From contig NZ_JAPFGB010000009.1 in NCBI RefSeq assembly GCF_026241095.1, positions 124,001-188,000 of the forward strand: a DNA stretch of 64,000 bases, given 5' to 3'. The stretch's first letter is position 1. Every line of letters starts with the position of its first letter. A program made the translations under genes and the position numbers. The notes under the pieces were generated by a model that was given only the letters and a program-made list of their open reading frames with translations, searched no databases and was not told where the DNA came from. The stretch is from Saccharopolyspora sp. NFXS83. Lineage in GTDB: Bacteria > Actinomycetota > Actinomycetes > Mycobacteriales > Pseudonocardiaceae. Of the stretch, positions 1 through 64,000 are shown one piece after another.

Positions 1-104
1 CCCCGGCCGGTGACGTACCGGCGTTCGGGGGAAATGCAAGTTTTCCGGCCCTTCCCGGCGAACCTGCCGCCGCGCCGCGCGTCTCTTCGAATGCGGGGGG
101 TAAC

Positions 105-140
105 GGGGAACCCGCGAGCGACGGCGCTCGCGGGTTCCCC
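105..140. terminator. Hairpin terminator at window edge
   Basis: A 16-bp perfect inverted repeat (GGGGAACCCGCGAGCG and its complement) around a 4-base loop ACGG. It lies just before the first gene and probably ends a transcript arriving from outside the window. There is no clear U-run, as is common for actinobacterial terminators. Confidence 0.6.
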
Positions 141-160
141 GCTCGGGTCTGAGGGGGCCG

Positions 161-1003
161 GTGATCGTGAACGTGCGCAGGGGCGTCTGGATCGCGCTGG
201 GGTTGGTAGCGGTGCTGTGCGTGGTGGGAGGGGCCGTGGTCGTGGCGAACTCCGATCGGTGGAGGTCGTCGTGCGGCGGCTCCGCGTCGCGGGGATCCGC
301 GCAGGAAGGGGTGGCCCGGTCGATCCGGGAGAAGCTGCCGTCGTTCGGCGAAGGCACCTCCGTGGCCATCGAGGTGGTCGACCTGGACTCGTGCGCGGAG
401 GTCGTCGCGCTCGACGCCGACAGCGGGTTCCCGACCGCGTCCGTGGTGAAGCTGCTGATCGCGATCGACGCGGTCGAACGCTCCTCGGGCACGGCCGTCG
501 GTGACCTCCAGCGGATGCTGTCGGCCAGCGACGACCAGGTGGCCAGCCGCTTGTGGACCGCGGGCGGAGGTCCGGACATCGTCCGCCGCACGGCGGCGAA
601 GCTGGGGCTGGCGGACACCGCGCCGCCGGAATCGCCCGGTCAGTGGGGGAACACCCGGATGAGCGCGCGGGACATCGCGCGGGTCTACCAGTACTTGACG
701 GCGGAAGCCGATGCGGACACGCGGAAGTTGCTGCTGGGCGCGATGGGTGACGCGCCCGACGCGGCGGTCGACGGATTCCCGCAGCACTTCGGCATTCCCG
801 ACGGTCTTCCCGACCACAACTGGGCGATCAAGCAGGGGTGGGGGTCGACCGACGCGAACACCGTGCTGCACACCACCGGACTGGTCAGCGGGGAACGCGA
901 CCTCGTCGTCGTGCTGCTGAGCACGTGGCCTCCGGACACCGACTGGACCGTGGCCAGGGCGTCCCTGACCGCGGCGGCCCACTCGCTCGACCGGATCGCC
1001 TGA
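161..1003 (+). CDS. Beta-lactamase-fold serine hydrolase, membrane anchored
   Basis: A 280-residue protein with an N-terminal hydrophobic segment (about residues 9-29) that acts as signal anchor, followed by a class A beta-lactamase-like domain. The expected motifs are visible in order: SVVK at 94-97 (the SxxK nucleophile motif), SDD at 123-125 in the place of SDN, and KQG at 224-226 in the place of KTG. Such proteins face outside the cell and bind or hydrolyse beta-lactam-like or peptidoglycan-related substrates. The altered second and third motifs make true beta-lactamase activity doubtful. The GTG start at 161 has a GAGGGGG ribosome site about six bases upstream; two further in-frame GTG codons follow within nine bases. 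It is monocistronic between two strong hairpins. Confidence 0.75.
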   Translation: MIVNVRRGVWIALGLVAVLCVVGGAVVVANSDRWRSSCGGSASRGSAQEGVARSIREKLPSFGEGTSVAIEVVDLDSCAEVVALDADSGFPTASVVKLLIAIDAVERSSGTAVGDLQRMLSASDDQVASRLWTAGGGPDIVRRTAAKLGLADTAPPESPGQWGNTRMSARDIARVYQYLTAEADADTRKLLLGAMGDAPDAAVDGFPQHFGIPDGLPDHNWAIKQGWGSTDANTVLHTTGLVSGERDLVVVLLSTWPPDTDWTVARASLTAAAHSLDRIA

Positions 1004-1011
1004 CCGGACCG

Positions 1012-1045
1012 CCGGTTCCCCCGCCGCGCGCGGCGGGGGAACCGG
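1012..1045. terminator. Bidirectional hairpin terminator
   Basis: A perfect 34-bp palindrome (arm CCGGTTCCCCCGCCGCG) between two convergent genes ending at 1003 and 1061. Its position suggests it stops transcription from both sides. Confidence 0.75.
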
Positions 1046-1060
1046 AATCGGGCCGGATGG

Positions 1061-1288
1061 TCAGCCGCGCACGAGCTTGTTCGGGCCGTCCGGGTCGTCG
1101 GAGTTCACCGACTCGCACATGAGGGGGCCCTGGTCACCCTCGGAAATGAGCTGGTCCAGCCTGTCCGAGCAGGCCTGGAAAGTGGGGAACTCGCCCACCA
1201 CTTCCTCCGCGAACGCGGTGCCCGCGCCCACGGCGGACATACCGGCGGCGCACAGCGCCAGGGTCGTGACGATTTTGCGGATACGCAT
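1061..1288 (-). CDS. Small secreted protein of unknown function
   Basis: A 75-residue protein. Residues 1-27 form a classical signal peptide (MRIRK, a hydrophobic core, then AFA before the mature EEVVGEF). The mature part of about 48 residues has two cysteines, in QACSDR and LMCESV, which could form one disulfide. The ATG start at 1288 has GGAGAGGAA six bases upstream. In-frame sequence further upstream is not typical protein and is ignored. I do not recognise a family. It is convergent with the serine hydrolase and separated from the next minus-strand gene by about 230 bases in which I see nothing clear. Confidence 0.65.
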   Translation of the reverse strand: MRIRKIVTTLALCAAGMSAVGAGTAFAEEVVGEFPTFQACSDRLDQLISEGDQGPLMCESVNSDDPDGPNKLVRG

Positions 1289-1521
1289 GAAAATTCCTCT
1301 CCAACTGGGATTGATGAGGACAGCGGCGAACGGCCGTCCCCGGGAACGGATTCCTCTTGCCGACAACTTCTGGTCGATCGACGCCGCCAGCGATCGCGCG
1401 GCCGAGGAGTTCCTCAGCTGCGCATCGCCGCGCCCACCTGGAACCTGCCGATGCCTCCGCAACGCCAGGACGGTCGCGTGGATCAGCCCCGTGAGCGTCA
1501 CCGCTGGCCTGGGGCCTGCCT

Positions 1522-1884
1522 TCAGGCAGGACCGTCGATGGTCAGCGCGCAGGTGACCGGCTGACCGGGCTTCCCGGCCTCGGTCACCCGCTCCTCGCCT
1601 TCGACCAGCACCTTGCAGGTGAGCGCCGAACCTGGGGAGCCCGGCGTGACGACGAACTTCGCCGCACCGCCCATCGGAGCCCACTTGTCGTGGTGCGGAA
1701 CGCTGATCGGTTCCGGATCCTGGTTCTGCGAGTCCGAAGTGGACTTCCGCACGGTGCCGGTCTCCCCGGCAGGACCCGAGACCTCCAGCGTCACCTCGTA
1801 GGCGGTCTCCTCCGGCGGGTGGCTGCACGCGGTGAGGCCGATGAGGGTGAGTGCCGGCACGGCCAACACGAGTGCGCGCTTCAT
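1522..1884 (-). CDS. Exported lipoprotein, MmpS-like
   Basis: A 120-residue lipoprotein. The signal peptide ends in the lipobox LTAC (Cys20). The mature part is a beta-rich domain with two cysteines (LTCKV and PVTCAL). The layout of YEVTLEV near the start, a WAPMGG segment and a paired cysteine tail resembles actinobacterial MmpS/transport-accessory membrane proteins. I use that only as a likeness, since no partner MmpL is in the window. It sits about 110 bases downstream of the response regulator gene on the same strand and could be co-transcribed with it. Confidence 0.6.
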   Translation of the reverse strand: MKRALVLAVPALTLIGLTACSHPPEETAYEVTLEVSGPAGETGTVRKSTSDSQNQDPEPISVPHHDKWAPMGGAAKFVVTPGSPGSALTCKVLVEGEERVTEAGKPGQPVTCALTIDGPA

Positions 1885-1995
1885 GGGGTTGAGCTCCTTC
1901 GGGGCACGGCGTTCGATCTTCCGGGACAGACCGTATTGACCGCCTGCCGGGCCGCGGATCTGCCGGACGGCCAGTTCACGCCCGAATTCCTACGA

Positions 1996-2646
1996 CTATC
2001 GGCCGATCCCTTTCGACTGCCACACCCAGGCGGCGATCTCCACGCGGTTCCGGACGTCCAACTTGGACTGGATGCTCGACAGGTGGGTCTTGACCGTGCC
2101 GACGGAGAGGAACAACTGCTCGGCGATCTCGGCGTTGGTGGCCCCGGTGGCGACGAGCCGGGCGACCTCCCCCTCCCGCGCGGACAGCGGGTCGGGCCGG
2201 TTCGCGCGCGGTGCAGCGGGGGTGGAGCGGTCGCGCAGCAGCTTCACCGTGATCGCCGGGCTGACCAGCGCTTCCCCGGAGGCCGCGGCGCGCACGCCTT
2301 CGAGCAGCAGCGCGGCGCTCGCGGTCTTGAGCACGAAACCGCTGGCGCCGCCGCCCAGCGCGCGGTGCACGTACTCGTCGTCCTCGAAGGTGGTCACGAC
2401 CACGACCTTCGGCGGGTCGACCGCGCCCGGGGCGTTGATCCGCTGCAACGCGTCCAGGCCGTCCAGGCGTGGCATCCGGATGTCCATCAGCACCACGTCC
2501 GGCTTCTGCAGCGCGATCATCTCCAGCGCTTCGACGCCGTCGGCGGCCTTGCCGACCACCTCCATGTCGTCCTCGGCCGACAAGATCATCTCGAAGCCGG
2601 TGCGGACCATCGCCTGGTCATCGGCGATGAGCACTCGGATGCTCAC
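1996..2646 (-). CDS. NarL/LuxR-type response regulator
   Basis: A 216-residue DNA-binding response regulator. The receiver domain (about 1-120) shows the acidic pair ADD near residue 9, the phosphoacceptor aspartate in VVLMDIRMP near residue 54, and the switch lysine in GFVLK. The C-terminal LuxR-type helix-turn-helix reads [11 protein letters not shown], then TNAEIAEQL and VKTHLSSI. The GTG start at 2646 overlaps the stop of the kinase gene (GTGA), so the two are translationally coupled. The likely target is the ABC transporter transcribed divergently from the kinase, by analogy with envelope-stress and antimicrobial-sensing systems. Confidence 0.9.
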
Positions 2647-3821
2647 GTGCTACCTCCGTTCGACGGCAGCGGCATGCGGGCTTCGAGGCCCCAGCCACCC
2701 GTCGGCAGGGGCCCGTCCTCGAACTCGCCGCCGACCTCGGCGACGCGGTCGCGCAGGCCTCGCAGGCCGAAACCGCTGCCGGAGATCTTGCCAACCGCGC
2801 CGTCATCGCCGACGCGCACCACCAGCTCGGAATCCGCGCGCTCCACGTCGATCCGCACCGCCGTCACGTTCCGGCCGTGCTTGCGGACGTTCGTGAGCCC
2901 CTCCAGGACGACCCGGTGCGCGGTGGTGCCGATGTCGGCGGGGATCCCGTCGGTCGACTCGGGCAGCCGCAGCCGCGCGTCCGGGCCCGGTCCGCGGTCG
3001 AAGCGCTCGACCATGGTGGAGATCTCGTCGATGGTGGCCAGCGGCGCGGTGGTCCCGCCGTCCTCGGCGCGCAGCAGGCCGACCATGCGGTGCAGCGACT
3101 CCATCGCCTCGGTACCGGCTTCGGCGATGCCGTCCAGCGTGTCCAGCGCCTGCTGGGGTGAGCGCTTCGCGATCGCCTGCGCGCCGCGCGCCTGCACCAC
3201 CATGCCCGTGACGTGGTGGCCGACGAAGTCGTGCAGGTCGCGGGCGAAATCGGTGCGCTGGAGCAGCCGTTCGTGCTCGATCTGGCGCAGCCGCGCCCGG
3301 CGGGCCAGCCGGGAGGCCAGGCCGATCGTGCAGGACAGCGCCACGCAGCACAGCAGCAGGAACGCGAGCACCAACTCGGTCAACCGGCCGCGCCCGATCG
3401 CGGGTTGCGCCACGACCGAGGCGGCCACGATCACCGCGGCCGGAACGATCCACCGCTTCCGCGCCCGCCACACCACGAGCCCGAGCAGGATCAGCAGCGC
3501 CAAGGTCGGTGTGAGCAGCAGGCACGCCAGGTCGGGGCGTTCCTTCCAGCCCTCGGCGTCGTAAGCGGGGTAGTACACGGCCGACGCGACCACGGCGGCG
3601 CCGACGGTGGCCGCGGGCAGCGCGCGCGGGCCGAGGCGGGGCGCGATCAGCAGCACCAGCGCGGCGATCGCCCCGCCGGTGTACATCACCGCCAGGGGCC
3701 ACCGGATGCCGTCGAAGCCCTCGAAGATCACGTACTCCAGCAGCATCGTCACGGGCGTCGCGAGCACGATGCCGGACGACCAGAGCAGCGACTGCCACGG
3801 GGGCTTGCCGGGGAAGACCAT
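2643..3821 (-). CDS. Sensor histidine kinase, NarL-type partner
   Basis: A 392-residue membrane histidine kinase. The first half (about 15-170) has roughly five or six hydrophobic segments with only short outside loops, typical of kinases that sense within the membrane. The dimerisation domain carries the phosphoacceptor His197 in DLHDFVGHH (HisKA_3 type), followed by an HATPase domain ending with [10 protein letters not shown]. The ATG start at 3821 lies 110 bases from the divergent ABC transporter. Its 3' end overlaps the response regulator by four bases. Confidence 0.88.
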
Positions 3822-3931
3822 GCGACGACCCTAGACAACCGGGATCCGCCGCCGGGATCAGCCGAAAGTCAGATCGGAACCGGTCGGCGGACGGAGGTGG
3901 GCGACCCCTGCCGCTCGACAGGGTTCGGGGC

Positions 3932-4693
3932 ATGACTCAGCACAGCCGGCCTCGGCCCGGTCCGTCCTACGCCGTCGAAGCGGTCGACCTCGTCAAGACC
4001 TACGGCAGCGGCCCGGCGGAGGTGCGCGCGCTCGACGGGCTGTCCGTGCGCTTCCCCACCGGGAGCTTCACCGCGGTGATGGGGCCGTCGGGCTCCGGCA
4101 AGTCGACGTTGCTGCAGTGCTCGGCGGGCCTGGACACCCCGACCGCCGGACGTGCGCTGATCGGCGGCGTCGACCTCGCCGCGCTGCGCGACGACGAGCT
4201 CACCCGGATCCGACGGGAGCGGATCGGCTTCGTCTTCCAGCAGTACAACCTGCTCCCCGAGCTCACCGCGGAGGAGAACATCGTGCTGCCGGTGCAGCTC
4301 GCCGGACGTCGGCCGCGGCGCGGCGCGGTCGGTGAACTCGCCGAGCGGCTGGGCTTGTCGGGGCGGCTGGGGCACCGGCCCGCGCAGCTGTCCGGCGGGC
4401 AGCAGCAGCGGGTGGCGTTGGGCCGCGCGCTGCTCACCGAACCGGAGGTGATCTTCGCCGACGAACCCACCGGCAACCTGGACACGCGGGCCAGCGGGGA
4501 GATCCTGGAGCTGCTGCGGGCGTCGGTGCGCGAACTGGGGCGGACCGTCGTGATGGTGACCCACGACCCGGTGGCGGCCTCGTACGCCGACGGCGTGGTG
4601 CTGGTCGCGGACGGGCGGCTCGTCGACGCGCTCGCCAAGCCCGACGCCGTGACCGTCGCGGAATCCCTGCGGCTGCTGGGACAGCGCCGATGA
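3932..4693 (+). CDS. ABC transporter ATP-binding protein, MacB/LolD type
   Basis: A 253-residue ATPase. Walker A is GPSGSGKST at residues 51-59, the signature is LSGGQQQR, and Walker B is VIFADEPTGNLD. The FQQYNLLPELTAEEN segment is typical of the MacB/LolD/BceA branch, which moves lipids, peptides or antimicrobials at the cell surface. It overlaps the permease gene by four bases (ATGA), so the pair makes one transporter. It is divergent from the kinase/regulator operon, which suggests it is the regulated target. Confidence 0.9.
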   Translation: MTQHSRPRPGPSYAVEAVDLVKTYGSGPAEVRALDGLSVRFPTGSFTAVMGPSGSGKSTLLQCSAGLDTPTAGRALIGGVDLAALRDDELTRIRRERIGFVFQQYNLLPELTAEENIVLPVQLAGRRPRRGAVGELAERLGLSGRLGHRPAQLSGGQQQRVALGRALLTEPEVIFADEPTGNLDTRASGEILELLRASVRELGRTVVMVTHDPVAASYADGVVLVADGRLVDALAKPDAVTVAESLRLLGQRR

Positions 4694-7134
4694 GCGCCGT
4701 CGTCCCGCACCTGCGCGCCGTGCGGCGGGCTCCGGTGCGGCTGCTGCTGTGCGGCGTGACGATCGCCGTGGCCGCCTTCTTCAGCACCGGCACGCTGCTC
4801 GGCAGGGACATGGCGCTGCGCACGATCACCGGTGAACTGACCTCGATCCCGCAGGCGGCGTCCGCGGTCGTGCGATCCCCGTCGGGGTTCGGGCCCGCCG
4901 AGCTGGACCGGGCGGCGAGCCTCGCGGGCGTGACCGCGGCGACCGGGCGGGTGAGCGGCTCGGGCCTGGTCGGGGCGGTGGAGGTCGATCTCACCGCAGA
5001 CCCCGGGGCGGGACCGCTGAGCCGGGTCCGGGTGGACGCGGGCACCTATCCGCGGTCGCCCGGGGAGGTGGCGGCGTCCGCCCGCGCCGCCGAGCGGCTG
5101 GACCTGCGGGTCGGCGACGAGGTCGAGTTCGCCGACCCGAACGGCGGCGCGCCGCACCCGTTGACCGTGACCGCGCTGGTGGACTCCCCGTCCGCCGACG
5201 GGCTCGCGCTCTACGCCCCGGATCGGGACGTGCTCGCCCGCACCGGCGCGGAACTGGCGCGCGTGGACCTCACCGGGGACCTGCCCGAGATCCAGCGCAG
5301 CGCCCGGCCGACGGCGATGACCGTGCAGTCCGCCGCGGACGCGCGGCGAGCCGAACTGCGCGAGGGGAGGGACGTGGTGGACCAGGTCTCGGCGGTGCTC
5401 GGCGCGTTCGTGGTGTTCGCCTCGCTCGCCTCGATCATGGTCGCGGTCTCGGCGTTCCGGATCGTGTTCGCGCAGCGCGTCCGGCACCTCGCGATGCTGC
5501 GGGCGGTGGGCGCCACGAGCGGCGGGCTGCGCCGGGCCCTGGTCGCCGAGGGTGCGCTGACCGGCTTGATCGCGGGCGGCGCCGGGACGTTGTCGGCCGT
5601 CGGGGTGAGCGGGATCGTGCCGCTGGTCGCGCCGGTCGCGGCGGTGGCGCCGTCACCGCTGGTGCCGGGTTCGGTGCTGGCGGGGACCGTGCTGGCGGTG
5701 GTGCTCGCCGTGCTGGCCCCGGCGTGGGACGCGGCGCGGGTGTCCCCGCTGGAGGCGCTGCGGTCGACGACGCGGCCGGGTGAGCGCGCGGCCACGACCG
5801 CGCTCCGGACCGCGCTCGGCGTCGCGCTGCTGGTGGTGGCGGTGCTGCTGGTGTTGTGGACCGCGTCCAGCGGGCTGCTCTCGCGCTACCGCCCGGCCGG
5901 GAGCACCGAGGCTCTGATGCTGGGCGGCGTGCTGGCCGTGGCCGCCTGCTTCGGCGGGTACCTGGCGTTCGCACCGGCGTTGGTGCGCCCGGTGCTCTCC
6001 GGCGCGCACCGGTTGCTGCGCCGGTTCGGCCCGGTGGCGGCGTTGGCGGTGCGCAGCGCCGGCGGGATGCCACGCCGTGCGGCGTCGGTGTCGTCGGTGG
6101 TGGCGCTGGCCGCGACGTTGCTGCTCGCGGCCCTCACCGCCGGTGGCACGTTGCGCGACTACGGCGAGGCGAGCGCGGCGGCGCAGTACCCCGCCGACCT
6201 CGAAGTGCGCGCACCGGAAGGCGCAGTGCTGCCCGCTGACCTGCCCGCGGCGCTGGCGGCCGATCCGGCGCTGCGCACGGTCGTCCCGTTCCGCGCGCCC
6301 CGGTTGCGGATGGAGCTGCCGAGCGGGCCGATGACCTTGGAGGTGTCGGACCTGCCGATCACCCGGCTGCCCGGCGCGGCCGGGACGGCGGACAGCGACG
6401 GTTCGCTGCGCGACTCGGGTCCCGGCGCGATCGCCGTGTCCGACGCCTTCGCGAGCAAGGAGCGGCTCGCCGCGGGCGATGTCGTGCGGCTCGGTGACCG
6501 CGAGGTGCGGGTCGCGGCGGTGGTCGTCGGGGAGGGCCTCGGCGGCTCGCAGGTGCTCGTGCACCCGTCCGACCTGGATGCCCTCGGGGTCAGCCCGGCT
6601 CCGACGGCGATCGTGGCCGACGCCGTCGGCGGGGATCTGGCGGCGGCGCAGTCCGCGGTCGGCGCGCACGTCGGCACCGTCGGCGAGTGGGAGATCAGCG
6701 TGCTCGACGACCTCCGCGCGGAGCGGTCCGACCTGGTCGGGCGGCTCACCGGCAGCGCGTTGGCGCTGATCGCGGTGACGGTGTTCGTCGCCCTGGTCGG
6801 CATCGGGACGACGGCGAGCCTGTCGGCCCTCGAACGCGGCAGGGAGAGCGGTGTGCTGCGCGCGGTGGGCCTGTCCCGCGGCGGACTACTGCGGGTCCGG
6901 GTCGGTGAGTCCGCGCTGTACGGGTTGCTCGGCGTCGTCTTCGGGGCGCCGCACGGGCTCGCGCTGGGCGCGCTGCTGATCACGGCGCTGGTTCCGGAGG
7001 CGCCCCTCGCGCCACCGGTCCTGGTGCTGCCTGCGGCCTGCGCCGGACTCGTCGCCGCCGCCGCGGCGGCGGGCTTCCCGCCGGCCTGGCGGGCGGGCGG
7101 CACACCTCCGGCCGCGGCGGCACGCCAGGATTGA
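4690..7134 (+). CDS. FtsX/MacB-like ABC transporter permease
   Basis: An 814-residue membrane protein with two FtsX-like halves. Each half has an extracytoplasmic domain followed by a group of transmembrane segments: one TM at the N-terminus, a set near 240-350, another near 370-490, and a final set near 690-800. The phrases HLAMLRAVGA and SGVLRAVGLS are the typical FtsX coupling helices and occur once in each half, showing internal duplication. This long two-domain form is common in actinobacteria for export of peptides or lipids and for antimicrobial resistance. It is translationally coupled to the ATPase. Confidence 0.88.
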   Translation: MSAVVPHLRAVRRAPVRLLLCGVTIAVAAFFSTGTLLGRDMALRTITGELTSIPQAASAVVRSPSGFGPAELDRAASLAGVTAATGRVSGSGLVGAVEVDLTADPGAGPLSRVRVDAGTYPRSPGEVAASARAAERLDLRVGDEVEFADPNGGAPHPLTVTALVDSPSADGLALYAPDRDVLARTGAELARVDLTGDLPEIQRSARPTAMTVQSAADARRAELREGRDVVDQVSAVLGAFVVFASLASIMVAVSAFRIVFAQRVRHLAMLRAVGATSGGLRRALVAEGALTGLIAGGAGTLSAVGVSGIVPLVAPVAAVAPSPLVPGSVLAGTVLAVVLAVLAPAWDAARVSPLEALRSTTRPGERAATTALRTALGVALLVVAVLLVLWTASSGLLSRYRPAGSTEALMLGGVLAVAACFGGYLAFAPALVRPVLSGAHRLLRRFGPVAALAVRSAGGMPRRAASVSSVVALAATLLLAALTAGGTLRDYGEASAAAQYPADLEVRAPEGAVLPADLPAALAADPALRTVVPFRAPRLRMELPSGPMTLEVSDLPITRLPGAAGTADSDGSLRDSGPGAIAVSDAFASKERLAAGDVVRLGDREVRVAAVVVGEGLGGSQVLVHPSDLDALGVSPAPTAIVADAVGGDLAAAQSAVGAHVGTVGEWEISVLDDLRAERSDLVGRLTGSALALIAVTVFVALVGIGTTASLSALERGRESGVLRAVGLSRGGLLRVRVGESALYGLLGVVFGAPHGLALGALLITALVPEAPLAPPVLVLPAACAGLVAAAAAAGFPPAWRAGGTPPAAAARQD

Positions 7135-7153
7135 CGGCGACCGCGGACACCAT

Positions 7154-7166
7154 TTCAACATTTGAA
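7154..7166. promoter_or_regulatory. Palindromic operator upstream of marR-like gene
   Basis: TTCAA-CAT-TTGAA, a perfect 5-bp dyad, stands out as AT-rich in a GC-rich context. A TATGCT box at 7175-7180 follows at promoter-like distance. A near copy (TTCAAATCTGAA) precedes the LLM gene at 8764, which suggests that the MarR-type product binds both. This is inferred, not shown. Confidence 0.5.
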
Positions 7167-7187
7167 GTAGTGGGTATGCTCGGTGCC

Positions 7188-7694
7188 ATGGTGTCCTGGC
7201 GGAGTTCGTTGCAGCGGAAGGCGTGGCGGCCCTACATCGAGGCGAGCCTGCTGCTGGAGACGCGGCTCGACGAGGACCTGCAGGCGGTCTCCGGGATGAC
7301 CCTGAAGGACTACAACGTGCTGCTGGTGCTCTCGGAAAGCCCGGCGCACCGCCTGCGGATGGGGGAGCTGGCCGCGCGCATGGTGTTCTCGCCGAGCCGG
7401 CTGACCTACCAGATCAAGGTGATGGAGCGGCGCGGCTGGGTGCTGAGGCAGGTCCTGCCCGACGACAAGCGGGTGCACCACGCGGTGCTGACCGCGACCG
7501 GGCTCGAAGCGCTGCACGAGGCCGATCGCCACCACATCGCGACGGTGCGGCGGTTGTTCACCGACGGCCTCGACGAGGACGAGCTGCGGGTGCTCGCCCG
7601 CGTGTTCACCCGGCTGCAGGACCAGCTGCAGGACCGGCCCGAGCAGGACTCCGCGCCGGGCGGCGACGCGGAACCGGACAGGAGCGACCGATGA
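7188..7694 (+). CDS. MarR-family transcriptional regulator
   Basis: A 168-residue winged-helix regulator. The segment from LKDYNVLLVL through LRMGELAARMVFSPSRLTYQIKVMERRGWV to DDKRVHHAVLT is the classic MarR DNA-binding core. I chose the ATG at 7188 because an in-frame reading further upstream (to 7131) would run through the palindrome and promoter-like box. An ATG at 7176 is also possible. The gene overlaps the pirin gene by four bases and heads a redox-enzyme cluster. MarR proteins next to such enzymes usually respond to electrophiles or oxidants. Confidence 0.85.
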   Translation: MVSWRSSLQRKAWRPYIEASLLLETRLDEDLQAVSGMTLKDYNVLLVLSESPAHRLRMGELAARMVFSPSRLTYQIKVMERRGWVLRQVLPDDKRVHHAVLTATGLEALHEADRHHIATVRRLFTDGLDEDELRVLARVFTRLQDQLQDRPEQDSAPGGDAEPDRSDR

Positions 7695-8687
7695 GCAACG
7701 TCGAGCACGATCCCGCCGAGCGGACCGTGTGCTCGGTCGACGCGGCAGTCGCCGCCGAACCCGAGGTCGAGCTGCTGCACCCGCGGGACGTCCCGCTCGG
7801 CGGGCCGCGGGCGATGCGGGTGCGTCGCGCGCTGCCGAACCGGGGCAGGCGGATGGTGGGGGCGTGGTGCTTCGCCGACTCGTACGGCCCGAGCGACATC
7901 ACCGGGCAGGCGGGCATGCGGGTCCCGCCGCATCCGCACATCGGGTTGCAGACGGTGTCGTGGCTGGTCGAAGGCGAGATCTGGCACCAGGACAGCGTGG
8001 GCAGCCGTCGGCTCGTGCCCCGGGCAGCTCCCGCTGATGACCGCCGGGCACGGCATCGCGCACTCCGAGCAGTCCCCGTCGGAGCACTCGTCGAACCTGT
8101 ACGGGGCGCAGCTGTGGGTGGCCCTGCCCGAGCGGTCCCGGCGGATCGCGCCCGCGTTCGAGTTCCACTCGTCGCTGCCAAGCCACGAACTCCGGCAAGG
8201 CCGCGTCACCGTCCTGGCCGGGGACGTCGACGGCGCGGTCTCACCGGCCACGACGTACACGCCGCTGGTCGGCGCGAACGTGGCCGTCGACGCGGGCGGG
8301 CGGGTGACGGTGCCGCTGGAACCGGACTTCGAGCACGCGATCCTGGCCCTGTCGCCCGGGTTGACCGTCGCGGACGTCGCCGTCCCGGCGGGGGCGATGC
8401 TCTACCTCGGCCGCGGGCGCGACGCGGTCGGGTTGAGCGCGGAGGTCGCGGGGCAGGCCATGCTGCTCGGCGGCGAGCCGTTCGCCGAGGACCTGGTGAT
8501 GTGGTGGAACTTCGTGGGCCGCAGCCACGAGGACATCGCCGAGGCCCGCGCGACCTGGGAACGCGAGCACGACAGCGACCTCGCCGACCGCCGGTTCGGT
8601 CCGGTGCACGGTTACGAAGGGCCCGCGCTGCCCGCGCCGGAGCTGCCCAACGCGCGGCTGAAGGCCAAGGGCCGCTACCACCGCTGA
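7691..8687 (+). pseudogene. Pirin-family protein gene with a frameshift
   Basis: The N-terminal half is read from ATG 7691 and shows the pirin metal-site motif PHPHIGLQTV followed by EGEIWHQDSVG. The C-terminal half is read in the +1 frame and resumes at GQLPLMTAGHGIAHSE, continuing to the stop at 8687. The break lies at about 8017-8019, where the expected RPGQL is spelled with one base too many or two too few. Joined together, the parts give a full-length pirin of about 330 residues with good conservation on both sides. The break is therefore recent, or a sequencing error. Pirins are cupin-fold quercetinase-like or redox-sensing proteins. It overlaps the MarR gene by four bases. Confidence 0.75.
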
Positions 8688-8763
8688 CCCCGCCACCGTG
8701 GTGTGCCTCACCGTGGCGCGCCGCGCGGAATAGGTCTCGAGGGAGCGTTGTTGGCAGGGTTAG

Positions 8764-8775
8764 TTCAAATCTGAA
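8764..8775. promoter_or_regulatory. Second MarR-type operator, before LLM gene
   Basis: TTCAAATCTGAA resembles the dyad at 7154 with one base less in the spacer. It lies 19 bases before the LLM start codon. Two such AT-rich dyads in the same cluster support a common regulator; no other evidence is available. Confidence 0.4.
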
Positions 8776-8794
8776 GCAACAAGGGGTGGTCAGG

Positions 8795-9886
8795 ATGCAG
8801 TTCGGGGTCTTCACCGTCGGCGACGTCACGCCCGACCCGACGACCGGTCGCACGCCCACCGAGGCCGAGCGGATCAAGGCGACGGTCGCCATCGCGCGCA
8901 AGGCCGAGGAAGTCGGCATGGACGTGTTCGCGACCGGCGAGCACCACAACCCGCCGTTCATCCCGTCCTCGCCGACGACGATGCTCGGCTACATCGCGGC
9001 GCAGACCGAGCGGCTGATCCTGTCCACGTCGACGACGCTGATCACGACCAACGACCCGGTCAAGATCGCCGAGGACTACGCGATGCTGCAACACCTGGCC
9101 GACGGCCGGGTGGACCTGGTGCTGGGGCGCGGCAACCAGGGACCGGTGTACCCGTGGTTCGGCCAGGACATCCGCCAGGGCATCCCGCTGGCGATCGAGA
9201 ACTACGCGCTGCTGCACCGCTTGTGGCGCGAGGACGTCGTGGACTGGCAGGGCCGGTTCCGCACGCCGCTGCAGGGCTTCACCTCCACACCGCGACCGCT
9301 GGACGGGGTGCCGCCGTTCGTGTGGCACGGCTCGATCCGCAGCCCGGAGATCGCCGAGCAGGCCGCCTACTACGGTGACGGCTTCTTCCACAACCACATC
9401 TTCTGGCCCGCCGAGCACACCCGCCGCATGGTCGAGCTGTACCGGAACCGGTTCGAGCACTACGGCCACGGCAAGGCCGACCGGGCGATCGTCGGGCTGG
9501 GCGGGCAGACGTTCATCCGGCACAACTCCCAGGACGCGATCAAGGAGTTCCGGCCCTACTTCGACAACGCGCCGGTCTACGGCGGCGGTCCGTCGCTGGA
9601 GGACTTCGCGGCCCAGACGCCGCTGACGGTCGGCAGCCCGCAGCAGGTCATCGACCGGACGCTGGGCTTCCGCGAGTACGTCGGCGACTACCAGCGCCAG
9701 CTGTTCCTGCTCGACCACGCGGGCCTGCCGCTCAAGACCGTGCTCGAACAGCTCGACCTGCTCGGCGAAGAGGTCATCCCGGTGCTGCGCGAGGAACTCG
9801 ACGCCCGCAAGCCGGAGCACGTGCCCGACGCGCCCACCCACGACTCCCTCCGGGCGCAGCAGGACGAGGAGGAGAAGTCGGCATGA
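8795..9886 (+). CDS. LLM-class FMN-dependent monooxygenase (CE1758-like)
   Basis: A 363-residue luciferase-like monooxygenase. The N-terminal strand MQFGVFTVGD, FATGEHHNPPF, and GRVDLVLGRGNQG are characteristic of this TIM-barrel flavin enzyme family. The whole protein matches what I know of the CE1758-type branch that pairs with a CE1759-type FMN reductase, and such a reductase gene follows directly with a four-base overlap. The enzyme would use reduced FMN and oxygen to oxidise an unknown organic substrate. The ATG at 8795 is preferred: an open frame continues upstream through the pirin region, but that is only the absence of stops in GC-rich DNA. Confidence 0.87.
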   Translation: MQFGVFTVGDVTPDPTTGRTPTEAERIKATVAIARKAEEVGMDVFATGEHHNPPFIPSSPTTMLGYIAAQTERLILSTSTTLITTNDPVKIAEDYAMLQHLADGRVDLVLGRGNQGPVYPWFGQDIRQGIPLAIENYALLHRLWREDVVDWQGRFRTPLQGFTSTPRPLDGVPPFVWHGSIRSPEIAEQAAYYGDGFFHNHIFWPAEHTRRMVELYRNRFEHYGHGKADRAIVGLGGQTFIRHNSQDAIKEFRPYFDNAPVYGGGPSLEDFAAQTPLTVGSPQQVIDRTLGFREYVGDYQRQLFLLDHAGLPLKTVLEQLDLLGEEVIPVLREELDARKPEHVPDAPTHDSLRAQQDEEEKSA

Positions 9887-10494
9887 CCCGCATCCTCGCG
9901 ATCTCCGCAGGGCTGTCGCAGCCGTCGAGCACCCGGATGCTCGCCGACCGGCTGGTCACGGCCACCGGTGCCGAGCTGGGCGACGACGCCACGATCGACG
10001 TGGTCGAGCTCCGCGACCTAGCCCACGACGTCACCGACAACCTGCTGACCGGCTTCGCCAACCCGCGCCTGCGGGAAGTGCTCGACCGGCTCGACGCCGC
10101 CGACGGGCTCATCCTGGTGAGCCCGACGTTCACCGCCTCCTACAGCGGGCTGTTCAAGTCCTTCATGGACGTCGTCGACCCCGCGTCGATGGCCGACAAG
10201 CCGGTGCTGGTCGCCGCGACCGGCGGCACCGAGCGGCATTCGCTGGTGCTCGACCACGCGCTGCGCCCGCTGCTGGCGTACCTGCGGGCGCGGGTCGTGC
10301 CCACCGCGGTGTACGCCGCCAGCGGTGATTGGGGCGGCGACGCCGACCTCAACCGGCGCATCGCCCGCGCCGCCGGTGAGCTCGCCGACGTCGTGCGGGG
10401 CCGACCGGCCGAGCCGAAGGCCGACCCGTTCACCGATCCGACGCCGTTCGCCGAACTACTCCGAGAAACCGCGACGCAGCGAGGGATGCCATGA
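9883..10494 (+). CDS. NADPH-dependent FMN reductase (CE1759-like)
   Basis: A 203-residue flavodoxin-fold reductase. It begins TRILAISAGLSQPSSTRML, the phosphate-binding loop of the SsuE/FMN_red family, and later shows LVSPTFTASYSGLFKSFMD, the flavin-binding segment. It would supply reduced FMN to the LLM monooxygenase encoded just upstream (overlap ATGA), making a two-component flavin monooxygenase. Confidence 0.87.
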   Translation: MTRILAISAGLSQPSSTRMLADRLVTATGAELGDDATIDVVELRDLAHDVTDNLLTGFANPRLREVLDRLDAADGLILVSPTFTASYSGLFKSFMDVVDPASMADKPVLVAATGGTERHSLVLDHALRPLLAYLRARVVPTAVYAASGDWGGDADLNRRIARAAGELADVVRGRPAEPKADPFTDPTPFAELLRETATQRGMP

Positions 10495-10829
10495 CCGACG
10501 AGAACACCGAAGTGGCGGTCGCCCGGTCGACCGACCGGGACCGCTACGACGTCACCGCCGCCGGATCGCTGGCGGGGTTCACCGAGTTCGTCGACCAGGG
10601 CGAGCAGCGGATCTTCTTCCACACCGAGATCGGCGAGGAGTTCGGCGGACGCGGGCTGGGCGGCACGCTCGTCGGCCGCGCGCTGGCCGACACCCGCGAG
10701 GCGGGCCTGCGCGTCGTGCCGGTGTGCCCGTTCGTCGCGAAGTACCTCAAGAACCACCACGAGTTCGACGACCTCGTCGACGCGGTCACGCCGAACGCGC
10801 TGGCCGCGGTGCGCGAACGGACGAGGTGA
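10491..10829 (+). CDS. Small GNAT-type N-acetyltransferase (YjdJ-like)
   Basis: A 112-residue protein of the short GNAT branch. EFGGRGLGGTLVGRAL is the acetyl-CoA pyrophosphate loop, and VPVCPFVAKYLKNH is the typical family C-terminal motif. Overlap of four bases with the FMN reductase gene places it in the same operon. The substrate is unknown. Confidence 0.8.
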   Translation: MTDENTEVAVARSTDRDRYDVTAAGSLAGFTEFVDQGEQRIFFHTEIGEEFGGRGLGGTLVGRALADTREAGLRVVPVCPFVAKYLKNHHEFDDLVDAVTPNALAAVRERTR

Positions 10830-10836
10830 TCTCGTC

Positions 10837-11310
10837 GTGCCGGAGCAGGTCTTCATCGACAAGCGGACCCCGACGGTGTTCAAGGCGATGAACGCGACCG
10901 CGGCCGAGGTGACCGCCCAAGCGCGGGACCTCGGCTTGGAGCGGGTGTTGCTGGAACTGGTCAACATTCGCGCCTCGCAGCTCAACGGGTGCGCGTTCTG
11001 CCTGGACCTGCACACCCGCCGCGCGCTCGAAGCGGGCGAGACGACCCAGCGGCTGGCCGTGCTGCCGGGCTGGCGCGACACCGACCTGTTCACCGCGCGC
11101 GAGCGGGCGGCGCTGGAGCTGGCCGAGGCGGTGACGCTGGTCGCCGACCGGCATCCCGGCGAGGCCGGCCGGGCGCGGGCGCGCGAGGCCCTCAGCGACG
11201 ACGAGATCTCGCTGGTGATCTGGGCTGCCATCGCCATCAACGCCTTCAACCGGGTGTCCATCCTGTCAGGCCACCCGGTCCGGCGGCGCAACGACACCCG
11301 CGCCGAGTAG
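10837..11310 (+). CDS. AhpD-like carboxymuconolactone decarboxylase family protein
   Basis: A 157-residue alkylhydroperoxidase-fold protein. Its active-site motif reads NGCAFCLDLH, the CxxC plus His of AhpD-like peroxidatic enzymes. Start is GTG at 10837, seven bases after the GNAT stop. Together with LLM, FMN reductase and pirin it gives a cluster concerned with oxidants or electrophiles. The last 159 bases (11152-11310) recur almost unchanged at 12970-13128, where only this C-terminal piece remains. Confidence 0.85.
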   Translation: MPEQVFIDKRTPTVFKAMNATAAEVTAQARDLGLERVLLELVNIRASQLNGCAFCLDLHTRRALEAGETTQRLAVLPGWRDTDLFTARERAALELAEAVTLVADRHPGEAGRARAREALSDDEISLVIWAAIAINAFNRVSILSGHPVRRRNDTRAE

Positions 11311-11320
11311 ACGCCGCGTG

Positions 11321-11348
11321 ACGAGGCCGAGGTTCGCCTCGGCCTCGT
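11321..11348 (+). terminator. Hairpin terminator after the redox operon
   Basis: A 12-bp perfect arm ACGAGGCCGAGG with loop TTCG and its complement, eleven bases after the AhpD-like stop. The UUCG-type loop is a stable tetraloop. Confidence 0.7.
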
Positions 11349-11352
11349 CGGC

Positions 11353-11416
11353 TACGTCCCGGTCCGGTCGCCGCGCAGCTTCGCCCGGACGGCCGTGACC
11401 AGCGCCGAGCTGGCTG
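11353..11416 (-). pseudogene. C-terminal remnant of a LysR gene
   Basis: Read on the minus strand, this piece encodes SSALVTAVRAKLRGDRTGT and a stop. The intact LysR gene at 13173 ends SSALVTAIRSKLGSDRSGT. About three quarters of the bases match. The likeness ends at about 11416, where the unknown gene begins. The piece sits against the 3' side of the AhpD-like gene, just as the intact LysR gene sits against the AhpD-like fragment at 12970, so both are ends of one duplicated segment. Confidence 0.6.
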
Positions 11417-12430
11417 TCAGGTCGGCTGCGCGGGGCCGGTGATGTCAGATTCGATCTGGGGCACGAGATCGCCGAAAACCCGTTGCAGTCGTTCCTTGGT
11501 CTGTTGAACAAACCAGGACTTCAAGGGATCCACGCAGTGCTCGACCACTGCCGGGTGCCGAGGCGGAGATTTGCACATCAGCACCGCCAGCGTGCGCAAT
11601 GCCGGTAGTAGCGCCTTGGCGTCGCTGAGCAGCGTCAACCCGAGCGCGCCGGTAAGCCGCTTCCACACCTGCCGCACGCAGGCTGCCACGACCTTTCCCT
11701 GGATCTTGGTGAGCCCGTTCGCGCTGCGCGATTCGGTGATCTTCTTCGCCACTTGGTCCGGCACCGAGTCGAGTACGCGGTTCGACTCCGCGATCACCAC
11801 GACCAGCGCCACGAGCAGTTCGCACCAGAAGTGGTCCGCCATGGCCCGACGAGTCGCGGGCAGCAGCGGTCCCAGGTCCTTCTCGACGGCGTTGAGGACC
11901 TCCCCGAGCATGTTTCCGAGCGCCTCGACCTGCTGGGCCTCCGTGGTGGCGCTGGCCAGAGCGCGGTCCGTGACCGCCGGATCGAGCTCGGGATCGGAGC
12001 GGTCGGAAGGGGCGTTTCGCACTTCGTCCGGCCGCTGCGGACTCGTTTCGCCGGGGTCGTCAGGCTTGCGGGACGTCCTGGGCGGGGAGCCGAACTGCGC
12101 GCTCGATTCCGAGATGTTCCCTCGGCCGCGGGGGCGCAGCTGCTTCCGGAACCAGGTGATCAGGTCGAACCGGGCTGAATCAACGGCTGCTTTCTTGTGC
12201 GGGAGAGTGGCTTTCGGCCGCTTCTGCTTCTTCGAGTCCTGGTTGTCGCACTGCTCCTTCCATCTGCGGTCGACGTCTCGCTCGAAGTCGCGCAGCTCCC
12301 GTGGTGTTCCGTCCCTGATCAGTCGGAAATCTCCCACCCAGCCGTGCTTCGTTCCGGTGCAGTGGCCGCACTCGCACCTATCTCTAGTGGCTGTTTCGCA
12401 GTTCTCAGGATGCTTGCGATCCGGTGCCAA
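11417..12430 (-). CDS. Unknown protein with N-terminal Cys cluster, insert-borne
   Basis: A 337-residue protein I cannot assign. The N-terminus has a compact Cys/His group (CETATRDRCECGHC, then TGTKHG), which looks like a small zinc site. A charged linker rich in Lys, Arg, Ser and Pro follows (about 55-155). The C-terminal half (about 160-337) is predicted helical, with a hydrophobic stretch ELLVALVVVIAES. The TTG start at 12430 has GGGGGAG just upstream. Base and codon use look less GC-rich than in neighbouring genes. It lies exactly between the two halves of a duplicated AhpD/LysR segment, so it probably arrived by insertion. Confidence 0.55.
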   Translation of the reverse strand: MAPDRKHPENCETATRDRCECGHCTGTKHGWVGDFRLIRDGTPRELRDFERDVDRRWKEQCDNQDSKKQKRPKATLPHKKAAVDSARFDLITWFRKQLRPRGRGNISESSAQFGSPPRTSRKPDDPGETSPQRPDEVRNAPSDRSDPELDPAVTDRALASATTEAQQVEALGNMLGEVLNAVEKDLGPLLPATRRAMADHFWCELLVALVVVIAESNRVLDSVPDQVAKKITESRSANGLTKIQGKVVAACVRQVWKRLTGALGLTLLSDAKALLPALRTLAVLMCKSPPRHPAVVEHCVDPLKSWFVQQTKERLQRVFGDLVPQIESDITGPAQPT

Positions 12431-12804
12431 CTTCTCCCCCGAACGAACTCGACGGTAGCTCGTCGAATGGTTCAGGTCGCGGGTGGTCGGCTCGTACCGC
12501 TGCTCCAGCGAAACTCGTTGTGTGATCGATTTCGAGAAGTGCGGGATTCGTCCAAGGCCGTTCGAGTTGTTCTCCGGCAGTGGTGGATCTCGCCGGATGC
12601 GGGAAGTGCGTCCGGCTGCTCCGATTGAGGGACGTCGAGCTCAACTTGATCCACCAGCGGATTGAGGATCAGTCGCGGCCTGGCGCGTTCTTCGCGTGTT
12701 GATGTCCGACCTGCTGGCCCCTCACGTCTACTCCGCTGATCGGCTGCCCAGCGAGAAGGTGGCGGAGAGAGCGGCCTCCACCGTGGTTCGGCCGCCGCTT
12801 CTGC
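12431..12804. other. Upstream region of unknown gene, no clear coding
   Basis: About 370 bases with lower GC than the surroundings. Short open frames exist on the minus strand, but I see no ribosome site or family likeness. It probably holds the promoter of the unknown gene and decayed sequence at the right side of the insertion. Confidence 0.35.
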
Positions 12805-12939
12805 TCAACCCGCCAGGGGGTGCTCCCGGCCGAGCATCTTCGCGGCGTCGCGGGCCGTCCGGCCCCCGCGTCGAGGTCGGCACCCGCTTCGCGCAGCAAC
12901 GCGACCGACCTGCTCGGGTGTAAGTCCGCCATCGCTCAC
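12805..12939 (-). pseudogene. Internally deleted copy of the ankyrin gene
   Basis: On the minus strand it opens with SDGGLTPEQV and, after a break that removes the repeat region and shifts frame, continues with the C-terminal part (REAGADLDAG readable in another frame) and ends MLGREHPLAG. The intact gene at 15022-15408 begins MSDGGLTPEQV and ends MFGRQHLLAD. Its 5' flank (AAGGGAAAACCCC) also matches the flank of the intact gene (AAGGGAAATCCCC). The match stops there and joins straight to the AhpD-like fragment. Confidence 0.65.
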
Positions 12940-12969
12940 GAGTTCTCCCGGTCTGCAAAGGGAAAACCC

Positions 12970-13128
12970 CATCCCGGCGAGGCCGGCCGGGCGCGGGCGC
13001 GCGAGGCCCTCAGCGACGACGAGATCTCGCTGGTGATCTGGGCTGCCATCGCCATCAACGCCTTCAACCGGGTGTCCATCCTGTCGGGCCACCCGGTCCG
13101 GCGGCGCAACGACACCCGCGCCGAGTAG
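12970..13128 (+). pseudogene. 3' fragment of the AhpD-like gene
   Basis: 158 of 159 bases equal 11152-11310; the only difference is A at 11268 against G at 13086. It encodes the last 52 residues (after HPGEAGRAR) and the stop, without the CxxC active site or a proper start. After the stop the two flanks stay similar but diverged. The near identity means a recent duplication or gene conversion. Confidence 0.85.
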
Positions 13129-13172
13129 GGCGCCGCCTACGGCGAGGCCGCGGTCCGCCTCCGCCTCGCAGG

Positions 13173-14009
13173 CTACGTTCCGGACCGGTCGCTGCCGAGC
13201 TTCGACCGGATGGCCGTGACCAGCGCCGAACTCGTCGCCGCGTCGACCCGGCCGCTGGTCGTGGCGTGGAGGGTGACGTCGGGGATCGCGGGCAGGCACA
13301 GGGTGGGCCGCAGGCCGTCCGGTGGTGGCCCCATCAGCGGCAGCGGGGTGATCCCGACGCCGTTGCGCGCGGTGGTCAGGACAGTGGTGAGGTCGGAGCA
13401 CTCCTTGACGATCCGGTGTTCGCGGTCCCGCAGCGACGCCAGCGCTTGGTGCCGCAGCGCGCACGGCGGGTCGAACAGCACGATCCGGTCGGTGGGAGCG
13501 TCGTCGGTGCCGAACCACCGCAGCGGCAGCGTAGCGACCTCCACGCTCTTGCGGGCTGGGCGGGTCAGCATGAGCGCGATGTCGGCCCGCTCGTCGTGGA
13601 CGAGCTCCCGGACGTGCTCGCTGCGGGTCAGCCGCAGCCGGATCCGGCGGCCCGGGAAGTGGGAGTCGAGCAGCGAGACGACGGCGGGCATCAAGAACTC
13701 CGCGGCGTGCTCGGTGGCAGCGACCAGCAGCTCGTCGGAGTCGTTCGGCGCCAGCGCGCGGACGGCGTCGTCGTGCTGCTGCAGGATCTCCCGCGCCCGC
13801 ACCACGAGTTCCTCGCCGTCGCTGGTCAAGCCGATGCCCCGGCCGTGCGGGGCGACGAGGCGGCGGCCGAGCTCCCGCTCCAGCTTGCGGATGTGCCCGG
13901 ACACCGCCGACCGCGACAGGTGCAGCGCTTCGCCGGCTTGGCGGACGCCGGAGAACGCGGCGACGGCCACGAAGCTCCGCAGCGCGACGATGTCGAGGGT
14001 GGCCACCAC
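13173..14009 (-). CDS. LysR-family transcriptional regulator
   Basis: About 278 residues. The N-terminal winged helix is typical (ALRSFVAVAAFSGVRQAGEAL, then SRSAVSGHIRKLEREL), followed by an inducer-binding domain. I take the GTG at 14009 or 14006 as start. A longer reading from 14033 would cover a 25-bp inverted repeat that looks like the operator of this regulator. It is divergent from the EamA transporter at 14085, the usual arrangement for a LysR protein and its target. Confidence 0.85.
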   Translation of the reverse strand: MVATLDIVALRSFVAVAAFSGVRQAGEALHLSRSAVSGHIRKLERELGRRLVAPHGRGIGLTSDGEELVVRAREILQQHDDAVRALAPNDSDELLVAATEHAAEFLMPAVVSLLDSHFPGRRIRLRLTRSEHVRELVHDERADIALMLTRPARKSVEVATLPLRWFGTDDAPTDRIVLFDPPCALRHQALASLRDREHRIVKECSDLTTVLTTARNGVGITPLPLMGPPPDGLRPTLCLPAIPDVTLHATTSGRVDAATSSALVTAIRSKLGSDRSGT

Positions 14010-14023
14010 CGCAGTGTCCCAGA

Positions 14024-14048
14024 GACCGTTCACGAATCATGAACGGTC
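14024..14048. promoter_or_regulatory. Inverted repeat, likely LysR operator
   Basis: GACCGTTCA and TGAACGGTC, a 9-bp perfect dyad with a 7-base spacer, in the short gap between the divergent LysR and EamA genes. Position and symmetry fit a LysR binding site controlling both. The half-site resembles the arms of the dispersed repeat found elsewhere in this window (GTGAACGG), perhaps by chance. Confidence 0.55.
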
Positions 14049-14084
14049 TTGGTGTTCCGGTGGTGCGTCGGTGAGCGTGGGGCC

Positions 14085-14993
14085 ATGTCCGAACGAGCCC
14101 TCCCGCCCCGGCTGGCCATCCCCACCGTCGTCCTCTACGCCGCCGGGTACCCGATCGGGGCAGCCTCGGTCGCGGTGATGTCGCCGTTCCTCATCATCCT
14201 GCTGAGGTTCGCCGCTTCGGCGCTGCTGCTGTGGGGCGTCGTCGCGGTCCGGCGCACGCCGCTGCCCGACCGGCGCTCGATGGGGCACGCGATGGTCGCC
14301 GGGCTCATGACGCAGGGCGTCCAGTTCCTGGGGTTGTACTGGGCGTTGGACCACGGGGTGCCGTCCGGGCTCGGGTCCTTGCTGATCGCGCTCAACCCGG
14401 TCGTGACCGCCGGGTTGATGGCGCTCGTGCTGAGCCATCGCGAGTCGCGGCGAGGTGTTCTCGCCCTGGTCCTCGCCACCGCCGCGGTCGCGCTCGCCTG
14501 CGCGCCGAAGATCGTGCAGGACCACGGCGTCGGCCCGGCGATCGGCGTCGGCGTCCTGGCCATGCTCGGGTTGTCGGCCGGGGGCGTCTACCAAGGCCGG
14601 TACTGCGCGAACATGGATCCGTGGCTGGTCACGGCCCTGGGCCTCACGGCTTCAACGCCGGTGGCGGGCGTGCTGGCGGTGACCTCGCCGATGACCACCT
14701 CGGACCTGCCCCGCGCGCTCGCCCTGGTCTCCGTGATGGTCGTGTTCAGCTCGATCGGCGCGATGACGCTGTACTCGGCGTGCATCCGGCAGGCGGGCGC
14801 GCGGGCGGCGTCGATCCTGTTCGCGGTCATCCCCGCCGCCGCCAGCGTGATGGGGTGGGCGGTGCTCGGCGAGGAGCTCTCGGCGATGACGATCGGCGGC
14901 CTGGCCCTGGGAGCGGCGGCCTGCCTCTTGCAAGCACGTGCGAGCAGGTCCGCGGTGAGCGAGGAAGCGGCGGAGCCTTCGCCTTCCCGCTGA
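14085..14993 (+). CDS. EamA/DMT-family metabolite exporter
   Basis: A 302-residue membrane protein with about ten transmembrane helices in two EamA halves. The first half ends near ALVLSHRESRRG and the second near VMGWAVLGEELSAMTIGGLALG, the recurring EamA end motif. Such proteins export amino acids, nucleosides or other metabolites. The ATG at 14085 is chosen; an open frame from 14049 has no sign of being translated. It is divergent from the LysR gene, which is its likely regulator. Confidence 0.85.
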   Translation: MSERALPPRLAIPTVVLYAAGYPIGAASVAVMSPFLIILLRFAASALLLWGVVAVRRTPLPDRRSMGHAMVAGLMTQGVQFLGLYWALDHGVPSGLGSLLIALNPVVTAGLMALVLSHRESRRGVLALVLATAAVALACAPKIVQDHGVGPAIGVGVLAMLGLSAGGVYQGRYCANMDPWLVTALGLTASTPVAGVLAVTSPMTTSDLPRALALVSVMVVFSSIGAMTLYSACIRQAGARAASILFAVIPAAASVMGWAVLGEELSAMTIGGLALGAAACLLQARASRSAVSEEAAEPSPSR

Positions 14994-15021
14994 GGTCCAG
15001 CGGCGACGGGCCGAGCTCGCC

Positions 15022-15408
15022 TCAGTCGGCGAGCAGGTGCTGCCGTCCGAACATCGCCGCTGCGGCGCGGGCGGTGGGCGTGCCCGCGTCGAGGTCGGCG
15101 CCTGCTTCGCGCAGCACCGCGACCACGTCGTCGGCGCCCTTGAACAGCGCGCCCGCGATGGGGGACTGGTCGCGGGCGTTGCGCAGGTCGGGGTCGGCGC
15201 CCTGGTCGAGCAGCGCGCGGACCGTCGCCGCGTGACCGTGGTAGGCGGCGAGCATGAGCAGCGTGTTCGCGTCCGAGTCCGTCACGTCCACGGGCAGCCC
15301 GTGGCCGACGAACTCGATCAGCTGCTCGGTGTCGCCCTCCCTGGCCAGGTCCATGGCGATCGCCACGACGCGTTCGACCTGTTCGGGCGTGAGTCCGCCA
15401 TCGCTCAT
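15022..15408 (-). CDS. Small ankyrin-repeat protein
   Basis: A 128-residue protein with two or three ankyrin repeats: DANTLLMLAAYHGHAATVRALLD, GADPDLRNARDQSPIAGAL and DVVAVLREAGADLDAG are the recurring helix-loop pieces. The ATG at 15408 has AGGAGA six bases upstream. It lies directly downstream of the catalase gene on the same strand. Ankyrin proteins beside catalase genes are known in bacteria (AnkB in Pseudomonas is needed for full catalase activity). Such a role here is inference from the neighbour. A deleted copy lies at 12805-12939. Confidence 0.85.
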   Translation of the reverse strand: MSDGGLTPEQVERVVAIAMDLAREGDTEQLIEFVGHGLPVDVTDSDANTLLMLAAYHGHAATVRALLDQGADPDLRNARDQSPIAGALFKGADDVVAVLREAGADLDAGTPTARAAAAMFGRQHLLAD

Positions 15409-15435
15409 GACTTCTCCTGGTCTGCGAAGGGAAAT

Positions 15436-15473
15436 CCCCGGTGCGGCACGCGAAATCGCGCGCCGCACCGGGG
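15436..15473 (-). terminator. Hairpin between katA and ankyrin gene
   Basis: CCCCGGTGCGGC and its complement around a CG-rich loop, between the catalase stop and the ankyrin start. It probably ends most katA transcripts; the ankyrin gene may rely on read-through. Confidence 0.6.
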
Positions 15474-15504
15474 AATCATCGAGGCTCCGCCGTCAGCGGA
15501 TGCC

Positions 15505-16968
15505 TCAGAGCTCGCCGTCCGCCAGGGCCTTGATGGCCTTGCGGACGCCTTCGCCGTAGGCCGGGTCGGCCTGGGTGCAGTTGTGGATGTGGCGCTCGAT
15601 GGTGGCCTGGGAGGCACCGTCGATGGCCCGCGCGGTGTTCGCGAAGAGCACCTGCTGCTGCTCGGGCGACATGTTCCGGAACAGGTTTCCGGGCTGCTCG
15701 AAGTAGTTGGCGTCGTCCTCGCGGTAGTTGAACCGGTCGGCGACACCGCCCACGGCCTGCTGCGGCTCGCGGTAGGCGGGCTGCTCCTGCCAGCGGCCGT
15801 AGGAGTTCGGCTCGATCGCCGGAGTGGCTCCCTGGTTGCCGTCGACGCGCATCGCGCCGTCGCGGTGGAAGGAGTTCACCGGGTTCTTCGGCGCGTTGAC
15901 CGGGATCTGGTGGTGGTTCACGCCGAGGCGGTAGCGCTGCGCGTCACCGTAGGAGAACAGCCGGCCCTGCAGCATCTTGTCCGGCGAGTAGCTGATGCCG
16001 GGCACCAGGTTGCTCGGCGCGAACGCGGCCTGCTCCACGTCGGCGTGGTAGTTCTCGGGGTTGCGGTTGAGCTCCCACTCGCCGACCTCGATCAGCGGGT
16101 AGTCCTTCTTCGACCACACCTTGGTGAGGTCGAAGGGGTGGAAGCGGTAGTCCTCGGCGTCGGACTCCGGCATGACCTGCACGTACAGCTTCCACTTGGG
16201 GAAGTCGCCGTTCTCGATCGAGTCGAACAGGTCGCGCTGGTGCGACTCGCGGTCCTTGCCGACCAGGGCCTCGGCCTCGGCGTCGGTGAGGTTCTTGATG
16301 CCCTGCTGGGTGCGGTGGTGGAACTTCACCCAGAACCGCTCGCCCTCGGCGTTGATCAGGCTGTAGGTGTGCGAGCCGAAACCGTGCATGTGGCGGTACG
16401 ACGCGGGGATGCCGCGGTCCGACATGACGATCGTGACCTGGTGCAGCGCCTCGGGGAGGTTCGTCCAGAAGTCCCAGTTGTTCTCCGCGTCGCGCATGTT
16501 GGTGCGCGGGTCGCGCTTGACCGCGTGGTTGAGGTCGGGGAACTTCAGCGGGTCGCGGAAGAAGAACACCGGGGTGTTGTTGCCGACGAGGTCCCAGTTG
16601 CCTTCGTCGGTGTAGAACTTCAGCGCGAAGCCGCGGATGTCGCGCTCGGCGTCGGCCGCGCCGCGCTCACCGGCGACGGTCGAGAAGCGGGCGAACATCT
16701 CGGTCTTCTTGCCGACCTCGGAGAAGATGCTGGCCGCGGTGTAGCGGGTGATGTCGTTGGTCACCGTGAAGGTGCCGAACGCGCCCGATCCCTTGGCGTG
16801 CATCCGGCGCTCGGGGATGACCTCGCGGTCGAAGTGGGCCAGCTTCTCCAGGAACCACAGGTCCTGCAGCAGCATCGGGCCGCGAGCGCCCGCGGTCATC
16901 GAGTTCTGGTTGTCCGTGACCGGTGCGCCGGCCGCGGTCGTCAACGGCTTCTGGTTGTTCTCGGGCAA
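15505..16968 (-). CDS. katA: Monofunctional haem catalase
   Basis: A 487-residue clade 3-type small-subunit catalase that breaks down hydrogen peroxide. Visible landmarks are the catalytic histidine region [14 protein letters not shown] near residue 55, the NTPVFFFRD segment, HGFGSHTY, and the proximal haem tyrosine region [14 protein letters not shown]. The TTG start at 16968 has AGGAG at suitable distance. It follows the Fur-type regulator gene by 19 bases in one operon, and an ankyrin gene follows. Confidence 0.95.
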
Positions 16969-16987
16969 AATTCGCTCCTGTTCGGGA

Positions 16988-17413
16988 TCATTCGTCGCGT
17001 GCGAGGCAGGCCGGGCACCTTCCCCAGAAGGTCACCTCGGCCTCGTCGAGGTCGAAACCCCACGAGTCCTGGACGTCGAGGCACGGGGCCTCGCCGACCG
17101 CACTGCTGACGTCGGTGATGGCGCCACAGGCGCGGCACACCAAGTGGTGGTGGTGATCGCCCACGCGGGTCTCGAACCGGGCGGGCGAGCCCGCCGGTTC
17201 GATGCGACGGACCAAGCCCGCTTCGGTGAGCGCGCGCAGCACGTCGTACACCGCCTGGGTCGACACCGAACCCAGGTTGCGGCGAACGGCCGTCGCGATG
17301 GTGTCGGTGTCCGAGTGGGGGTTGTCCGCGACCATCGCCAACACCGCGACCCGCGGGCGCGTCACCCGCAGCTCGGCTCCCCGCAGGAGGGAGGTGGCGT
17401 CGATGGCCGGCAT
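16988..17413 (-). CDS. Fur-family peroxide-sensing regulator of catalase
   Basis: About 141 residues. A winged helix ([12 protein letters not shown], then [23 protein letters not shown]) precedes a dimerisation domain with the metal motif [12 protein letters not shown] and a second CPAC pair, giving the structural zinc site of Fur/PerR proteins. Co-transcription with katA points to a PerR/CatR/FurA-type regulator that is released by peroxide. The ATG at 17413 is used; a TTG four codons upstream is possible. Confidence 0.9.
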
Positions 17414-17438
17414 GGCACGAGCCAAGCAGCTTTTCTGG

Positions 17439-17451
17439 AATTAGTCAAATT
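17439..17451. promoter_or_regulatory. AT-rich dyad, likely Fur-type box
   Basis: AATTAGTCAAATT, an imperfect dyad in an AT-rich patch 25 bases upstream of the regulator gene. It is placed as expected for an autoregulatory operator of the catalase regulator. Confidence 0.5.
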
Positions 17452-17633
17452 TAGGCGGGGTGTGGCGTGGCGCGCCGGACCCCTCGCGGCGAGAGGTCGC
17501 AGCCGCGGCCGAGGGGCCTCGTTTTCGCAGATCATAGCGACAGGGGAAGGTCGTCTCGGTGTCGTCTCCGGGCGGCGACCGGTGTCACCGATCGTTCGCC
17601 GCGCGTCCACCGAACGGGGGCTCGACCTCCGGC

Positions 17634-18494
17634 TCAGCGGTTCAGGTAGGCGGTGCGGGTCCACAGGTGGAACACCCCGTAAGCCCGGTACGGCGACCAC
17701 CCGTGCGCGCGGTCGCGGGCCTCGGTCGCGGTGGCCGCTCCGAGAGCGCGCCGCAGGACCAGATCACCGGCCGGGCACGCGTCCCGATCGCCGAAGGCGC
17801 GCAACGCCAGGTAGTCCACCGTCCACGGCCCGACACCGGGCAGTGCCAGCAGCGCGCGCCGCTGCCGCTCGACGTCGCCGTCCGGGCGCAGCGCCAAGCC
17901 GTCGGCGAACGCCTCCGCGAGCGCGTGCAGCGTTCGCGCCCGAGCCCCCGTGATGCCGACGGCGGCGCGGAGCTCGTCGACCGCGACCCCCGCCAGCGCG
18001 TCCGGCGCGGGGAACTCGACCAGCCCGCACTGCCGCGGCGTGCCGTAGGCGGTGAGCAGCCTGGACGTGAAGGTGCGGGCGGCGGCGAGGCTGACCTGCT
18101 GGCCGAGCACCGTGCTCAGGGCCGCCTCGAACCCGTCCGCGTAGCCGACGATCAGCAGTCCCGGCCGGGCTCGGACCAGCGGGCGCAGCACCGGGTCGGC
18201 GGCGAGGACGGCGTCGATCCGCTCCACGTCGGCGTCCAGGTCCAGCCACCGCCGCGTGATCGCCATCGCCGCCGCCTCGTCCTCGGCGCCCGCGAAGTCG
18301 GCGGTGAGCTCCACGTGGTCACCGGTGAGCTGCGCGGTGACCCTGGTGGAGCCGCCGGGCAGCCGCAGCAGCCGGGTGACGGTCCGGGCGTCCCGGTCGA
18401 CCTGCTCGACGTCGCGCACGGCGTGCGCCGCGAGCGCGGCCATCGCGGGCTCCACCGCGAACGGGCCGCCCGCGGCGAGCCGCAGCGCGGTCAT
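17634..18494 (-). CDS. alkA: DNA-3-methyladenine glycosylase II (AlkA-like)
   Basis: A 286-residue base-excision glycosylase. An AlkA N-terminal domain (about 1-90) precedes the HhH-GPD domain. LPGVGPWTVDYLALRAFGD is the helix-hairpin-helix with its glycine loop, and the catalytic aspartate lies in DACPAGD. It removes alkylated purines such as 3-methyladenine. The ATG at 18494 overlaps the tag stop by four bases. It is the last gene of the ada-like/alkB/tag/alkA operon. Confidence 0.9.
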   Translation of the reverse strand: MTALRLAAGGPFAVEPAMAALAAHAVRDVEQVDRDARTVTRLLRLPGGSTRVTAQLTGDHVELTADFAGAEDEAAAMAITRRWLDLDADVERIDAVLAADPVLRPLVRARPGLLIVGYADGFEAALSTVLGQQVSLAAARTFTSRLLTAYGTPRQCGLVEFPAPDALAGVAVDELRAAVGITGARARTLHALAEAFADGLALRPDGDVERQRRALLALPGVGPWTVDYLALRAFGDRDACPAGDLVLRRALGAATATEARDRAHGWSPYRAYGVFHLWTRTAYLNR

Positions 18495-19120
18495 GGCCGC
18501 TGCCAGATCCCGGAGCAACCGCGGCGGTGGCTGCCGACCAGGTGGGTGTCGACGACGCCGACGGCCTCCATCAGCGCGAACATCGTGGTCGGCCCGACGA
18601 ACCGGAAACCCTTGCGGCGCAACGCCTTCGACAGCGCCACCGACTCCGGTGAGGTGGTCGGGACCTCGGCGGGGGTGCGCGGGTGCGGCGTCGTCTCCGG
18701 CTGGAACGACCACACGAACGCGTCCAGGCCGCCCTCCTCGCGCAGGTCCACGGTGGCGCGGGCGTTGGTGATCGCGGCGCGGATCTTGGCCTGGTTGCGC
18801 ACGATTCCCGCATTCGCGAGCAGCCGGGCCACGTCGTCCTCGGTGTAGGCGGCCACCGCGTCCGGGTCGAAGTGGTGGAACGCCTCCCGGAAAGCGGGGC
18901 GCTTGCGCAGGATCGTCGCCCACGACAACCCCGCCTGGAACCCTTCCAGCGAAACCCGCTCGAACATCGGCTGCTCGCCGCGCACCGGCATGCCCCACTC
19001 GGTGTCGTAGTACTCCCGCAGCAGCGGATCGCGCGCCGCCCACGGCGGGCGGGCCAAGCCGTCCGCGCCGATGATCACACCGTTGTCCGTGGGCTCGTCG
19101 ATGGGACTCACGTCCTCCAT
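18491..19120 (-). CDS. tag: DNA-3-methyladenine glycosylase I (Tag)
   Basis: A 209-residue Tag-family glycosylase. Family marks are LLREYYDTEWGMPV, LEGFQAGLSWATILRKRPAF, IVRNQAKIRAAITNA and the C-terminal zinc-type segment GVVDTHLVGSHRRGC. It excises 3-methyladenine from DNA. It overlaps alkA by four bases and starts nine bases after alkB, so it belongs to the same transcript. Confidence 0.93.
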   Translation of the reverse strand: MEDVSPIDEPTDNGVIIGADGLARPPWAARDPLLREYYDTEWGMPVRGEQPMFERVSLEGFQAGLSWATILRKRPAFREAFHHFDPDAVAAYTEDDVARLLANAGIVRNQAKIRAAITNARATVDLREEGGLDAFVWSFQPETTPHPRTPAEVPTTSPESVALSKALRRKGFRFVGPTTMFALMEAVGVVDTHLVGSHRRGCSGIWQRP

Positions 19121-19129
19121 GATCCGGGG

Positions 19130-19786
19130 TCAGCCCAAGCCGGTGACCCGCAGGGTGATGTTGATGCGCCCGCCGCTCAAGCCGGTGTCCGGGTTCGCGG
19201 TGCCGGGGCGGACGGCGGGCACGCCGTGGAACGCCAACCGCGACGGGCCGCCGAAGACGAACAGGTCACCGGAGCCCAGTTCCACATCGGTGTAGGGCTG
19301 CCCGCGCGATTCCGGATTGCCGAAGCGGAACACGCAGGTGTCGCCGATGCTCAACGACACCACCGGTTCCCGAGACCGCTCGTCCTTGTCCTGGTGCATG
19401 CCCATCTTCGCGCGCTCGTCGTAGAAGTTGATCAGTGCGGTGTCGGGGCGGTAGCCGGTCGCGTCGTCCGGATCCCCGGCGGCGGCCAGCGCTTCGCGGC
19501 CGAGCTCGCCGAGCCACTCCGGGAACGGGGCCACCCGCGTCCCGTCCACGTCGTCGGCGGTGCGGCTGTAGGCGTACGGGTACCAGTGCCAGCCCAAGCA
19601 CACCGTGCGCACCGACATCCGGTGCCCGCTGGGCAGCCGCGCCGCCCGCATCGGAACCGGACCGCGCGCCCAGCCCCGGCAGGCGTCCACCAACTCCCGC
19701 TGCCGCCCGACGTCCAGCCACCCCGGCACGTGGACCGCGCCCGGGGCGACGACCCGCGGCGGCAGGTGGAACAGCGGGGAACTCAT
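19130..19786 (-). CDS. alkB: AlkB-family 2-oxoglutarate/Fe(II) dioxygenase
   Basis: A 218-residue dioxygenase that directly reverses N1-methyladenine and N3-methylcytosine. The iron ligands are visible: HQD (in MGMHQDKDE) and a downstream histidine in RLAFHGVPAV. RINITLR gives the arginine that binds 2-oxoglutarate. It overlaps the Ada-like gene by four bases. Confidence 0.93.
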   Translation of the reverse strand: MSSPLFHLPPRVVAPGAVHVPGWLDVGRQRELVDACRGWARGPVPMRAARLPSGHRMSVRTVCLGWHWYPYAYSRTADDVDGTRVAPFPEWLGELGREALAAAGDPDDATGYRPDTALINFYDERAKMGMHQDKDERSREPVVSLSIGDTCVFRFGNPESRGQPYTDVELGSGDLFVFGGPSRLAFHGVPAVRPGTANPDTGLSGGRINITLRVTGLG

Positions 19787-20133
19787 CGGGCCTCCTCCTC
19801 CCCGGGCGGTTCACGGCGTTGCGCCGTCGACGGTACCCACCGCACCGGCCGCGACCGGTTCGTCCGCTCGGCGGCCTCCTTCCACTGCCGGAACCGCTCG
19901 GGCAGGCACACCGCGCACGGCCGATACCCCGCTGCGCGCGCGGTCGCCGCATCGGCGAAGAACACCCGGTGCCGCACGTAGCCACCGCGGGCGAGGGCGC
20001 GCAGCGCCGTCCGGCAATCCAGCCGCCCGTAGATCCGCCCCCGCCGATGCCCGCCCACCGCCCCCGCAACCGCGCTCCGGTACGGCACCCCGTCCGGCCC
20101 CAGCAGCACGTACACCCCGGCCACCACCCGCAC
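19783..20133 (-). CDS. Stand-alone Ada-type metal-binding domain protein
   Basis: A 116-residue protein with only the N-terminal zinc/methyl-acceptor fold of Ada. The core IYGRLDCRTALRAL, GGYVRHRVFFADA and GYRPCAVC matches the Ada metal domain, but the first cysteine pair has only one Cys (DC), followed by the CxxC pair. No methyltransferase or AraC domain is attached. It may sense or repair methylphosphotriesters, or be a DNA-binding adaptor. It opens a four-gene alkylation repair operon, so a role in that response is likely. Confidence 0.8.
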   Translation of the reverse strand: MRVVAGVYVLLGPDGVPYRSAVAGAVGGHRRGRIYGRLDCRTALRALARGGYVRHRVFFADAATARAAGYRPCAVCLPERFRQWKEAAERTNRSRPVRWVPSTAQRREPPGEEEAR

Positions 20134-20157
20134 TCCTCCCGCTGCGAGGACGGCATC

Positions 20158-20210
20158 GGAGTGAACGGACCGTTCGTCCCACAGGACTGGACGAACGGTC
20201 CGTTCACTCC
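20158..20210 (-). repeat. Dispersed nested palindrome, copy 1
   Basis: Arms GGAGTGAACGGACCGTTCGTCC and complement are intact. The loop matches the consensus better when read on the minus strand, so this is the one copy that appears reversed. It lies 25 bases upstream of the Ada-like operon. Confidence 0.85.
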
Positions 20211-20276
20211 GGTCTCAGCCGCCCGCCGACGATCGAGCGACGCTCTCGGGCCCGGCCCCGGCTTCCGAACGGGATC

Positions 20277-20327
20277 GGGTGAACGGACCGTTCGTCCGAT
20301 CTCGTTGGGCGAACGGTCCGTTCACCC
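20277..20327 (+). repeat. Dispersed nested palindrome, copy 2
   Basis: Arms GGGTGAACGGACCGTTCGTCC, loop GATCTCGTT, then the complementary arm with one G for A change. Plus orientation. Confidence 0.9.
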
Positions 20328-20616
20328 GCATCTCACCGCCCGGTCGCGCCGCCACGTGAGGTAGACGTCCGGGCGGAGTGGAACGTGAGGTGCGCGCGGA
20401 CGGCTGGCGAACCAGCCCCTGCCGAGCGGAAACGTCCGATGCGGACCACGGCTGCCGGAGTCCCGGAGCGGTGGTGGTGCCCGGTCGGGCCGTCGAAGCC
20501 GCTCGGCCATGCCGAGGAACACGGTGCGTGTTCGCTCCAGTACCTTTCGTGCTGATCTCGGGTGCTCGCCGGTGTCGGGCGAGGTCCGGTGCAGTCGTCT
20601 TCTGGGGAGAGCGGTT

Positions 20617-21771
20617 TTGGGAACACTCGTCGCGCTGATGGGAATCACGGGGCTGGGCGTGATGATCTGGGCGATCGTGGTCGGGGTGCGCCGCCGTGGG
20701 CAATGGGACGGCGCGGTCCGGCGGGGCTTCTGGTGGCGATTCGGGAGCGGCTACGCGGCGATGTTCCTGGCGCTGCTCCTGGACCCGACGGAACAGAACG
20801 CCAGCACCGGTTTCCTGATGCTCACGGGCATCGGGCTGATCATCTGGGCGGGAGCCTTCGCGGTCCGGCACCCGCGCGGGTGGGACAGGGCGATCATGCG
20901 CGGGTTCGCGCTGCGGCTGGGGCCGGGGGTGGTCGTGTTCCTCGTGGCGGTCGCGCTGACGTCGCCGTCCGGCTCGACGACCCAGGTGGCCGCGGACTCG
21001 GAACCGCAACCCCCGGCGAGCGCCCCTTCCGCGAGCGCTCCTCCGTTGAACGGGCCGCCGACGACCGCGTCGCCCGCGAACGCGTTCGCGCCCGCCGGGG
21101 TGCCGGTGGGCGCCCAGCGGGCGGTGGTCGTGAGCGTCGACTCCGGCGACTCGATGCGGCTCACCCCGGTCGGCGCGGGTCCGCTGCGCGAATCCGCACC
21201 GGTGCACGCCAGGTTGCTGCACATCCGGGCGCTGGGGCCGGATCCCTGCTCCGGTGACGAATCCGCGCGGCGCCTGCGGCAACTCGCGCCCGTCGGCACG
21301 ATCGTCTGGGTGCGGCCCGATCAGGAGCCGCGGGACGAGAAAGGGCGCGACCTGCTCTACGTTTGGAACGACACCGGCGCTTTCGCCAACGTCGAGATGG
21401 TCGCGGGCGGGTTCGCCGAGGCCGAGTACGCGGCGCCGAATTCGGTGCACTGGGCGGAGATCTCCGCCGCGGGCGAGCAGGCCAGGACGGTGGGTGCGGG
21501 AGTGCGGGGCCGGTGCCGCCAAGCCGAGCCACCGCCGGAGACCTCCTCGGCGGAGCCCGGCCCGCAGCCGAACCCGCAGCCTCGGCCGCAGCCGAACCCG
21601 GTGCACCCGACCCCCTCGGAGGACGACGACGAGGAAGACGGTGGTGGGGCCGCCTACTACAAGAACTGCACGGCGGCGAAAGCTGCGGGCGCGGCGCCCT
21701 TGCACCGGGGCGATCCGGGATACGGCTCGCACCTCGACAGGGACGGCGACGGAGTCGCCTGCGAGAGCTGA
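20617..21771 (+). CDS. Membrane protein with SNase-like and excalibur domains
   Basis: About 384 residues. Three or four transmembrane helices fill the first 115 residues. A Pro/Ala-rich linker follows, then an extracytoplasmic region resembling a staphylococcal nuclease-like fold (VVSVDSGDSMRL, VHARLLHIRALG, GTIVWVRPD, AFANVEMVAGGFAEAEY). Next come a PQP-repeat and an acidic linker, and a final excalibur calcium-binding motif (YYKNCTAAKAAG, DRDGDGVACE). The nuclease catalytic arginines are not evident, so activity is uncertain. The TTG at 20617 is chosen because GGGGAGA lies six bases upstream; an ATG at 20639 is out of frame with that choice's ribosome site. Confidence 0.65.
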   Translation: MGTLVALMGITGLGVMIWAIVVGVRRRGQWDGAVRRGFWWRFGSGYAAMFLALLLDPTEQNASTGFLMLTGIGLIIWAGAFAVRHPRGWDRAIMRGFALRLGPGVVVFLVAVALTSPSGSTTQVAADSEPQPPASAPSASAPPLNGPPTTASPANAFAPAGVPVGAQRAVVVSVDSGDSMRLTPVGAGPLRESAPVHARLLHIRALGPDPCSGDESARRLRQLAPVGTIVWVRPDQEPRDEKGRDLLYVWNDTGAFANVEMVAGGFAEAEYAAPNSVHWAEISAAGEQARTVGAGVRGRCRQAEPPPETSSAEPGPQPNPQPRPQPNPVHPTPSEDDDEEDGGGAAYYKNCTAAKAAGAAPLHRGDPGYGSHLDRDGDGVACES

Positions 21772-21901
21772 CCGTGCTGGGGCTCGTTCTGCTGTGGTGC
21801 CCGGGTGGTGGTCGCCTCGCTCGCGTGGTCGCGGCTCAGCGGTTTCGCCGCTGGCGAGGCGTTGGCCTTGCCTGCTGGGATGCGCGGCGTGTCCTGCGGG
21901 C

Positions 21902-22474
21902 TCATGAGTGCAGGTGGGTGCGCTGGCCGTCGTGGTCGAGGATGGTGAGGATCTCTGCCGGGCCGCCGTGGGCGCCGAAGGCGTGCGGGGTCATCGTGGA
22001 GAACTGAGCGGCCTGGCCGGTTTCGACGAGGATGGTGCGTTCGCCGAGCACCAGCAGCACCGTTCCGGACAGCACGGTGAACCAGTCCTTGCCGGGGTGC
22101 ACGCCGAGCTTCCCGGAGCCGGGCGCCGGTGCCGGTTTGGTGAGGCGCATCTTGGCGACCGTCATCCCGTGCGGGCCGGAATCCTTGCTGAGCAGCCAGG
22201 TCGTGGCGCCCCGGTTCTCGTCGTGCACGGGCCGGATCACCACGTCCTCATCGGTCGCCGATTCGACGAGCTGGTCGAGCGTCGTGCCCAGCGCGCGGGC
22301 CAGCGGCGCGAGCTGGTCGAGGCTGATGCGCCGGTGCCCGGTTTCGATGCGGCTGAGCGTGGAGGTGCTCAGGTAGCAGCGCGTGGCCAGCTCGTCGAGC
22401 GACAGGCCGCGGGCCGCGCGCAGGCTCTTGATCCGCTGGCGGACCAGGGCGTCGAGATCTCCGTCTTGCTTCAT
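21902..22474 (-). CDS. XRE-family regulator with cupin domain
   Basis: A 190-residue regulator. The N-terminal helix-turn-helix (RIKSLRAARGLSLDELATRC, then STSTLSRIETGHRRISLDQL) is followed by a C-terminal cupin (HPGKDWFTVLSGTVLLVLGE) that should bind a small ligand. The ATG is at 22474. It is divergent from a methyltransferase gene, with only 47 bases between, so it probably regulates that gene. Confidence 0.88.
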   Translation of the reverse strand: MKQDGDLDALVRQRIKSLRAARGLSLDELATRCYLSTSTLSRIETGHRRISLDQLAPLARALGTTLDQLVESATDEDVVIRPVHDENRGATTWLLSKDSGPHGMTVAKMRLTKPAPAPGSGKLGVHPGKDWFTVLSGTVLLVLGERTILVETGQAAQFSTMTPHAFGAHGGPAEILTILDHDGQRTHLHS

Positions 22475-22521
22475 GCGCAAAAGATTATGCCATCGAAGCA
22501 ACGCGCGGCTAGCTTGGAGGC

Positions 22522-23370
22522 ATGGCACACCACGAACACCAGCACTCCACCGAAGCCGACGAGTCGACGCAGCTCGCGCTGCTCGACCTCGATGCGGAAG
22601 TCCTGCACGAACACCTCTCCGAGATCACCGCCTCGCTGCGGAGGTTGGCCGAACCGCCCGTCCGCCGCGTCCTCGACCTCGGCAGCGGATCCGGCACGGG
22701 CACCTTCACCCTGCTCGACGGCTTCGAGGAGGCCACGGCGATCGCGGTGGACGCTTCCGCTCCGATGCTCGAGCACCTGTCCGAGCAGGCCGCCGCGCGA
22801 GGCGCGAGCGATCGGGTCAGCACCGTTCAAGCAGACCTCGACGAATCGTTCCCGCGGCTCGACGGCCCCGTCGACCTGGTGTGGGCCTCCGCGTCGATGC
22901 ACCACCTGGCCGATCCCGCTCGAGTCCTGTCCGAGGTCTTCGCCGCCGTGCGCCCGGGCGGGCTGCTCGCGGTGGCGGAACTGGAGGGCTTCCCGCGATT
23001 CCTGCCCGACGACCTCGGCTTCGGCCGGCCCGGCTTCGAAGAGCGCTGCCACGAACTGCTCGCCGCGAAGCGCGCCGAACACCTCCCGCACATCAGCGGC
23101 GACTGGGGGAAGCTGCTGGCCGAAGCCGGTTTCACCGTGGCGGCGGACCGGACCTTCGACATCCACCTGCCCGCGCCGGTCTCCGCCGCCACCGCCCGCT
23201 ACGCCGAGGTCTCGCTGCGCCGCATGCAGCCGTTCCTCGCCGCCCGCCTCGACGCCGACGACGTGGCCACCCTCGACACCCTCCTCGCCGACGGCCCCGG
23301 CGGAGTCCTCCACCGCGACGACCTCACGGTCCGCACCACCCGCACCTTCCTGGCAGCCACCCGACCGTGA
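22522..23370 (+). CDS. Class I SAM-dependent methyltransferase
   Basis: A 282-residue methyltransferase. VLDLGSGSGTGTFTLL is motif I, IAVDAS the acidic end of strand 2, and VDLVWASASMHHLADP motif IV of the Methyltransf_11/UbiE type. The substrate is unknown. A His-rich N-terminus (HHEHQH) may bind metal. The start at 22522 has GGAGG six bases upstream. It is paired with the divergent XRE-cupin regulator. Confidence 0.87.
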   Translation: MAHHEHQHSTEADESTQLALLDLDAEVLHEHLSEITASLRRLAEPPVRRVLDLGSGSGTGTFTLLDGFEEATAIAVDASAPMLEHLSEQAAARGASDRVSTVQADLDESFPRLDGPVDLVWASASMHHLADPARVLSEVFAAVRPGGLLAVAELEGFPRFLPDDLGFGRPGFEERCHELLAAKRAEHLPHISGDWGKLLAEAGFTVAADRTFDIHLPAPVSAATARYAEVSLRRMQPFLAARLDADDVATLDTLLADGPGGVLHRDDLTVRTTRTFLAATRP

Positions 23371-23398
23371 GCCCGCGGCGACTCGGTGACGGCTGCTG

Positions 23399-24064
23399 TC
23401 AGGGCCGAGGCAGGTAGGTGGCGACCTCGGCGGTTGCGTCGAGCATCGAGTCGCTGAGGTGCCCGGAGGCAGTCTCGGCTTCCGCGATCACCATCGTGCT
23501 CTTGGTCGGCCGGGAGTCGTAGTGCCAGCCGGTGAACTCGACACCGCCCAAACCGAGCGCTGAGCCTGCGAGGGGGGTGACGTCCCCGGTTCCGTGGACA
23601 TCGATCAGATTGCGGAACTCCCGCGATTGACTCCGGGTGCCCATGGTCACCCAGACCACGGACACGACAGCGATGCTCCCGTTGCCGTCGACGACGCCGA
23701 ACAGGACCCGATCCATCGATCGGCACGGTGTCCGCAGGAAGTACTTGCGAACTTGGCCGAAAGAGCGTGACGCGCATTCGACGGCGTGCTCGCCCTGCCG
23801 CTTCAACTGACGCAATCCCATGCGGCGCCACGCTTCCTCCGGCTGCCCCTTGCGGGCGGCTTTCTTGCCGTCCGCTTTCCTGGCGCTCACATTGCGTGCC
23901 GCGGCGGGGTCGGTCGCACCGGTGGGAGCGGTGCCGCTGAGTGCGGCCGAGCCACCACCACCTGCGGCGACCATCGCTCCGGCGAGAACGAAGGCCGCCA
24001 CGGCTGGGCCACCTTTGTTCGCCGGATCCGAACCGCCACCGGCACCACCGATTCGTCGTTTCAT
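23399..24064 (-). CDS. Membrane-anchored protein of unknown function
   Basis: About 221 residues. A short basic N-terminus (MKRRIGG) precedes one hydrophobic segment (AVAAFVLAGAMVAAGGGGSAA) that anchors the protein. A basic linker (ARKADGKKAARKG) and a folded outer domain with two cysteines follow. I recognise no family. The ATG at 24064 has GGAAGG at good distance. The gene is convergent with the methyltransferase gene. Base composition is slightly less GC-rich than its neighbours. Confidence 0.6.
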   Translation of the reverse strand: MKRRIGGAGGGSDPANKGGPAVAAFVLAGAMVAAGGGGSAALSGTAPTGATDPAAARNVSARKADGKKAARKGQPEEAWRRMGLRQLKRQGEHAVECASRSFGQVRKYFLRTPCRSMDRVLFGVVDGNGSIAVVSVVWVTMGTRSQSREFRNLIDVHGTGDVTPLAGSALGLGGVEFTGWHYDSRPTKSTMVIAEAETASGHLSDSMLDATAEVATYLPRP

Positions 24065-24461
24065 TCCCTGCCTTCCAGGCGAAGATCGAGGTGGAGATGC
24101 TGGCCGGTGGTTGCCGGCAGCCGCAGGAAGAACCAACGAAATTGCCCGAACAGCCTAATGTCTTCCGTCGTCTGAGTGTTCTTGAGAGCCCTCCCGAATC
24201 AGACCCGACCTGATCCACCAACGCCCGTTCCGGACCACCCGGCCTCGACGAAGCGATGTGGAGTGAGCGGACCGTTCGTCCGATCTCGTTGGTCGAACGG
24301 TCCGTTCACTCGAATCCCGTCGTCGCGGGAGGCCGGGGTCGGTGTGCCGGGAAACGAGGAGGCTTCGGGTTGCTTCGGGGTGGGGAACCGCACTCGGGGG
24401 CATCCTCGGCGGCCGAGGGGCGTCTTGAGGGGTGAGAAGCGAGTCGAGCTTGGAGGACGAC
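24065..24461. other. Divergent intergenic region with one palindrome
   Basis: About 400 bases between two divergent genes. It contains repeat copy 3 at 24261. Promoters are expected, but I cannot pick convincing boxes. Confidence 0.3.
24261..24311 (+). repeat. Dispersed nested palindrome, copy 3
   Basis: Arms GAGTGAGCGGACCGTTCGTCC and near complement, loop GATCTCGTT. One A to G change in the left arm. Plus orientation. Confidence 0.9.
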
Positions 24462-24962
24462 ATGACCACGAAATTCCGCCGCATCGCCGCAGCCACCGCC
24501 GTCGCGGGCGCCGCGTTCGGTATCACCGCGCTGACCGCGGACCCGGCCGTGGCGAACCCCAGCGACGCGCTGTGCACGAGCGCGGACGTCAACGTCGCGG
24601 TGACGAAGGACCCCGAGCACGCCGCAGGGCACGAGGCGTTCCTCATCGACTACACCGCCGCGAGCCCGACCACGAACTGCAAGCTCCAGGGCGTCCCGGC
24701 CGGGGTGAGCTTCCACGCCGGCGAGGCCCCGATCCCTGGCGTGACGGTGAACCCGGAGCGCACCCCCGCCGCGCCGGTGAACCTGACCGCGTCGAAGCCC
24801 GCGTTCTCGCGGATCGTGCAGCAGACCGGGGCGCCGGCGAACCCGACCGTGCCGACTTCCGTCGAGTTCGACCTGCGGAACGGGCACGTGACCGCCGCGT
24901 GGCCGACCGGAGAGTCGATCAAGGGCGACGTGCTGACCGCGACGCCGATCGCGCAGCGCTGA
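24462..24962 (+). CDS. Secreted protein, DUF4232-like
   Basis: A 166-residue secreted protein. The signal peptide ends at AVANPSDALC, so the mature protein starts near residue 32. The domain has two cysteines (ALCTSADV and TNCKLQGVP) spaced as in DUF4232 proteins, a beta-sandwich family common on actinobacterial surfaces with no known function. The ATG has GGAGGA seven bases upstream. Monocistronic. Confidence 0.75.
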   Translation: MTTKFRRIAAATAVAGAAFGITALTADPAVANPSDALCTSADVNVAVTKDPEHAAGHEAFLIDYTAASPTTNCKLQGVPAGVSFHAGEAPIPGVTVNPERTPAAPVNLTASKPAFSRIVQQTGAPANPTVPTSVEFDLRNGHVTAAWPTGESIKGDVLTATPIAQR

Positions 24963-25090
24963 GGCAGCCGCCACCGGGGGTGGCCGCGCGCGGAGCGGGC
25001 CACCCCGGCGCTCACCACGAGCTCGATGCCGGACCGGCTGCCTGGACGCGATCCCGGACGGACCCAGCTGGGCGCCCGGCGATGTCGTGG

Positions 25091-25139
25091 GGTGAACGGA
25101 CCGTTCGTCCGATCCGACTGGACGAACGGTCCGTTCACC
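25091..25139 (+). repeat. Dispersed nested palindrome, copy 4
   Basis: Perfect arms GGTGAACGGACCGTTCGTCC and complement. The loop (GATCCGACT) fits the plus orientation slightly better than the minus. Lies between convergent genes. Confidence 0.9.
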
Positions 25140-25252
25140 TCATTCCACCGCTGCGGCGAGCACACGATCGGGGAGTGGGGCGCGATCGTCCCGGGCGGAT
25201 GTGACGCGCCGCGAACGTCGGCGGCGCCCGTCGCTCAGTCACCGGGCGGGGA

Positions 25253-26590
25253 TCAGTCCGGCGCGCGGCGTGCACGCCGCCTGCCGAGGAAGCGCACGAA
25301 ACCGGCGCCCAAGTTGCACAAGATCAGCGCCATCCCGGCCCAGGGAAGCAGCAGCATCAAGATCCGGATCACGCCGACCGCGGCACCGGCCACCGCCCCG
25401 TCCTGGACGTGTTCGCCGAGCTCGCGGCCGTGGTCGACCAGCGCCTTGCCCAGGCCCGGCAGGACGTGCGGGGCGAGGATGAGGAAAGCGATGATCCAGT
25501 AGGCGAGGCAGGGGATCACCAGCACGACCCAGGCGGTGATCACCCGCCGCGCCCACGGCTTGAGTTCACGCAGCCGAGGATGCGGTTCCCGTCCCGGCAG
25601 CAGACTGCGCAGGACCGGGCCCATCCGGTCGAACAGGTCCGGCACGCCGACCAGGTCGCTCAGGATGTAGTAGCCGTCGAGGCGGATGGACGGCAGGAAC
25701 TGCCACACGGTCGTCGCCTGCCACGCCACCACCGACGCGAGCAGCCACGGGGCGCCGGTCCGCAGGTAGACCACGATCATGACCAGCATGGCCAGCGCGT
25801 TGAAGTAGATCCCGCCGAGGTCGGTGCGCAACCTCCCCGCCCGGTCGAGCCGGTAGGAGTCGGTCACGGTGCTGTACATGGCGGGCCACACCAGGTAGAT
25901 GCCCACTCCCATGGCTCCGGGGCGAGCGCCGCCGTAACGGCAGGCCGCGACGTGACCGCACTCGTGGAACACGCCGGCCACGACCAGCAGGCCCAGCACC
26001 AGCAGGATCTGTTCGGGCCGGTTGATCAGCGCGTGCGCGCTGGCGAGGACGCCTTCGACCCCGCCGTGCACCGCCAGCCAGATGTCGGCCAGCGCGAAAC
26101 CGGCCACCCCGAGAACCACCACCGGCGGCCAGAACAGGGGTTGGAACACGCGGGCGATGACCGCGACGACGTGCTCCGGTACCAATGCGACCCGGAACTT
26201 CAGCGCCAGCAACCGATCCCGAGCCTTCGGGGCGGCACGGCGAGCACCGTCGGCAGCCGGACCGTCCGCCACCAACCCGGCCTGGGACAGCCGGTTCTCC
26301 ACGAGGTAGGACACCTGGTCCGCGGTGATGTCACGTCCGCATCGGCCGCTGAGTTCGACCGCCACCTGCGCATAGGTCCGCTGCCCGTCCAGGACGGAGG
26401 CGAGGGAGTAGAGCAGCGGGGTGAGCTGCAGGATCTGGTCGTCCGGGCGGCGGACCAGGTACGGGGGTTCGCGGTACCCCGAACCTTGGTACCGGCCGAT
26501 CAGCTCGGTGCCCGCGACCAGTGGCGGTGCGGCGAGGTGCGCGATCTCCCCGTCGGCCGGGGGATTTCCCGGCGCGGGAGTGGTGTCCAT
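25253..26590 (-). CDS. M50-type membrane zinc protease with PqqD-like N-terminus
   Basis: A 445-residue membrane protein. The first 110 residues look like a PqqD/RRE-type peptide-binding domain (YLVRRPDDQILQLTPLL, ALDG-like VLDGQ, then QVSYLVENRLSQAGLV). About seven to eight transmembrane helices follow. The zinc motif HECGH is at 209-213 inside a helix, and a second site-2 protease motif LDGYY is at 304-308 (Asp305). This layout is that of the putative peptide zinc metalloproteases found with bacterial peptide clusters. It lies 113 bases downstream of a glycine-rich small protein gene on the same strand, its likely substrate. The ATG at 26590 is chosen; GTG 26617 is possible. Confidence 0.82.
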   Translation of the reverse strand: MDTTPAPGNPPADGEIAHLAAPPLVAGTELIGRYQGSGYREPPYLVRRPDDQILQLTPLLYSLASVLDGQRTYAQVAVELSGRCGRDITADQVSYLVENRLSQAGLVADGPAADGARRAAPKARDRLLALKFRVALVPEHVVAVIARVFQPLFWPPVVVLGVAGFALADIWLAVHGGVEGVLASAHALINRPEQILLVLGLLVVAGVFHECGHVAACRYGGARPGAMGVGIYLVWPAMYSTVTDSYRLDRAGRLRTDLGGIYFNALAMLVMIVVYLRTGAPWLLASVVAWQATTVWQFLPSIRLDGYYILSDLVGVPDLFDRMGPVLRSLLPGREPHPRLRELKPWARRVITAWVVLVIPCLAYWIIAFLILAPHVLPGLGKALVDHGRELGEHVQDGAVAGAAVGVIRILMLLLPWAGMALILCNLGAGFVRFLGRRRARRAPD

Positions 26591-26651
26591 TCGTCCCCCA
26601 AGTGATCTTTCGAGCACCGCGACTGATTGACGCCTCCCCCGAAAGTTCCCA

Positions 26652-26686
26652 GCGGCGGGCCGACGATCCTGTCGCCGACCCGCCGC
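26652..26686 (-). terminator. Hairpin between small protein and M50 gene
   Basis: GCGGCGGG and CCCGCCGC arms with further partial pairing, between the stop at 26704 and the protease start. It may attenuate transcription so that the small protein is made in excess over the protease. Confidence 0.45.
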
Positions 26687-26703
26687 GGGCGTGCGAACGC
26701 GGG

Positions 26704-27090
26704 TTACTGCGGATTGACGTTTCCGCCGCCGTCGCCACCGAAGCCGTCCCCACCGATGCCGTCCCCACCGATGCCGTCTCCACCGTCGCCACCGTCGCCG
26801 CCATCGCCGCCGGCACCGCCGTCGCCTCCGTTGCCTCCGTTGCCACCGCCTTGGCCGCCGCCGGTGCCGCCGCCGGTGCCGCCGTCGCCCCCGGTGACGT
26901 CCCCGGTCGTGACCTCGTCGTCGTGCTCGTGCACTTCCGCGCCGCCCTCGGGTTCCCCGTAGACGACGGTCACGTCGCTGCCGCCCACCGTCGGGAACGA
27001 GATCGTCGTCATGACGGAGCGGGCGGGCAGGAACTCCACTCGCTGGTCCGACACCTCTGCGGAACTCAGCGGTCGAAGATCTTCAAGCAT
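26704..27090 (-). CDS. Glycine-rich small protein with RVEFLPAR leader (A)
   Basis: A 128-residue protein with no ordinary signal peptide. Residues 17-28 read RVEFLPARSVMT, shared with the small protein at 29301. A middle acidic part (GEPEGGAEVHEHDDEVTTGD) leads to a C-terminal run of about 60 residues of GGD, GGN and GGT triplets (GDGGTGGGTGGGQ and later DGIGGDGIGGDG) ending GGGNVNPQ. A leader-plus-repeat core design is typical of a ribosomally made precursor peptide or an exported fibre protein. The ATG at 27090 has GAGGAG seven bases upstream. The M50-type protease gene follows. Confidence 0.75.
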   Translation of the reverse strand: MLEDLRPLSSAEVSDQRVEFLPARSVMTTISFPTVGGSDVTVVYGEPEGGAEVHEHDDEVTTGDVTGGDGGTGGGTGGGQGGGNGGNGGDGGAGGDGGDGGDGGDGIGGDGIGGDGFGGDGGGNVNPQ

Positions 27091-27256
27091 CGGTTGAACT
27101 CCTCTCGCGGTAATGCGGGAACAAGCGGATCAAGAGCGGAACGTGCCCGGTTCTGCTGCGGCGGACCGCTCTTGGCAGATCGACCAGGACGTTATGAGCG
27201 CCGGACCCCGTGCGCAGGCTGGTTCACTCCCCCCGGCTGTTCCCGCATTTCCGCTC

Positions 27257-27286
27257 GCGGCGCTAGTGCGCACGTGCTAGCGCCGC
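27257..27286. promoter_or_regulatory. Inverted repeat, operator or terminator
   Basis: GCGGCGCTAG and CTAGCGCCGC, a 10-bp perfect dyad with a 10-base spacer. The CTAG core is rare in GC-rich genomes. It sits about 170 bases upstream of the small protein gene. Confidence 0.4.
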
Positions 27287-27335
27287 ACCGCTCACGGCGG
27301 TTCCGGGAGCACCTTCGCCGCTGGTCGGAAGCATC

Positions 27336-27365
27336 GGGTGGCGCGCCCGAATCGGCGTGCCACCC
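27336..27365 (-). terminator. Hairpin downstream of large glycine-rich gene
   Basis: GGGTGGCGCGCC and GGCGTGCCACCC arms (11 of 12 pairs), about 55 bases past the stop at 27420. Confidence 0.5.
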
Positions 27366-27419
27366 GCTTTCGGCGCCGGGCCGCCGAGGCGCGCTCACCG
27401 ACCTCGACGTGCCCGATCG

Positions 27420-28733
27420 TCAGGAATTTCGCCGTTCCCGGTCGGCGTAGCCGACGTAGCCGCCGAATCCGCCGCCGCCGCCGATGCCGCCGATGTCCTC
27501 GATCCCGCGTAGGCCCGCCAAGCCGGAAAGGCCCGCGGTGCTGCCGACTCCTCGGCCGTCGCCGCCCGAGCCACCGTTGCCGCCGCTCCCGCCGGTCCCG
27601 GTGGTGATCCGGACCGTGCCGTTGCGGGGGATGCCGCCGGTGCTCGGGAGCCCGCCGTCGCCACCGGTGCCCCCTGTGCCGCCGTCGCCCTCCCGGTCGA
27701 AGGGCTCGCCGCCGCCCTGCGCGCGGGGGCCCTCGTAGCCTTCGCCGCCCGCACCGCCGGTACCGCCCTCGCCGCCCGCGCCACCTCGCAGTTCGACGAC
27801 GTCGTCGCCGGTGCTGATGATGGAGCCGGAGGATCCGTTGCCCGCGCCGGCGCGGCTGTTCGCACGCAGGTGGCCGCCGCCTCCGTTGCCGCCGCTCCCG
27901 CCGTTCCCGCTGCGGCTGGTGGACGTGCCGTCCCCGCCTTGGCCGCCAGTGCCACCGATCCCGTTGTCCCCGCCGGTGACCGTGATCAGGTTGGCGCCGT
28001 CCCCGCTGTGGATGCGGCCGAGGTTGCCGTCGCCGCCCTGCCCGCCGTCGCCTCCGTCGCCGCCGCGGGAGTCGGCGGGGTCGGCGCTGCCCGGACCTCC
28101 GTCGCCGCCTTCGCCGCCGTCCCCGCCCCGGCCACCGGTCACGGTGATCTCGTCGTCGCCGGTGCCCCCGTTGACCACGCCGGTTTCGGTGATCCCCGCG
28201 CCACCGCTGCCACCGCTGCCGCCTCTGCCCGCGCTGCCACCGGCTCTCGTCCCGGTGTGGTCGCCGGAGGCTGCGCGCTTGCTGCCGTCGGCGTCGGTGC
28301 CGGACTTGCCGTCACGGGCCTTGCCGCCGCCGAGGAAGCCGTTGCCGCCCTTGCCGCCGTTGCCGCCCTTCCGGCCGGTGATGATGACGGTGTCGTCACC
28401 GCCTCCTGCGTTGACGGTGCCCGCGACGGCCCCGTTCAACACGATCCGGTCGTCGCCGGGAGTGCCTTCGAGGATTTGTCCCGCCGGCACCCCGCGCCCG
28501 CAGGTGATGTCGTCGCCCGATCCGTTGAACTGCCGGGTGCACGAGGGCGGCGCCGCGTCGGCGACGGGAACCGGAGTAAGCCCGAAGGCAACGGCGAACA
28601 TGCCCGCTCCGGGCAGCACCAGCAAGCGGCGCAACGCCTTCCCGGTTCCAGGCGAGTCGCCGCCGGGGCGTGCGGTCGCCGTGTTCGGACTTTCGGGGAA
28701 GCGGCCCCTGCACCGTCGATGGATCATCGGCAC
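27420..28733 (-). CDS. Secreted glycine-rich protein with RTX-like motifs
   Basis: About 437 residues. A long signal peptide (RRLLVLPGAGMFAVAFGLTP, cleavage near VADAA) leads to a domain with GSGDDITCGRGVP and GGGDDTVIITG, which resemble calcium-binding RTX nonapeptides. At least four GDD-beta units (GDDRIVLNG, GDDTVIITG, GDDEITVTGG, GDDVVELRGG) alternate with Gly-rich blocks (GGDGGEGGDGGPG, GGTGGAGGEG) like mycobacterial PGRS sequence. This suggests a calcium-stabilised surface or secreted fibre. The GTG at 28733 has GAGGAG six bases upstream; ATG 28727 is the alternative. It lies between two genes for small glycine-rich proteins. Confidence 0.75.
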   Translation of the reverse strand: MPMIHRRCRGRFPESPNTATARPGGDSPGTGKALRRLLVLPGAGMFAVAFGLTPVPVADAAPPSCTRQFNGSGDDITCGRGVPAGQILEGTPGDDRIVLNGAVAGTVNAGGGDDTVIITGRKGGNGGKGGNGFLGGGKARDGKSGTDADGSKRAASGDHTGTRAGGSAGRGGSGGSGGAGITETGVVNGGTGDDEITVTGGRGGDGGEGGDGGPGSADPADSRGGDGGDGGQGGDGNLGRIHSGDGANLITVTGGDNGIGGTGGQGGDGTSTSRSGNGGSGGNGGGGHLRANSRAGAGNGSSGSIISTGDDVVELRGGAGGEGGTGGAGGEGYEGPRAQGGGEPFDREGDGGTGGTGGDGGLPSTGGIPRNGTVRITTGTGGSGGNGGSGGDGRGVGSTAGLSGLAGLRGIEDIGGIGGGGGFGGYVGYADRERRNS

Positions 28734-29300
28734 GACTGGCTCCTCGCTCAATGGTGGATCTTGACAAGTCGAACAGTGGAGGAGCCTAGAACCGGAGTCC
28801 TGGATTCCGGCGGAATCGAAAGCGTGATGTCGGGTTTCGTTCTTCGTGTTCATCCGGTCGGCTGAAAGGCTGATCAACAGCGTCCGCTGCGGACGGTTTT
28901 CCGGAGGTGCTCCGCATGCCGATACCGCCTCTGAATGGTTTCGGAAATTGATGTGCAGACTGTTATTATTGACGATCGATCAATGCTCGCGGTGATCTTC
29001 GCATGCGGACAAAAGCTGGATCAAAAGGGAAAATGAAAGATTTTATTTTCTGGATGTTCAAGGATCTATCAGGAAAAATGATCGGTTGCGTCACAGCGAG
29101 TCGTGGCGCTTTCCACGATCAGGCGGGGATTCCAACCTATTGTTCAACGCGGGCCGCGGATCGCTTTCTCGGGCTGCGCCGGACGTCGTGCGGCCCTACC
29201 TTCGGGCTGGCACCAACGAACTGGGGCGTTGGGTGGGGTCGGGCCTGTTCAAGCCTCGATCCGCGTGAATTCCGGAGCCCCTTCGCTGAAGGAGGATCAA
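28734..29300. other. AT-rich divergent intergenic region
   Basis: About 570 bases between the divergent glycine-rich genes. The stretch 28870-29090 is strikingly AT-rich for this genome, which suggests a regulatory or foreign origin. Apart from the palindrome at 28968 I cannot support a gene here; short open frames lack ribosome sites. Confidence 0.5.
28968..28984. promoter_or_regulatory. 17-bp palindrome in AT-rich region
   Basis: ATTGACGATCGATCAAT is nearly perfectly symmetric around CGATCG. It sits between the divergent glycine-rich genes and is a candidate operator for both. Confidence 0.4.
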
Positions 29301-29606
29301 GTGTTCGATGTGACAGGACCGTTTCGAGGGATCGAGCTCGATGCCGAACGCGTCGAGTTCCTGCCCGCGCGCACGGTCATGACGGCGTTCCCGTTCGCCC
29401 GCGGCGGCCCCACGATCAACGGCGGTGACGGCGGCACCGGTGGCGGCACCGGTGGCGGCAACGGCGGCGGTGACGGCGGCACCGGTGGCAATGGTGGTGC
29501 CGGTGCACCCGGAGGTCACGGTGGTGACGGTGGGAACGGCGTCGGTGGCAACGGAATCGGTGGCGACGGAATCGGCGGCCCCGGTGGCGGGAACATCTGG
29601 CTGTGA
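29301..29606 (+). CDS. Glycine-rich small protein with RVEFLPAR leader (B)
   Basis: A 101-residue protein and paralogue of the one at 26704. Residues 17-28 read RVEFLPARTVMT, the same motif at the same distance from the start as in protein A. After a short linker (AFPFARGGPTIN) the rest is Gly triplets (GDGGTGGGTGGGN, GDGIGGPGGGN) ending IWL. No signal peptide is visible, so export must rely on another route. The GTG at 29301 has a perfect AAGGAGGA six bases upstream, which fixes the start. It is on the opposite strand from protein A and the protease, about 2.2 kb away. Confidence 0.78.
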   Translation: MFDVTGPFRGIELDAERVEFLPARTVMTAFPFARGGPTINGGDGGTGGGTGGGNGGGDGGTGGNGGAGAPGGHGGDGGNGVGGNGIGGDGIGGPGGGNIWL

Positions 29607-29740
29607 CCTAGTCCCTGGGGGGCGGTAGGTACGTGGTGGGGCGGTCCGCCGGTCGCGGGCCGCCCCACCACGCGCGTTCGGGTGCCGATCCCTGATGTCC
29701 CGCTGCGGATCAGGCTGCGAAGCGGTCGTCTCCAGGTTGG

Positions 29741-29791
29741 GAGTGAACGGACCGTGTGCCCGATCTGGTGGGACGAACGGTCCGTTGACTC
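29741..29791 (+). repeat. Dispersed nested palindrome, copy 5 (degenerate)
   Basis: Left arm changed to GAGTGAACGGACCGTGTGCC; right arm ends GTTGACTC. Pairing is reduced. Plus orientation by loop. Confidence 0.75.
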
Positions 29792-29836
29792 CGGCTCAGC
29801 CGACGTCACGCCGTTCGGTCCGCACGTGCACCTCGT

Positions 29837-29886
29837 GGGTGAGCGGACCGTGCGCCCGAACTCGTTGGACGAAGGGTCCGTTGACT
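29837..29886 (+). repeat. Dispersed nested palindrome, copy 6 (degenerate)
   Basis: Left arm GGGTGAGCGGACCGTGCGCC, loop GAACTCGTT, right arm with GAAGGG for GAACGG. It shares the GTGCGCC/GTGTGCC type change with copy 5, so the two may have a common source. Confidence 0.75.
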
Positions 29887-29988
29887 TCATCCGGCCCTGG
29901 CTGATTCGTGTCGGGGGGGTCATGCTCCGGCGGGGGCGTCGCGACGTGCCGGACCAGCCTTCGAAGGTTCGCCCGGAATCCTTCGGGA

Positions 29989-31155
29989 TCAACCCGCCGG
30001 TTCGAACGTCACCGGCAGGTCGCGGAGGCCGCGGTTGCGGAACGACGGGCGCCAGCGCAGTTCCTCGGGCCGCACCGCCGACGCCAGGTCCGGCAGCCGC
30101 CGCAGTGCGGTCTCGAAACCGACCTCGGCTTCCATCCGGGCCAGCGGCGCGCCCAGGCAGTAGTGCGTGCCGTGGCCGAAGGCGAGGTGCGGGTTGTCCG
30201 CGCGGGTCAGGTCCAGCGAGTCCGGGTCGGCGAACACCTCCGGGTCGTGCTGCGCCGAGACCAGCGACAGCAGCACGGTCGCGCCCGCGGGCACCGCCAC
30301 CCCGCCGATCTCGACGTCGGTGATGGGGAACCGGCGGATCGCCGTCTGCGGCGGCGGGTCGAAGCGCAGCAGTTCGTCCACTGCGGACCGCAGCAGTTCC
30401 GGTTCGGTGCGCATCGCGGTGAGCTGGTCGGGATGCGACAGCAGCGCGGCGAAGCCGTTGCCCAGCAGGTTCACCGTGTTCTCGTATCCCGCGAACAGCA
30501 TCAGGAACGCGGCGGAGGTGAGCTCGTCGGCGGAGAGCCGCTCGTGCTGGGCGAGCAGCGCGCTGATGAAGTCCTCGCCCGGATCGGTGCGCTTGGCGGC
30601 GACGAGTTCCAGCAGGAACCGGTGCAGCGAACGCAACGCCTCGCTCGCGGACTCGCGGGAGGCGGGCGCGAGCATCTCGTCGGTCCACGCGCGGAAATCG
30701 GGCCGGTCCGCCGGCGGGACGCCGAGCAGCTCGGAGATCACCAGGATCGGCAGCGGGCCCGCGTAGGAGGCGATCAGGTCCGCGGCACCGGCCGGGGCGA
30801 ACACGTCGATGAGCTCGTCGGCGATCTGCTGCACGCGGGGGCGCAGGTGGTGCACGCGGAACGCCTGCGCGGTGATCCGCCGCAGCCGGGTGTGGTCCGG
30901 GGCGTCCATGTTGAGCAGGTTCGCGTCGAGGTCCGGGGGCAGCGCGAAACCCCGGTAGCCGTTCCGCGCATGTGCTTTGTCCAGCGACAGCCGCGGATCG
31001 GCCAATCCGGCGCGCACGTCCTCGTAGCGGGTCACCAGCCACACCTCGGCGCCATCCGGGGTGACCGCCCGGTGCACCGAACCCCGTTCCCGGAGCCGCG
31101 CGTACGTCGCCAGCGGCGCGGTCACGAACTCATCGCCGAGCTCGACTGCTCCCAT
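29989..31155 (-). CDS. Cytochrome P450
   Basis: A 388-residue soluble bacterial P450. The oxygen-binding I-helix reads LMLFAGYENTVN, the ExxR motif lies in AVDELLRFDPP, and the haem loop is FGHGTHYCLGAPLAR with the cysteine ligand. The acid-alcohol pair of the I-helix is replaced by Glu-Asn-Thr (GYENT for the usual GHETT), which may influence the reaction. It follows the CoxM/CoxS-type genes by 47 bases on the same strand, so it may be co-transcribed with them. Confidence 0.93.
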   Translation of the reverse strand: MGAVELGDEFVTAPLATYARLRERGSVHRAVTPDGAEVWLVTRYEDVRAGLADPRLSLDKAHARNGYRGFALPPDLDANLLNMDAPDHTRLRRITAQAFRVHHLRPRVQQIADELIDVFAPAGAADLIASYAGPLPILVISELLGVPPADRPDFRAWTDEMLAPASRESASEALRSLHRFLLELVAAKRTDPGEDFISALLAQHERLSADELTSAAFLMLFAGYENTVNLLGNGFAALLSHPDQLTAMRTEPELLRSAVDELLRFDPPPQTAIRRFPITDVEIGGVAVPAGATVLLSLVSAQHDPEVFADPDSLDLTRADNPHLAFGHGTHYCLGAPLARMEAEVGFETALRRLPDLASAVRPEELRWRPSFRNRGLRDLPVTFEPAG

Positions 31156-31202
31156 GCGACGAATCTACGACACCGCGTCGCCGGCCCGGCGGCGACGAGC
31201 GG

Positions 31203-32012
31203 TCAGGTCCGCGAGTTCTCCAAGGCACGACGGACGAGGACTCGGGCGAGGTGGCGGCGGTAGTCGGCGGAGGCCGTCGGCTCGTCGGCGGGGGAGGTGC
31301 CGTCGGCCGCGTGCTCCGCCGCCTCGGCGAGCGAGGCGCCGGCGGCCAGCGCGGTCTCGACGGCGGTGGCGCGCAGCGGCGTCGCGCCCATGTTCACCAG
31401 CGCCACCGCGTCACCGGCGACGGCGACGCCGACCACGGCCCAGTCGATGGCGCGGCGGGTGAACTTCTGGAAGTCCCACCCGGCGTTCTGCTTCGGCACC
31501 CGGACCTCGGTGATGATCTCGCCCGGTTCCAGCGCCGTCTCGAAGAAGTCCACGAAGAACTCCCCGGCGGGCACGTCCCGAGTCCCGTCGGGTCCGCGCA
31601 GCACCAGCACCGCGTCCAGCGCCAGCACCACCGCGGGCAGGTCCGCCGCCGCGTCGCCGTGCGCGAGCGATCCGCCGAGGGTGCCGCGGTGGCGCACCTG
31701 CGGATCGCCGATGGTGCCCGCCGCGTGCGCCAGCAGCGGCACTGCGCGGGCCAGCAGCGCCGAGTTCGCCAGGTCGTGGTGCCGGGTCAGCGCGCCGATC
31801 CGCACCTCGGGCCCCGCGTCCTCGACGAACGCGAGCTCGCGCAGCGCGTTCACGTCGACGAGCAGTTCGGGCACCGCGAGGCGCAGTTTCATCAGCGGCA
31901 GCAGCGAATGCCCGCCCGCCAGCAGTTTCGCGTCGTCGCCGTGCTCGGCGAGCAGCCGCAACGCGTCGTCCACGGACTTCGCGCGGTGGTAGGTGAACGC
32001 GGCGGGAATCAC
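31203..32012 (-). CDS. FAD-binding subunit of a CO dehydrogenase-type hydroxylase
   Basis: A 269-residue protein of the CoxM/CutM family. The FAD motif [11 protein letters not shown] and a second motif [21 protein letters not shown] are exact family marks. It passes electrons between the iron-sulfur subunit and FAD in molybdenum hydroxylases. The GTG start overlaps the stop of the iron-sulfur gene (GTGA). No gene for the large molybdopterin subunit is next to it, so the complex is incomplete in this locus. Confidence 0.9.
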
Positions 32013-32476
32013 CGGGTGGCCTCCTCGCGCGACGCGGTGAGCACCGAATCGACGATGTTCTGGTAGCCGGTGCAGCGGCAGAGGTTGCCTTCCAGGCCGT
32101 TGCGCACCTCGCGCTCGGTCGGTGAGGGGTTCTCCTGCAGTAGCGAAACCGATGCCAGCACCATGCCGGGCGTGCAGAACCCGCATTGCAGGCCGTGGCG
32201 CTCTTGGAAGGCCTGCTGCACCGGGTGCAGCCGCTCGTCGGTGGAGAGCCCTTCGATGGTCGTGACCTCGTGCCCGTCGGCCTGCGCGGCCAGGACGGTG
32301 CAGGACTTCACGGACTCGCCGTCGAGCAGCACCGTGCACGCGCCGCACGAAGTGGTGTCGCAGCCGGTGTTCGTGCCGGTCAGGCCGCAGGTCTCGCGCA
32401 GGAAGTGCACGAGCAGGGTGCGGTCCTCCACCTCGTGCCGTTGCTCGGTGTCGTTGACGGTGATCGTGACTCGCAA
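32009..32476 (-). CDS. [2Fe-2S] subunit of a CO dehydrogenase-type hydroxylase
   Basis: A 155-residue CoxS-type protein with two [2Fe-2S] clusters. The plant-type site is [16 protein letters not shown] with a further Cys in VKSC, and the second site is CGFCTPGM followed by [10 protein letters not shown] take the TTG at 32476 ([12 protein letters not shown]) as start because GGGAG lies upstream and the domain begins there; a long in-frame extension upstream has no family likeness. It is coupled to the CoxM-type gene. Confidence 0.9.
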
Positions 32477-32584
32477 CCTGCGCTCCCTCGCGAAGACTGG
32501 CCGCCAGCCTACCGGGAATTCGGCGGATTTGATCAATTTTTCGTCCGACGACCATGCCCCGGAGCCACCCCGGCACATGCATAT

Positions 32585-32599
32585 ACTGCTTATAACAGT
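32585..32599. promoter_or_regulatory. AT-rich dyad in divergent promoter region
   Basis: ACTGCTTATAACAGT, an imperfect palindrome containing a TATAAC box, between the CoxS-type gene and the divergent methyltransferase gene. Possibly the promoter or operator of the methyltransferase, whose start lies 32 bases on. Confidence 0.4.
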
Positions 32600-32630
32600 C
32601 TGAGTGTCGTGATCCGCTGCGAGGTGTTCG

Positions 32631-33524
32631 ATGTCTGATCGCCCCGGTGTCGATCCCGTCCGTCGAGGGTGGACGTGTTCCCGCGACGCCGCGGCGGTGG
32701 ACTCCTCCTCGACCGGTCCGCTGGACATGCGGCGGTTGAACACCAGAAGTGCCAGCGTGGCGCGCTGCTTCGACGCGCTGCTCGGCGGCAAGGACAACTA
32801 CGCGGTGGACCGCGCCGTCGTCGACGCCGCCCTAGAGGTGTCGCCGGGCCTGGTCACCGCCACCGTGGATCACCGGGAATGGCTGATGCGGGTGGTGCGC
32901 TACCTGGCGCAAACCGTCGGCATCGACCAGTTCCTGGACATCGGGTCGGGTCTGCCCGCGCCGGAGAACACCCACCAGGTGGCGCAGCGGGCAAATCCGG
33001 ACGCGGTCGTGGTGTACGTGGACCACGATCCGATGGTGCACTCGCACGGCCAGGCGCTGCTCGCGGACAACGACCACACCCACTTCGCCTTCGCCGACTT
33101 GACCCGCACCGCCGAGCTGCTGGCGATGCCCGCCATCGCCCGCAACATCGACCTGTCCCGGCCGGTGGCGCTGCTGCAGGGCGCGACGTTGCAGCACGTC
33201 TCGGACGGGCAGCGCCCGCACCGCGTGATGGCGGAGTACGTGGACGCGCTGGCCCCGGGTTCGTACGTGGCGGTGAGCCACCTGCACCGCCCGGAGGAGC
33301 CCGCGCACGCCGAAACGGCCGCACGGCTGGAAAAGCTGATGCTCGCCGAGCTCGGCACCGGCTGGTTCCGGGACCGCGAGGAGATCACCGCGCTGTTCGA
33401 CGGCACCGAGATCACCGAGCCCGGCCTGACGCGGGCCGCGGACTGGTGGCCGGACGGTCCTCGGCTGCGTTCGCTGGTGCCCGCGCAGAACCTGCTGCTG
33501 TGCGGAGTCGGCCGCAAACCCTGA
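32631..33524 (+). CDS. S-adenosyl methyltransferase, DUF574 type
   Basis: A 297-residue protein of the actinobacterial SAM methyltransferase family formerly DUF574. Typical pieces are [51 protein letters not shown] and [14 protein letters not shown]. These proteins are numerous in actinomycetes and their substrates are mostly unknown. The ATG at 32631 is used; residues before about 33 are not conserved, so MRRLNTRSA at 32727 is an alternative. Confidence 0.85.
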
Positions 33525-33691
33525 TCGGGTTCCGGCGCCAGGACCACGCCGCCCGGGCCGCGCGAGCGGGACGTAGGACGCGGGACGCGATGAACCGGGC
33601 GCGCTCGGTGGTCTCGGGGCGGACTCCTCCGGCCGGTCTCGGGGATCTGGCAGGATTTCGTCGTCGCACCGCAGCACAGGGAGGCTGACTC

Positions 33692-35104
33692 GTGTTCGTT
33701 CTCGGCATCGACAGTTCGACCCAGTCCACCAAGGCAGTGGTCGCCGACGCGGAAACCGGCCGGGTCGTGGCCGAGGGGAAAGCGCACCACCCGGCGGGAA
33801 CCGAAGTGGACCCGTGGGCGTGGTGGACGGCGGCGCAGGAGGCCGTCGAGCACGCCGCCGCCCGCACTCCCGGCAAGATCGAAGCGGTGTCCGTCGCGGG
33901 CCAGCAGCACGGCATGGTCGCGCTGGACGACGCGGGGAACCCGGTGCGCGACGCGTTGCTGTGGAACGACACCCGCTCCGCGCCGCAGGCCCGCGCGCTG
34001 ATCGACGCGCACGGCGCGGCGGCGCTCGCCGACCGCACCGGGCTGGTGCCGGTCGCGAGCTTCACCCTCACGAAACTGGCCTGGCTGGCGGAGAACGAAC
34101 CGCGCCACGCCGACCGCGTCGACCGGGTGCTGCTCCCGCACGACTGGTTGACCTGGCTGTTCGCCGACCGCCCCGAGCGGGCGTGCACCGACCGCGGTGA
34201 CGCCTCCGGCACGGGGTACTACGCGCCCGCGACCGGACGGTGGCTGCCGGACCTGCTCGGCGAGGCCATGGGCGGCCGGACCCCGCGCCTGCCGGACGTG
34301 CTGGGACCGGCCGAGTCCGCGGGCCGCGTCTCCGGATTCGCCCCGCTGGAGGGCGCGCTGCTCGGCGCGGGCACCGGCGACAACATGGCCGGGGCGCTGG
34401 GGATCGGCGCGGGGCCGGGCGACGTGGTCGTGTCGTTGGGAACCTCCGGCACCGCGTTCGCCGTCGCCGACCACCCCTGCGCCGACGCGACGGGCCTCGT
34501 CGCGGGATTCTGCGACGCCACCGGCCGGTACCTGCCGCTGGTGTGCACGCTCAACGCGGCCAGGGTGCTCAGCGGTACGGCGAGCATGCTCGGCACCGAC
34601 CTCGCCGGGCTGGACCGGCTCGCCCTGGACGCGGCACCGGGTGCGGGCGGGCTGACCCTGCTGCCCTACCTGGAGGGCGAGCGGACCCCGGACCTGCCGG
34701 ACGCCTCCGGCACCCTCACCGGCCTCCGCGGCACCAACATGACTCCGGAGAACCTGGCGCGGGCCGCCGTCGAAGGCATGTTGTGCGGCCTCGCCGACGG
34801 CGTCGAGGCGCTGCGCGCGGTGGGCGTGGACGTCCGCAGGGTGCTGCTGATCGGTGGCGCGAGCGAATCCGCCGCGGTGCGCGCGGTCGCCCCCTCGCTG
34901 TTCGGGGTCCCGGTGGAGATCCCGGAGGCCACCGAGTACGTCGCGCTCGGCGCGGCGAAGCAGGCCGCGTGGGCGATCTCCGGCTCGACCACCCCACCGG
35001 ACTGGGAACTGCGCTCCGAGCCTTGCCCGGCGGCGAACATCTACCAGGGCGAAGCCGTCCGCCACGCCTACCGCACCGCCCGCGAACAAATCCACGGCCT
35101 CTGA
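33692..35104 (+). CDS. xylB: Xylulokinase
   Basis: A 470-residue FGGY-family sugar kinase. The ATP-binding start VLGIDSSTQSTKAVV, VSVAGQQHGMVALD and LWNDTRS are xylulokinase marks, and the C-terminal part has VLLIGGASESAAVRAVAPSLF. It phosphorylates D-xylulose to feed the pentose phosphate pathway. The GTG at 33692 has GGGAGG upstream. No xylA or sugar transporter lies next to it. Confidence 0.9.
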   Translation: MFVLGIDSSTQSTKAVVADAETGRVVAEGKAHHPAGTEVDPWAWWTAAQEAVEHAAARTPGKIEAVSVAGQQHGMVALDDAGNPVRDALLWNDTRSAPQARALIDAHGAAALADRTGLVPVASFTLTKLAWLAENEPRHADRVDRVLLPHDWLTWLFADRPERACTDRGDASGTGYYAPATGRWLPDLLGEAMGGRTPRLPDVLGPAESAGRVSGFAPLEGALLGAGTGDNMAGALGIGAGPGDVVVSLGTSGTAFAVADHPCADATGLVAGFCDATGRYLPLVCTLNAARVLSGTASMLGTDLAGLDRLALDAAPGAGGLTLLPYLEGERTPDLPDASGTLTGLRGTNMTPENLARAAVEGMLCGLADGVEALRAVGVDVRRVLLIGGASESAAVRAVAPSLFGVPVEIPEATEYVALGAAKQAAWAISGSTTPPDWELRSEPCPAANIYQGEAVRHAYRTAREQIHGL

Positions 35105-35305
35105 CGGCGAGAACCCGCTGCGGTGAAACGACAGCCGGCGGAGCGGCCTTCCGAGAGCGGATCACCGAGGGCATTCCCTTGGCGGGTGCGAAAACGGGTT
35201 TTCAGGGCCGTTGCGGCTGGTAGCTTCCTGGGACGTCCGCGTGCAGCGGGAAACGGGCTCCCGCGGGCGGTGTTGAACCCGGGACGACGATGGGGGTTGA
35301 TCGTC

Positions 35306-35536
35306 ATGATCACGGTAGTGGCGTTGACGGTGCTCGTGTTCGCGGTGGTGATCGGGCTGCTCGCTCGGCGCCGGCCCGCGGCTCGCCGTGGCGGGTACTC
35401 GACCGCTCCGTTCATCGGGGCCGGGGACGCCCACCACTCGACGTCCGGCGGTGGCTTCGACGGCGGCGGAGTCAGCGGTGGCTTCGACGGCGGTGGCTGC
35501 GGGGGCGGCGGTGACGGCGGGGGCGGCGGCTGCTGA
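35306..35536 (+). CDS. Small membrane protein with Gly/Cys-rich tail
   Basis: A 76-residue protein. One transmembrane helix (ITVVALTVLVFAVVIGLLA) is followed by Arg-rich RRRPAARRGG and a tail with repeated GGGFDGGGVSGGFDGGGC and a final GGGGGC. Two cysteines in the tail could bind metal or form disulfides. Similar Gly/Cys tails end some actinobacterial membrane proteins of unknown function. The ATG at 35306 is used; TTG at 35297 is possible. It is followed at once by a perfect terminator. Confidence 0.65.
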   Translation: MITVVALTVLVFAVVIGLLARRRPAARRGGYSTAPFIGAGDAHHSTSGGGFDGGGVSGGFDGGGCGGGGDGGGGGC

Positions 35537-35550
35537 CCCGAACCCGACTA

Positions 35551-35584
35551 CGACAGGCCCGTTCCGATCGGAACGGGCCTGTCG
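35551..35584. terminator. Perfect palindromic bidirectional terminator
   Basis: CGACAGGCCCGTTCCGA and its complement make a 34-bp perfect palindrome between convergent genes ending at 35536 and 35603. Confidence 0.8.
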
Positions 35585-35602
35585 CGTTGCCACGGCCGCT
35601 GA

Positions 35603-36895
35603 TCAGCCCGAGAGCAACAGCAGCAGGCCCGTTCCGGTCAGCAGCACCATCGCCACCACCACCGGCAGCTGACCGAGGCGGGCCCCGCGCGCGTCGAACA
35701 AGCGCAGCGCCTGGTCGTGCGCGGCGGCGGTGCTCGCGAGGTGGCCGAGCACGATCGCGTTGATCTGCACCATCGCCACCGCGCCGGGGGAGAGCACCGA
35801 GTAGTCCGGCACGTTCCCGGCCGATCCGAACAGGTCCAGCCCGGTGCCGAACGGGTCACCGGCCAGGATGAACGGCTGCTGGCCTTCGATCACGAAGAAC
35901 GAGAAGTAGTGCGCCACGCCGTAGCCCACGGCGATCGGCAGCAGCGTCGCGGCGAACCGGGCGGCCAACGGCTCCGCGCTGCCCGAGGTGATCGCGCTCA
36001 GCCGCATCGAACCGAAGTACAGCACCGAGATTCCCGCGATCGACACCACCAGGCCGCCGGTCGCCACCAGCACGTCCGGCCACGTCGTCGTGTTCAGCAG
36101 CGCCTGCCACCAGCTGGTGCGGGTGAGCCCGTCGAACGCGGTCGACCCGATCAGCACGCACGCCAACCCGGCGAGTCCGGGAACCGGGTCGGGGTGCACC
36201 AGGCCGGCCAGCGGATTGCGCAGGATCAACCGCCCGTCCGAGCGGCGTCCCAGCGGCGCGAAGCGGGCCAGCAGCGTCGAGTACACCTCGAAACCGTCGC
36301 CCCGCTCGAACCACGCGGGTCCGTAGCGGGCGCCGGCGGCCAGGTTCAGCAGCGCGTAGCCGAGGATCAGCGCGGCGACCAGCCGCGGATCGGCGCGGTT
36401 CGGCGCGACCAGCTCCAGCCACACGAAACCCAGCAGCCAGGCCGTCGCCACCCGGTAGCCGAGCCACGCGGGCATCGGCCGCGGATCACGCCCCAGCCGC
36501 AAAGCGCGCAGCACGGTGCGCAGCGGGTTCACCGCTCGCCACACGGGTCCCAGCAGCACGCTCGCGGGAATCAGCCCGACCCAGAACGTCACGAACAGCG
36601 CCCACGGCGCCAGGTTCGCGTTCGTCTCCGCCGGGCCGAACAGGCCGACGGCCACCACGAAGACCGCGAGCAGCAGCACCACGATCCGGGCGGCACCGCG
36701 CAGCCGAGCGGAGTTCACCGCGGCGAGCCGGACGGGCCTCCCGGCCTCCGGGTCCAGCCACGGCTTCGACCACAGCGCGAGCAGCGCGACGAACGACACG
36801 GCGACCGCCAGCGCCCCGCCGACGACCGCGGCGGCGCCGTTGAGCGGCAGGTCGGTGCGCCCGCCGAGGCCGTGCGCGAGGAACTCGGTGCTCAC
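35603..36895 (-). CDS. Polytopic membrane protein of unknown function
   Basis: About 430 residues with ten to twelve hydrophobic helices. Distinct segments are LWSKPWLDPEAGRPVRL, GPVWRAVNPLRTVLRAL and HYFSFFVIEGQQPFILAGDP. The pattern is known to me only as a conserved actinobacterial membrane protein. The GTG at 36895 overlaps the stop of the lipoprotein gene (GTGA), so the two are made together. Divergent from this pair is a second membrane protein, suggesting a shared function in metal or redox handling. Confidence 0.7.
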   Translation of the reverse strand: MSTEFLAHGLGGRTDLPLNGAAAVVGGALAVAVSFVALLALWSKPWLDPEAGRPVRLAAVNSARLRGAARIVVLLLAVFVVAVGLFGPAETNANLAPWALFVTFWVGLIPASVLLGPVWRAVNPLRTVLRALRLGRDPRPMPAWLGYRVATAWLLGFVWLELVAPNRADPRLVAALILGYALLNLAAGARYGPAWFERGDGFEVYSTLLARFAPLGRRSDGRLILRNPLAGLVHPDPVPGLAGLACVLIGSTAFDGLTRTSWWQALLNTTTWPDVLVATGGLVVSIAGISVLYFGSMRLSAITSGSAEPLAARFAATLLPIAVGYGVAHYFSFFVIEGQQPFILAGDPFGTGLDLFGSAGNVPDYSVLSPGAVAMVQINAIVLGHLASTAAAHDQALRLFDARGARLGQLPVVVAMVLLTGTGLLLLLSG

Positions 36896-37257
36896 CGCAC
36901 TTCCAGGCTGGGCAGCGACAGCCCGGACTCGTGCAGCTCGGCTTCGAACACGCCGGGGAGGTCGGCGGTGAACTCGACGACGCCGACCTGGCCGGGGGTC
37001 AGCGGTGCCGACTCGTCGTAGCCGTGGACGTGCAGCTCGTCGGGGCGGTCGCTGCGCACCTGGTACCGGACCTGGCCGCCGAGCGGGACGGACACCCGCT
37101 CGGTGCCGGTGCGTACCTGGCCGCCCGCGACCTCCGCGTCGACGACCACCGGCGGCGCGTCCGGTGCGGCGGGCGCGGGCGGGGGAGCACCGCAGCCCGC
37201 CAGCAGCAGGGTCGAGGCGGTGAGCACGCATCCGATGAGCCGCGCCGTCGTTGTCAT
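36892..37257 (-). CDS. Lipoprotein with cupredoxin-like domain
   Basis: A 121-residue lipoprotein. The signal peptide ends in LLAGC (lipobox). After a Pro/Ala linker comes a beta-rich domain with DELHVHGYDES and a GVFEAELHESGL end, which resembles cupredoxin-like (EfeO/plastocyanin-like) domains. Some but not all copper ligands are present, so metal binding is uncertain. The ATG at 37257 has AGGAGG upstream. It is coupled to the polytopic membrane protein. Confidence 0.7.
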   Translation of the reverse strand: MTTTARLIGCVLTASTLLLAGCGAPPPAPAAPDAPPVVVDAEVAGGQVRTGTERVSVPLGGQVRYQVRSDRPDELHVHGYDESAPLTPGQVGVVEFTADLPGVFEAELHESGLSLPSLEVR

Positions 37258-37296
37258 CTCAGTGGTCCTCCTGGTCACACCGAATGTTTACAACCA

Positions 37297-37324
37297 ACAA
37301 TGTCACATTGGGGGATGACATTGT
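37297..37324. promoter_or_regulatory. Inverted repeat in divergent promoter
   Basis: ACAATGTCA and TGACATTGT, a 9-bp perfect dyad with a 10-base spacer, in an AT-rich gap between the lipoprotein and the divergent membrane protein. A good candidate operator for both transcripts. Confidence 0.55.
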
Positions 37325-37341
37325 CCAGCTTCTGGTGTTCC

Positions 37342-39183
37342 ATGGCTCGCATGAACCAGACCTCCGCCGAGTGGCACCGGGCGCTGCTGACGCAAGAGGT
37401 GCGGCCCACCGGAGGTGCCGCGCTCGACCAGATCTTCATCGCCTCCGGCGGCGCGACCGTGCTGACCCTGCTGCTCCTGCTGCTCGGGTACGCGCACCGC
37501 ACCGGCCGCACCCGGCTCCTGGAGCGAGCCGCCGCGCTGTCCCAGCGCGTGCTGCCGCGCGGGCTGCCCGGCTGGGTCGCGCTGCCGCAGATCGTCGCGA
37601 TGATCTCACTGGTCACGGCGCTGCTCGGGATGTACTGGGACATCTCGCTGCACATCACCCAGGGACGCGACGAAGGCCCGCTGGCCAACATCGCGCACTA
37701 CCCGATCCTCATCGGCCTGTTCGGCCTGTTCACCGCGGGCATGCTCGCCGTCGTGCTGCCCAAGGACGAACCCGTCGGCGGCGCGGCCGTGCGCATCACC
37801 CGCGACTGGTACGCCCCGGTCAGCGGGCTGCTGCTGGCGGGAGCCGGGTTCTACGCGCTGCTCGGATTCCCGCTCGACGACGTGTGGCACCGCATCTTCG
37901 GCCAGGACGTGACGCTGTGGGGGCCGACGCACCTGATGCTCATCGGCGGAGCCGGCCTGTCGCTGGTCGCCGTCGCGCTGCTCGAACGCGAAGGCAGGCT
38001 CGCCCGCTCCGACCTCGGCGAACCGGGCGCGCTGCCGCGGTTCGCGCACCGCGGCATGGCCATCGGAGGGCTGCTCGTCGGCCTGTCGGTGTTCCAAGCC
38101 GAGTTCGACTTCGGCGTGCAGCAGTTCCGCATGGTGCACCAGCCGTTCCTGATCGCCGTCGCCGTCGGCTGCGCGCTGGTCGTCGCGCGGTTGTGGGCCG
38201 GTCGCGGCGCGGCGCTGTTCGTCGTCGGGTTCTACGTGCTGGTGCGCGGCGGCGTCGCCGTGCTCGTGGGCCCCGTGCTCGGGGAGCAGTTCGCCGCCAT
38301 CCCGCTGCACGTCGTGGAAGCCCTCTGCGTCGAAGCCGCCGCGCTGCTGCTCGCCCGTCGCGCGCTGGCGCTCGGCGTGGTGTCCGGCCTGCTCATCGGC
38401 ACCGTCGGGTACGCGTCCGAGTACGCGTGGACCCAGGTCGCCTTCCCGCTGCCGTGGACTCCGGACATGGCCGTCGAAGGCGCCGCCATGGCGGTGGCGG
38501 GTGGTGTCGCGGGCGGCGTGCTCGGCGCGCTGCTCGCCGGTGCGCTGCGCGGTGAGCTGCCGCGCCGCAAGACCTCGGTGCCCCTGTTCGCCGGCGCGCT
38601 CGTGGTGATCGCGCTCGCGGTGACCAACGCGCTGGTCGGCACCGCGCCCCCCGTGCAGGCCACCGTCACGCTCACCGACGTGCGGGGCGGACCGCAGGAC
38701 CGCACCGGCCACGCCGTCGTGCGGATGAGCCCGGCAGGCACCGGGCAGGACTCCACCTGGCTCACCATGACCGGCTGGCAAGGCGGTGACCTGCACGTCG
38801 ATCGGCTCACCCAGATCGGCCCGGACACCTACCGCACCAACGAGCCGATGCCGCTGCACGGCACCTGGAAGACCATGATCCGGTTCCACGAGGGCCGCGC
38901 GATGGTCGCCGTCCCGGTCTACATGCCCGCCGACGAGGCGCTGGGCGTGCCCGCGGTGACCGCGGACCCGCAGTTCACCCGAGACTCGCAACCGGAGTGG
39001 CAGGTGTTGCAGCGCGAGACGAAGCAGGACATCCCGTCCTGGCTGTGGGTGACCTGCTCGCTGGTCGTGCTGGCGTGCTCGCTGGCCCTGGTGCTGTCGC
39101 TGGGCTGGGGCGCGCAGCGGATCGGGCGCGTCGGAGCCGGTGCGCCGGAGCGGTCACCGGAGCCGGAGAGGACGGCGGTGTGA
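37342..39183 (+). CDS. Large polytopic membrane protein with YtkA/FixH-like end
   Basis: About 613 residues. Eleven or more transmembrane helices occupy residues 20-430, with landmarks MYWDISLHITQGRDEGPLAN, FGQDVTLWGPTHLM and VHQPFLIAVA. An extracytoplasmic beta domain follows (VTLTDVRGG, DTYRTNEPMPLHGTWKTMIRFHEGRAMV), which resembles YtkA/FixH-type domains, then one last helix. Histidine-rich positions in the helices could bind metal. I prefer the ATG at 37342 because an earlier ATG at 37315 lies inside the inverted repeat. It is divergent from the cupredoxin-lipoprotein pair. Confidence 0.7.
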   Translation: MARMNQTSAEWHRALLTQEVRPTGGAALDQIFIASGGATVLTLLLLLLGYAHRTGRTRLLERAAALSQRVLPRGLPGWVALPQIVAMISLVTALLGMYWDISLHITQGRDEGPLANIAHYPILIGLFGLFTAGMLAVVLPKDEPVGGAAVRITRDWYAPVSGLLLAGAGFYALLGFPLDDVWHRIFGQDVTLWGPTHLMLIGGAGLSLVAVALLEREGRLARSDLGEPGALPRFAHRGMAIGGLLVGLSVFQAEFDFGVQQFRMVHQPFLIAVAVGCALVVARLWAGRGAALFVVGFYVLVRGGVAVLVGPVLGEQFAAIPLHVVEALCVEAAALLLARRALALGVVSGLLIGTVGYASEYAWTQVAFPLPWTPDMAVEGAAMAVAGGVAGGVLGALLAGALRGELPRRKTSVPLFAGALVVIALAVTNALVGTAPPVQATVTLTDVRGGPQDRTGHAVVRMSPAGTGQDSTWLTMTGWQGGDLHVDRLTQIGPDTYRTNEPMPLHGTWKTMIRFHEGRAMVAVPVYMPADEALGVPAVTADPQFTRDSQPEWQVLQRETKQDIPSWLWVTCSLVVLACSLALVLSLGWGAQRIGRVGAGAPERSPEPERTAV

Positions 39184-39329
39184 TCCTCGCGGAGGCGCAG
39201 ATCCTGGCCAGCCACCCCATCATCACGGCGGTGCCGTTCTTCGTGCCCACCTTCGCGGTCGTCGGCGTCGTCGCGGTGATCGTCTACCGGGACCGCCGGC
39301 GCTCCCGGGACGACGCCGACGACGACTGA
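39180..39329 (+). CDS. Small single-helix membrane protein
   Basis: A 49-residue protein whose GTG start overlaps the stop of the large membrane protein (GTGA). One hydrophobic helix (ITAVPFFVPTFAVVGVVAVI) is followed by a charged tail YRDRRRSRDDADDD. Coupling suggests it is a subunit of the same membrane complex. Confidence 0.7.
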   Translation: MILAEAQILASHPIITAVPFFVPTFAVVGVVAVIVYRDRRRSRDDADDD

Positions 39330-39509
39330 GCCCGGATCCCGGTCACCGCGGGTTTCCGGAACCCGGCTCGAACCGCCTGCGGGTCGGGTGAAATCCGGGC
39401 TCGGTCGAGGGAAATCCTGGAAGTCGACCGTGTGGCTCTTGTCACAATTGTGGGCCCAGGGCACTCTCGAAGAGGTCGATGCGACGACCCGTACGAGAGG
39501 TGTTCGCCC

Positions 39510-39791
39510 ATGTCTTCGACGACTGAACTGACCGATGTGCAGCGAGTTCTGGGGCAGCTGCGCAGCAGCGTCGGCATGCTCCGATCGCGGTACGGAAACG
39601 CTGCGGCCGTGCGCCGCCTGAGCAACGATGTGGAACGGCTCGAGATCGACCTGGCCGAACTGTCCGCATTGCCCGCCCCACGCCGGGAGATGACCCGCGG
39701 CGACACGGTGATGGTGCCGGACACGCCCTACGACCCGTCGTTGTGGCGCGACGCCGACGACGAAGGGGTCGGCGGCAGGCAGCAGCACTGA
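39510..39791 (+). CDS. Small conserved actinobacterial protein, unknown function
   Basis: A 93-residue, probably helical cytoplasmic protein. It begins SSTTELTDVQRVLGQLRSSV and has a heptad-like region (VRRLSNDVERLEIDLAEL) that may form a coiled coil. The C-terminus PDTPYDPSLWRDADDEGVG is acidic. The ATG at 39510 has GAGAGG upstream. It stands about 125 bases before the sdh operon. I know no function. Confidence 0.65.
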   Translation: MSSTTELTDVQRVLGQLRSSVGMLRSRYGNAAAVRRLSNDVERLEIDLAELSALPAPRREMTRGDTVMVPDTPYDPSLWRDADDEGVGGRQQH

Positions 39792-39915
39792 TCGAACCGG
39801 CGCGGCGGCTCCGGCAACGGCGCCGAGGCCAGCGCCGGTACGAGTGGACGACCCAGCACCGGCAAGAACGATCGAGCCATCCAGGCCGAACCGGACACCG
39901 ACAACGAGGTCACCC

Positions 39916-40740
39916 ATGTCCGCACTCCCCGGTATCGATCCGTCCAGCGCCGAACCCGCCCACCCGCCCGGTCGCGCCGACCCGCGCACGCGGCGCACCG
40001 ACCGGTGGTGGCTCGGGCCGCTGGTCACGGTGGTCGGGCTGGGGTTGTTCCTGATCTACGGCCTGATCCGCACGTTCATGAACACCGCCTACTGGGTGCC
40101 CGAGTACCACTACCTGGCGCCGTTCTACTCGCCGTGCCTGAGCGCGGCCTGCGTACCGGGGGCGAGCCACTGGGGGCAGTGGCTCCCCGCGATGGGGCCG
40201 TTCCTGCCGCCCCCGGTGATCGTGCTGCCGTTCGTGTTCGGGTTCCGGCTGACCTGCTACTACTACCGCAAGGCCTACTACCGCTCGTTCTGGGCGGCGC
40301 CACCGGCGTGCGCGGTCGCCGAACCGCACCGCCGCTACACCGGCGAGACGCGGTTCCCGCTGGTGATGCAGAACGTGCACCGGTACTTCTTCTACGTCGC
40401 GCTGCTGGTCGCGGCCGTGCTCACCTACGACACCGTGATCGCGTTCCGCGGCGCCGACGGCGGTTTCGGCGTCGGGCTCGGCTCGCTGCTCATGGTGGTC
40501 AACGCGGTGCTGCTGTGGATCTACACGGTGTCCTGCCACTCGTGCAGGCACCTCATCGGCGGTCGCATCAACCACTTCTCCAAGCACCCCGTGCGCTACT
40601 GGCTGTGGACCAAGGTGAGCGCGCTCAACGCGCGGCACATGCAGCTCGCCTGGGCCTCGCTGCTGTCGGTGGCGCTGGTCGACCTGTACGTGCTGCTCAT
40701 CGCGGCCGGTGCCTTCCCCGATCCCCGACTGTTCAACTGA
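39916..40740 (+). CDS. sdhC: Succinate dehydrogenase/fumarate reductase membrane anchor
   Basis: A 274-residue membrane subunit with five helices (about 30-50, 85-105, 145-165, 175-200, 230-250). Histidines in the helices (MQNVHRYFFYV, VSCHSCRHLIGG, LNARHMQLAW) are suitable haem ligands. This fits the fused single-anchor type with two haems. It starts the sdhC-sdhA-sdhB operon; spacing to sdhA is ten bases. Confidence 0.85.
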   Translation: MSALPGIDPSSAEPAHPPGRADPRTRRTDRWWLGPLVTVVGLGLFLIYGLIRTFMNTAYWVPEYHYLAPFYSPCLSAACVPGASHWGQWLPAMGPFLPPPVIVLPFVFGFRLTCYYYRKAYYRSFWAAPPACAVAEPHRRYTGETRFPLVMQNVHRYFFYVALLVAAVLTYDTVIAFRGADGGFGVGLGSLLMVVNAVLLWIYTVSCHSCRHLIGGRINHFSKHPVRYWLWTKVSALNARHMQLAWASLLSVALVDLYVLLIAAGAFPDPRLFN

Positions 40741-40750
40741 AAGGCCCTCG

Positions 40751-42640
40751 ATGCGGATCGAGCAGCACGACTACGACGTCATCGTGATCGGTGCGGGCGG
40801 CGCGGGACTGCGCGCGGCCATCGAGACCCGGCAGCGCGGACTGCGCACCGCGGTGGTGTGCAAGTCGTTGTTCGGCAAGGCCCACACGGTGATGGCCGAA
40901 GGCGGCATCGCGGCCTCGATGGGCAACGCCAACCCGCACGACGACTGGCAGGTGCACTTCCGGGACACGATGCGCGGCGGGAAGTTCCTGAACAACTGGC
41001 GGATGGCGGAGCTGCACGCGCGGGAGGCGCCGCATCGGGTGTGGGAGCTGGAGACCTACGGGGCGCTGTTCGACCGCACCGCCGACGGCCGGATCAGCCA
41101 GCGCAACTTCGGCGGCCACGAGTACCCGCGGCTCGCGCACGTCGGCGACCGCACCGGGCTGGAGCTCATCCGGACCTTGCAGCAGAAGATCGTCGCGTTG
41201 CAGCAGGCCGACTTCGCCGAGCACGGCGATTACGAGGCCGGGTTGAAGGTGTTCCAGGAGTGCACCGTCACCGAACTGCTCAAGGACGCCCCGGACGGAC
41301 GGATCGCCGGGGCGTTCGCCTATTGGCGGGAGAGCGGGCGCTACGTGCAGTTCCGCGCGCCGGTGGTGATCCTCGCGACCGGCGGCATCGGCAAGTCGTT
41401 CAAGGTCACGTCGAACTCGTGGGAATACACCGGCGACGGGCACGCGTTGGCGCTGCGCGCCGGCGCCGCGCTGATCAACATGGAGTTCGTGCAGTTCCAC
41501 CCGACCGGCATGGTGTGGCCGCCGAGCGTGAAGGGCATCCTCGTCACCGAGTCCGTGCGCGGTGACGGGGGAGTGCTGCGCGACTCGGGCGGGCGCCGGT
41601 TCATGTTCGACTACATCCCCGACGTGTTCAAGGACAACTACGCCGACACCGAGGAGGAGGCGGACCGCTGGTACGCCGACCCCGAGGCCAACCGCAGACC
41701 ACCCGAACTGCTGCCCCGCGACGAGGTGGCCCGCGCGATCAACAGCGAGATCAAGGCGGGGCGCGGATCGGAGCACGGCGGGGTGTTCCTGGACATCGCG
41801 ACCCGGCTGACCCCGGACGAGATCACCCGGCGGCTGCCGTCGATGCACCACCAGTTCCGCGAACTGGCCGACGTGGACATCACCGGGGAGATGATGGAGG
41901 TCGGCCCCACCTGCCACTACGTGATGGGCGGAGTGGAGGTCGACCCGGACACCGCGGCCTCCGGGGTGCCGGGGCTGTTCGCGGCCGGTGAGGTCGCGGG
42001 CGGGATGCACGGGTCGAACCGGCTGGGCGGGAACTCGTTGTCGGACCTGCTCGTGTTCGGCAGGCGGGCGGGGCTCGGCGCCGCGGAATACCTGGCGGCC
42101 GGGCACCGGCCGGAGCCCCGGCCGTCCGATGTGGACGATGCGGCCGAGCGGGCGGAGCAGCCGTTCGCGCCCGCCGCGGGCTCGACCGCGGAGAACCCGT
42201 ACGCCCTGCACTCCGAGCTGCAGCAGGTGATGAACGACCTGGTCGGCATCATCCGCGTCGGCGAGCAGATGCAGGACGCGTTGCAGCGCCTGGAAGAACT
42301 GCGCGAACGCGCCCGGAACCTGGTGGTCGAGGGCAACCGGCAGTTCAACCCCGGCTGGCACCTCGCTCTCGACCTGCGGAACATGCTCCTGGTGAGCGAA
42401 TGCGTGGCGCGGGCGGCGGTGCTGCGCACCGAGAGCCGCGGTGGCCACACCCGCGACGACCACCCCGGCATGGCTCCCGTTTGGCGGCGCACCCTGCTGG
42501 CCTGCTCGCTGAGCAGGGACGGCGTCCGCGTCGACGAGCAGCGCCAGCTCCCGGTGCGCCCGGACCTGCTGGAACTGTTCGCGGCCGAAGAGCTGCGCAA
42601 GTACTTCACCGACGAGGAACTCGCCGCCACGGCGGGCTGA
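40751..42640 (+). CDS. sdhA: Succinate dehydrogenase/fumarate reductase flavoprotein
   Basis: A 629-residue flavoprotein. The FAD site is VIVIGAGGAGLRAAIE, and the covalent FAD histidine is expected in GKAHTVMAEGGIAA. The substrate site includes HPTGMVWPP and GGHTRDDHPGM near the end. It oxidises succinate to fumarate (or the reverse) and passes electrons to the iron-sulfur subunit. Confidence 0.95.
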   Translation: MRIEQHDYDVIVIGAGGAGLRAAIETRQRGLRTAVVCKSLFGKAHTVMAEGGIAASMGNANPHDDWQVHFRDTMRGGKFLNNWRMAELHAREAPHRVWELETYGALFDRTADGRISQRNFGGHEYPRLAHVGDRTGLELIRTLQQKIVALQQADFAEHGDYEAGLKVFQECTVTELLKDAPDGRIAGAFAYWRESGRYVQFRAPVVILATGGIGKSFKVTSNSWEYTGDGHALALRAGAALINMEFVQFHPTGMVWPPSVKGILVTESVRGDGGVLRDSGGRRFMFDYIPDVFKDNYADTEEEADRWYADPEANRRPPELLPRDEVARAINSEIKAGRGSEHGGVFLDIATRLTPDEITRRLPSMHHQFRELADVDITGEMMEVGPTCHYVMGGVEVDPDTAASGVPGLFAAGEVAGGMHGSNRLGGNSLSDLLVFGRRAGLGAAEYLAAGHRPEPRPSDVDDAAERAEQPFAPAAGSTAENPYALHSELQQVMNDLVGIIRVGEQMQDALQRLEELRERARNLVVEGNRQFNPGWHLALDLRNMLLVSECVARAAVLRTESRGGHTRDDHPGMAPVWRRTLLACSLSRDGVRVDEQRQLPVRPDLLELFAAEELRKYFTDEELAATAG

Positions 42641-42651
42641 GGAGGCCGACG

Positions 42652-43410
42652 ATGAGTTACCTGGCGCATCTTCGCGTGTGGCACGGCGACGCCGACGGCG
42701 GCGAGCTGCGGGACCACGTCGTCGAGGCGGCGGAGGGCGAGGTCGTGCTCGACCTCGTGCACCGCCTGCAGGCCACCGAATGCCCCGACCTCGCGGTGCG
42801 GTGGAACTGCAAGGCCGGCAAGTGCGGGTCCTGCTCGGCGGAGATCAACGGCAAGCCGAAGCTGATGTGCATGACGCGGATGTCGACGTTCGCCACCGAC
42901 GAGGTCATCACGGTGACGCCGATGCGCACCTTCCCGGTGATCAAGGACCTGGTGTGCGACGTGTCGTTCAACTACGTCAAAGCCCGCGAGGTGCCCGCGT
43001 TCGAGCCGCCCGCCGACCTCGAACCCGGCGAGTACCGCATGCAGCAGGTGGACGTGCAGCGCTCGCAGGAGTTCCGCAAGTGCATCGAATGCTTCCTGTG
43101 CCAGGACGTCTGCCACGTGATCCGCGACCACGAGGACAACAAGGAGGCGTTCTCCGGGCCGAGGTTCCTGATGCGGGTGGCCGAACTGGAGATGCACCCG
43201 CTGGACGCCCGCGGCGAGACCCGCGCGGACCGGGCCGACGAGGCGCGCGAGGAGCACGGACTCGGGCTGTGCAACATCACCCGGTGCTGCACCGACGTGT
43301 GCCCGGAGCACATCCAGATCACCGACAACGCGCTCATCCCGTTGAAGGAACGCGCCGCCGATCGGTACTACGACCCGCTGCTGCGGCTGTTCCGCCGCAA
43401 GCGGGACTGA
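42652..43410 (+). CDS. sdhB: Succinate dehydrogenase/fumarate reductase iron-sulfur subunit
   Basis: A 252-residue protein carrying three clusters. The [2Fe-2S] site is WNCKAGKCGSCSAEING with Cys at LMCMTR. The C-terminal ferredoxin-type sites are CIECFLCQDVCHV and CNITRCCTDVCPEH. It starts eleven bases after sdhA. Together the three genes form a complete complex of the type with a single membrane anchor, common in actinobacteria beside the four-subunit type. Confidence 0.95.
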   Translation: MSYLAHLRVWHGDADGGELRDHVVEAAEGEVVLDLVHRLQATECPDLAVRWNCKAGKCGSCSAEINGKPKLMCMTRMSTFATDEVITVTPMRTFPVIKDLVCDVSFNYVKAREVPAFEPPADLEPGEYRMQQVDVQRSQEFRKCIECFLCQDVCHVIRDHEDNKEAFSGPRFLMRVAELEMHPLDARGETRADRADEAREEHGLGLCNITRCCTDVCPEHIQITDNALIPLKERAADRYYDPLLRLFRRKRD

Positions 43411-44094
43411 GGCCCGTCACCGCCCGGACCGGAAAAGGGCACCGCACGGGCTCGCGGTTCCACCTGGCAGGTCGGTCCGGGCGGGTCAAGGAGTTTCGCG
43501 AATCGTTTCAAATGGCGGGAATCATTTACGGTACGTGCTGATGTCGCATGCGCACGGTTACTCGCTCGGGAAAATCGACCATTTCGGACCCTCGTGGGAT
43601 TGTCCGGCGGGGAGAAGCCGATCCGAGCGCGTCGGCAAGACCTCGCGCTGGGGCGGAAATCACTCCATTTTCGGGCGGGGTGCCGGACGTTCGTGCTGGC
43701 AGGTCGTCGAGAGTTCACGTCGTACAGTGCTTGAGCTGGGGCGTCGTCCGGTTGACCGGCACTTCCTCCACGTTTTTCCCGCACTTTCCCAAGTTGAACA
43801 GTCACCGCCCATTGTGGCCGTGTGAATGATGGCAAAGTCCCATTGCGTGCGTCATCACACCCCCGCTCGGATCGCTCCCAATTCTCGGGAAAACGCCAGC
43901 TAAGGCCTGTCAAGATGCAGATCTTGGAAGGCGTCGACGCACGTCGCGGAGGGGTGGCGGGTTCTAGCCATGCCTTTGTTTCCAGCTGGGCCCGGTAGCT
44001 ACGTTTTCGGCATCCGAGTCAATTAGAGCAATCGACTCCAGTGCCGGGCGGTGCGTCCGCCGGAAACGTGTCGGTTCGTGACGGAGGTAATCCC
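43411..44094. other. Long intergenic region before subtilase gene
   Basis: About 680 bases without a gene I can support. It starts with an inverted repeat at 43420 and contains several AT-richer patches. The subtilase promoter and perhaps a long structured leader lie here. Open frames present lack ribosome sites. Confidence 0.4.
43420..43484 (+). terminator. Large stem-loop after sdh operon
   Basis: CCGCCCGGACCG and CGGTCCGGGCGG, perfect 12-bp arms around 41 bases. It starts ten bases after the sdhB stop, so termination or mRNA protection is likely. Confidence 0.5.
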
Positions 44095-45264
<1,170 letters not shown>

Positions 45265-45283
45265 CGCTCCGCAAGAAACCGGT

Positions 45284-45321
45284 GTGGCCGGGTATCGACC
45301 CGTGAGGCGATGCCCGGCCAC
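45284..45321 (+). terminator. Hairpin terminator after subtilase gene
   Basis: GTGGCCGGGTATCG pairs with CGATGCCCGGCCAC (one G-U pair) 20 bases after the stop, followed by a T-rich stretch CTTCTTGACCTCCTTCTT. Confidence 0.75.
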
Positions 45322-45490
45322 CTTCTTGACCTCCTTCTTGATCGGTCAATGCCGACCGCCGATTCCCTCGCGCGATGAGCGCGGACAGGTGGTCGTCCGT
45401 GGTCGCGGTGCATCCGCCGCACCACGCGGAACCACCTGATGCAGACATTGGTTCGCGGTCCTGGCACTGACCAGAGGAAGTGCGGCTGAG

Positions 45491-46453
45491 GTGTATCAAC
45501 TCTTTCTGGCGTTCGACGGCTTCGTCCCGGCGCTGACGGTCCTGTTCCCGCTCGCGGTGCTCGTCGCGGCCGTGTCCGGCACGGTGCGCAGCAACAGCCT
45601 CCGGTCGGTCTCCCCGCTGCACGATCCGCTGATCGACGCGGTGCTCGTGTTCGCGGTGATGTTCACCGCCTACCTGGTGTTCTACCCGCAGCCGGAGATC
45701 GCGGAGCGGGTCCGCATGGAGATCGGCAACGACCTGTACACGGCGCTGCGGGCGGCTCCCGGCGATGTGCGGCCGTGGGTGCAGCTGGCCGGGAACCTGG
45801 TGCTGCTGCTTCCGGTGGCGACGCTGGTGCCGCTGCGGGTCCGCTGGTTCGACAGCCTCGGCAAGATCGTCATCGGCGGGCTGACGACGGCGCTGATGAT
45901 CGAGACGGTGCAGTTCTTCTTCATCCCCGGCCGAGTCGCCTCGACCGACGACGTCGTGCTCAACACGCTCGGCGCGTCCGTGGGCGGCGTCGTGGTGTGC
46001 GCTCGCTGGTGGCGCGCTCAGGGCCAGCTGCTCGGTCCGAACCACCGCAGCGTCGAACCGGACGAGGCGCAGACCACGGTGTGGCGGATCATCGCGAAGA
46101 TCGAACAGGAGCGCGTCCCCGGCACGCGGCGCTCGGACGCCGCCGCGGTGCGGATCGCGCCCCGGCAGAGCGGCGAGCGGAACGCGGTTCCGGCGCGTCG
46201 GCCCGGCGCCCCGCTCCCTGCCGACGCGCGCAGGACCGCTTCGCGCGGCCCGGCCGCGGCGAACGTCCCGTCTCCCGCGAAGGCCCTGGCTCCGGCCCAG
46301 GGCGGGCGGATCCCCGCGAACGCGGCGCCGCGCGGGGGACGCGTCCCGTCCCCGGCGGCCATCGAGCGGGCCTTCCCGGCCGCGGTGAACGCCTCGGGCG
46401 GACGGCCGCGCCAGGGCGTGCCCTCCGGTCGCACGCCCGCGCGGCGGTCCTGA
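45491..46453 (+). CDS. VanZ-like membrane protein
   Basis: A 320-residue protein. The first 180 residues form the VanZ-like fold of four to five helices, with the family phrases LAGNLVLLLPVATLVP, TALMIETVQFFF and ASTDDVVLNTLGASVGG. The C-terminal 140 residues are Pro/Ala/Arg-rich and disordered. VanZ proteins affect teicoplanin or lipid II-related traits and may act on lipids. The GTG at 45491 is the start. Confidence 0.83.
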   Translation: MYQLFLAFDGFVPALTVLFPLAVLVAAVSGTVRSNSLRSVSPLHDPLIDAVLVFAVMFTAYLVFYPQPEIAERVRMEIGNDLYTALRAAPGDVRPWVQLAGNLVLLLPVATLVPLRVRWFDSLGKIVIGGLTTALMIETVQFFFIPGRVASTDDVVLNTLGASVGGVVVCARWWRAQGQLLGPNHRSVEPDEAQTTVWRIIAKIEQERVPGTRRSDAAAVRIAPRQSGERNAVPARRPGAPLPADARRTASRGPAAANVPSPAKALAPAQGGRIPANAAPRGGRVPSPAAIERAFPAAVNASGGRPRQGVPSGRTPARRS

Positions 46454-46555
46454 CGTCGGTGGCCGGGTGACCCGCGCCCGGCCACCGGCACCACCCGGCC
46501 GGACGCGCCCTCGGCCGGGTGGAGCACAGCGGCGCTGCTCGTGCTCGACCTGCTC

Positions 46556-47458
46556 CTACTTCCCGCGCTGCTCCTGCGTCGGAGTTCCCTGCAGGGCCTG
46601 GTTGCGGGCGCTGAACGAGCGGCCGAGCGCGGCCACCTCCCGCTCCATCTGCGGCATGATCTTGCGCAGCGAGGGCGCCATGATCCGCGCGGCGAGCTTC
46701 GACGCGGGCAGGTTGCGCAGCCAGTGCATCAGCATCACCGGGCGCGGCACGTACACCCGGCGGGAGCGGCGCTCCACGGCGTCGGCGAACGCGGTGGCGC
46801 ACTTCTCCACGGTCGTGGTGGCGTGCATCGGCCACGGCAGGCGCTTGCGCATCTCGCGGAAGCTCGGCAGGTCGGCCTTCGCATCGCGCACCAGGTCGGT
46901 GTCGATCCACGACGGGTGCGCGCTGCCGACCGCGACGCCGAGGTGGGACACCTCGGAGCTCAGCGCGCTGGCCAGGGCTTCCGCGCCCGCCTTGCTCGCG
47001 GTGTAGGCGGCCATGCCGCCCATCGGGGCGAACGCCGACAGCGAGGACACGACCAGGATGTAGCCGCGCTGCTCGATCACGTGCGGCAGTGCGAGGCGCG
47101 CGGTGTGGAAGACGCCGTTGATGTTCACGTCGATCGTCTTGGTGAACGCGTGCGGGTCGCCGTTCTGCACGGTGCCGAACGGCGCGATGCCCGCGTTGGC
47201 GATCACGGCGTCGATCCGGCCGTGCGCGGCGACGGTGCCGTCGACTGCGGCCTGGAGGGAGTCGGGGTCGGTGACGTCGGCCTCGAACCAGGTGTGGCCG
47301 TCACCGAGCCCGGCGGTGACGGCTTTGAGCTCGTCGGGTTCGAGCCCGGTCAGCGAGAGCCGGGCACCGCGGCGTGCGAGCTCCCTGGCGGTCTGCGCAC
47401 CGATGCCGCGCGCGGCACCGGTGATCAGGACGACTTTGCCGGACATCGTTGACGGCAT
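46556..47458 (-). CDS. Short-chain dehydrogenase/reductase
   Basis: About 300 residues. The cofactor motif is LITGAARGIGAQTA, NAG lies in IANAGIAPFG, and the catalytic group is the serine in VVSSLSA with YTASK. A basic C-terminal extension (VYVPRPVMLMHWLRNLP) is typical of mycobacterial-type SDRs acting on lipids or steroids. The ATG at 47458 is used. A group of three dyads lies just upstream. Confidence 0.88.
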   Translation of the reverse strand: MPSTMSGKVVLITGAARGIGAQTARELARRGARLSLTGLEPDELKAVTAGLGDGHTWFEADVTDPDSLQAAVDGTVAAHGRIDAVIANAGIAPFGTVQNGDPHAFTKTIDVNINGVFHTARLALPHVIEQRGYILVVSSLSAFAPMGGMAAYTASKAGAEALASALSSEVSHLGVAVGSAHPSWIDTDLVRDAKADLPSFREMRKRLPWPMHATTTVEKCATAFADAVERRSRRVYVPRPVMLMHWLRNLPASKLAARIMAPSLRKIMPQMEREVAALGRSFSARNQALQGTPTQEQRGK

Positions 47459-47487
47459 GCGCACTCCCGGAACTTGGTTCAACGTCA

Positions 47488-47529
47488 CCTACTCCCAAGT
47501 AGGCTACCGGCAGTAGCTTACTTTCGGTA
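47488..47529. promoter_or_regulatory. Three TAC-N5/6-GTA dyads before SDR gene
   Basis: CCTACTCCCAAGTAGG, CTACCGGCAGTAG and TACTTTCGGTA follow each other within 42 bases. Each has TAC and GTA half-sites with 5 or 6 bases between. This looks like a multi-site operator for a TetR-type or similar dimeric regulator controlling the SDR gene. Confidence 0.5.
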
Positions 47530-47739
47530 GGTCCTGGCCCGTGGGTCCGACCAGCCTGTGGATGAAACGCCGCACCTGTGGACAACTACCGCGATGTCGC
47601 GAGAAGTCGAATGCGGCCCGAGCGGGCCACCGGTTCGCCGAAGCGCCTGCCGATTGCGCTCGCGTCCTAGCTGAGCGCTCAGCGCAGGGGTGCGGGCGGA
47701 TGTCGCATTCTCGCGGGGACGGACCAGGTTCGGGCCGGT

Positions 47740-48495
47740 TCAGAGGGCGGTGAGATCGGCTCGTTCGGCGTCGCGGCCGTCGAGGATCCGCTCCGCCAAC
47801 GAGCGCATCTGCGGGGCCGAGCCTTCCTCCAGCTCCGCTTGGGCCAACTGCGCGCCGCCGTCGTAGAGACCGGTCATGGCCTCCTTGAACAGCCCCGTGA
47901 ACTCCGGACCGCGAGCCTGCCGCAGCTGAGCCACCAGCTCCTCGCTCGGCATCCCCGGCACCCGGGGCTCCTCGGCGACGAGGTCCTCGGGGGCGCTCCC
48001 GGACGGAACGCCTTCGGTGTCGGTGAGCCAGCGGGCCAGCTCGTCGGCCTGGGCCTGCCGGTCCTGCCGGATTCCCTCCGCGTAGGCGGCGACCTCGGGA
48101 TCGCCGGAGTCGCCCGCCAGCTCGGTCAGCTCCAGCAGCTGCCGGTGGTGCGCCAGCAGCTGCCGGGCGAACTCCTGATCGGTGCTCGTGTGCGCCGCGT
48201 CCTCCTGCTCGCCGGGTTCCGGCGCGTCCGCGCCGGGCGCCTCCGAGGTGTCCGCGGCCGGGGGCGGGGCGGGCTGCTCCACGGGGCCGCAGCCCGTGAG
48301 CGCGAGCCCGCAGGCCAGTGCCGCGCCGGCCAGCAGCCGCGGCGCGTGCGCACGGCTCCCGCCGGGACGGCGGAAGTGGGAAACGCCTGGTCCGGCGGTC
48401 GTCGGACCGTCGGGCGCGTTCCGGCTCGGTGACCACGCGCGGCCGGGCGGTGCGGTCCGCGTGGGGCGGTGCCAGTGGAACAAGGCTCGCTGCAC
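47740..48495 (-). CDS. DUF305-type lipoprotein
   Basis: About 251 residues. A Pro-rich N-terminal stretch leads to a signal segment (RLLAGAALACGLALTGC) with lipobox Cys. The rest is helical and related to DUF305 proteins: DQEFARQLLAHHRQLLEL carries the first HH motif, while the second repeat (EAMTGLYDGGAQLAQAE) lacks the usual histidines. DUF305 proteins are exported and often linked with metal handling. The GTG at 48495 is preferred for its ribosome site, although it leaves an unusually long stretch before the signal segment. Confidence 0.7.
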   Translation of the reverse strand: MQRALFHWHRPTRTAPPGRAWSPSRNAPDGPTTAGPGVSHFRRPGGSRAHAPRLLAGAALACGLALTGCGPVEQPAPPPAADTSEAPGADAPEPGEQEDAAHTSTDQEFARQLLAHHRQLLELTELAGDSGDPEVAAYAEGIRQDRQAQADELARWLTDTEGVPSGSAPEDLVAEEPRVPGMPSEELVAQLRQARGPEFTGLFKEAMTGLYDGGAQLAQAELEEGSAPQMRSLAERILDGRDAERADLTAL

Positions 48496-48862
48496 GTGCC
48501 CGCCCTCTCCCAGGGTGGTGATCGTTCCGGCCGGGCCCGCAGGCATCACCGGCCGGGGCTGTCGCGCTCCAGGCTAACGATCGAGAAGCGCTCACCCGTC
48601 AGGGTGCGCCGCGGCGGTGGCCGACGCGAGGTGTCGCCTCGCTCTCACCACGGATGACCTTGCGCGAGTCGATGACTAGGGTGGCTACGGCCCGGCCGCA
48701 GGCACGTGCGGCGGTCGGACTACTATCCGCAGACGGCAGCGATCGTGCCGGGCGCAGGCCACCTGGTACCTGGGCGCGTCGCAGCCGACGCGCCGACCCA
48801 ACCGGGTCGGGCGGTCCCGTTCGCGGGCCCGCGCAATCACGAGGAACAGTGCAGGAGGCACC
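48496..48862. other. Intergenic region upstream of ctaD
   Basis: About 370 bases between divergent genes. The ctaD promoter must lie here; I cannot identify convincing boxes or repeats. Confidence 0.3.
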
Positions 48863-50638
48863 GTGACGGCCGTCGCGCCACAGCCGATAGCCACGCGCCC
48901 CTATCCGGCGCGCCAAACGGTCAAGGGGTCGTTCCTGGCGCGGATGTTCCGCACCACCGACCACAAGCAGATCGGCATCCTCTACCTCGTCACCTCGATC
49001 GCCTTCTTCATCGTGGGCGGGCTGATGGCGATGCTGATCCGCGGGGAGCTGGCCGTTCCCGGGATGCAGTTCTTGTCCCAGGAGCAGTACAACCAGCTGT
49101 TCACGATGCACGGCACGATCATGCTGCTGCTGTACGCGACGCCGATCCTGTTCGGCTTCGCGAACTACATCCTGCCGCTGCAGATCGGTTCGCCGGACGT
49201 CGCGTTCCCGCGCCTGAACGCGTTCGGCTACTGGCTCTACCTCTTCGGTGGGCTCGTGGTCGTCAGCGGGTTCCTGCTGCCGGGCGGTGCCGCGGACTTC
49301 GGTTGGTTCGCTTACACCCCGCTCTCGGACGCCCTGCACTCGCCGGGCCACGGCGCGGACTTCTGGGTCGCCGGCCTGGCCGTCTCCGGTCTGGGCACGA
49401 TCCTCGGTGCGGTCAACATGATCACCACGGTGGTCTGCCTGCGCGCACCGGGCATGACCATGTGGCGGATGCCGATCTTCACCTGGAACATCCTGGTGAC
49501 GAGCGTGCTGATCCTGATGGCGTTCCCGATCCTCACCGCGGCCCTGATGGGCCTGCTGGCGGACCGGCAGCTCGGTGCCCACGTGTTCGACCCCGCCAAC
49601 GGCGGCGTGATCCTGTGGCAGCACCTGTTCTGGTTCTTCGGACACCCCGAGGTCTACATCGTCGCGCTGCCGTTCTTCGGCATCGTCTCGGAGATCTTCC
49701 CGGTGTTCAGCCGCAAGCCGCTGTTCGGCTACACCGGCCTGGTGTACGCGACGCTGGGCATCGCGGCCCTGTCGGTCGTCGTGTGGGCGCACCACATGTA
49801 CGCGACCGGCGCGGTGCTGCTGCCGTTCTTCTCGTTCACCACGTTCCTCATCGCCATCCCGACGGGCATGAAGTTCTTCAACTGGATCGGCACCATGTGG
49901 CGCGGCCAGTTGACGTTCGAGACGCCGATGCTGTTCAGCGTCGGCTTCCTGGCGACGTTCCTGTTCGGCGGTCTGACCGGCGTCCTGCTGGCCGCCCCGC
50001 CGATCGACTTCCACGTCTCGGACACGTACTTCGTGGTGGCGCACTTCCACTACGTGCTCTACGGCACGATCGTGTTCGCGACCTTCGCCGGCATCTACTT
50101 CTGGTTCCCGAAGATGACGGGCCGGATGATGGACGAGCGGCTCGGGAAGATCCACTTCTGGTTGACGTTCATCGGCTTCCACACCACGTTCCTGGTGCAG
50201 CACTGGCTGGGCAACGAGGGCATGGTCCGCCGGTACGCCGACTACCTGGAGTCGGACGGCTTCACCGCGCTGAACACGCTGTCCACCGTGGGCGCGTTCA
50301 TCCTCGGCGCGTCGATGCTGCCGTTCCTGTGGAACGTGTTCAAGAGCTACCGCTACGGCGAGATCGTGAACGTCGACGACCCGTGGGGCTACGGCAACTC
50401 CCTGGAGTGGGCCACGTCCTGCCCGCCGCCGCGGCACAACTTCACCGAGCTGCCCCGGATCCGCTCCGAGCGCCCGGCCTTCGAGCTGCACTACCCGCAC
50501 GTCGCGGACCGGATGCGCCTCGAAGCCCACGTCGGCCTCACCGGCAAGCCGCTGGCGCACGCCGCTCCCTCGGAGAAGGCCGCGCAGGCGGTGGTCCCGC
50601 CGGAACAGGGCGGGGACCGCGACGCCACCGAGAAGTAG
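48863..50638 (+). CDS. ctaD: Cytochrome c oxidase subunit I
   Basis: A 591-residue aa3-type oxidase subunit I with twelve helices. Marks are [16 protein letters not shown] (haem a histidine), [22 protein letters not shown] (CuB histidine and cross-linked tyrosine), WAHHMYATG (CuB histidines) and [10 protein letters not shown] (haem a and a3 histidines). It reduces oxygen and pumps protons. The GTG at 48863 has AGGAGG upstream. The neighbour serB follows, as in Mycobacterium, so the order is ancestral. Confidence 0.96.
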
Positions 50639-50683
50639 TGGTCACCGACCGCACCGCGGAACGCAACGTGATGTGCGCGCTAG

Positions 50684-52030
<1,347 letters not shown>

Positions 52031-52103
52031 AGCGGCATGGGACCCCATCCGTGATCGTTCTCCGGGTGGGCAGGTCGATCACGACGGTGCGAGGGGAACG
52101 AAC

Positions 52104-52556
52104 ATGACCGGGACCGAATTGGACGAGGTGTCGCTGCGCATCGAGGCGACGCCGGAACAGGTCTGGGACCTGCTCTCCGACATCACCCGGATGCCGGAGT
52201 GGAGCCCGAACCTGGCCCGCTGCACGTGGCGCGGACGCGTCCGCGAACCGGTGGCGGGGGCGCGGTTCATCGGGTTCAACAAGCCCGGCGTCCCCACGTC
52301 GAACGTGGTGGAGCGGGCCGAGCGCGGGCGCGAGTTCACCTTCCGCACCACGCTGCACAACACGGTGTGGCGCTACCTGCTCACCGAGGACGGCACCGGA
52401 ACGCTGGTGACCGAGCAGCGGGACACCTCGCGGACGAAGCACAGGATGCTGGCGCCGCTGTACAAGCTCACAGGTGGCCGCGAGAAGCTCGCCGCGACCT
52501 TCCGCACCGGGATGGAGCAGACCCTCCGCCGCCTGAAGGCGGTCGCGGAGGCCTAG
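52104..52556 (+). CDS. SRPBCC-family protein
   Basis: A 150-residue START-like (polyketide cyclase/dehydrase type) protein. The family signature is visible: IEATPEQVWDLLSDITRMPEWSP at the start, then GARFIGFNK, a strand-rich middle and an amphipathic C-terminal helix (MEQTLRRLKAVAEA). It should bind a hydrophobic ligand in a closed cavity. Start ATG at 52104, 74 bases after serB. Confidence 0.85.
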   Translation: MTGTELDEVSLRIEATPEQVWDLLSDITRMPEWSPNLARCTWRGRVREPVAGARFIGFNKPGVPTSNVVERAERGREFTFRTTLHNTVWRYLLTEDGTGTLVTEQRDTSRTKHRMLAPLYKLTGGREKLAATFRTGMEQTLRRLKAVAEA

Positions 52557-52575
52557 CCGCCTGGGCGGTTCTTCG

Positions 52576-52625
52576 GAGTGAACGGACCGTTCGTCCCATC
52601 CGTTGGGCGAACGGTCCGTTCACTC
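52576..52625 (+). repeat. Dispersed nested palindrome, copy 7
   Basis: Arms GAGTGAACGGACCGTTCGTCC and near complement, loop one base shorter (CATCCGTT). First of three copies in this gap between convergent genes. Confidence 0.9.
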
Positions 52626-52690
52626 ACGTCCGGATCTCTGCCCAACAGCCGCTGCGCGCTCCGCGCCGGTGCAGGGCGCGGTGCGGTTTC

Positions 52691-52743
52691 GGAGTGAACG
52701 GACCGCCTGTCCCATCCCCTTGGGCGAACGGTCCGTTCACTCC
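52691..52743 (+). repeat. Dispersed nested palindrome, copy 8
   Basis: Left arm changed at GACCGCCTGTCC, right arm intact. Plus orientation; about 117 bases after copy 7. Confidence 0.85.
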
Positions 52744-52789
52744 GATCCGGCGGCGCACGGTCGCCGCTTCGCGTCGCCGGGGTCGAGCG

Positions 52790-52840
52790 AGGTGAACGGA
52801 CCGTTCGTCCAGTCCGGTTGGGCGAACGGTCCGTTCACTT
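52790..52840 (+). repeat. Dispersed nested palindrome, copy 9
   Basis: Arms AGGTGAACGGACCGTTCGTCC and near complement, loop AGTCCGGTT. About 98 bases after copy 8. Confidence 0.9.
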
Positions 52841-52855
52841 GAGTGCGCGAGGACG

Positions 52856-54082
52856 TCAGGTCGTCGCCGGGGTCGGGGTCGCGAACAGGTCGACGTGGCC
52901 GTTGGAGATGAACGACGGTCGTTGCTCCAGCTCGCTAAACGCCGCGGTCAGACTCGGGAAGCGGTCGAACAGGGCGGACAACGCGATGCGGGCTTCCAGC
53001 CGGGCCAGCTGGGAACCGACGCAGAAGTGCACGCCGTGGCCGAAGCTGAGGTGCGCGGTATCGGAGCGGGCCGGGTCGAAGAGATCCCCGCCGGGGTAGT
53101 GCGCGGAGTGCCGGTTGGCCGCCAGCAGCCCGGCCACGATCGCTTCGCCCTCCCTGATCGTGCCGCCCCCGGGCAGCGCGATCTCCTCGACGGCGAAGCG
53201 CAGCGGCAGGTTCGCGAGCGGCGGCTGCCAGCGCAAGGTCTCCTCGATGATCGCGTCCCAGCTCAGCTCGCCCGCCCGCACCGCGGCCAGGTGCCGGGGT
53301 TCGGTGAGCAGCTGCGCGATGGCGTGCCCGAGCAGGTTCACGGTCGTCTCGTGGCCCGCCGAGAACATCAGCATCAAGGTGTCGGTCAGCTCGCCGTCCG
53401 ACAGGCGAGTCCCGTCCTCGTCCCGCATCGCCAGCAGGTCGCTGGTCAGGTCATCACCCGGGCTCCGGCGGCGGGCGGCGACGTGGTCGCCGAACAACCG
53501 GTACAGGGTCTCCATCCCGGCCACCATCTCCTCCGGTGTCGTCGTCGTGCTGAAGAACGACTCCACCAGGCGGCGCATCTCGTCCAGGGCCGCGCGGTCG
53601 GTGATGCCGAGCAGCGAGCTGATCACCGCGACCGGCAGCGGATTCGCGAAGCGCTCGCGCAGGTCCACCGCCACACCCGGTGGGGCGGCGGCGACGTCGT
53701 CGAGCAGCTCGGTGGTGATCCGCTCGACGTGCGGCTGCAGCTCGCGGATGCGGCGGGCGGTGAACGCGGGCGCGATCAGAGCTCGGAGCCTGCGGTGCTC
53801 GGCACCGTGCGAGTTGAACATGTTCCGCATCGAGACCCAGGTGTGCAGCGGCCAGTCCGGTGGCAGCTCGCGGTACGCGGGCCAATGCCGGTGCGGATCT
53901 TTGGACACGCGCGGGTCGGCGAACAGGGCTCGGAGCACCACCGGGTCGGTGACCAGCCAAGCCTCCACCTCGCCCGGTAGCAGCACGCGCGTCGCCGGAC
54001 CTCGCTCGCTGAGCCGGGCCGCCTCGGCGTGCAGCTCGCTCCCGGTGGGATCGAGCGGGCAGGGGGAAGTGGAAGGTTCCAT
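52856..54082 (-). CDS. Cytochrome P450
   Basis: A 408-residue soluble P450. The I-helix is LMLMFSAGHETTVN with the usual acid-alcohol pair (ETT), the ExxR is in IEETLRWQPP, and the haem loop is FGHGVHFCVGSQLAR. The N-terminal half (DPRVSKDPHRHWPAYRELPPDW) fits the CYP105/107-type bacterial group. The ATG at 54082 is preferred. It stands alone, flanked by palindrome groups on both sides. No redox partner gene is adjacent. Confidence 0.92.
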   Translation of the reverse strand: MEPSTSPCPLDPTGSELHAEAARLSERGPATRVLLPGEVEAWLVTDPVVLRALFADPRVSKDPHRHWPAYRELPPDWPLHTWVSMRNMFNSHGAEHRRLRALIAPAFTARRIRELQPHVERITTELLDDVAAAPPGVAVDLRERFANPLPVAVISSLLGITDRAALDEMRRLVESFFSTTTTPEEMVAGMETLYRLFGDHVAARRRSPGDDLTSDLLAMRDEDGTRLSDGELTDTLMLMFSAGHETTVNLLGHAIAQLLTEPRHLAAVRAGELSWDAIIEETLRWQPPLANLPLRFAVEEIALPGGGTIREGEAIVAGLLAANRHSAHYPGGDLFDPARSDTAHLSFGHGVHFCVGSQLARLEARIALSALFDRFPSLTAAFSELEQRPSFISNGHVDLFATPTPATT

Positions 54083-54283
54083 CGATCTGCTCCGTGATGT
54101 CGTTCCTGCACGCCGTGGGTGGCGCGTACCCAGCATGGAGCGATCGAGCTCCGCTCGGTGACCGTCGACGGGGTGAAGCTGCGTCGCCGTTCGGACGCAT
54201 CACCTCCGAGCTCGCGCAGAGCCGTGCTCCAGCGGCAGACCTGCGCCCGTACGAGGACGGTGGCGGTGCCCCGGCGACTTTTC

Positions 54284-54335
54284 GGAGTGAACGGACCGTT
54301 CGTCCAATCCCGTTGGACGAACGGGCCGTTCACCC
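54284..54335 (+). repeat. Dispersed nested palindrome, copy 10
   Basis: Arms GGAGTGAACGGACCGTTCGTCC with right arm reading GGGCCGTTCACCC. Loop AATCCCGTT. The right arm change T to G is shared with copies 11 and 12. Confidence 0.9.
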
Positions 54336-54402
54336 CCTGGCGAAGCCCCGCTGATGGCGACCGTGCGGCCGGGACGTTGCCGGGTGCCGTGGCGAACTTC
54401 CC

Positions 54403-54455
54403 GGGGTGAACGGACCGTTCGTCCGGTCTCGTTGGACGAACGGGCCGTTCACTCC
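54403..54455 (+). repeat. Dispersed nested palindrome, copy 11
   Basis: Arms GGGGTGAACGGACCGTTCGTCC and GGACGAACGGGCCGTTCACTCC, loop GGTCTCGTT. Shares the right-arm GGGCC with copies 10 and 12. Confidence 0.9.
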
Positions 54456-54501
54456 GGTTCGATGCGGGCGACCCGGCGCCGCGGGCGGAGGGCGTCGGGT
54501 T

Positions 54502-54553
54502 AGGTGAACGGACCGTTTGACCGGTCTCGTTGGACGAACGGGCCGTTCACTCC
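54502..54553 (+). repeat. Dispersed nested palindrome, copy 12
   Basis: Left arm altered (GACCGTTTGACC), right arm GGGCC type as in copies 10 and 11, loop GGTCTCGTT identical to copy 11. These three likely arose by local duplication. Confidence 0.85.
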
Positions 54554-54627
54554 GATCGGTCGTGGGTGTGAGCGATCCCCTGCGGTCGGGGTGGGGCGGT
54601 CGTGGGCGGGGTGGGGATAATCGGGGT

Positions 54628-55425
54628 GTGTTCGATGCCGCTGTGCTGAATCCCTTGCTGACCCGCTACGCGTCCTGGCTGGCGATGCCGACGGAGTTGA
54701 CCGCGGACACCTCGGACGAGGATCCCGAGCAGGTCGTGCTGATGCCGATGGTGCTGCGCATCGAGCGCGCCGAGCCGCCGCGCCGCACGGCGCTGCTGGA
54801 GGCCGCGGCGTCGGCCGCGCTCGCGGTGTGCCTGGACGAGCGGGCCAAGCCCGGCGGCGTGTGGCACGAGCCGGTGCACCACTGGATCTCCGGCCGCATC
54901 CGCAAGGTGTCGCGGCGGGCGCGGGGCGCGCACTGGGCGGCGGTGCAGGAGTTCCCGGGGCGCACGGTGGAGGTGGACGGCGCCGAGGTGCGGGCGTTCC
55001 TGCCGTCGCGGGTCGCGGACATGCCGAGGGAGTTGACGCGGCTGCAGATCTCCGGCAGCGAGCTCGACGCGGACGAGCCGGGACCGCCCGTAGCGGGGGC
55101 GCCGGTGCTGTGGCTGAACCCGGACGTGGCGATGAGCGCGGGTAAGTCCGCTGCTCAGGTCGGTCACGCCACGATGTTCCTGGCGGCGTTGCTGCACGGC
55201 GAGCACCGCGACGACGAGGTGGCGCGGTGGTCGGCGGCGGGGCTGCCGTGCTCGGTCCGCGTCGCCGACGGGGCGACTTGGCGGCGGCTGCTGCCGGGCG
55301 ACGACGCGGAGACAGCGTGGCGCCGCCACGGTGTCGCGGCCGTCCGCGACGCGGGTTTCACCGAGATCGATCCCGGCACCGTCACCGTCCTCGCCCAGTG
55401 GCCGCGGCCGTCCGGAACCGCCTGA
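54628..55425 (+). CDS. Pth2-like peptidyl-tRNA hydrolase domain protein
   Basis: About 265 residues. The C-terminal part has NPDVAMSAGKSAAQVGHATMF, the basic and catalytic signature of the archaeal/eukaryal-type Pth2 family, and EIDPGTVTVLAQWP near the end, as in that family. The N-terminal 160 residues are not assigned; they contain ALLEAAASAALAVCLDERAK. Pth2 releases tRNA from stalled peptidyl-tRNA. In actinobacteria such proteins occur in addition to Pth1. The GTG at 54628 is the start. Confidence 0.75.
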   Translation: MFDAAVLNPLLTRYASWLAMPTELTADTSDEDPEQVVLMPMVLRIERAEPPRRTALLEAAASAALAVCLDERAKPGGVWHEPVHHWISGRIRKVSRRARGAHWAAVQEFPGRTVEVDGAEVRAFLPSRVADMPRELTRLQISGSELDADEPGPPVAGAPVLWLNPDVAMSAGKSAAQVGHATMFLAALLHGEHRDDEVARWSAAGLPCSVRVADGATWRRLLPGDDAETAWRRHGVAAVRDAGFTEIDPGTVTVLAQWPRPSGTA

Positions 55426-55459
55426 GCAACGCGAGTCCGACTGCGCGGGGGTGAGCCGG

Positions 55460-56113
55460 TCAGACCCTGGGTTGCGGCGTGCTCGCCCGGCGCGCGGTCA
55501 GGACTGCGTCGAGGAGGTCGAGGATCTGCCCGCGGATTTCGGGCAGGTCGCCCAGCGCCTCGTCATCGAGGGCGACCAGCACTCGTTCGTTGACGGAGGC
55601 GATCAGCGACTGCCATTGCGCCGCGGTGAACTCCGCGTCCGTGAAATTGCGGGCGAGCATCTCGGCCCACTGCCGGTACGCGTCCCGGCGGCGGCGCATC
55701 CCCTCCGGCCCGACGCGGACGATCTCGACGAGGAGCACCCGGGCCAGTTCCGGGTCGCCGATGACGGCGCGCAGGTAGACGTCCATCCCGGTGAGCATCC
55801 GGTGCTGCCCGTAGGGCTGGTCGCGCACGGCTTCGTTGATCGCGTCGACCAGCCTCGACGTGGCTGCCTCGTAGACGTCCAGGAAGCACTCCTGCTTGTC
55901 GGCGAAGTGCTCGTAGAACGTGCGCCGCGAGACCTGCGCCTCCCGGACGATGTCGGCGACCTTCGCGCGGTCGTAGCCGTTCGCGGCGACGGCGCGCATC
56001 ATCCCGTTCCGCAGCTTCCTGCGGTGGTGGTCCCAGGCCCCTTCGGCCCGCGGGCCGGGCGGTAGCCGCGGACCGCGCTCGGGAACCAGCTTCGCCGGGT
56101 CGACCTCGGTCAT
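55460..56113 (-). CDS. TetR-family transcriptional regulator
   Basis: A 217-residue regulator. The DNA-binding region is GYDRAKVADIVREAQVSRRTFYEHFADKQECFLDVYE, and the C-terminal ligand domain is helical. It is convergent with the Pth2-like gene and about 240 bases from the Ddn-like gene, whose direction is the same. Target unknown; the F420-type genes next to it are candidates. Confidence 0.88.
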   Translation of the reverse strand: MTEVDPAKLVPERGPRLPPGPRAEGAWDHHRRKLRNGMMRAVAANGYDRAKVADIVREAQVSRRTFYEHFADKQECFLDVYEAATSRLVDAINEAVRDQPYGQHRMLTGMDVYLRAVIGDPELARVLLVEIVRVGPEGMRRRRDAYRQWAEMLARNFTDAEFTAAQWQSLIASVNERVLVALDDEALGDLPEIRGQILDLLDAVLTARRASTPQPRV

Positions 56114-56198
56114 GCCTTCAAAGTAGCGCCCCGGCCGGGTCTGCTACGTCGGATTCCGGGGCGGTGCGGGCTGGCTCACGCCGACGGAGCGCATGAAA

Positions 56199-56277
56199 CC
56201 GCCCAAGAGCGTCTGCGACATTTCGTCGCGAAGGTCTGGCGGCCTGGAAGTCGTCAAGGCCAAGTGCTCTTGGGCGG
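56199..56277. repeat. MITE-like or structured element
   Basis: CCGCCCAAGAGC and GCTCTTGGGCGG form perfect 12-bp terminal arms 55 bases apart. Inside are two further short hairpins (GCGAC/GTCGC and GGCCT/AGGCC), so the strand can fold into a three-way junction. The outer bases (TGAAA and CTCA) extend the inverted ends partly. It may be a small non-autonomous element, an insertion-sequence remnant, or an RNA structure. No target-site duplication is obvious. Confidence 0.45.
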
Positions 56278-56354
56278 CTCATCCGGGCGAACCCGGCAAC
56301 TACGATGCTCCCGCCGCGCGAGGCTGCGGACCAGGGCCGAAAGTCCCGTCGACG

Positions 56355-56828
56355 TCACTTCGCGGGTTCGCAGACGACGACCGGGATCGTGCGGTCGGTC
56401 CAGGACTGGTACGAGTCGAAGTCCGCGTAGAGCTCCAGCAGCTTCGCCCACAGCTCGGCCCGTTCCGGACCCTCGGCGACGCGTGCCCGCAACCGCAGCG
56501 CCTCCTTGCCGATCTGCACCGTCACCTCGGGGTTCGCGGTGATGTTGTGGTACCAGGCGGGGTGCCGGGGCAGGCCGCCCTGGGACGCGACGAGCACCAC
56601 CCGCTGGCCGTCGCGCAGGTACAGCAGCGGCGTGGTGCGGTCCTGCCCGCTCTTGCGCCCGGTCGTGGTCAGCAGGCAGGTCGGCACGCCGCGCCGCCAG
56701 GCGCTGCCGATCCGCCACCGGCCGCCGATGCGCCCACCGGTCGCGCGGTACGCGCGCACGTGGGCCCGGGACATCACCCGCATCACCTTGGGCACCAGCG
56801 GGGAGTCGAGTTGCCGCGGTCTGCGCAT
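56355..56828 (-). CDS. F420-type deazaflavin-dependent nitroreductase (Ddn-like)
   Basis: A 157-residue split-barrel protein. The family marks are LLTTTGRKSGQDRTTPLLYL, VVLVASQGGLPRHPAWYHN and NPEVTVQIG. Members reduce substrates with F420H2. The ATG is at 56828. An LLM gene of the F420 type lies divergently 225 bases away, which supports use of F420 in this locus. Confidence 0.88.
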   Translation of the reverse strand: MRRPRQLDSPLVPKVMRVMSRAHVRAYRATGGRIGGRWRIGSAWRRGVPTCLLTTTGRKSGQDRTTPLLYLRDGQRVVLVASQGGLPRHPAWYHNITANPEVTVQIGKEALRLRARVAEGPERAELWAKLLELYADFDSYQSWTDRTIPVVVCEPAK

Positions 56829-57053
56829 GGCGAGTCCTCCTGCTCCTCGGCCTGGACGGACCGGGCAGGCCCGTCGGTGGCAAGCGGTGATTTCCGTTGT
56901 GCGGACGGGAGTACGCCGCGTCCTTGGGTCTCGGCCAAACGCTTGCTAGGGTCATTGAAGCAGCTGCAGCAAGGCGCGTCGATCTCCATCCGGGCTCTTT
57001 CCACGCATCGCCGCCGCGGGCTCCGCCGAACCCCGGCGCGGAGAGGAAATTCC

Positions 57054-57914
57054 TTGCGACACGGCATCGTGCTGTTCACCAGCGATCGCGGGATCACGCC
57101 GGGACCGGCCGCGCAGGCGGCCGAGCAGGCCGGTTTCGACACGTTCTACGTCCCCGAGCACACCCACATCCCGATCAAGCGGACGGCCGCGCACCCCGGT
57201 ACCGGTGGCGCTGACCTGCCGGACGACCGCTACCTGCGGACCTTGGACCCCTGGGTGAGCCTGAGCGCCGCCGCCGCGCTGACCTCGCGGATCCGGCTGG
57301 CCACGGCGGTGGCGCTGCCGGTCGAGTCCGATCCGATCACGCTCGCCAAGACGATCGCCTCCTTGGACTGGCTCTCCGGCGGGAGGGTCCTGCTCGGGGC
57401 GGGATTCGGCTGGAACACCGATGAGCTCGCCGACCACCACGTGCCCGCGCACCGGCGGCGGACCGCGCTGCGCGAGCACATCGAGGCGATGCGCGCGCTG
57501 TGGACCGAGGAAGAGGCATCGTACTCCGGTGAGTTCGTCCACTTCGGACCGTCGTGGGCGTTCCCGAAGCCCGCGCGCATCCCGGTCCTGATCGGGGCCG
57601 GCGCGGGGCCGAAGACGTTCGCCTGGATCGCCGCGCACGCCGACGGCTGGATCACCACGCCCGCCGACACCGACGTGGCCGCGAACGCGGAGCGGTTGCG
57701 CGCGGCCTGGGCGGAGGCCGGTCGGCCCGGCTCACCGGAGATCCACGTGCTGGCGACCCGGAAACCGGCGCCGGACCTGCTCGCGGAGTGGGAGGGCTGC
57801 GGCGTCACCGAAGCGATCTGGGGACTGCCGGACAAGTCCGCCGACGAGGTGCGGGCGTTCCTCGCGCGGCACGCCGAACGGCTCGGCATCGGGCCCCCGG
57901 CACCTGCAGGGTGA
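57054..57914 (+). CDS. LLM-class F420-dependent oxidoreductase
   Basis: A 286-residue TIM-barrel enzyme of the F420-type luciferase-like family. Marks are LFTSDRGITPGPAAQAAEQ, FYVPEHTHIP, IRLATAVALPVESDPITLAKTIASLD and VLLGAGFGWN. It probably reduces or oxidises an unknown metabolite with F420. The TTG at 57054 is chosen because GAGAGGAAA lies upstream at correct distance. Confidence 0.87.
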   Translation: MRHGIVLFTSDRGITPGPAAQAAEQAGFDTFYVPEHTHIPIKRTAAHPGTGGADLPDDRYLRTLDPWVSLSAAAALTSRIRLATAVALPVESDPITLAKTIASLDWLSGGRVLLGAGFGWNTDELADHHVPAHRRRTALREHIEAMRALWTEEEASYSGEFVHFGPSWAFPKPARIPVLIGAGAGPKTFAWIAAHADGWITTPADTDVAANAERLRAAWAEAGRPGSPEIHVLATRKPAPDLLAEWEGCGVTEAIWGLPDKSADEVRAFLARHAERLGIGPPAPAG

Positions 57915-57920
57915 CCGCGG

Positions 57921-58526
57921 TCAGTCGTCGCCGACGCCGCGGGCCGCGAGCGCTTCGCCCAGTTCGTCGGAGTGGCGCAGGGTGCGGACCAGGAACGGGA
58001 CCGCGAACGCCGAGAGCGAGCGTTCGGCGTTGCGGGCGCGCTGCGCCTCGCGGGTCTCGGTCGCGATGGTCGACAGGGCCGCGACGGCCTGCAAGGTCAG
58101 CCCCACCAGCAAGCCCACCCGTTCCGGCCGGACGCCGATCCGGCGCAGCGGCCCGAGCCCGCGCTCCACCGCGGTGACCAGGTCGTCCACCCTGGTGGTG
58201 AGGGTGAACAGGTTGGCGGCGCCGAGCGCGGCGAACAGCCGCAGCGTCACCACCGAAGCCTGGTCCAGCCCGAGCATCCACCACTGCAGCAGGAAGATCA
58301 CCGCGAGCAGCGGCAGCAGCAACCGGGACGCCTGCCAGCACCGCCGCGGCGGGATCCGGGCGAGCGCGTAGCCCGCCACCACGACCACCGCCACCACGGC
58401 CAGCGACGGCGCCGAGCCGAGCAGGAAGATCAGCACCGCGAAGCCGAGCAGCAGCACGAACTTCACCCCGGCGGGCGTCCGGTGCACCGGGCTGGACCCG
58501 GGTTCGTACAGACCGAGCGGGCTCAC
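57921..58526 (-). CDS. bioN: ECF transporter T component (BioN-like)
   Basis: A 201-residue membrane protein with about five helices. The ECF T-component motif ARG occurs near the end (EALAARGVGD), and a related motif lies in the coupling helix (TREAQRARNAERS). It links the ATPases to the substrate protein BioY encoded upstream in the same operon. The GTG at 58526 overlaps the ATPase stop (GTGA). Convergent with the LLM gene. Confidence 0.87.
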   Translation of the reverse strand: MSPLGLYEPGSSPVHRTPAGVKFVLLLGFAVLIFLLGSAPSLAVVAVVVVAGYALARIPPRRCWQASRLLLPLLAVIFLLQWWMLGLDQASVVTLRLFAALGAANLFTLTTRVDDLVTAVERGLGPLRRIGVRPERVGLLVGLTLQAVAALSTIATETREAQRARNAERSLSAFAVPFLVRTLRHSDELGEALAARGVGDD

Positions 58527-59197
58527 CCGATCAGCTCCCGGTAGTGCGACAGCGCGGCCTCCGGGGTGCCGTCGGCGGCGATCCGCCCCTGGTCGAGCAC
58601 CACGACCCGGTCGAAACCGTCCAGCAGGTGCAGGTCGTGGGTCACCAGCACCACCTGCTGCGGCAGCTCCCGCAGCAACTCCATGAAGTGCCGCTTGTTG
58701 CGCAGATCCAGCAGCGTGGTCGGCTCGTCGCAGACCAGCACGTCCGGTTCCAGCACCAGCATCGAGCACAGCGCCAGCAGCTGCTTCTGACCGCCGGAGA
58801 GCTGGTGCGCGGGGTGCTCGGCGTAGCCGGCGAGACCGTGCCGGGCCAGCACCTCGGCGGCCCGGCGCTCCCGCTCGGCCTTCGGGATGCCGTGCCTGCG
58901 CAGCGAGAACGCCACGTCCTCACCGGCGGTCGGCATCACGATCTGGCTGTCCGGGTTGGTGAACACGAAACCGACGCGCTTGCGCACCGCACGCCCGTCG
59001 CGCGCCGGGTCGAGCCCGTCGACCAGCACCCGGCCGCTCGTCGGCGCCACCAGGCCGTTGATCATGCGTGCCAGCGTGGACTTGCCGGAGCCGTTCGCGC
59101 CGACGAACGCGACCCGCTCCTCGCCCAGCCGCAGATCGATGCCGTCCAGCACCGGGTGCTCCCCGTAGGCGTGCGCGATCTTCTCGAACTCGATCAA
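58523..59197 (-). CDS. bioM: ECF transporter ATPase (BioM-like)
   Basis: A 224-residue ATPase. Walker A is GANGSGKST, the signature LSGGQKQ, and Walker B VLVCDEPTTLLD; FVFTNPDSQIVMPT is typical of ECF-type ATPases. I choose TTG at 59197, which overlaps the thiolase stop (TTGA) and has GGGAG upstream; GTG 59212 is the alternative. With BioN and BioY it forms a biotin uptake system. Confidence 0.88.
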   Translation of the reverse strand: MIEFEKIAHAYGEHPVLDGIDLRLGEERVAFVGANGSGKSTLARMINGLVAPTSGRVLVDGLDPARDGRAVRKRVGFVFTNPDSQIVMPTAGEDVAFSLRRHGIPKAERERRAAEVLARHGLAGYAEHPAHQLSGGQKQLLALCSMLVLEPDVLVCDEPTTLLDLRNKRHFMELLRELPQQVVLVTHDLHLLDGFDRVVVLDQGRIAADGTPEAALSHYRELIG

Positions 59198-60318
59198 TCC
59201 ACTCGCTCCCACACCGTCGCCACGCCCAGCCCTCCGCCGGAGGACAGGGCGGCCACCCCGGTGCGCGGCCCGTTCTCGCGCACCATGCGGCTGAACAATC
59301 GCACCACCAGGACCGCACCCGACGCTCCCCAGGGGTGGCCGAGCGCGATGGCGCCGCCGTCCGGGCTCACGCCGCGCTCGTCGATCCTGGCCGCGTCCAC
59401 GCAGGCCAGGACCTGCCCGGCGAAGGCCTCCGTGAACTCGACGAGCTCCGGAACCGGACGATCCCGCAGCACGTGGCGCAGCGCGGGCACCGCACCCAGC
59501 CCGAGGCGGCTCGGATCCACACCGGCCGTGCGCTCGGCGACCAAGCGCAACCCCGGCACGCCCAGGCGGCGGCGCTCCCGCTCGGTGGTGATGAGCACGG
59601 CCGCGGCCCCGTCGCTGACGCCGCAGGAGTTCGCGGCGGTCGCGGTGCCGTCGGAGGTGAACGCGGGCCGGAACCGCGCCAGCCGCTCCCGGCCGAACCC
59701 GCGCCTGGGCCGCTCGTCGCGCCCACCGCCCACGTCGACCAGTTCCGCGTCGAAGCGGCCCGCGTCCTGCGCCGCGACCGCGCGGGCGTGGCTGCGCGCC
59801 GCGAACTCGTCCTGCCGCTCGCGGGAGATCCCGGCCTCGGCCGCGACCACGTCCGCCGCCGGACCCATGTCCGGGTCGCCGAGATCGGCGGGCGCGAACG
59901 GGGCGCGCGAGTAGAACCGCGGTGGTTCCCCCGCCGACCGCGGCCGGTGCGCCCGCCACGGCGCGGTCGACGCGCTCTCCACCCCGCCGGCCAGGTAGTG
60001 CTCACCGGCGCCGCCGCGCAGCATCGCGGCGGCCACAAGGATCGAGCTGAGGCCGCTGGCGCACTGCCGGTCCACCGTCATGCCGGGGACACCGACCCCG
60101 AACCCGGCGCGCAACGCCGCGACCCGCGCGGGATTGCCGCCCGGCCCCATCACGTTGCCGAGCAGCACGTCGTCCACCGCTTCCAGCCCCGAATCGTGCA
60201 GGGCGGCGGTGAGCACCGGCGCGGCGAGCCGTTCCGCGGTCAGGTTCCGCAACGCGCCGCCCACCTCGCCGATGGGGCTGCGGCGAGCGGCGATCACCAC
60301 CGGGTCGCGATCGTTCAC
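59194..60318 (-). CDS. Thiolase-family protein lacking second catalytic Cys
   Basis: A 374-residue thiolase. The nucleophilic Cys86 in DRQCASGLSS and His328 in IALGHPWGASG are present. The second catalytic Cys, expected in a CIGGG-type motif, is replaced by Ser359 (ALSSGGGLG). Without it normal thiolytic or condensing proton transfer should be weakened, so the reaction may differ. It lies between the ligase and the biotin ATPase genes, overlapping both by four bases. A role in making a pimelate-type biotin precursor or acyl-CoA is inferred from this context. Confidence 0.85.
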   Translation of the reverse strand: MNDRDPVVIAARRSPIGEVGGALRNLTAERLAAPVLTAALHDSGLEAVDDVLLGNVMGPGGNPARVAALRAGFGVGVPGMTVDRQCASGLSSILVAAAMLRGGAGEHYLAGGVESASTAPWRAHRPRSAGEPPRFYSRAPFAPADLGDPDMGPAADVVAAEAGISRERQDEFAARSHARAVAAQDAGRFDAELVDVGGGRDERPRRGFGRERLARFRPAFTSDGTATAANSCGVSDGAAAVLITTERERRRLGVPGLRLVAERTAGVDPSRLGLGAVPALRHVLRDRPVPELVEFTEAFAGQVLACVDAARIDERGVSPDGGAIALGHPWGASGAVLVVRLFSRMVRENGPRTGVAALSSGGGLGVATVWERVD

Positions 60319-61664
60319 CGCAGCTCCTCCGCGTCGAGAGTGCCCTCGCGCAGACCCTCGGCGATGCCGGCCCGCGCCGGTTTGCCGGAGCCGGTGCGGG
60401 GGAGGGCGGACACCGCGAGCCAGCGCCTCGGCCGCTTCGCTGGTTCCAGGTGGCGCGTCCTGGCGCGCAGCTCGGCGCGCGTCGGCGCGGTGCGCGGGTC
60501 GACCTCCAGCACGGCCGTCACCAGCGCTCCGAGCCGGCGGTGCGGGGTGCCCGCCACCACCACGTCCCGCACGTCGGCGGAGCCGCGCAGCGCCGACTCG
60601 ACCTCTTCGGCGACGACGAGGGCGCCGCCGGTGCTGATCGTGGAACCGGTGCGGCCCAGCACGCTCACGGTGCCGTCATCGTGGCGCACCGCGTGGTCCC
60701 CGACGCTGGACCAGCCCGGTTCCGCCGCGTCGAGGGCGCCGCGGCGCAGGTGGCCGTCGAAGGTCAGCTCCGAGCGGACCCACAGCACGCCTCCGAGCTC
60801 CGCGGGCAGCGAATCGCCCATCGCGTCCCGGACGTCGACGTCCACCAGCGGGCGCAGCCGCGGCGCACCGCGGCGCGCCGCGATCAGCGAATGCTCCGCG
60901 GAGCCGTAGTACTCCAGCAGCTCGCAGCCCGGCAGCAGCAGCCGCAGCCGCTCCTCCAGCACGCCGTCCACCCCAGCGCCGCCGCAGACGACCAGGCGCA
61001 GCGCGCACGCCGCGAGCAGCTGGGGACGGCGCTCCCACACCGACAGCAGCGCGGCGAGCATCGCCGGAACCAGGTGCACCACTGTCGCGTCGCGGCACTG
61101 CTCGGCGACCGCGGTCGCCGACCACTTGGGCAGCAGCCGCACCTCGCGGTCCTGGTGCAGGGCGTGCAGCGCTCCGAACAGGAACAACGACGAGCTCAGC
61201 GGGCCGGGCACCAGCACCACGTCGTCGCGGCGCAGCACCACGTCCAGCGCCGTGAAGCTCGCCAGCCACGATCCGCGGGTGCGGACCAGCACCTTCGGAG
61301 CGCCGCTGCTGCCGGAGGTCGTGGGCAGGTAGAAGTGCGTGCGCTCATCACCGCGCGCCGCGACGGGCGCCGCCTCCGGAGGAGCGCCGGAGACGATCGC
61401 ACCGGGCTTCGCGTCGGCCAGCACCGACTCCGGGCGCGACCACTCCGGGTCCACGATCAACGTCGCCGAGCCTGCCAGGTCCGCGCCCAGCAGCCAGCAC
61501 AGGCGGTGCACCGGATCCGGCTCGTCCACCGCGACCCGCGCCACCCCGTCCAGCCTCCGCGCGGCGCCGTGGGCGCGGCGCAGCACCTCCGCGCCGGTGA
61601 GCGCGGTCCCCGGCGACGACACCCCGGCCGTGAGCGGGCCGGTGCCCAGGATCGGCGGGGCCAT
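60315..61664 (-). CDS. AMP-binding acyl ligase in biotin operon
   Basis: A 449-residue ANL-family ligase, short for the family. Visible motifs are LPTTSGSSGAPKVL (ATP loop), EYYGSAEHS, SVGDHAVR, GRTGSTISTGG and the C-terminal lysine motif TGSGKPARAGI. It should activate a carboxylic acid as adenylate and probably make a CoA thioester. It starts directly after the bioY stop (TGAATG) and overlaps the thiolase gene by four bases. Actinobacterial biotin clusters often contain such a ligase, so a pimelate-like substrate is plausible. Confidence 0.87.
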   Translation of the reverse strand: MAPPILGTGPLTAGVSSPGTALTGAEVLRRAHGAARRLDGVARVAVDEPDPVHRLCWLLGADLAGSATLIVDPEWSRPESVLADAKPGAIVSGAPPEAAPVAARGDERTHFYLPTTSGSSGAPKVLVRTRGSWLASFTALDVVLRRDDVVLVPGPLSSSLFLFGALHALHQDREVRLLPKWSATAVAEQCRDATVVHLVPAMLAALLSVWERRPQLLAACALRLVVCGGAGVDGVLEERLRLLLPGCELLEYYGSAEHSLIAARRGAPRLRPLVDVDVRDAMGDSLPAELGGVLWVRSELTFDGHLRRGALDAAEPGWSSVGDHAVRHDDGTVSVLGRTGSTISTGGALVVAEEVESALRGSADVRDVVVAGTPHRRLGALVTAVLEVDPRTAPTRAELRARTRHLEPAKRPRRWLAVSALPRTGSGKPARAGIAEGLREGTLDAEELR

Positions 61665-62237
61665 TCAGCTCCCGGCCGGGCGGGACGTGGCCACCGGCAG
61701 CGCGCGGTGCACCGCCGCCGCCACCAGCGACACCGCCACCAGCTTCACCGCGTCGCCCGGCAGGAACACCAGCGACTGCACCGCGGCGGCACCGAGATCA
61801 CCCGTGAACGCCGCCCAGTACGGGATGCCCACCAGGTAGTCCACGGCGATTCCCGCGAAGTTCGCCAGCAGCAACAACGGCAGGCGCGGGCGCGGCAGAC
61901 CGCGCTGCACGATCAACCCCACCACGACCGCCGACAGCAACCAGCCCAGCACGAACCCGCCGCTCGGGCCCGCGAACGGGGCGATGCCGCCGCGCCCGCC
62001 CGACAGCAGCGGCAGGCCGATCGCCACCAGCGCCAGGAACAGCAGCACCGACGCGCCGGCGCGCCGCGCACCGAGGATGCTGCCCGCGAGCAGCGGCCCC
62101 ATGTTCTGCAGGACCACCGGCACCGCGGCGCCCGCGATGAACAGGCCGGGGAACAGGCCGAGCACAGCGATGAACGCCGCGAACACCACTGTCCTGGCCA
62201 GGTCAGCGGCCGGTTGGGCGGTGCGTTGTCCAGGCAC
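61665..62237 (-). CDS. bioY: Biotin transporter substrate protein BioY
   Basis: A 190-residue membrane protein with six helices. The BioY core is visible: FAAFIAVLGLFPGLF, AVPVVLQNMGPLLAGSILG, GGRGGIAPFAGPSGGFVLGWL and VDYLVGIPYW. It binds biotin as the S component. It is the first gene of the operon bioY-ligase-thiolase-bioM-bioN, all coupled or overlapping. I see no convincing BirA or BioQ box in the upstream gap. Confidence 0.92.
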   Translation of the reverse strand: MPGQRTAQPAADLARTVVFAAFIAVLGLFPGLFIAGAAVPVVLQNMGPLLAGSILGARRAGASVLLFLALVAIGLPLLSGGRGGIAPFAGPSGGFVLGWLLSAVVVGLIVQRGLPRPRLPLLLLANFAGIAVDYLVGIPYWAAFTGDLGAAAVQSLVFLPGDAVKLVAVSLVAAAVHRALPVATSRPAGS

Positions 62238-62377
62238 GACGACTCCTCACGCCGATCACGGGTCGGTGCGAACGTACCCGGCTCACCGGTGGGAGCAGAA
62301 AAGCTCCGACCACATCGTGGACGCCCGCACCCCGGCGCGGCCCACCCGGAGACCAAGCCCACACCGGCGCCGCCCGC

Positions 62378-62437
62378 TTTCGGAGTGAACGGACCGTTGG
62401 TCCAATCCCGTTGGACGAACGGTCCGTTCACTCCGAA
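62378..62437 (+). repeat. Dispersed nested palindrome, copy 13
   Basis: The longest copy. Arms extend to TTTCGGAGTGAACGGACC on the left and the matching GGTCCGTTCACTCCGAAA on the right. Loop AATCCCGTT. One change (GTTGGTCC). Confidence 0.9.
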
Positions 62438-62486
62438 AAGCTCCCCGCCGATCGGCGGGCGCTGCGGTGATCGAGGAGGCGCGCGG

Positions 62487-62540
62487 TGAGGTGAACGGAT
62501 CGTTCGCCCAATGCCGTTGGACGAACGGTCCGTTCACTCA
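62487..62540 (+). repeat. Dispersed nested palindrome, copy 14
   Basis: Left arm TGAGGTGAACGGATCGTTCGCC, right arm intact, loop CAATGCCGTT. Plus orientation. Confidence 0.88.
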
Positions 62541-62595
62541 CATCGGAGTTCCGCGGAGGTGGGCGTTGCGGGGCTCCCCGAGGGCGGAGGGGTTG

Positions 62596-62647
62596 TGAGT
62601 GAACGGACCGTTCGCCCAGTCCCGTTGGACGAGCGGTCCGTTCACCC
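62596..62647 (+). repeat. Dispersed nested palindrome, copy 15
   Basis: Left arm GTGAGTGAACGGACCGTTCGCC, right arm GGACGAGCGGTCCGTTCACCC. Loop AGTCCCGTT. Lies 20 bases from the helicase stop. Confidence 0.88.
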
Positions 62648-62666
62648 GGGTACGGGAGGGGAATCG

Positions 62667-64000
62667 TCAGGTGGCGGCGTTGAGGCGGGTGAGGGCGCCG
62701 CGGACGACCTGCGGGTCGTAGGTCGTCCAGAACGGCGGCAGCGACGCGCGCAGGAATCCGCCGTACCGGGCGGTGGCCAGCCGCGGGTCGAGCACGGCGA
62801 TCACGCCGCGATCGTTCGAGGACCGCAGCAGCCGCCCGGCGCCTTGGGCGAGCAGCAGCGCGGCGTGCGTGCCCGCGACGGTGAGGAAGCCGTTGCCGCC
62901 GTGCGCCGACACGGCCTTCTGCCGCGCCGAGGCCAGCGGATCGTCGGGCCGGGGGAACGGGATCCGATCCATGATCACGAGTTGCAGCGACTCGCCCGGC
63001 ACGTCCACGCCCTGCCACAGCGAGAGCGTCCCGAACAGCGAGGTCTCCGGATCGGCCGCGAACTTGCCGACGAGCTGAGCGGTGTTGTCCTCGCCTTGGC
63101 ACAGCACGGGGGTCTTGAGCCGTTCCCGCAGCTCCTCCGCGGCTTGCCGCGCGGCGCGCATCGAGGAGAACAGCCCGAGCGTGCGCCCACCGGCGGATTC
63201 GACGAGTTCGGTGAGTTCGTCGAGGTATTCGGGCGGCAGCCCGTCCCGCCCCGGCTGCGGCAGGTGCCGGGCGATGTAGAGGATGCCGCTGCGCTGGTGC
63301 TCGAACGGCGAGCCGACGTCGAGCCCGGTCCACTTCGGCCCGCCGGTGTCCGACGGGGGTTCCTTGCCGCTGGCCATGTCGGCGGCGGGAGCGGCCTTGC
63401 GCTCCGGCGGCAGCCCCCATTGCCGGGCGAGCGTGTCGAAGGAACCGCCGAGCGCCAGCGTCGCCGAGGTCAGCACCGTGGTGCGCTGCCCGAACAGCCG
63501 CTCGCGCAGCAGTCCGCCGACGCCGAGCGGCGCGACCTTCACCGTCGGCGGCCGGTTCGGTTCGCTGCTGATCCACACCACGTCGCGGCGTTGCCCTTCG
63601 GGCTCGTCGAACGCGTCGAGCAGCCGGACGGCGTTGTCGTGGAGTTCTTCGGTGAGCGCGAGGGCGAGTTTCCGGGCGCTGCTGCCTTCGGGGTCTTCCT
63701 TGCGCTCCGGACCGAGCGCGGTCATGCACGCGGCGGACGCGTCGCGCAGCGCGGTGAGCGAGCCGCCGAGCGCCTGCGGCATCTCTTCGAGCCGTTGCGG
63801 GCGGGCGTCCTGGAGGACGAGTTCGATGCCTTCGGCGGCTTCGTCGAGCCGGTCGGCGATGCTCTGGTCGATGGCCCGGCCGCAGCGCCGCGCGGCGAGT
63901 TTCGCCTGGTTCGCGGACAGTTCCCCGGTCGCGGCGGAGGTGACCCGGTCGACGAGGTCGTGCGCCTCGTCGATCATGACCACGTCGTGCTCGGGCAGCA
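62667..64000 (-). CDS. DinG-type ATP-dependent DNA helicase, partial
   Basis: The 3' part (about 440 residues) of an XPD/DinG-family superfamily 2 helicase; the gene continues past the window edge. The DEAH box appears near the edge (MIDEAHDLV). Later motifs are VLTSATLALGG (motif III), LGLFSSMRAA (motif IV), LFGTLSLWQGVDVPGESLQLV (motif V) and QGAGRLLRS (motif VI). These enzymes unwind damaged or RNA-containing DNA. The iron-sulfur cysteines, if any, would be upstream and cannot be checked. Confidence 0.92.
   Translation of the reverse strand, partial: LPEHDVVMIDEAHDLVDRVTSAATGELSANQAKLAARRCGRAIDQSIADRLDEAAEGIELVLQDARPQRLEEMPQALGGSLTALRDASAACMTALGPERKEDPEGSSARKLALALTEELHDNAVRLLDAFDEPEGQRRDVVWISSEPNRPPTVKVAPLGVGGLLRERLFGQRTTVLTSATLALGGSFDTLARQWGLPPERKAAPAADMASGKEPPSDTGGPKWTGLDVGSPFEHQRSGILYIARHLPQPGRDGLPPEYLDELTELVESAGGRTLGLFSSMRAARQAAEELRERLKTPVLCQGEDNTAQLVGKFAADPETSLFGTLSLWQGVDVPGESLQLVIMDRIPFPRPDDPLASARQKAVSAHGGNGFLTVAGTHAALLLAQGAGRLLRSSNDRGVIAVLDPRLATARYGGFLRASLPPFWTTYDPQVVRGALTRLNAAT

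Follow-up and report, generated by a model that had tools for sequence, protein, structure and literature searches.

A conserved leader on small repeat proteins pairs with an RRE-M50 protease in Actinobacteria, including Saccharopolyspora sp. NFXS83

Site-2 proteases normally cut transmembrane segments. In exosortase/PEP-CTERM and similar systems, many unrelated proteins with signal peptides share one C-terminal tag that is served by one dedicated membrane protease. The daptide protease MpaP/DapP carries an RRE at the N-terminus of its site-2-type intramembrane protease part, and daptide clusters contain several short ORFs that each carry a common leader (PMC10036551). The M50 membrane protease EpeP processes a small peptide to its mature form and is believed to export the product as well, and the pearlin proteases TglG/TmoG are membrane M50 proteases that act on small scaffold peptides, from which they remove one C-terminal amino acid (PMC10885120).

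The window analysed here, a stretch of 64,000 nucleotides from Saccharopolyspora sp. NFXS83, encodes a membrane protein of this general type on the minus strand (25253..26590; ATG at 26590 is the likely start, and a GTG at 26617 is also open). HECGH and LDG zinc-protease motifs, which an earlier note on this DNA had reported in the protein, correspond to HECGH at residues 218-222 (25952..25966) and RLDGYY at residues 312-317 (25667..25684, the third zinc-ligand region) of the 454-aa reading. In an alignment of the window protease with 20 relatives, H218, E219, G221, H222, R312, D314, G315, Y316, and Y317 were invariant, which upheld the assignment, while the Cys of HECGH and the Leu of RLDG varied. 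This membrane protein thus has HExxH and, at a distance from it, [LR]xDG, the combination characteristic of M50/site-2 proteases. The profile built from this family (A3) contained 21 of the 23 proteases then available; L023, which has a stop codon, and L016 were left out.

Neither the window protease nor any tested precursor reached the cut-off of an NCBIfam or Pfam family. The best NCBIfam match of the protease was daptide_HExxH (NF041824) with 105.7 bits (cut-off 300), and five relatives scored 75.0-98.1 bits with the same model. The score with the LiaK/YydH model (NF058609) was 45.7 bits (cut-off 225), and Pfam Peptidase_M50 gave 12.1 bits (E 0.13), short of its gathering score of 27.2. A PDB sequence search with the protease profile gave two weak matches, both KSR1-type chains, with E-values of 0.019 and 0.34, and these were taken as chance.

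A PqqD/RRE-like N-terminal region had also been proposed for this protein. The AlphaFold2 model of the protease was mostly helical, with a mean pLDDT of 75 and parts below 50. It predicted a domain at residues ~36-115 (26273..26512) with strands at 38-42, 53-56, and 62-65 followed by helices at 67-75, 82-93, and 99-110, the E-E-E-H-H-H order of an RRE-type winged helix. In a Foldseek search, the top match was PqqD (5sxy; probability 1.00, TM 0.65 by target length), although with an E-value of 0.25, and RREs in complex with a leader (5v1u and 6jx3) ranked 26 and 36. Among the best 50 matches listed, none had an E-value of 0.001 or lower and none was a site-2 protease structure. The predicted fold and its top match agree with the proposed RRE-like domain.

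Directly upstream of the protease gene and on the same strand lies the gene for precursor A (128 aa, 26704..27090, ATG start), with its leader (residues 1-28) at 27007..27090. Precursor B (101 aa, 29301..29606, GTG start; leader residues 1-28 at 29301..29384) is encoded on the plus strand, opposite to the protease gene. Good Shine-Dalgarno sequences, GAGAGGAG and AAGGAGG, were read by eye at the respective starts. The translations contained what the earlier note had described: RVEFLPAR(S/T)VMT at exactly residues 17-28 of both proteins, shared GGDGGTGGGTGGG and DGIGG pieces in GGx-rich tails, and no hydrophobic N-terminus that could represent a signal peptide. GGx periodicity covered 0.65 of the triplets in one tail and 0.60 in the other, more than the means of shuffled sequences (0.47 and 0.46) but within the shuffled range (maxima 0.70 and 0.74), and was therefore not taken as evidence. 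The proteins end in NPQ and IWL. The position of precursor A was kept in all 13 Saccharopolyspora loci, window included, and each of these also had one to four opposite-strand precursor copies. No Rfam match at gathering score was found in 24000-31200, and a promoter and terminator scan of 25100-29700 found nothing. A phage origin was rejected, as a phage collection gave no match.

Association of leader and protease was examined in 92 loci, 86 of which were picked by the protease alone (83 with a leader) and six by the leader alone (all six with a protease). A leader ORF stood on the same strand, 60-1,700 bp upstream of the protease, in 89 of the 92 loci; two of the three exceptions were contig ends. 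For the three control regions, the corresponding numbers were 8, 6, and 4, and chance pairing was rejected on this basis. Among 394 genomes of the class, 57 contained both protease and leader, one and one were discordant, and 335 had neither. A strong protease occurred in 58 of these genomes, about one in seven; among the genomes sampled from the rest of the phylum, 18 had one. Occurrence of the motif without an M50 gene, which the earlier note had suggested checking, was not widespread: 57 of the 58 leader genomes of the class had a strong protease, the 58th had a protease fragment at a contig end, and within the family (150 genomes) all 15 leader genomes were among the 24 protease genomes. 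The class-level counts used a leader cut-off of 1e-4 that was chosen after the output had been seen; a cut-off of 0.01 yielded 62 leader genomes, the four additional ones (E 8.5e-4 to 9e-3) without a strong protease. Since the leader profile (A5, one row of which was one residue short) was built partly from loci of genomes that were later scanned, presence of the leader in those genomes is partly circular, while its absence elsewhere is not.

With profiles from which one clade at a time was left out, 73 of the 92 loci had their top match where it was expected; the ALPDKEV group was weak, with 8 of its 20 loci and a best E-value of 0.25. For this test, five of 145 pattern leaders (L006, L008, L134, L141, and L142) were removed as chance matches, and each locus concerned kept another leader. 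Reading of the frame at an extra match (G208:C98), which the strict pattern had missed, revealed a genuine leader ORF whose motif is LPDREAMS. Two named plasmids, found via the window protease and kept outside these counts and profiles, carried the same pair, with both parts annotated as hypothetical in RefSeq. The genome from which the window originates encodes two proteases of this family, each with leader ORFs of its own. The broad leader profile found five ORFs in this genome, two at the window locus and three beside the only other family protease; because all five stand beside these two proteases, the leader at the window locus is not a chance occurrence. Solitary leader copies far from a protease also exist, in genomes that possess one. 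Leader and protease family thus belong together, with tagged genes both beside the protease and at a distance from it. Leader matches (8-26) outnumbered proteases (1-3) in six genomes of genus g376, so the tag probably acts in trans.

The leader consensus, E-L-x-x-[EQ]-x-x-E-L-L-P-x-[RK]-x-x-[LM], was conserved and closed with [LM]-[SAGT], while the cores behind it diverged. Leaders of 13 protease-adjacent Saccharopolyspora genes had a median dN/dS of 0.29 over 78 pairs, consistent with purifying selection. Cores were Gly-rich, Asn/Gln/Ala-rich, or of other types; the glycine-rich character that the earlier note had assigned to the cores held for both window tails and is one type among many. 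All precursors that were read lacked a signal peptide, and most seem to have no transmembrane segments, the usual targets of site-2 proteases, which counts against cleavage by such an enzyme. AlphaFold2 predicted a long precursor with low confidence (pLDDT 45). A ribosomal precursor with a conserved leader and a variable core, the general description of a RiPP, was present.

Between the two precursor genes, a Gly-rich protein is encoded on the minus strand (27420..28727, ORF open to 28877). Its N-terminus is signal-like, with a hydrophobic stretch; SCTR...NGSG and GGx repeats follow, and these repeats resemble those of the cores, which makes it a candidate partner. Of the 13 Saccharopolyspora loci, 12 encode it, and none of 13 Pseudonocardia-like and f16 loci does. 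Besides the pair itself, it was the sole neighbour common to all seven Saccharopolyspora loci compared. In 39 of the 92 loci, a CxxC/Asn-Gln domain was either part of the protease itself or encoded in its vicinity, as detected with a profile built from the 19 fused cases, which match by construction; it was not seen in the other 53, which include the clade of the window. Similarity of cores and partners was weak: HHalign gave probabilities of 14-31% for the best 3 of 12 combinations, with scores of 25.5 and 25.4 (same clade) and 24.7 (cross-clade) versus shuffled maxima of 12.3, 13.6, and 12.1. Short Ala/Asn cores scored 17.0 with their own partner versus 13.1 for shuffled sequences, and most other combinations were at control level. 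In curli (CsgA/CsgB), Asn/Gln-rich repeat peptides are exported and have a partner that bears similar repeats. Despite this likeness, no Pfam curlin match was found with six peptides (E up to 10) or 18 long precursors (E up to 1), and homology to curlin was rejected.

No tailoring enzyme or transporter consistently accompanied the pair in 40 loci across lineages or in the seven Saccharopolyspora loci. Besides precursors, the widest neighbour families in the 40 loci were histidine-kinase-like proteins (7), an ABC ATPase (6), and a P450 (4), at scattered positions. Daptide MpaP/DapP (NF041824) is the closest known counterpart, as it shares the N-terminal RRE, the site-2-type protease, and short ORFs with a common leader. 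However, the daptide leader ELExMEAP and C-terminal Thr are absent here, where the leader reads E-L-x-x-[EQ]-x-x-E-L-L-P, and the daptide set of aminotransferase, alcohol dehydrogenase, methyltransferase, DUF-RRE, and ABC transporters was absent among neighbour families common to at least three lineages or to all seven Saccharopolyspora loci. A methyltransferase at 22522-23370 scored 38.5 bits against a daptide cut-off of 175. With these differences and the sub-threshold protease score, membership of the daptides was rejected. The epipeptide proteases EpeP/YydH/LiaK (NF058609) likewise join an M50 membrane protease to a small peptide, but here no enzyme family accompanies the pair, and membership was rejected on the score given above. 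The pearlin enzymes act at the C-terminus, whereas the conserved tag is N-terminal in this family. The pair resembles exosortase/PEP-CTERM in having one tag for one dedicated protease, and differs from it in the N-terminal tag and in precursors without signal peptides.

Taken together, the window locus is likely one copy of a widespread actinobacterial pair of leader tag and protease, in which RRE-guided cleavage of the leader would release a repeat core. The RRE domain of the M50 protein would bind the leader of small, signal-less repeat proteins and so bring them to the membrane, where the protease would remove the leader near the conserved [LM]-[SAGT] and set the core free. The core might then cross the membrane with help of the protease, as proposed for EpeP, and build material outside the cell or on its surface, perhaps together with a partner that is exported separately, which at this locus would be the Gly-rich protein. 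We infer leader binding, cleavage, and cleavage site, and, less firmly, the protease-aided passage of the core and its role in such material; that no transporter consistently accompanies leader and protease counts against export. On the best reading, the cores are mostly unmodified repeat peptides. A bolder proposal, which we put forward tentatively and consider somewhat doubtful, is an N-terminal sorting system in which one RRE-guided protease cuts and exports many unrelated, unmodified low-complexity repeat proteins that co-assemble with an exported partner of matching repeats (Gly-rich with Gly-rich, Asn/Gln/Cys with Asn/Gln) into extracellular material.

Compositional bias of Gly-rich sequence could make two duplicated genes near an unrelated M50 gene look like a system, but such a coincidence has a negligible probability in view of the pairing, which was kept in 89 of the 92 loci and found in 57 of the 394 genomes, and of a leader that is not itself of low complexity. 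M50 proteases release peptide signals elsewhere, for example in Eep pheromone processing, and a regulator near the second locus of this genome and near three ParA-type loci looks BTAD-like. Release of a short peptide signal or regulator by the site-2-type protease is nevertheless improbable: up to 26 leader matches per genome, long repetitive cores where these were read, and strong change of the cores are unlike one signal, and no receptor family accompanies the pair.

RRE-guided leader removal follows classic RiPP logic (PMC10036551), and tailoring enzymes that act on the core before leader removal can be unlinked or, in a variant of this explanation, clade-specific. The 13 Saccharopolyspora cores (1,216 residues) offer 29 Ser and 99 Thr as modifiable residues but contain no Cys, and the neighbourhoods described above, with no enzyme family in more than seven of 40 loci and only the Gly-rich protein shared by all seven Saccharopolyspora loci, make a truly modified RiPP unlikely, if less so than a signal. 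A main role of the protein as leader-gated translocator or chaperone, with proteolysis secondary or absent, would fit the large C-terminal extensions of several protease forms and the dual role of cleavage and export considered for EpeP (PMC10885120); invariance of the HExxH and RxDG residues in all 21 aligned proteins makes this very unlikely.

Under the preferred reading of RRE-guided leader cleavage, small genes that lack annotation can be located by the leader as their sequence tag, the substrate of the protease becomes predictable, and the pair allows one to ask whether RRE domains have a function outside natural-product chemistry. This unnamed system probably matures unusual surface or extracellular material and releases it. 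If the cores are released without modification, the pair would serve secretion or sorting and not the making of an antibiotic.

Translation of the window bore out the two small ORFs proposed in the earlier note, with RVEFLPAR(S/T)VMT at residues 17-28 followed by Gly-rich tails: precursor A (26704-27090, minus strand, 128 amino acids) and precursor B (29301-29606, plus strand, 101 amino acids), both preceded by good ribosome-binding sites. Neither protein matched any NCBIfam or Pfam family at E values up to 1. The adjacent membrane protein (25253-26590, minus strand), an RRE-M50 metalloprotease, matched the NCBIfam models daptide_HExxH (105.7 bits; cut-off 300) and YydH/LiaK (45.7 bits; cut-off 225) below cut-off and scored only 12.1 bits against Pfam M50. 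Between the small ORFs, a Gly-rich protein with a signal-like N-terminus (27420-28727) is encoded. A protein of this kind was found in 12 of 13 Saccharopolyspora loci, and a Gly-rich protein was the only neighbour common to seven Saccharopolyspora loci that were compared.

A protease-based search yielded 22 loci, mainly from Saccharopolyspora, with some from Pseudonocardia, Kitasatospora, Streptomyces, and a Blastococcus bin. In a search with a strict motif, leader ORFs adjoined most of these proteases; the remaining loci, read by eye, carried diverged leaders and quite different cores. The window's own genome encoded two proteases of the family. At its second locus (L082, G000:C2:141200-149000), three leader ORFs were located 394-969 bp upstream of the protease, their cores being rich in Ala and Asn rather than Gly. 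The reverse search, in which a leader profile was run against 200 genomes of the order, detected leader clusters in four f16 genomes, and all six regions fetched from this leader-only search encoded the protease (550-575 bits). Seven more genomes gave weak matches (E 0.003-0.009). Among three of these that were read, the motif string was absent from L032 and L034 and present in L031, apparently as an out-of-frame reading within a larger gene.

In a set of 92 loci (the 22 from the protease search, the window, and 69 fetched later), the general leader pattern, together with a start codon, occurred 60-1,700 bp upstream of the protease on the same strand in 89 loci. Control placements gave 8 (downstream, same strand), 6 (upstream, opposite strand), and 4 (downstream, opposite strand). 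Two of the misses, L128 and L133, were on contigs that end 154 and 82 bp upstream of the protease, and in the genome of L128 leader ORFs sit at the start of another contig; the third, L022, had a diverged leader form. Leave-one-clade-out leader profiles placed their best match at the expected site in 73 of the 92 loci. The best match was the opposite-strand copy in the window and L010, and another leader ORF of the locus in L095 and L120. The weak point of this test was the group with leader string ALPDKEV, in which 8 of 20 loci were placed and 12 had no match.

Of 394 genomes of the class, 58 had a strong protease match (E below 1e-80), 58 had a leader at E up to 1e-4, and 57 had both; the Fisher value of 1e-66 for this co-occurrence overstates independence because the genomes are related. 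The discordant genomes were G300, with a protease at a contig end and no leader, and G278, in which the leader is present but a contig end holds just a fragment of the protease. In thirteen genomes the sole M50 match was distant or partial, and G278 alone among them had a leader. At family level (150 genomes), the protease was found in 24 and the leader, searched with profile A2, in 15, all within those 24. When 296 genomes of the phylum were searched for the protease alone, 37 matched at E up to 1e-10, of which 23 were strong by count of the table, 18 of these outside the class. Leader ORFs also occurred remote from the protease, more than 2.7 Mb away on the same contig (G322, G293) or on other contigs (G514, G208). 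Six draft genomes of genus g376 showed 8-26 leader matches but 1-3 protease matches each, two of the latter being fragments. In the two of these six that were read (L196-L215), leader-tagged genes were greatly expanded in number, and the leader MSDALSFAEIDGQHVELLPARTVMSMF was nearly constant across scattered genes whose cores were varied and mostly Gly-rich. In L201, one of the g376 loci, a long GGDK repeat extends into masked sequence.

The leader has the general form E-L-x-x-[EQ]-x-x-E-L-L-P-x-[RK]-x-x-[LM]. Among 140 leaders, the conserved columns were E at -9 (104 leaders), L at -8 (101), [EQ] at -5 (129), E at -2 (112), [LM] at +6 (126), and [SAGT] at +7 (122); the L-P columns and the R or K at +3 were imposed by the search pattern. 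Core type varied with clade of the protease tree, and Gly made up 43% of the cores in Saccharopolyspora and 37% in Pseudonocardia, whereas Streptomyces-like and short Ala/Asn types had 2-3%. The ALPDKEV leader accompanied long precursors of about 200-500 amino acids with repeat blocks. Near position 7519 of L011, from a Saccharopolyspora spinosa draft, a protease-adjacent precursor loses its Gly-rich frame midway, by a frameshift or a sequencing error.

One domain, marked by paired CxxC and A-x-A/Q patterns and searched with a profile built from the 19 fused ALPDKEV-group loci, recurred in 39 of the 92 loci. It was fused to the protease in those 19 and two others, and in 18 it has an ORF of its own close by (e.g., L164:7785-8477). 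The L143 protein with this domain had no Pfam match, and the one on plasmid NZ_CP107797 has a signal-like N-terminus. The domain's repeat resembles some cores weakly, yet above shuffled controls. A ParA/MinD-type ATPase domain extends the protease in L139 and L140; L140, the one scanned, matched Pfam CbiA at 39.8 bits. L147 shows the start of a similar C-terminal extension, and all three have two leader ORFs upstream of the protease. In a survey of neighbours at 40 loci (flanks of about 9 kb), the long precursor itself was the only family consistently placed across lineages (5 groups, 10 loci). Other families in at least three lineage groups were scattered in place and strand: histidine-kinase-like proteins (7 loci), ABC ATPases (6), P450s (4), regulators that we take to be BTAD-like (4), permeases (3), and response regulators (3). 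Four closely related Streptomyces-like loci showed general synteny. Three of them encode a transporter, named by eye as MacB-like ABC, on the opposite strand at a distance of 2.7-5 kb, and the pair may therefore have a clade-specific transporter in this clade.

The window also contains a 43-bp near-palindromic interspersed repeat (GAACGGNCCGTTCG, spacer, GAACGGNCCGTTC) at seven places: 20162-20206, 20280-20324, 25093-25137, 52579-52622, 52793-52837, 54288-54332, and 54407-54451, with looser matches near 24265, 52726, 54506, 62387, and 62601. Genome-wide, the pattern gave 79 forward and 80 reverse matches, one place usually yielding both, and a control pattern gave none. An ORF at 20509-21771 (plus strand) combines a staphylococcal-nuclease-like stretch (20.1 bits, just missing the Pfam cut-off of 21) with a C-terminal Excalibur calcium-binding domain.

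Daptides (PMC10036551) have, as found here, an RRE-protease fusion with multiple leader ORFs, whereas leader, core end, and enzymes differ. The leader is not mentioned in the examined passages of a later daptide paper (PMC12338566) or of two RRE papers (PMC12710340, PMC7470986). Among the open-access articles searched, twelve literal leader strings had no match and topic searches returned no title or abstract describing the leader system. We therefore take the pair to be a variant related to known systems; a more radical reading may also apply.

Protease-leader pairing, conservation of the leader over the core, and the catalytic residues of the protease are shown by the sequence comparisons, and the N-terminal domain was RRE-like as modelled. 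As a precedent, the M50 protease EpeP is reported to be sufficient for production and is proposed to perform both cleavage and export, although its deletion did not abolish production (PMC10885120). In the mechanism proposed here, the N-terminal domain would bind the leader and the protease would cleave it, upon which the core would be released. The protease might also help to export the core, which could conceivably assemble with a partner outside the cell.
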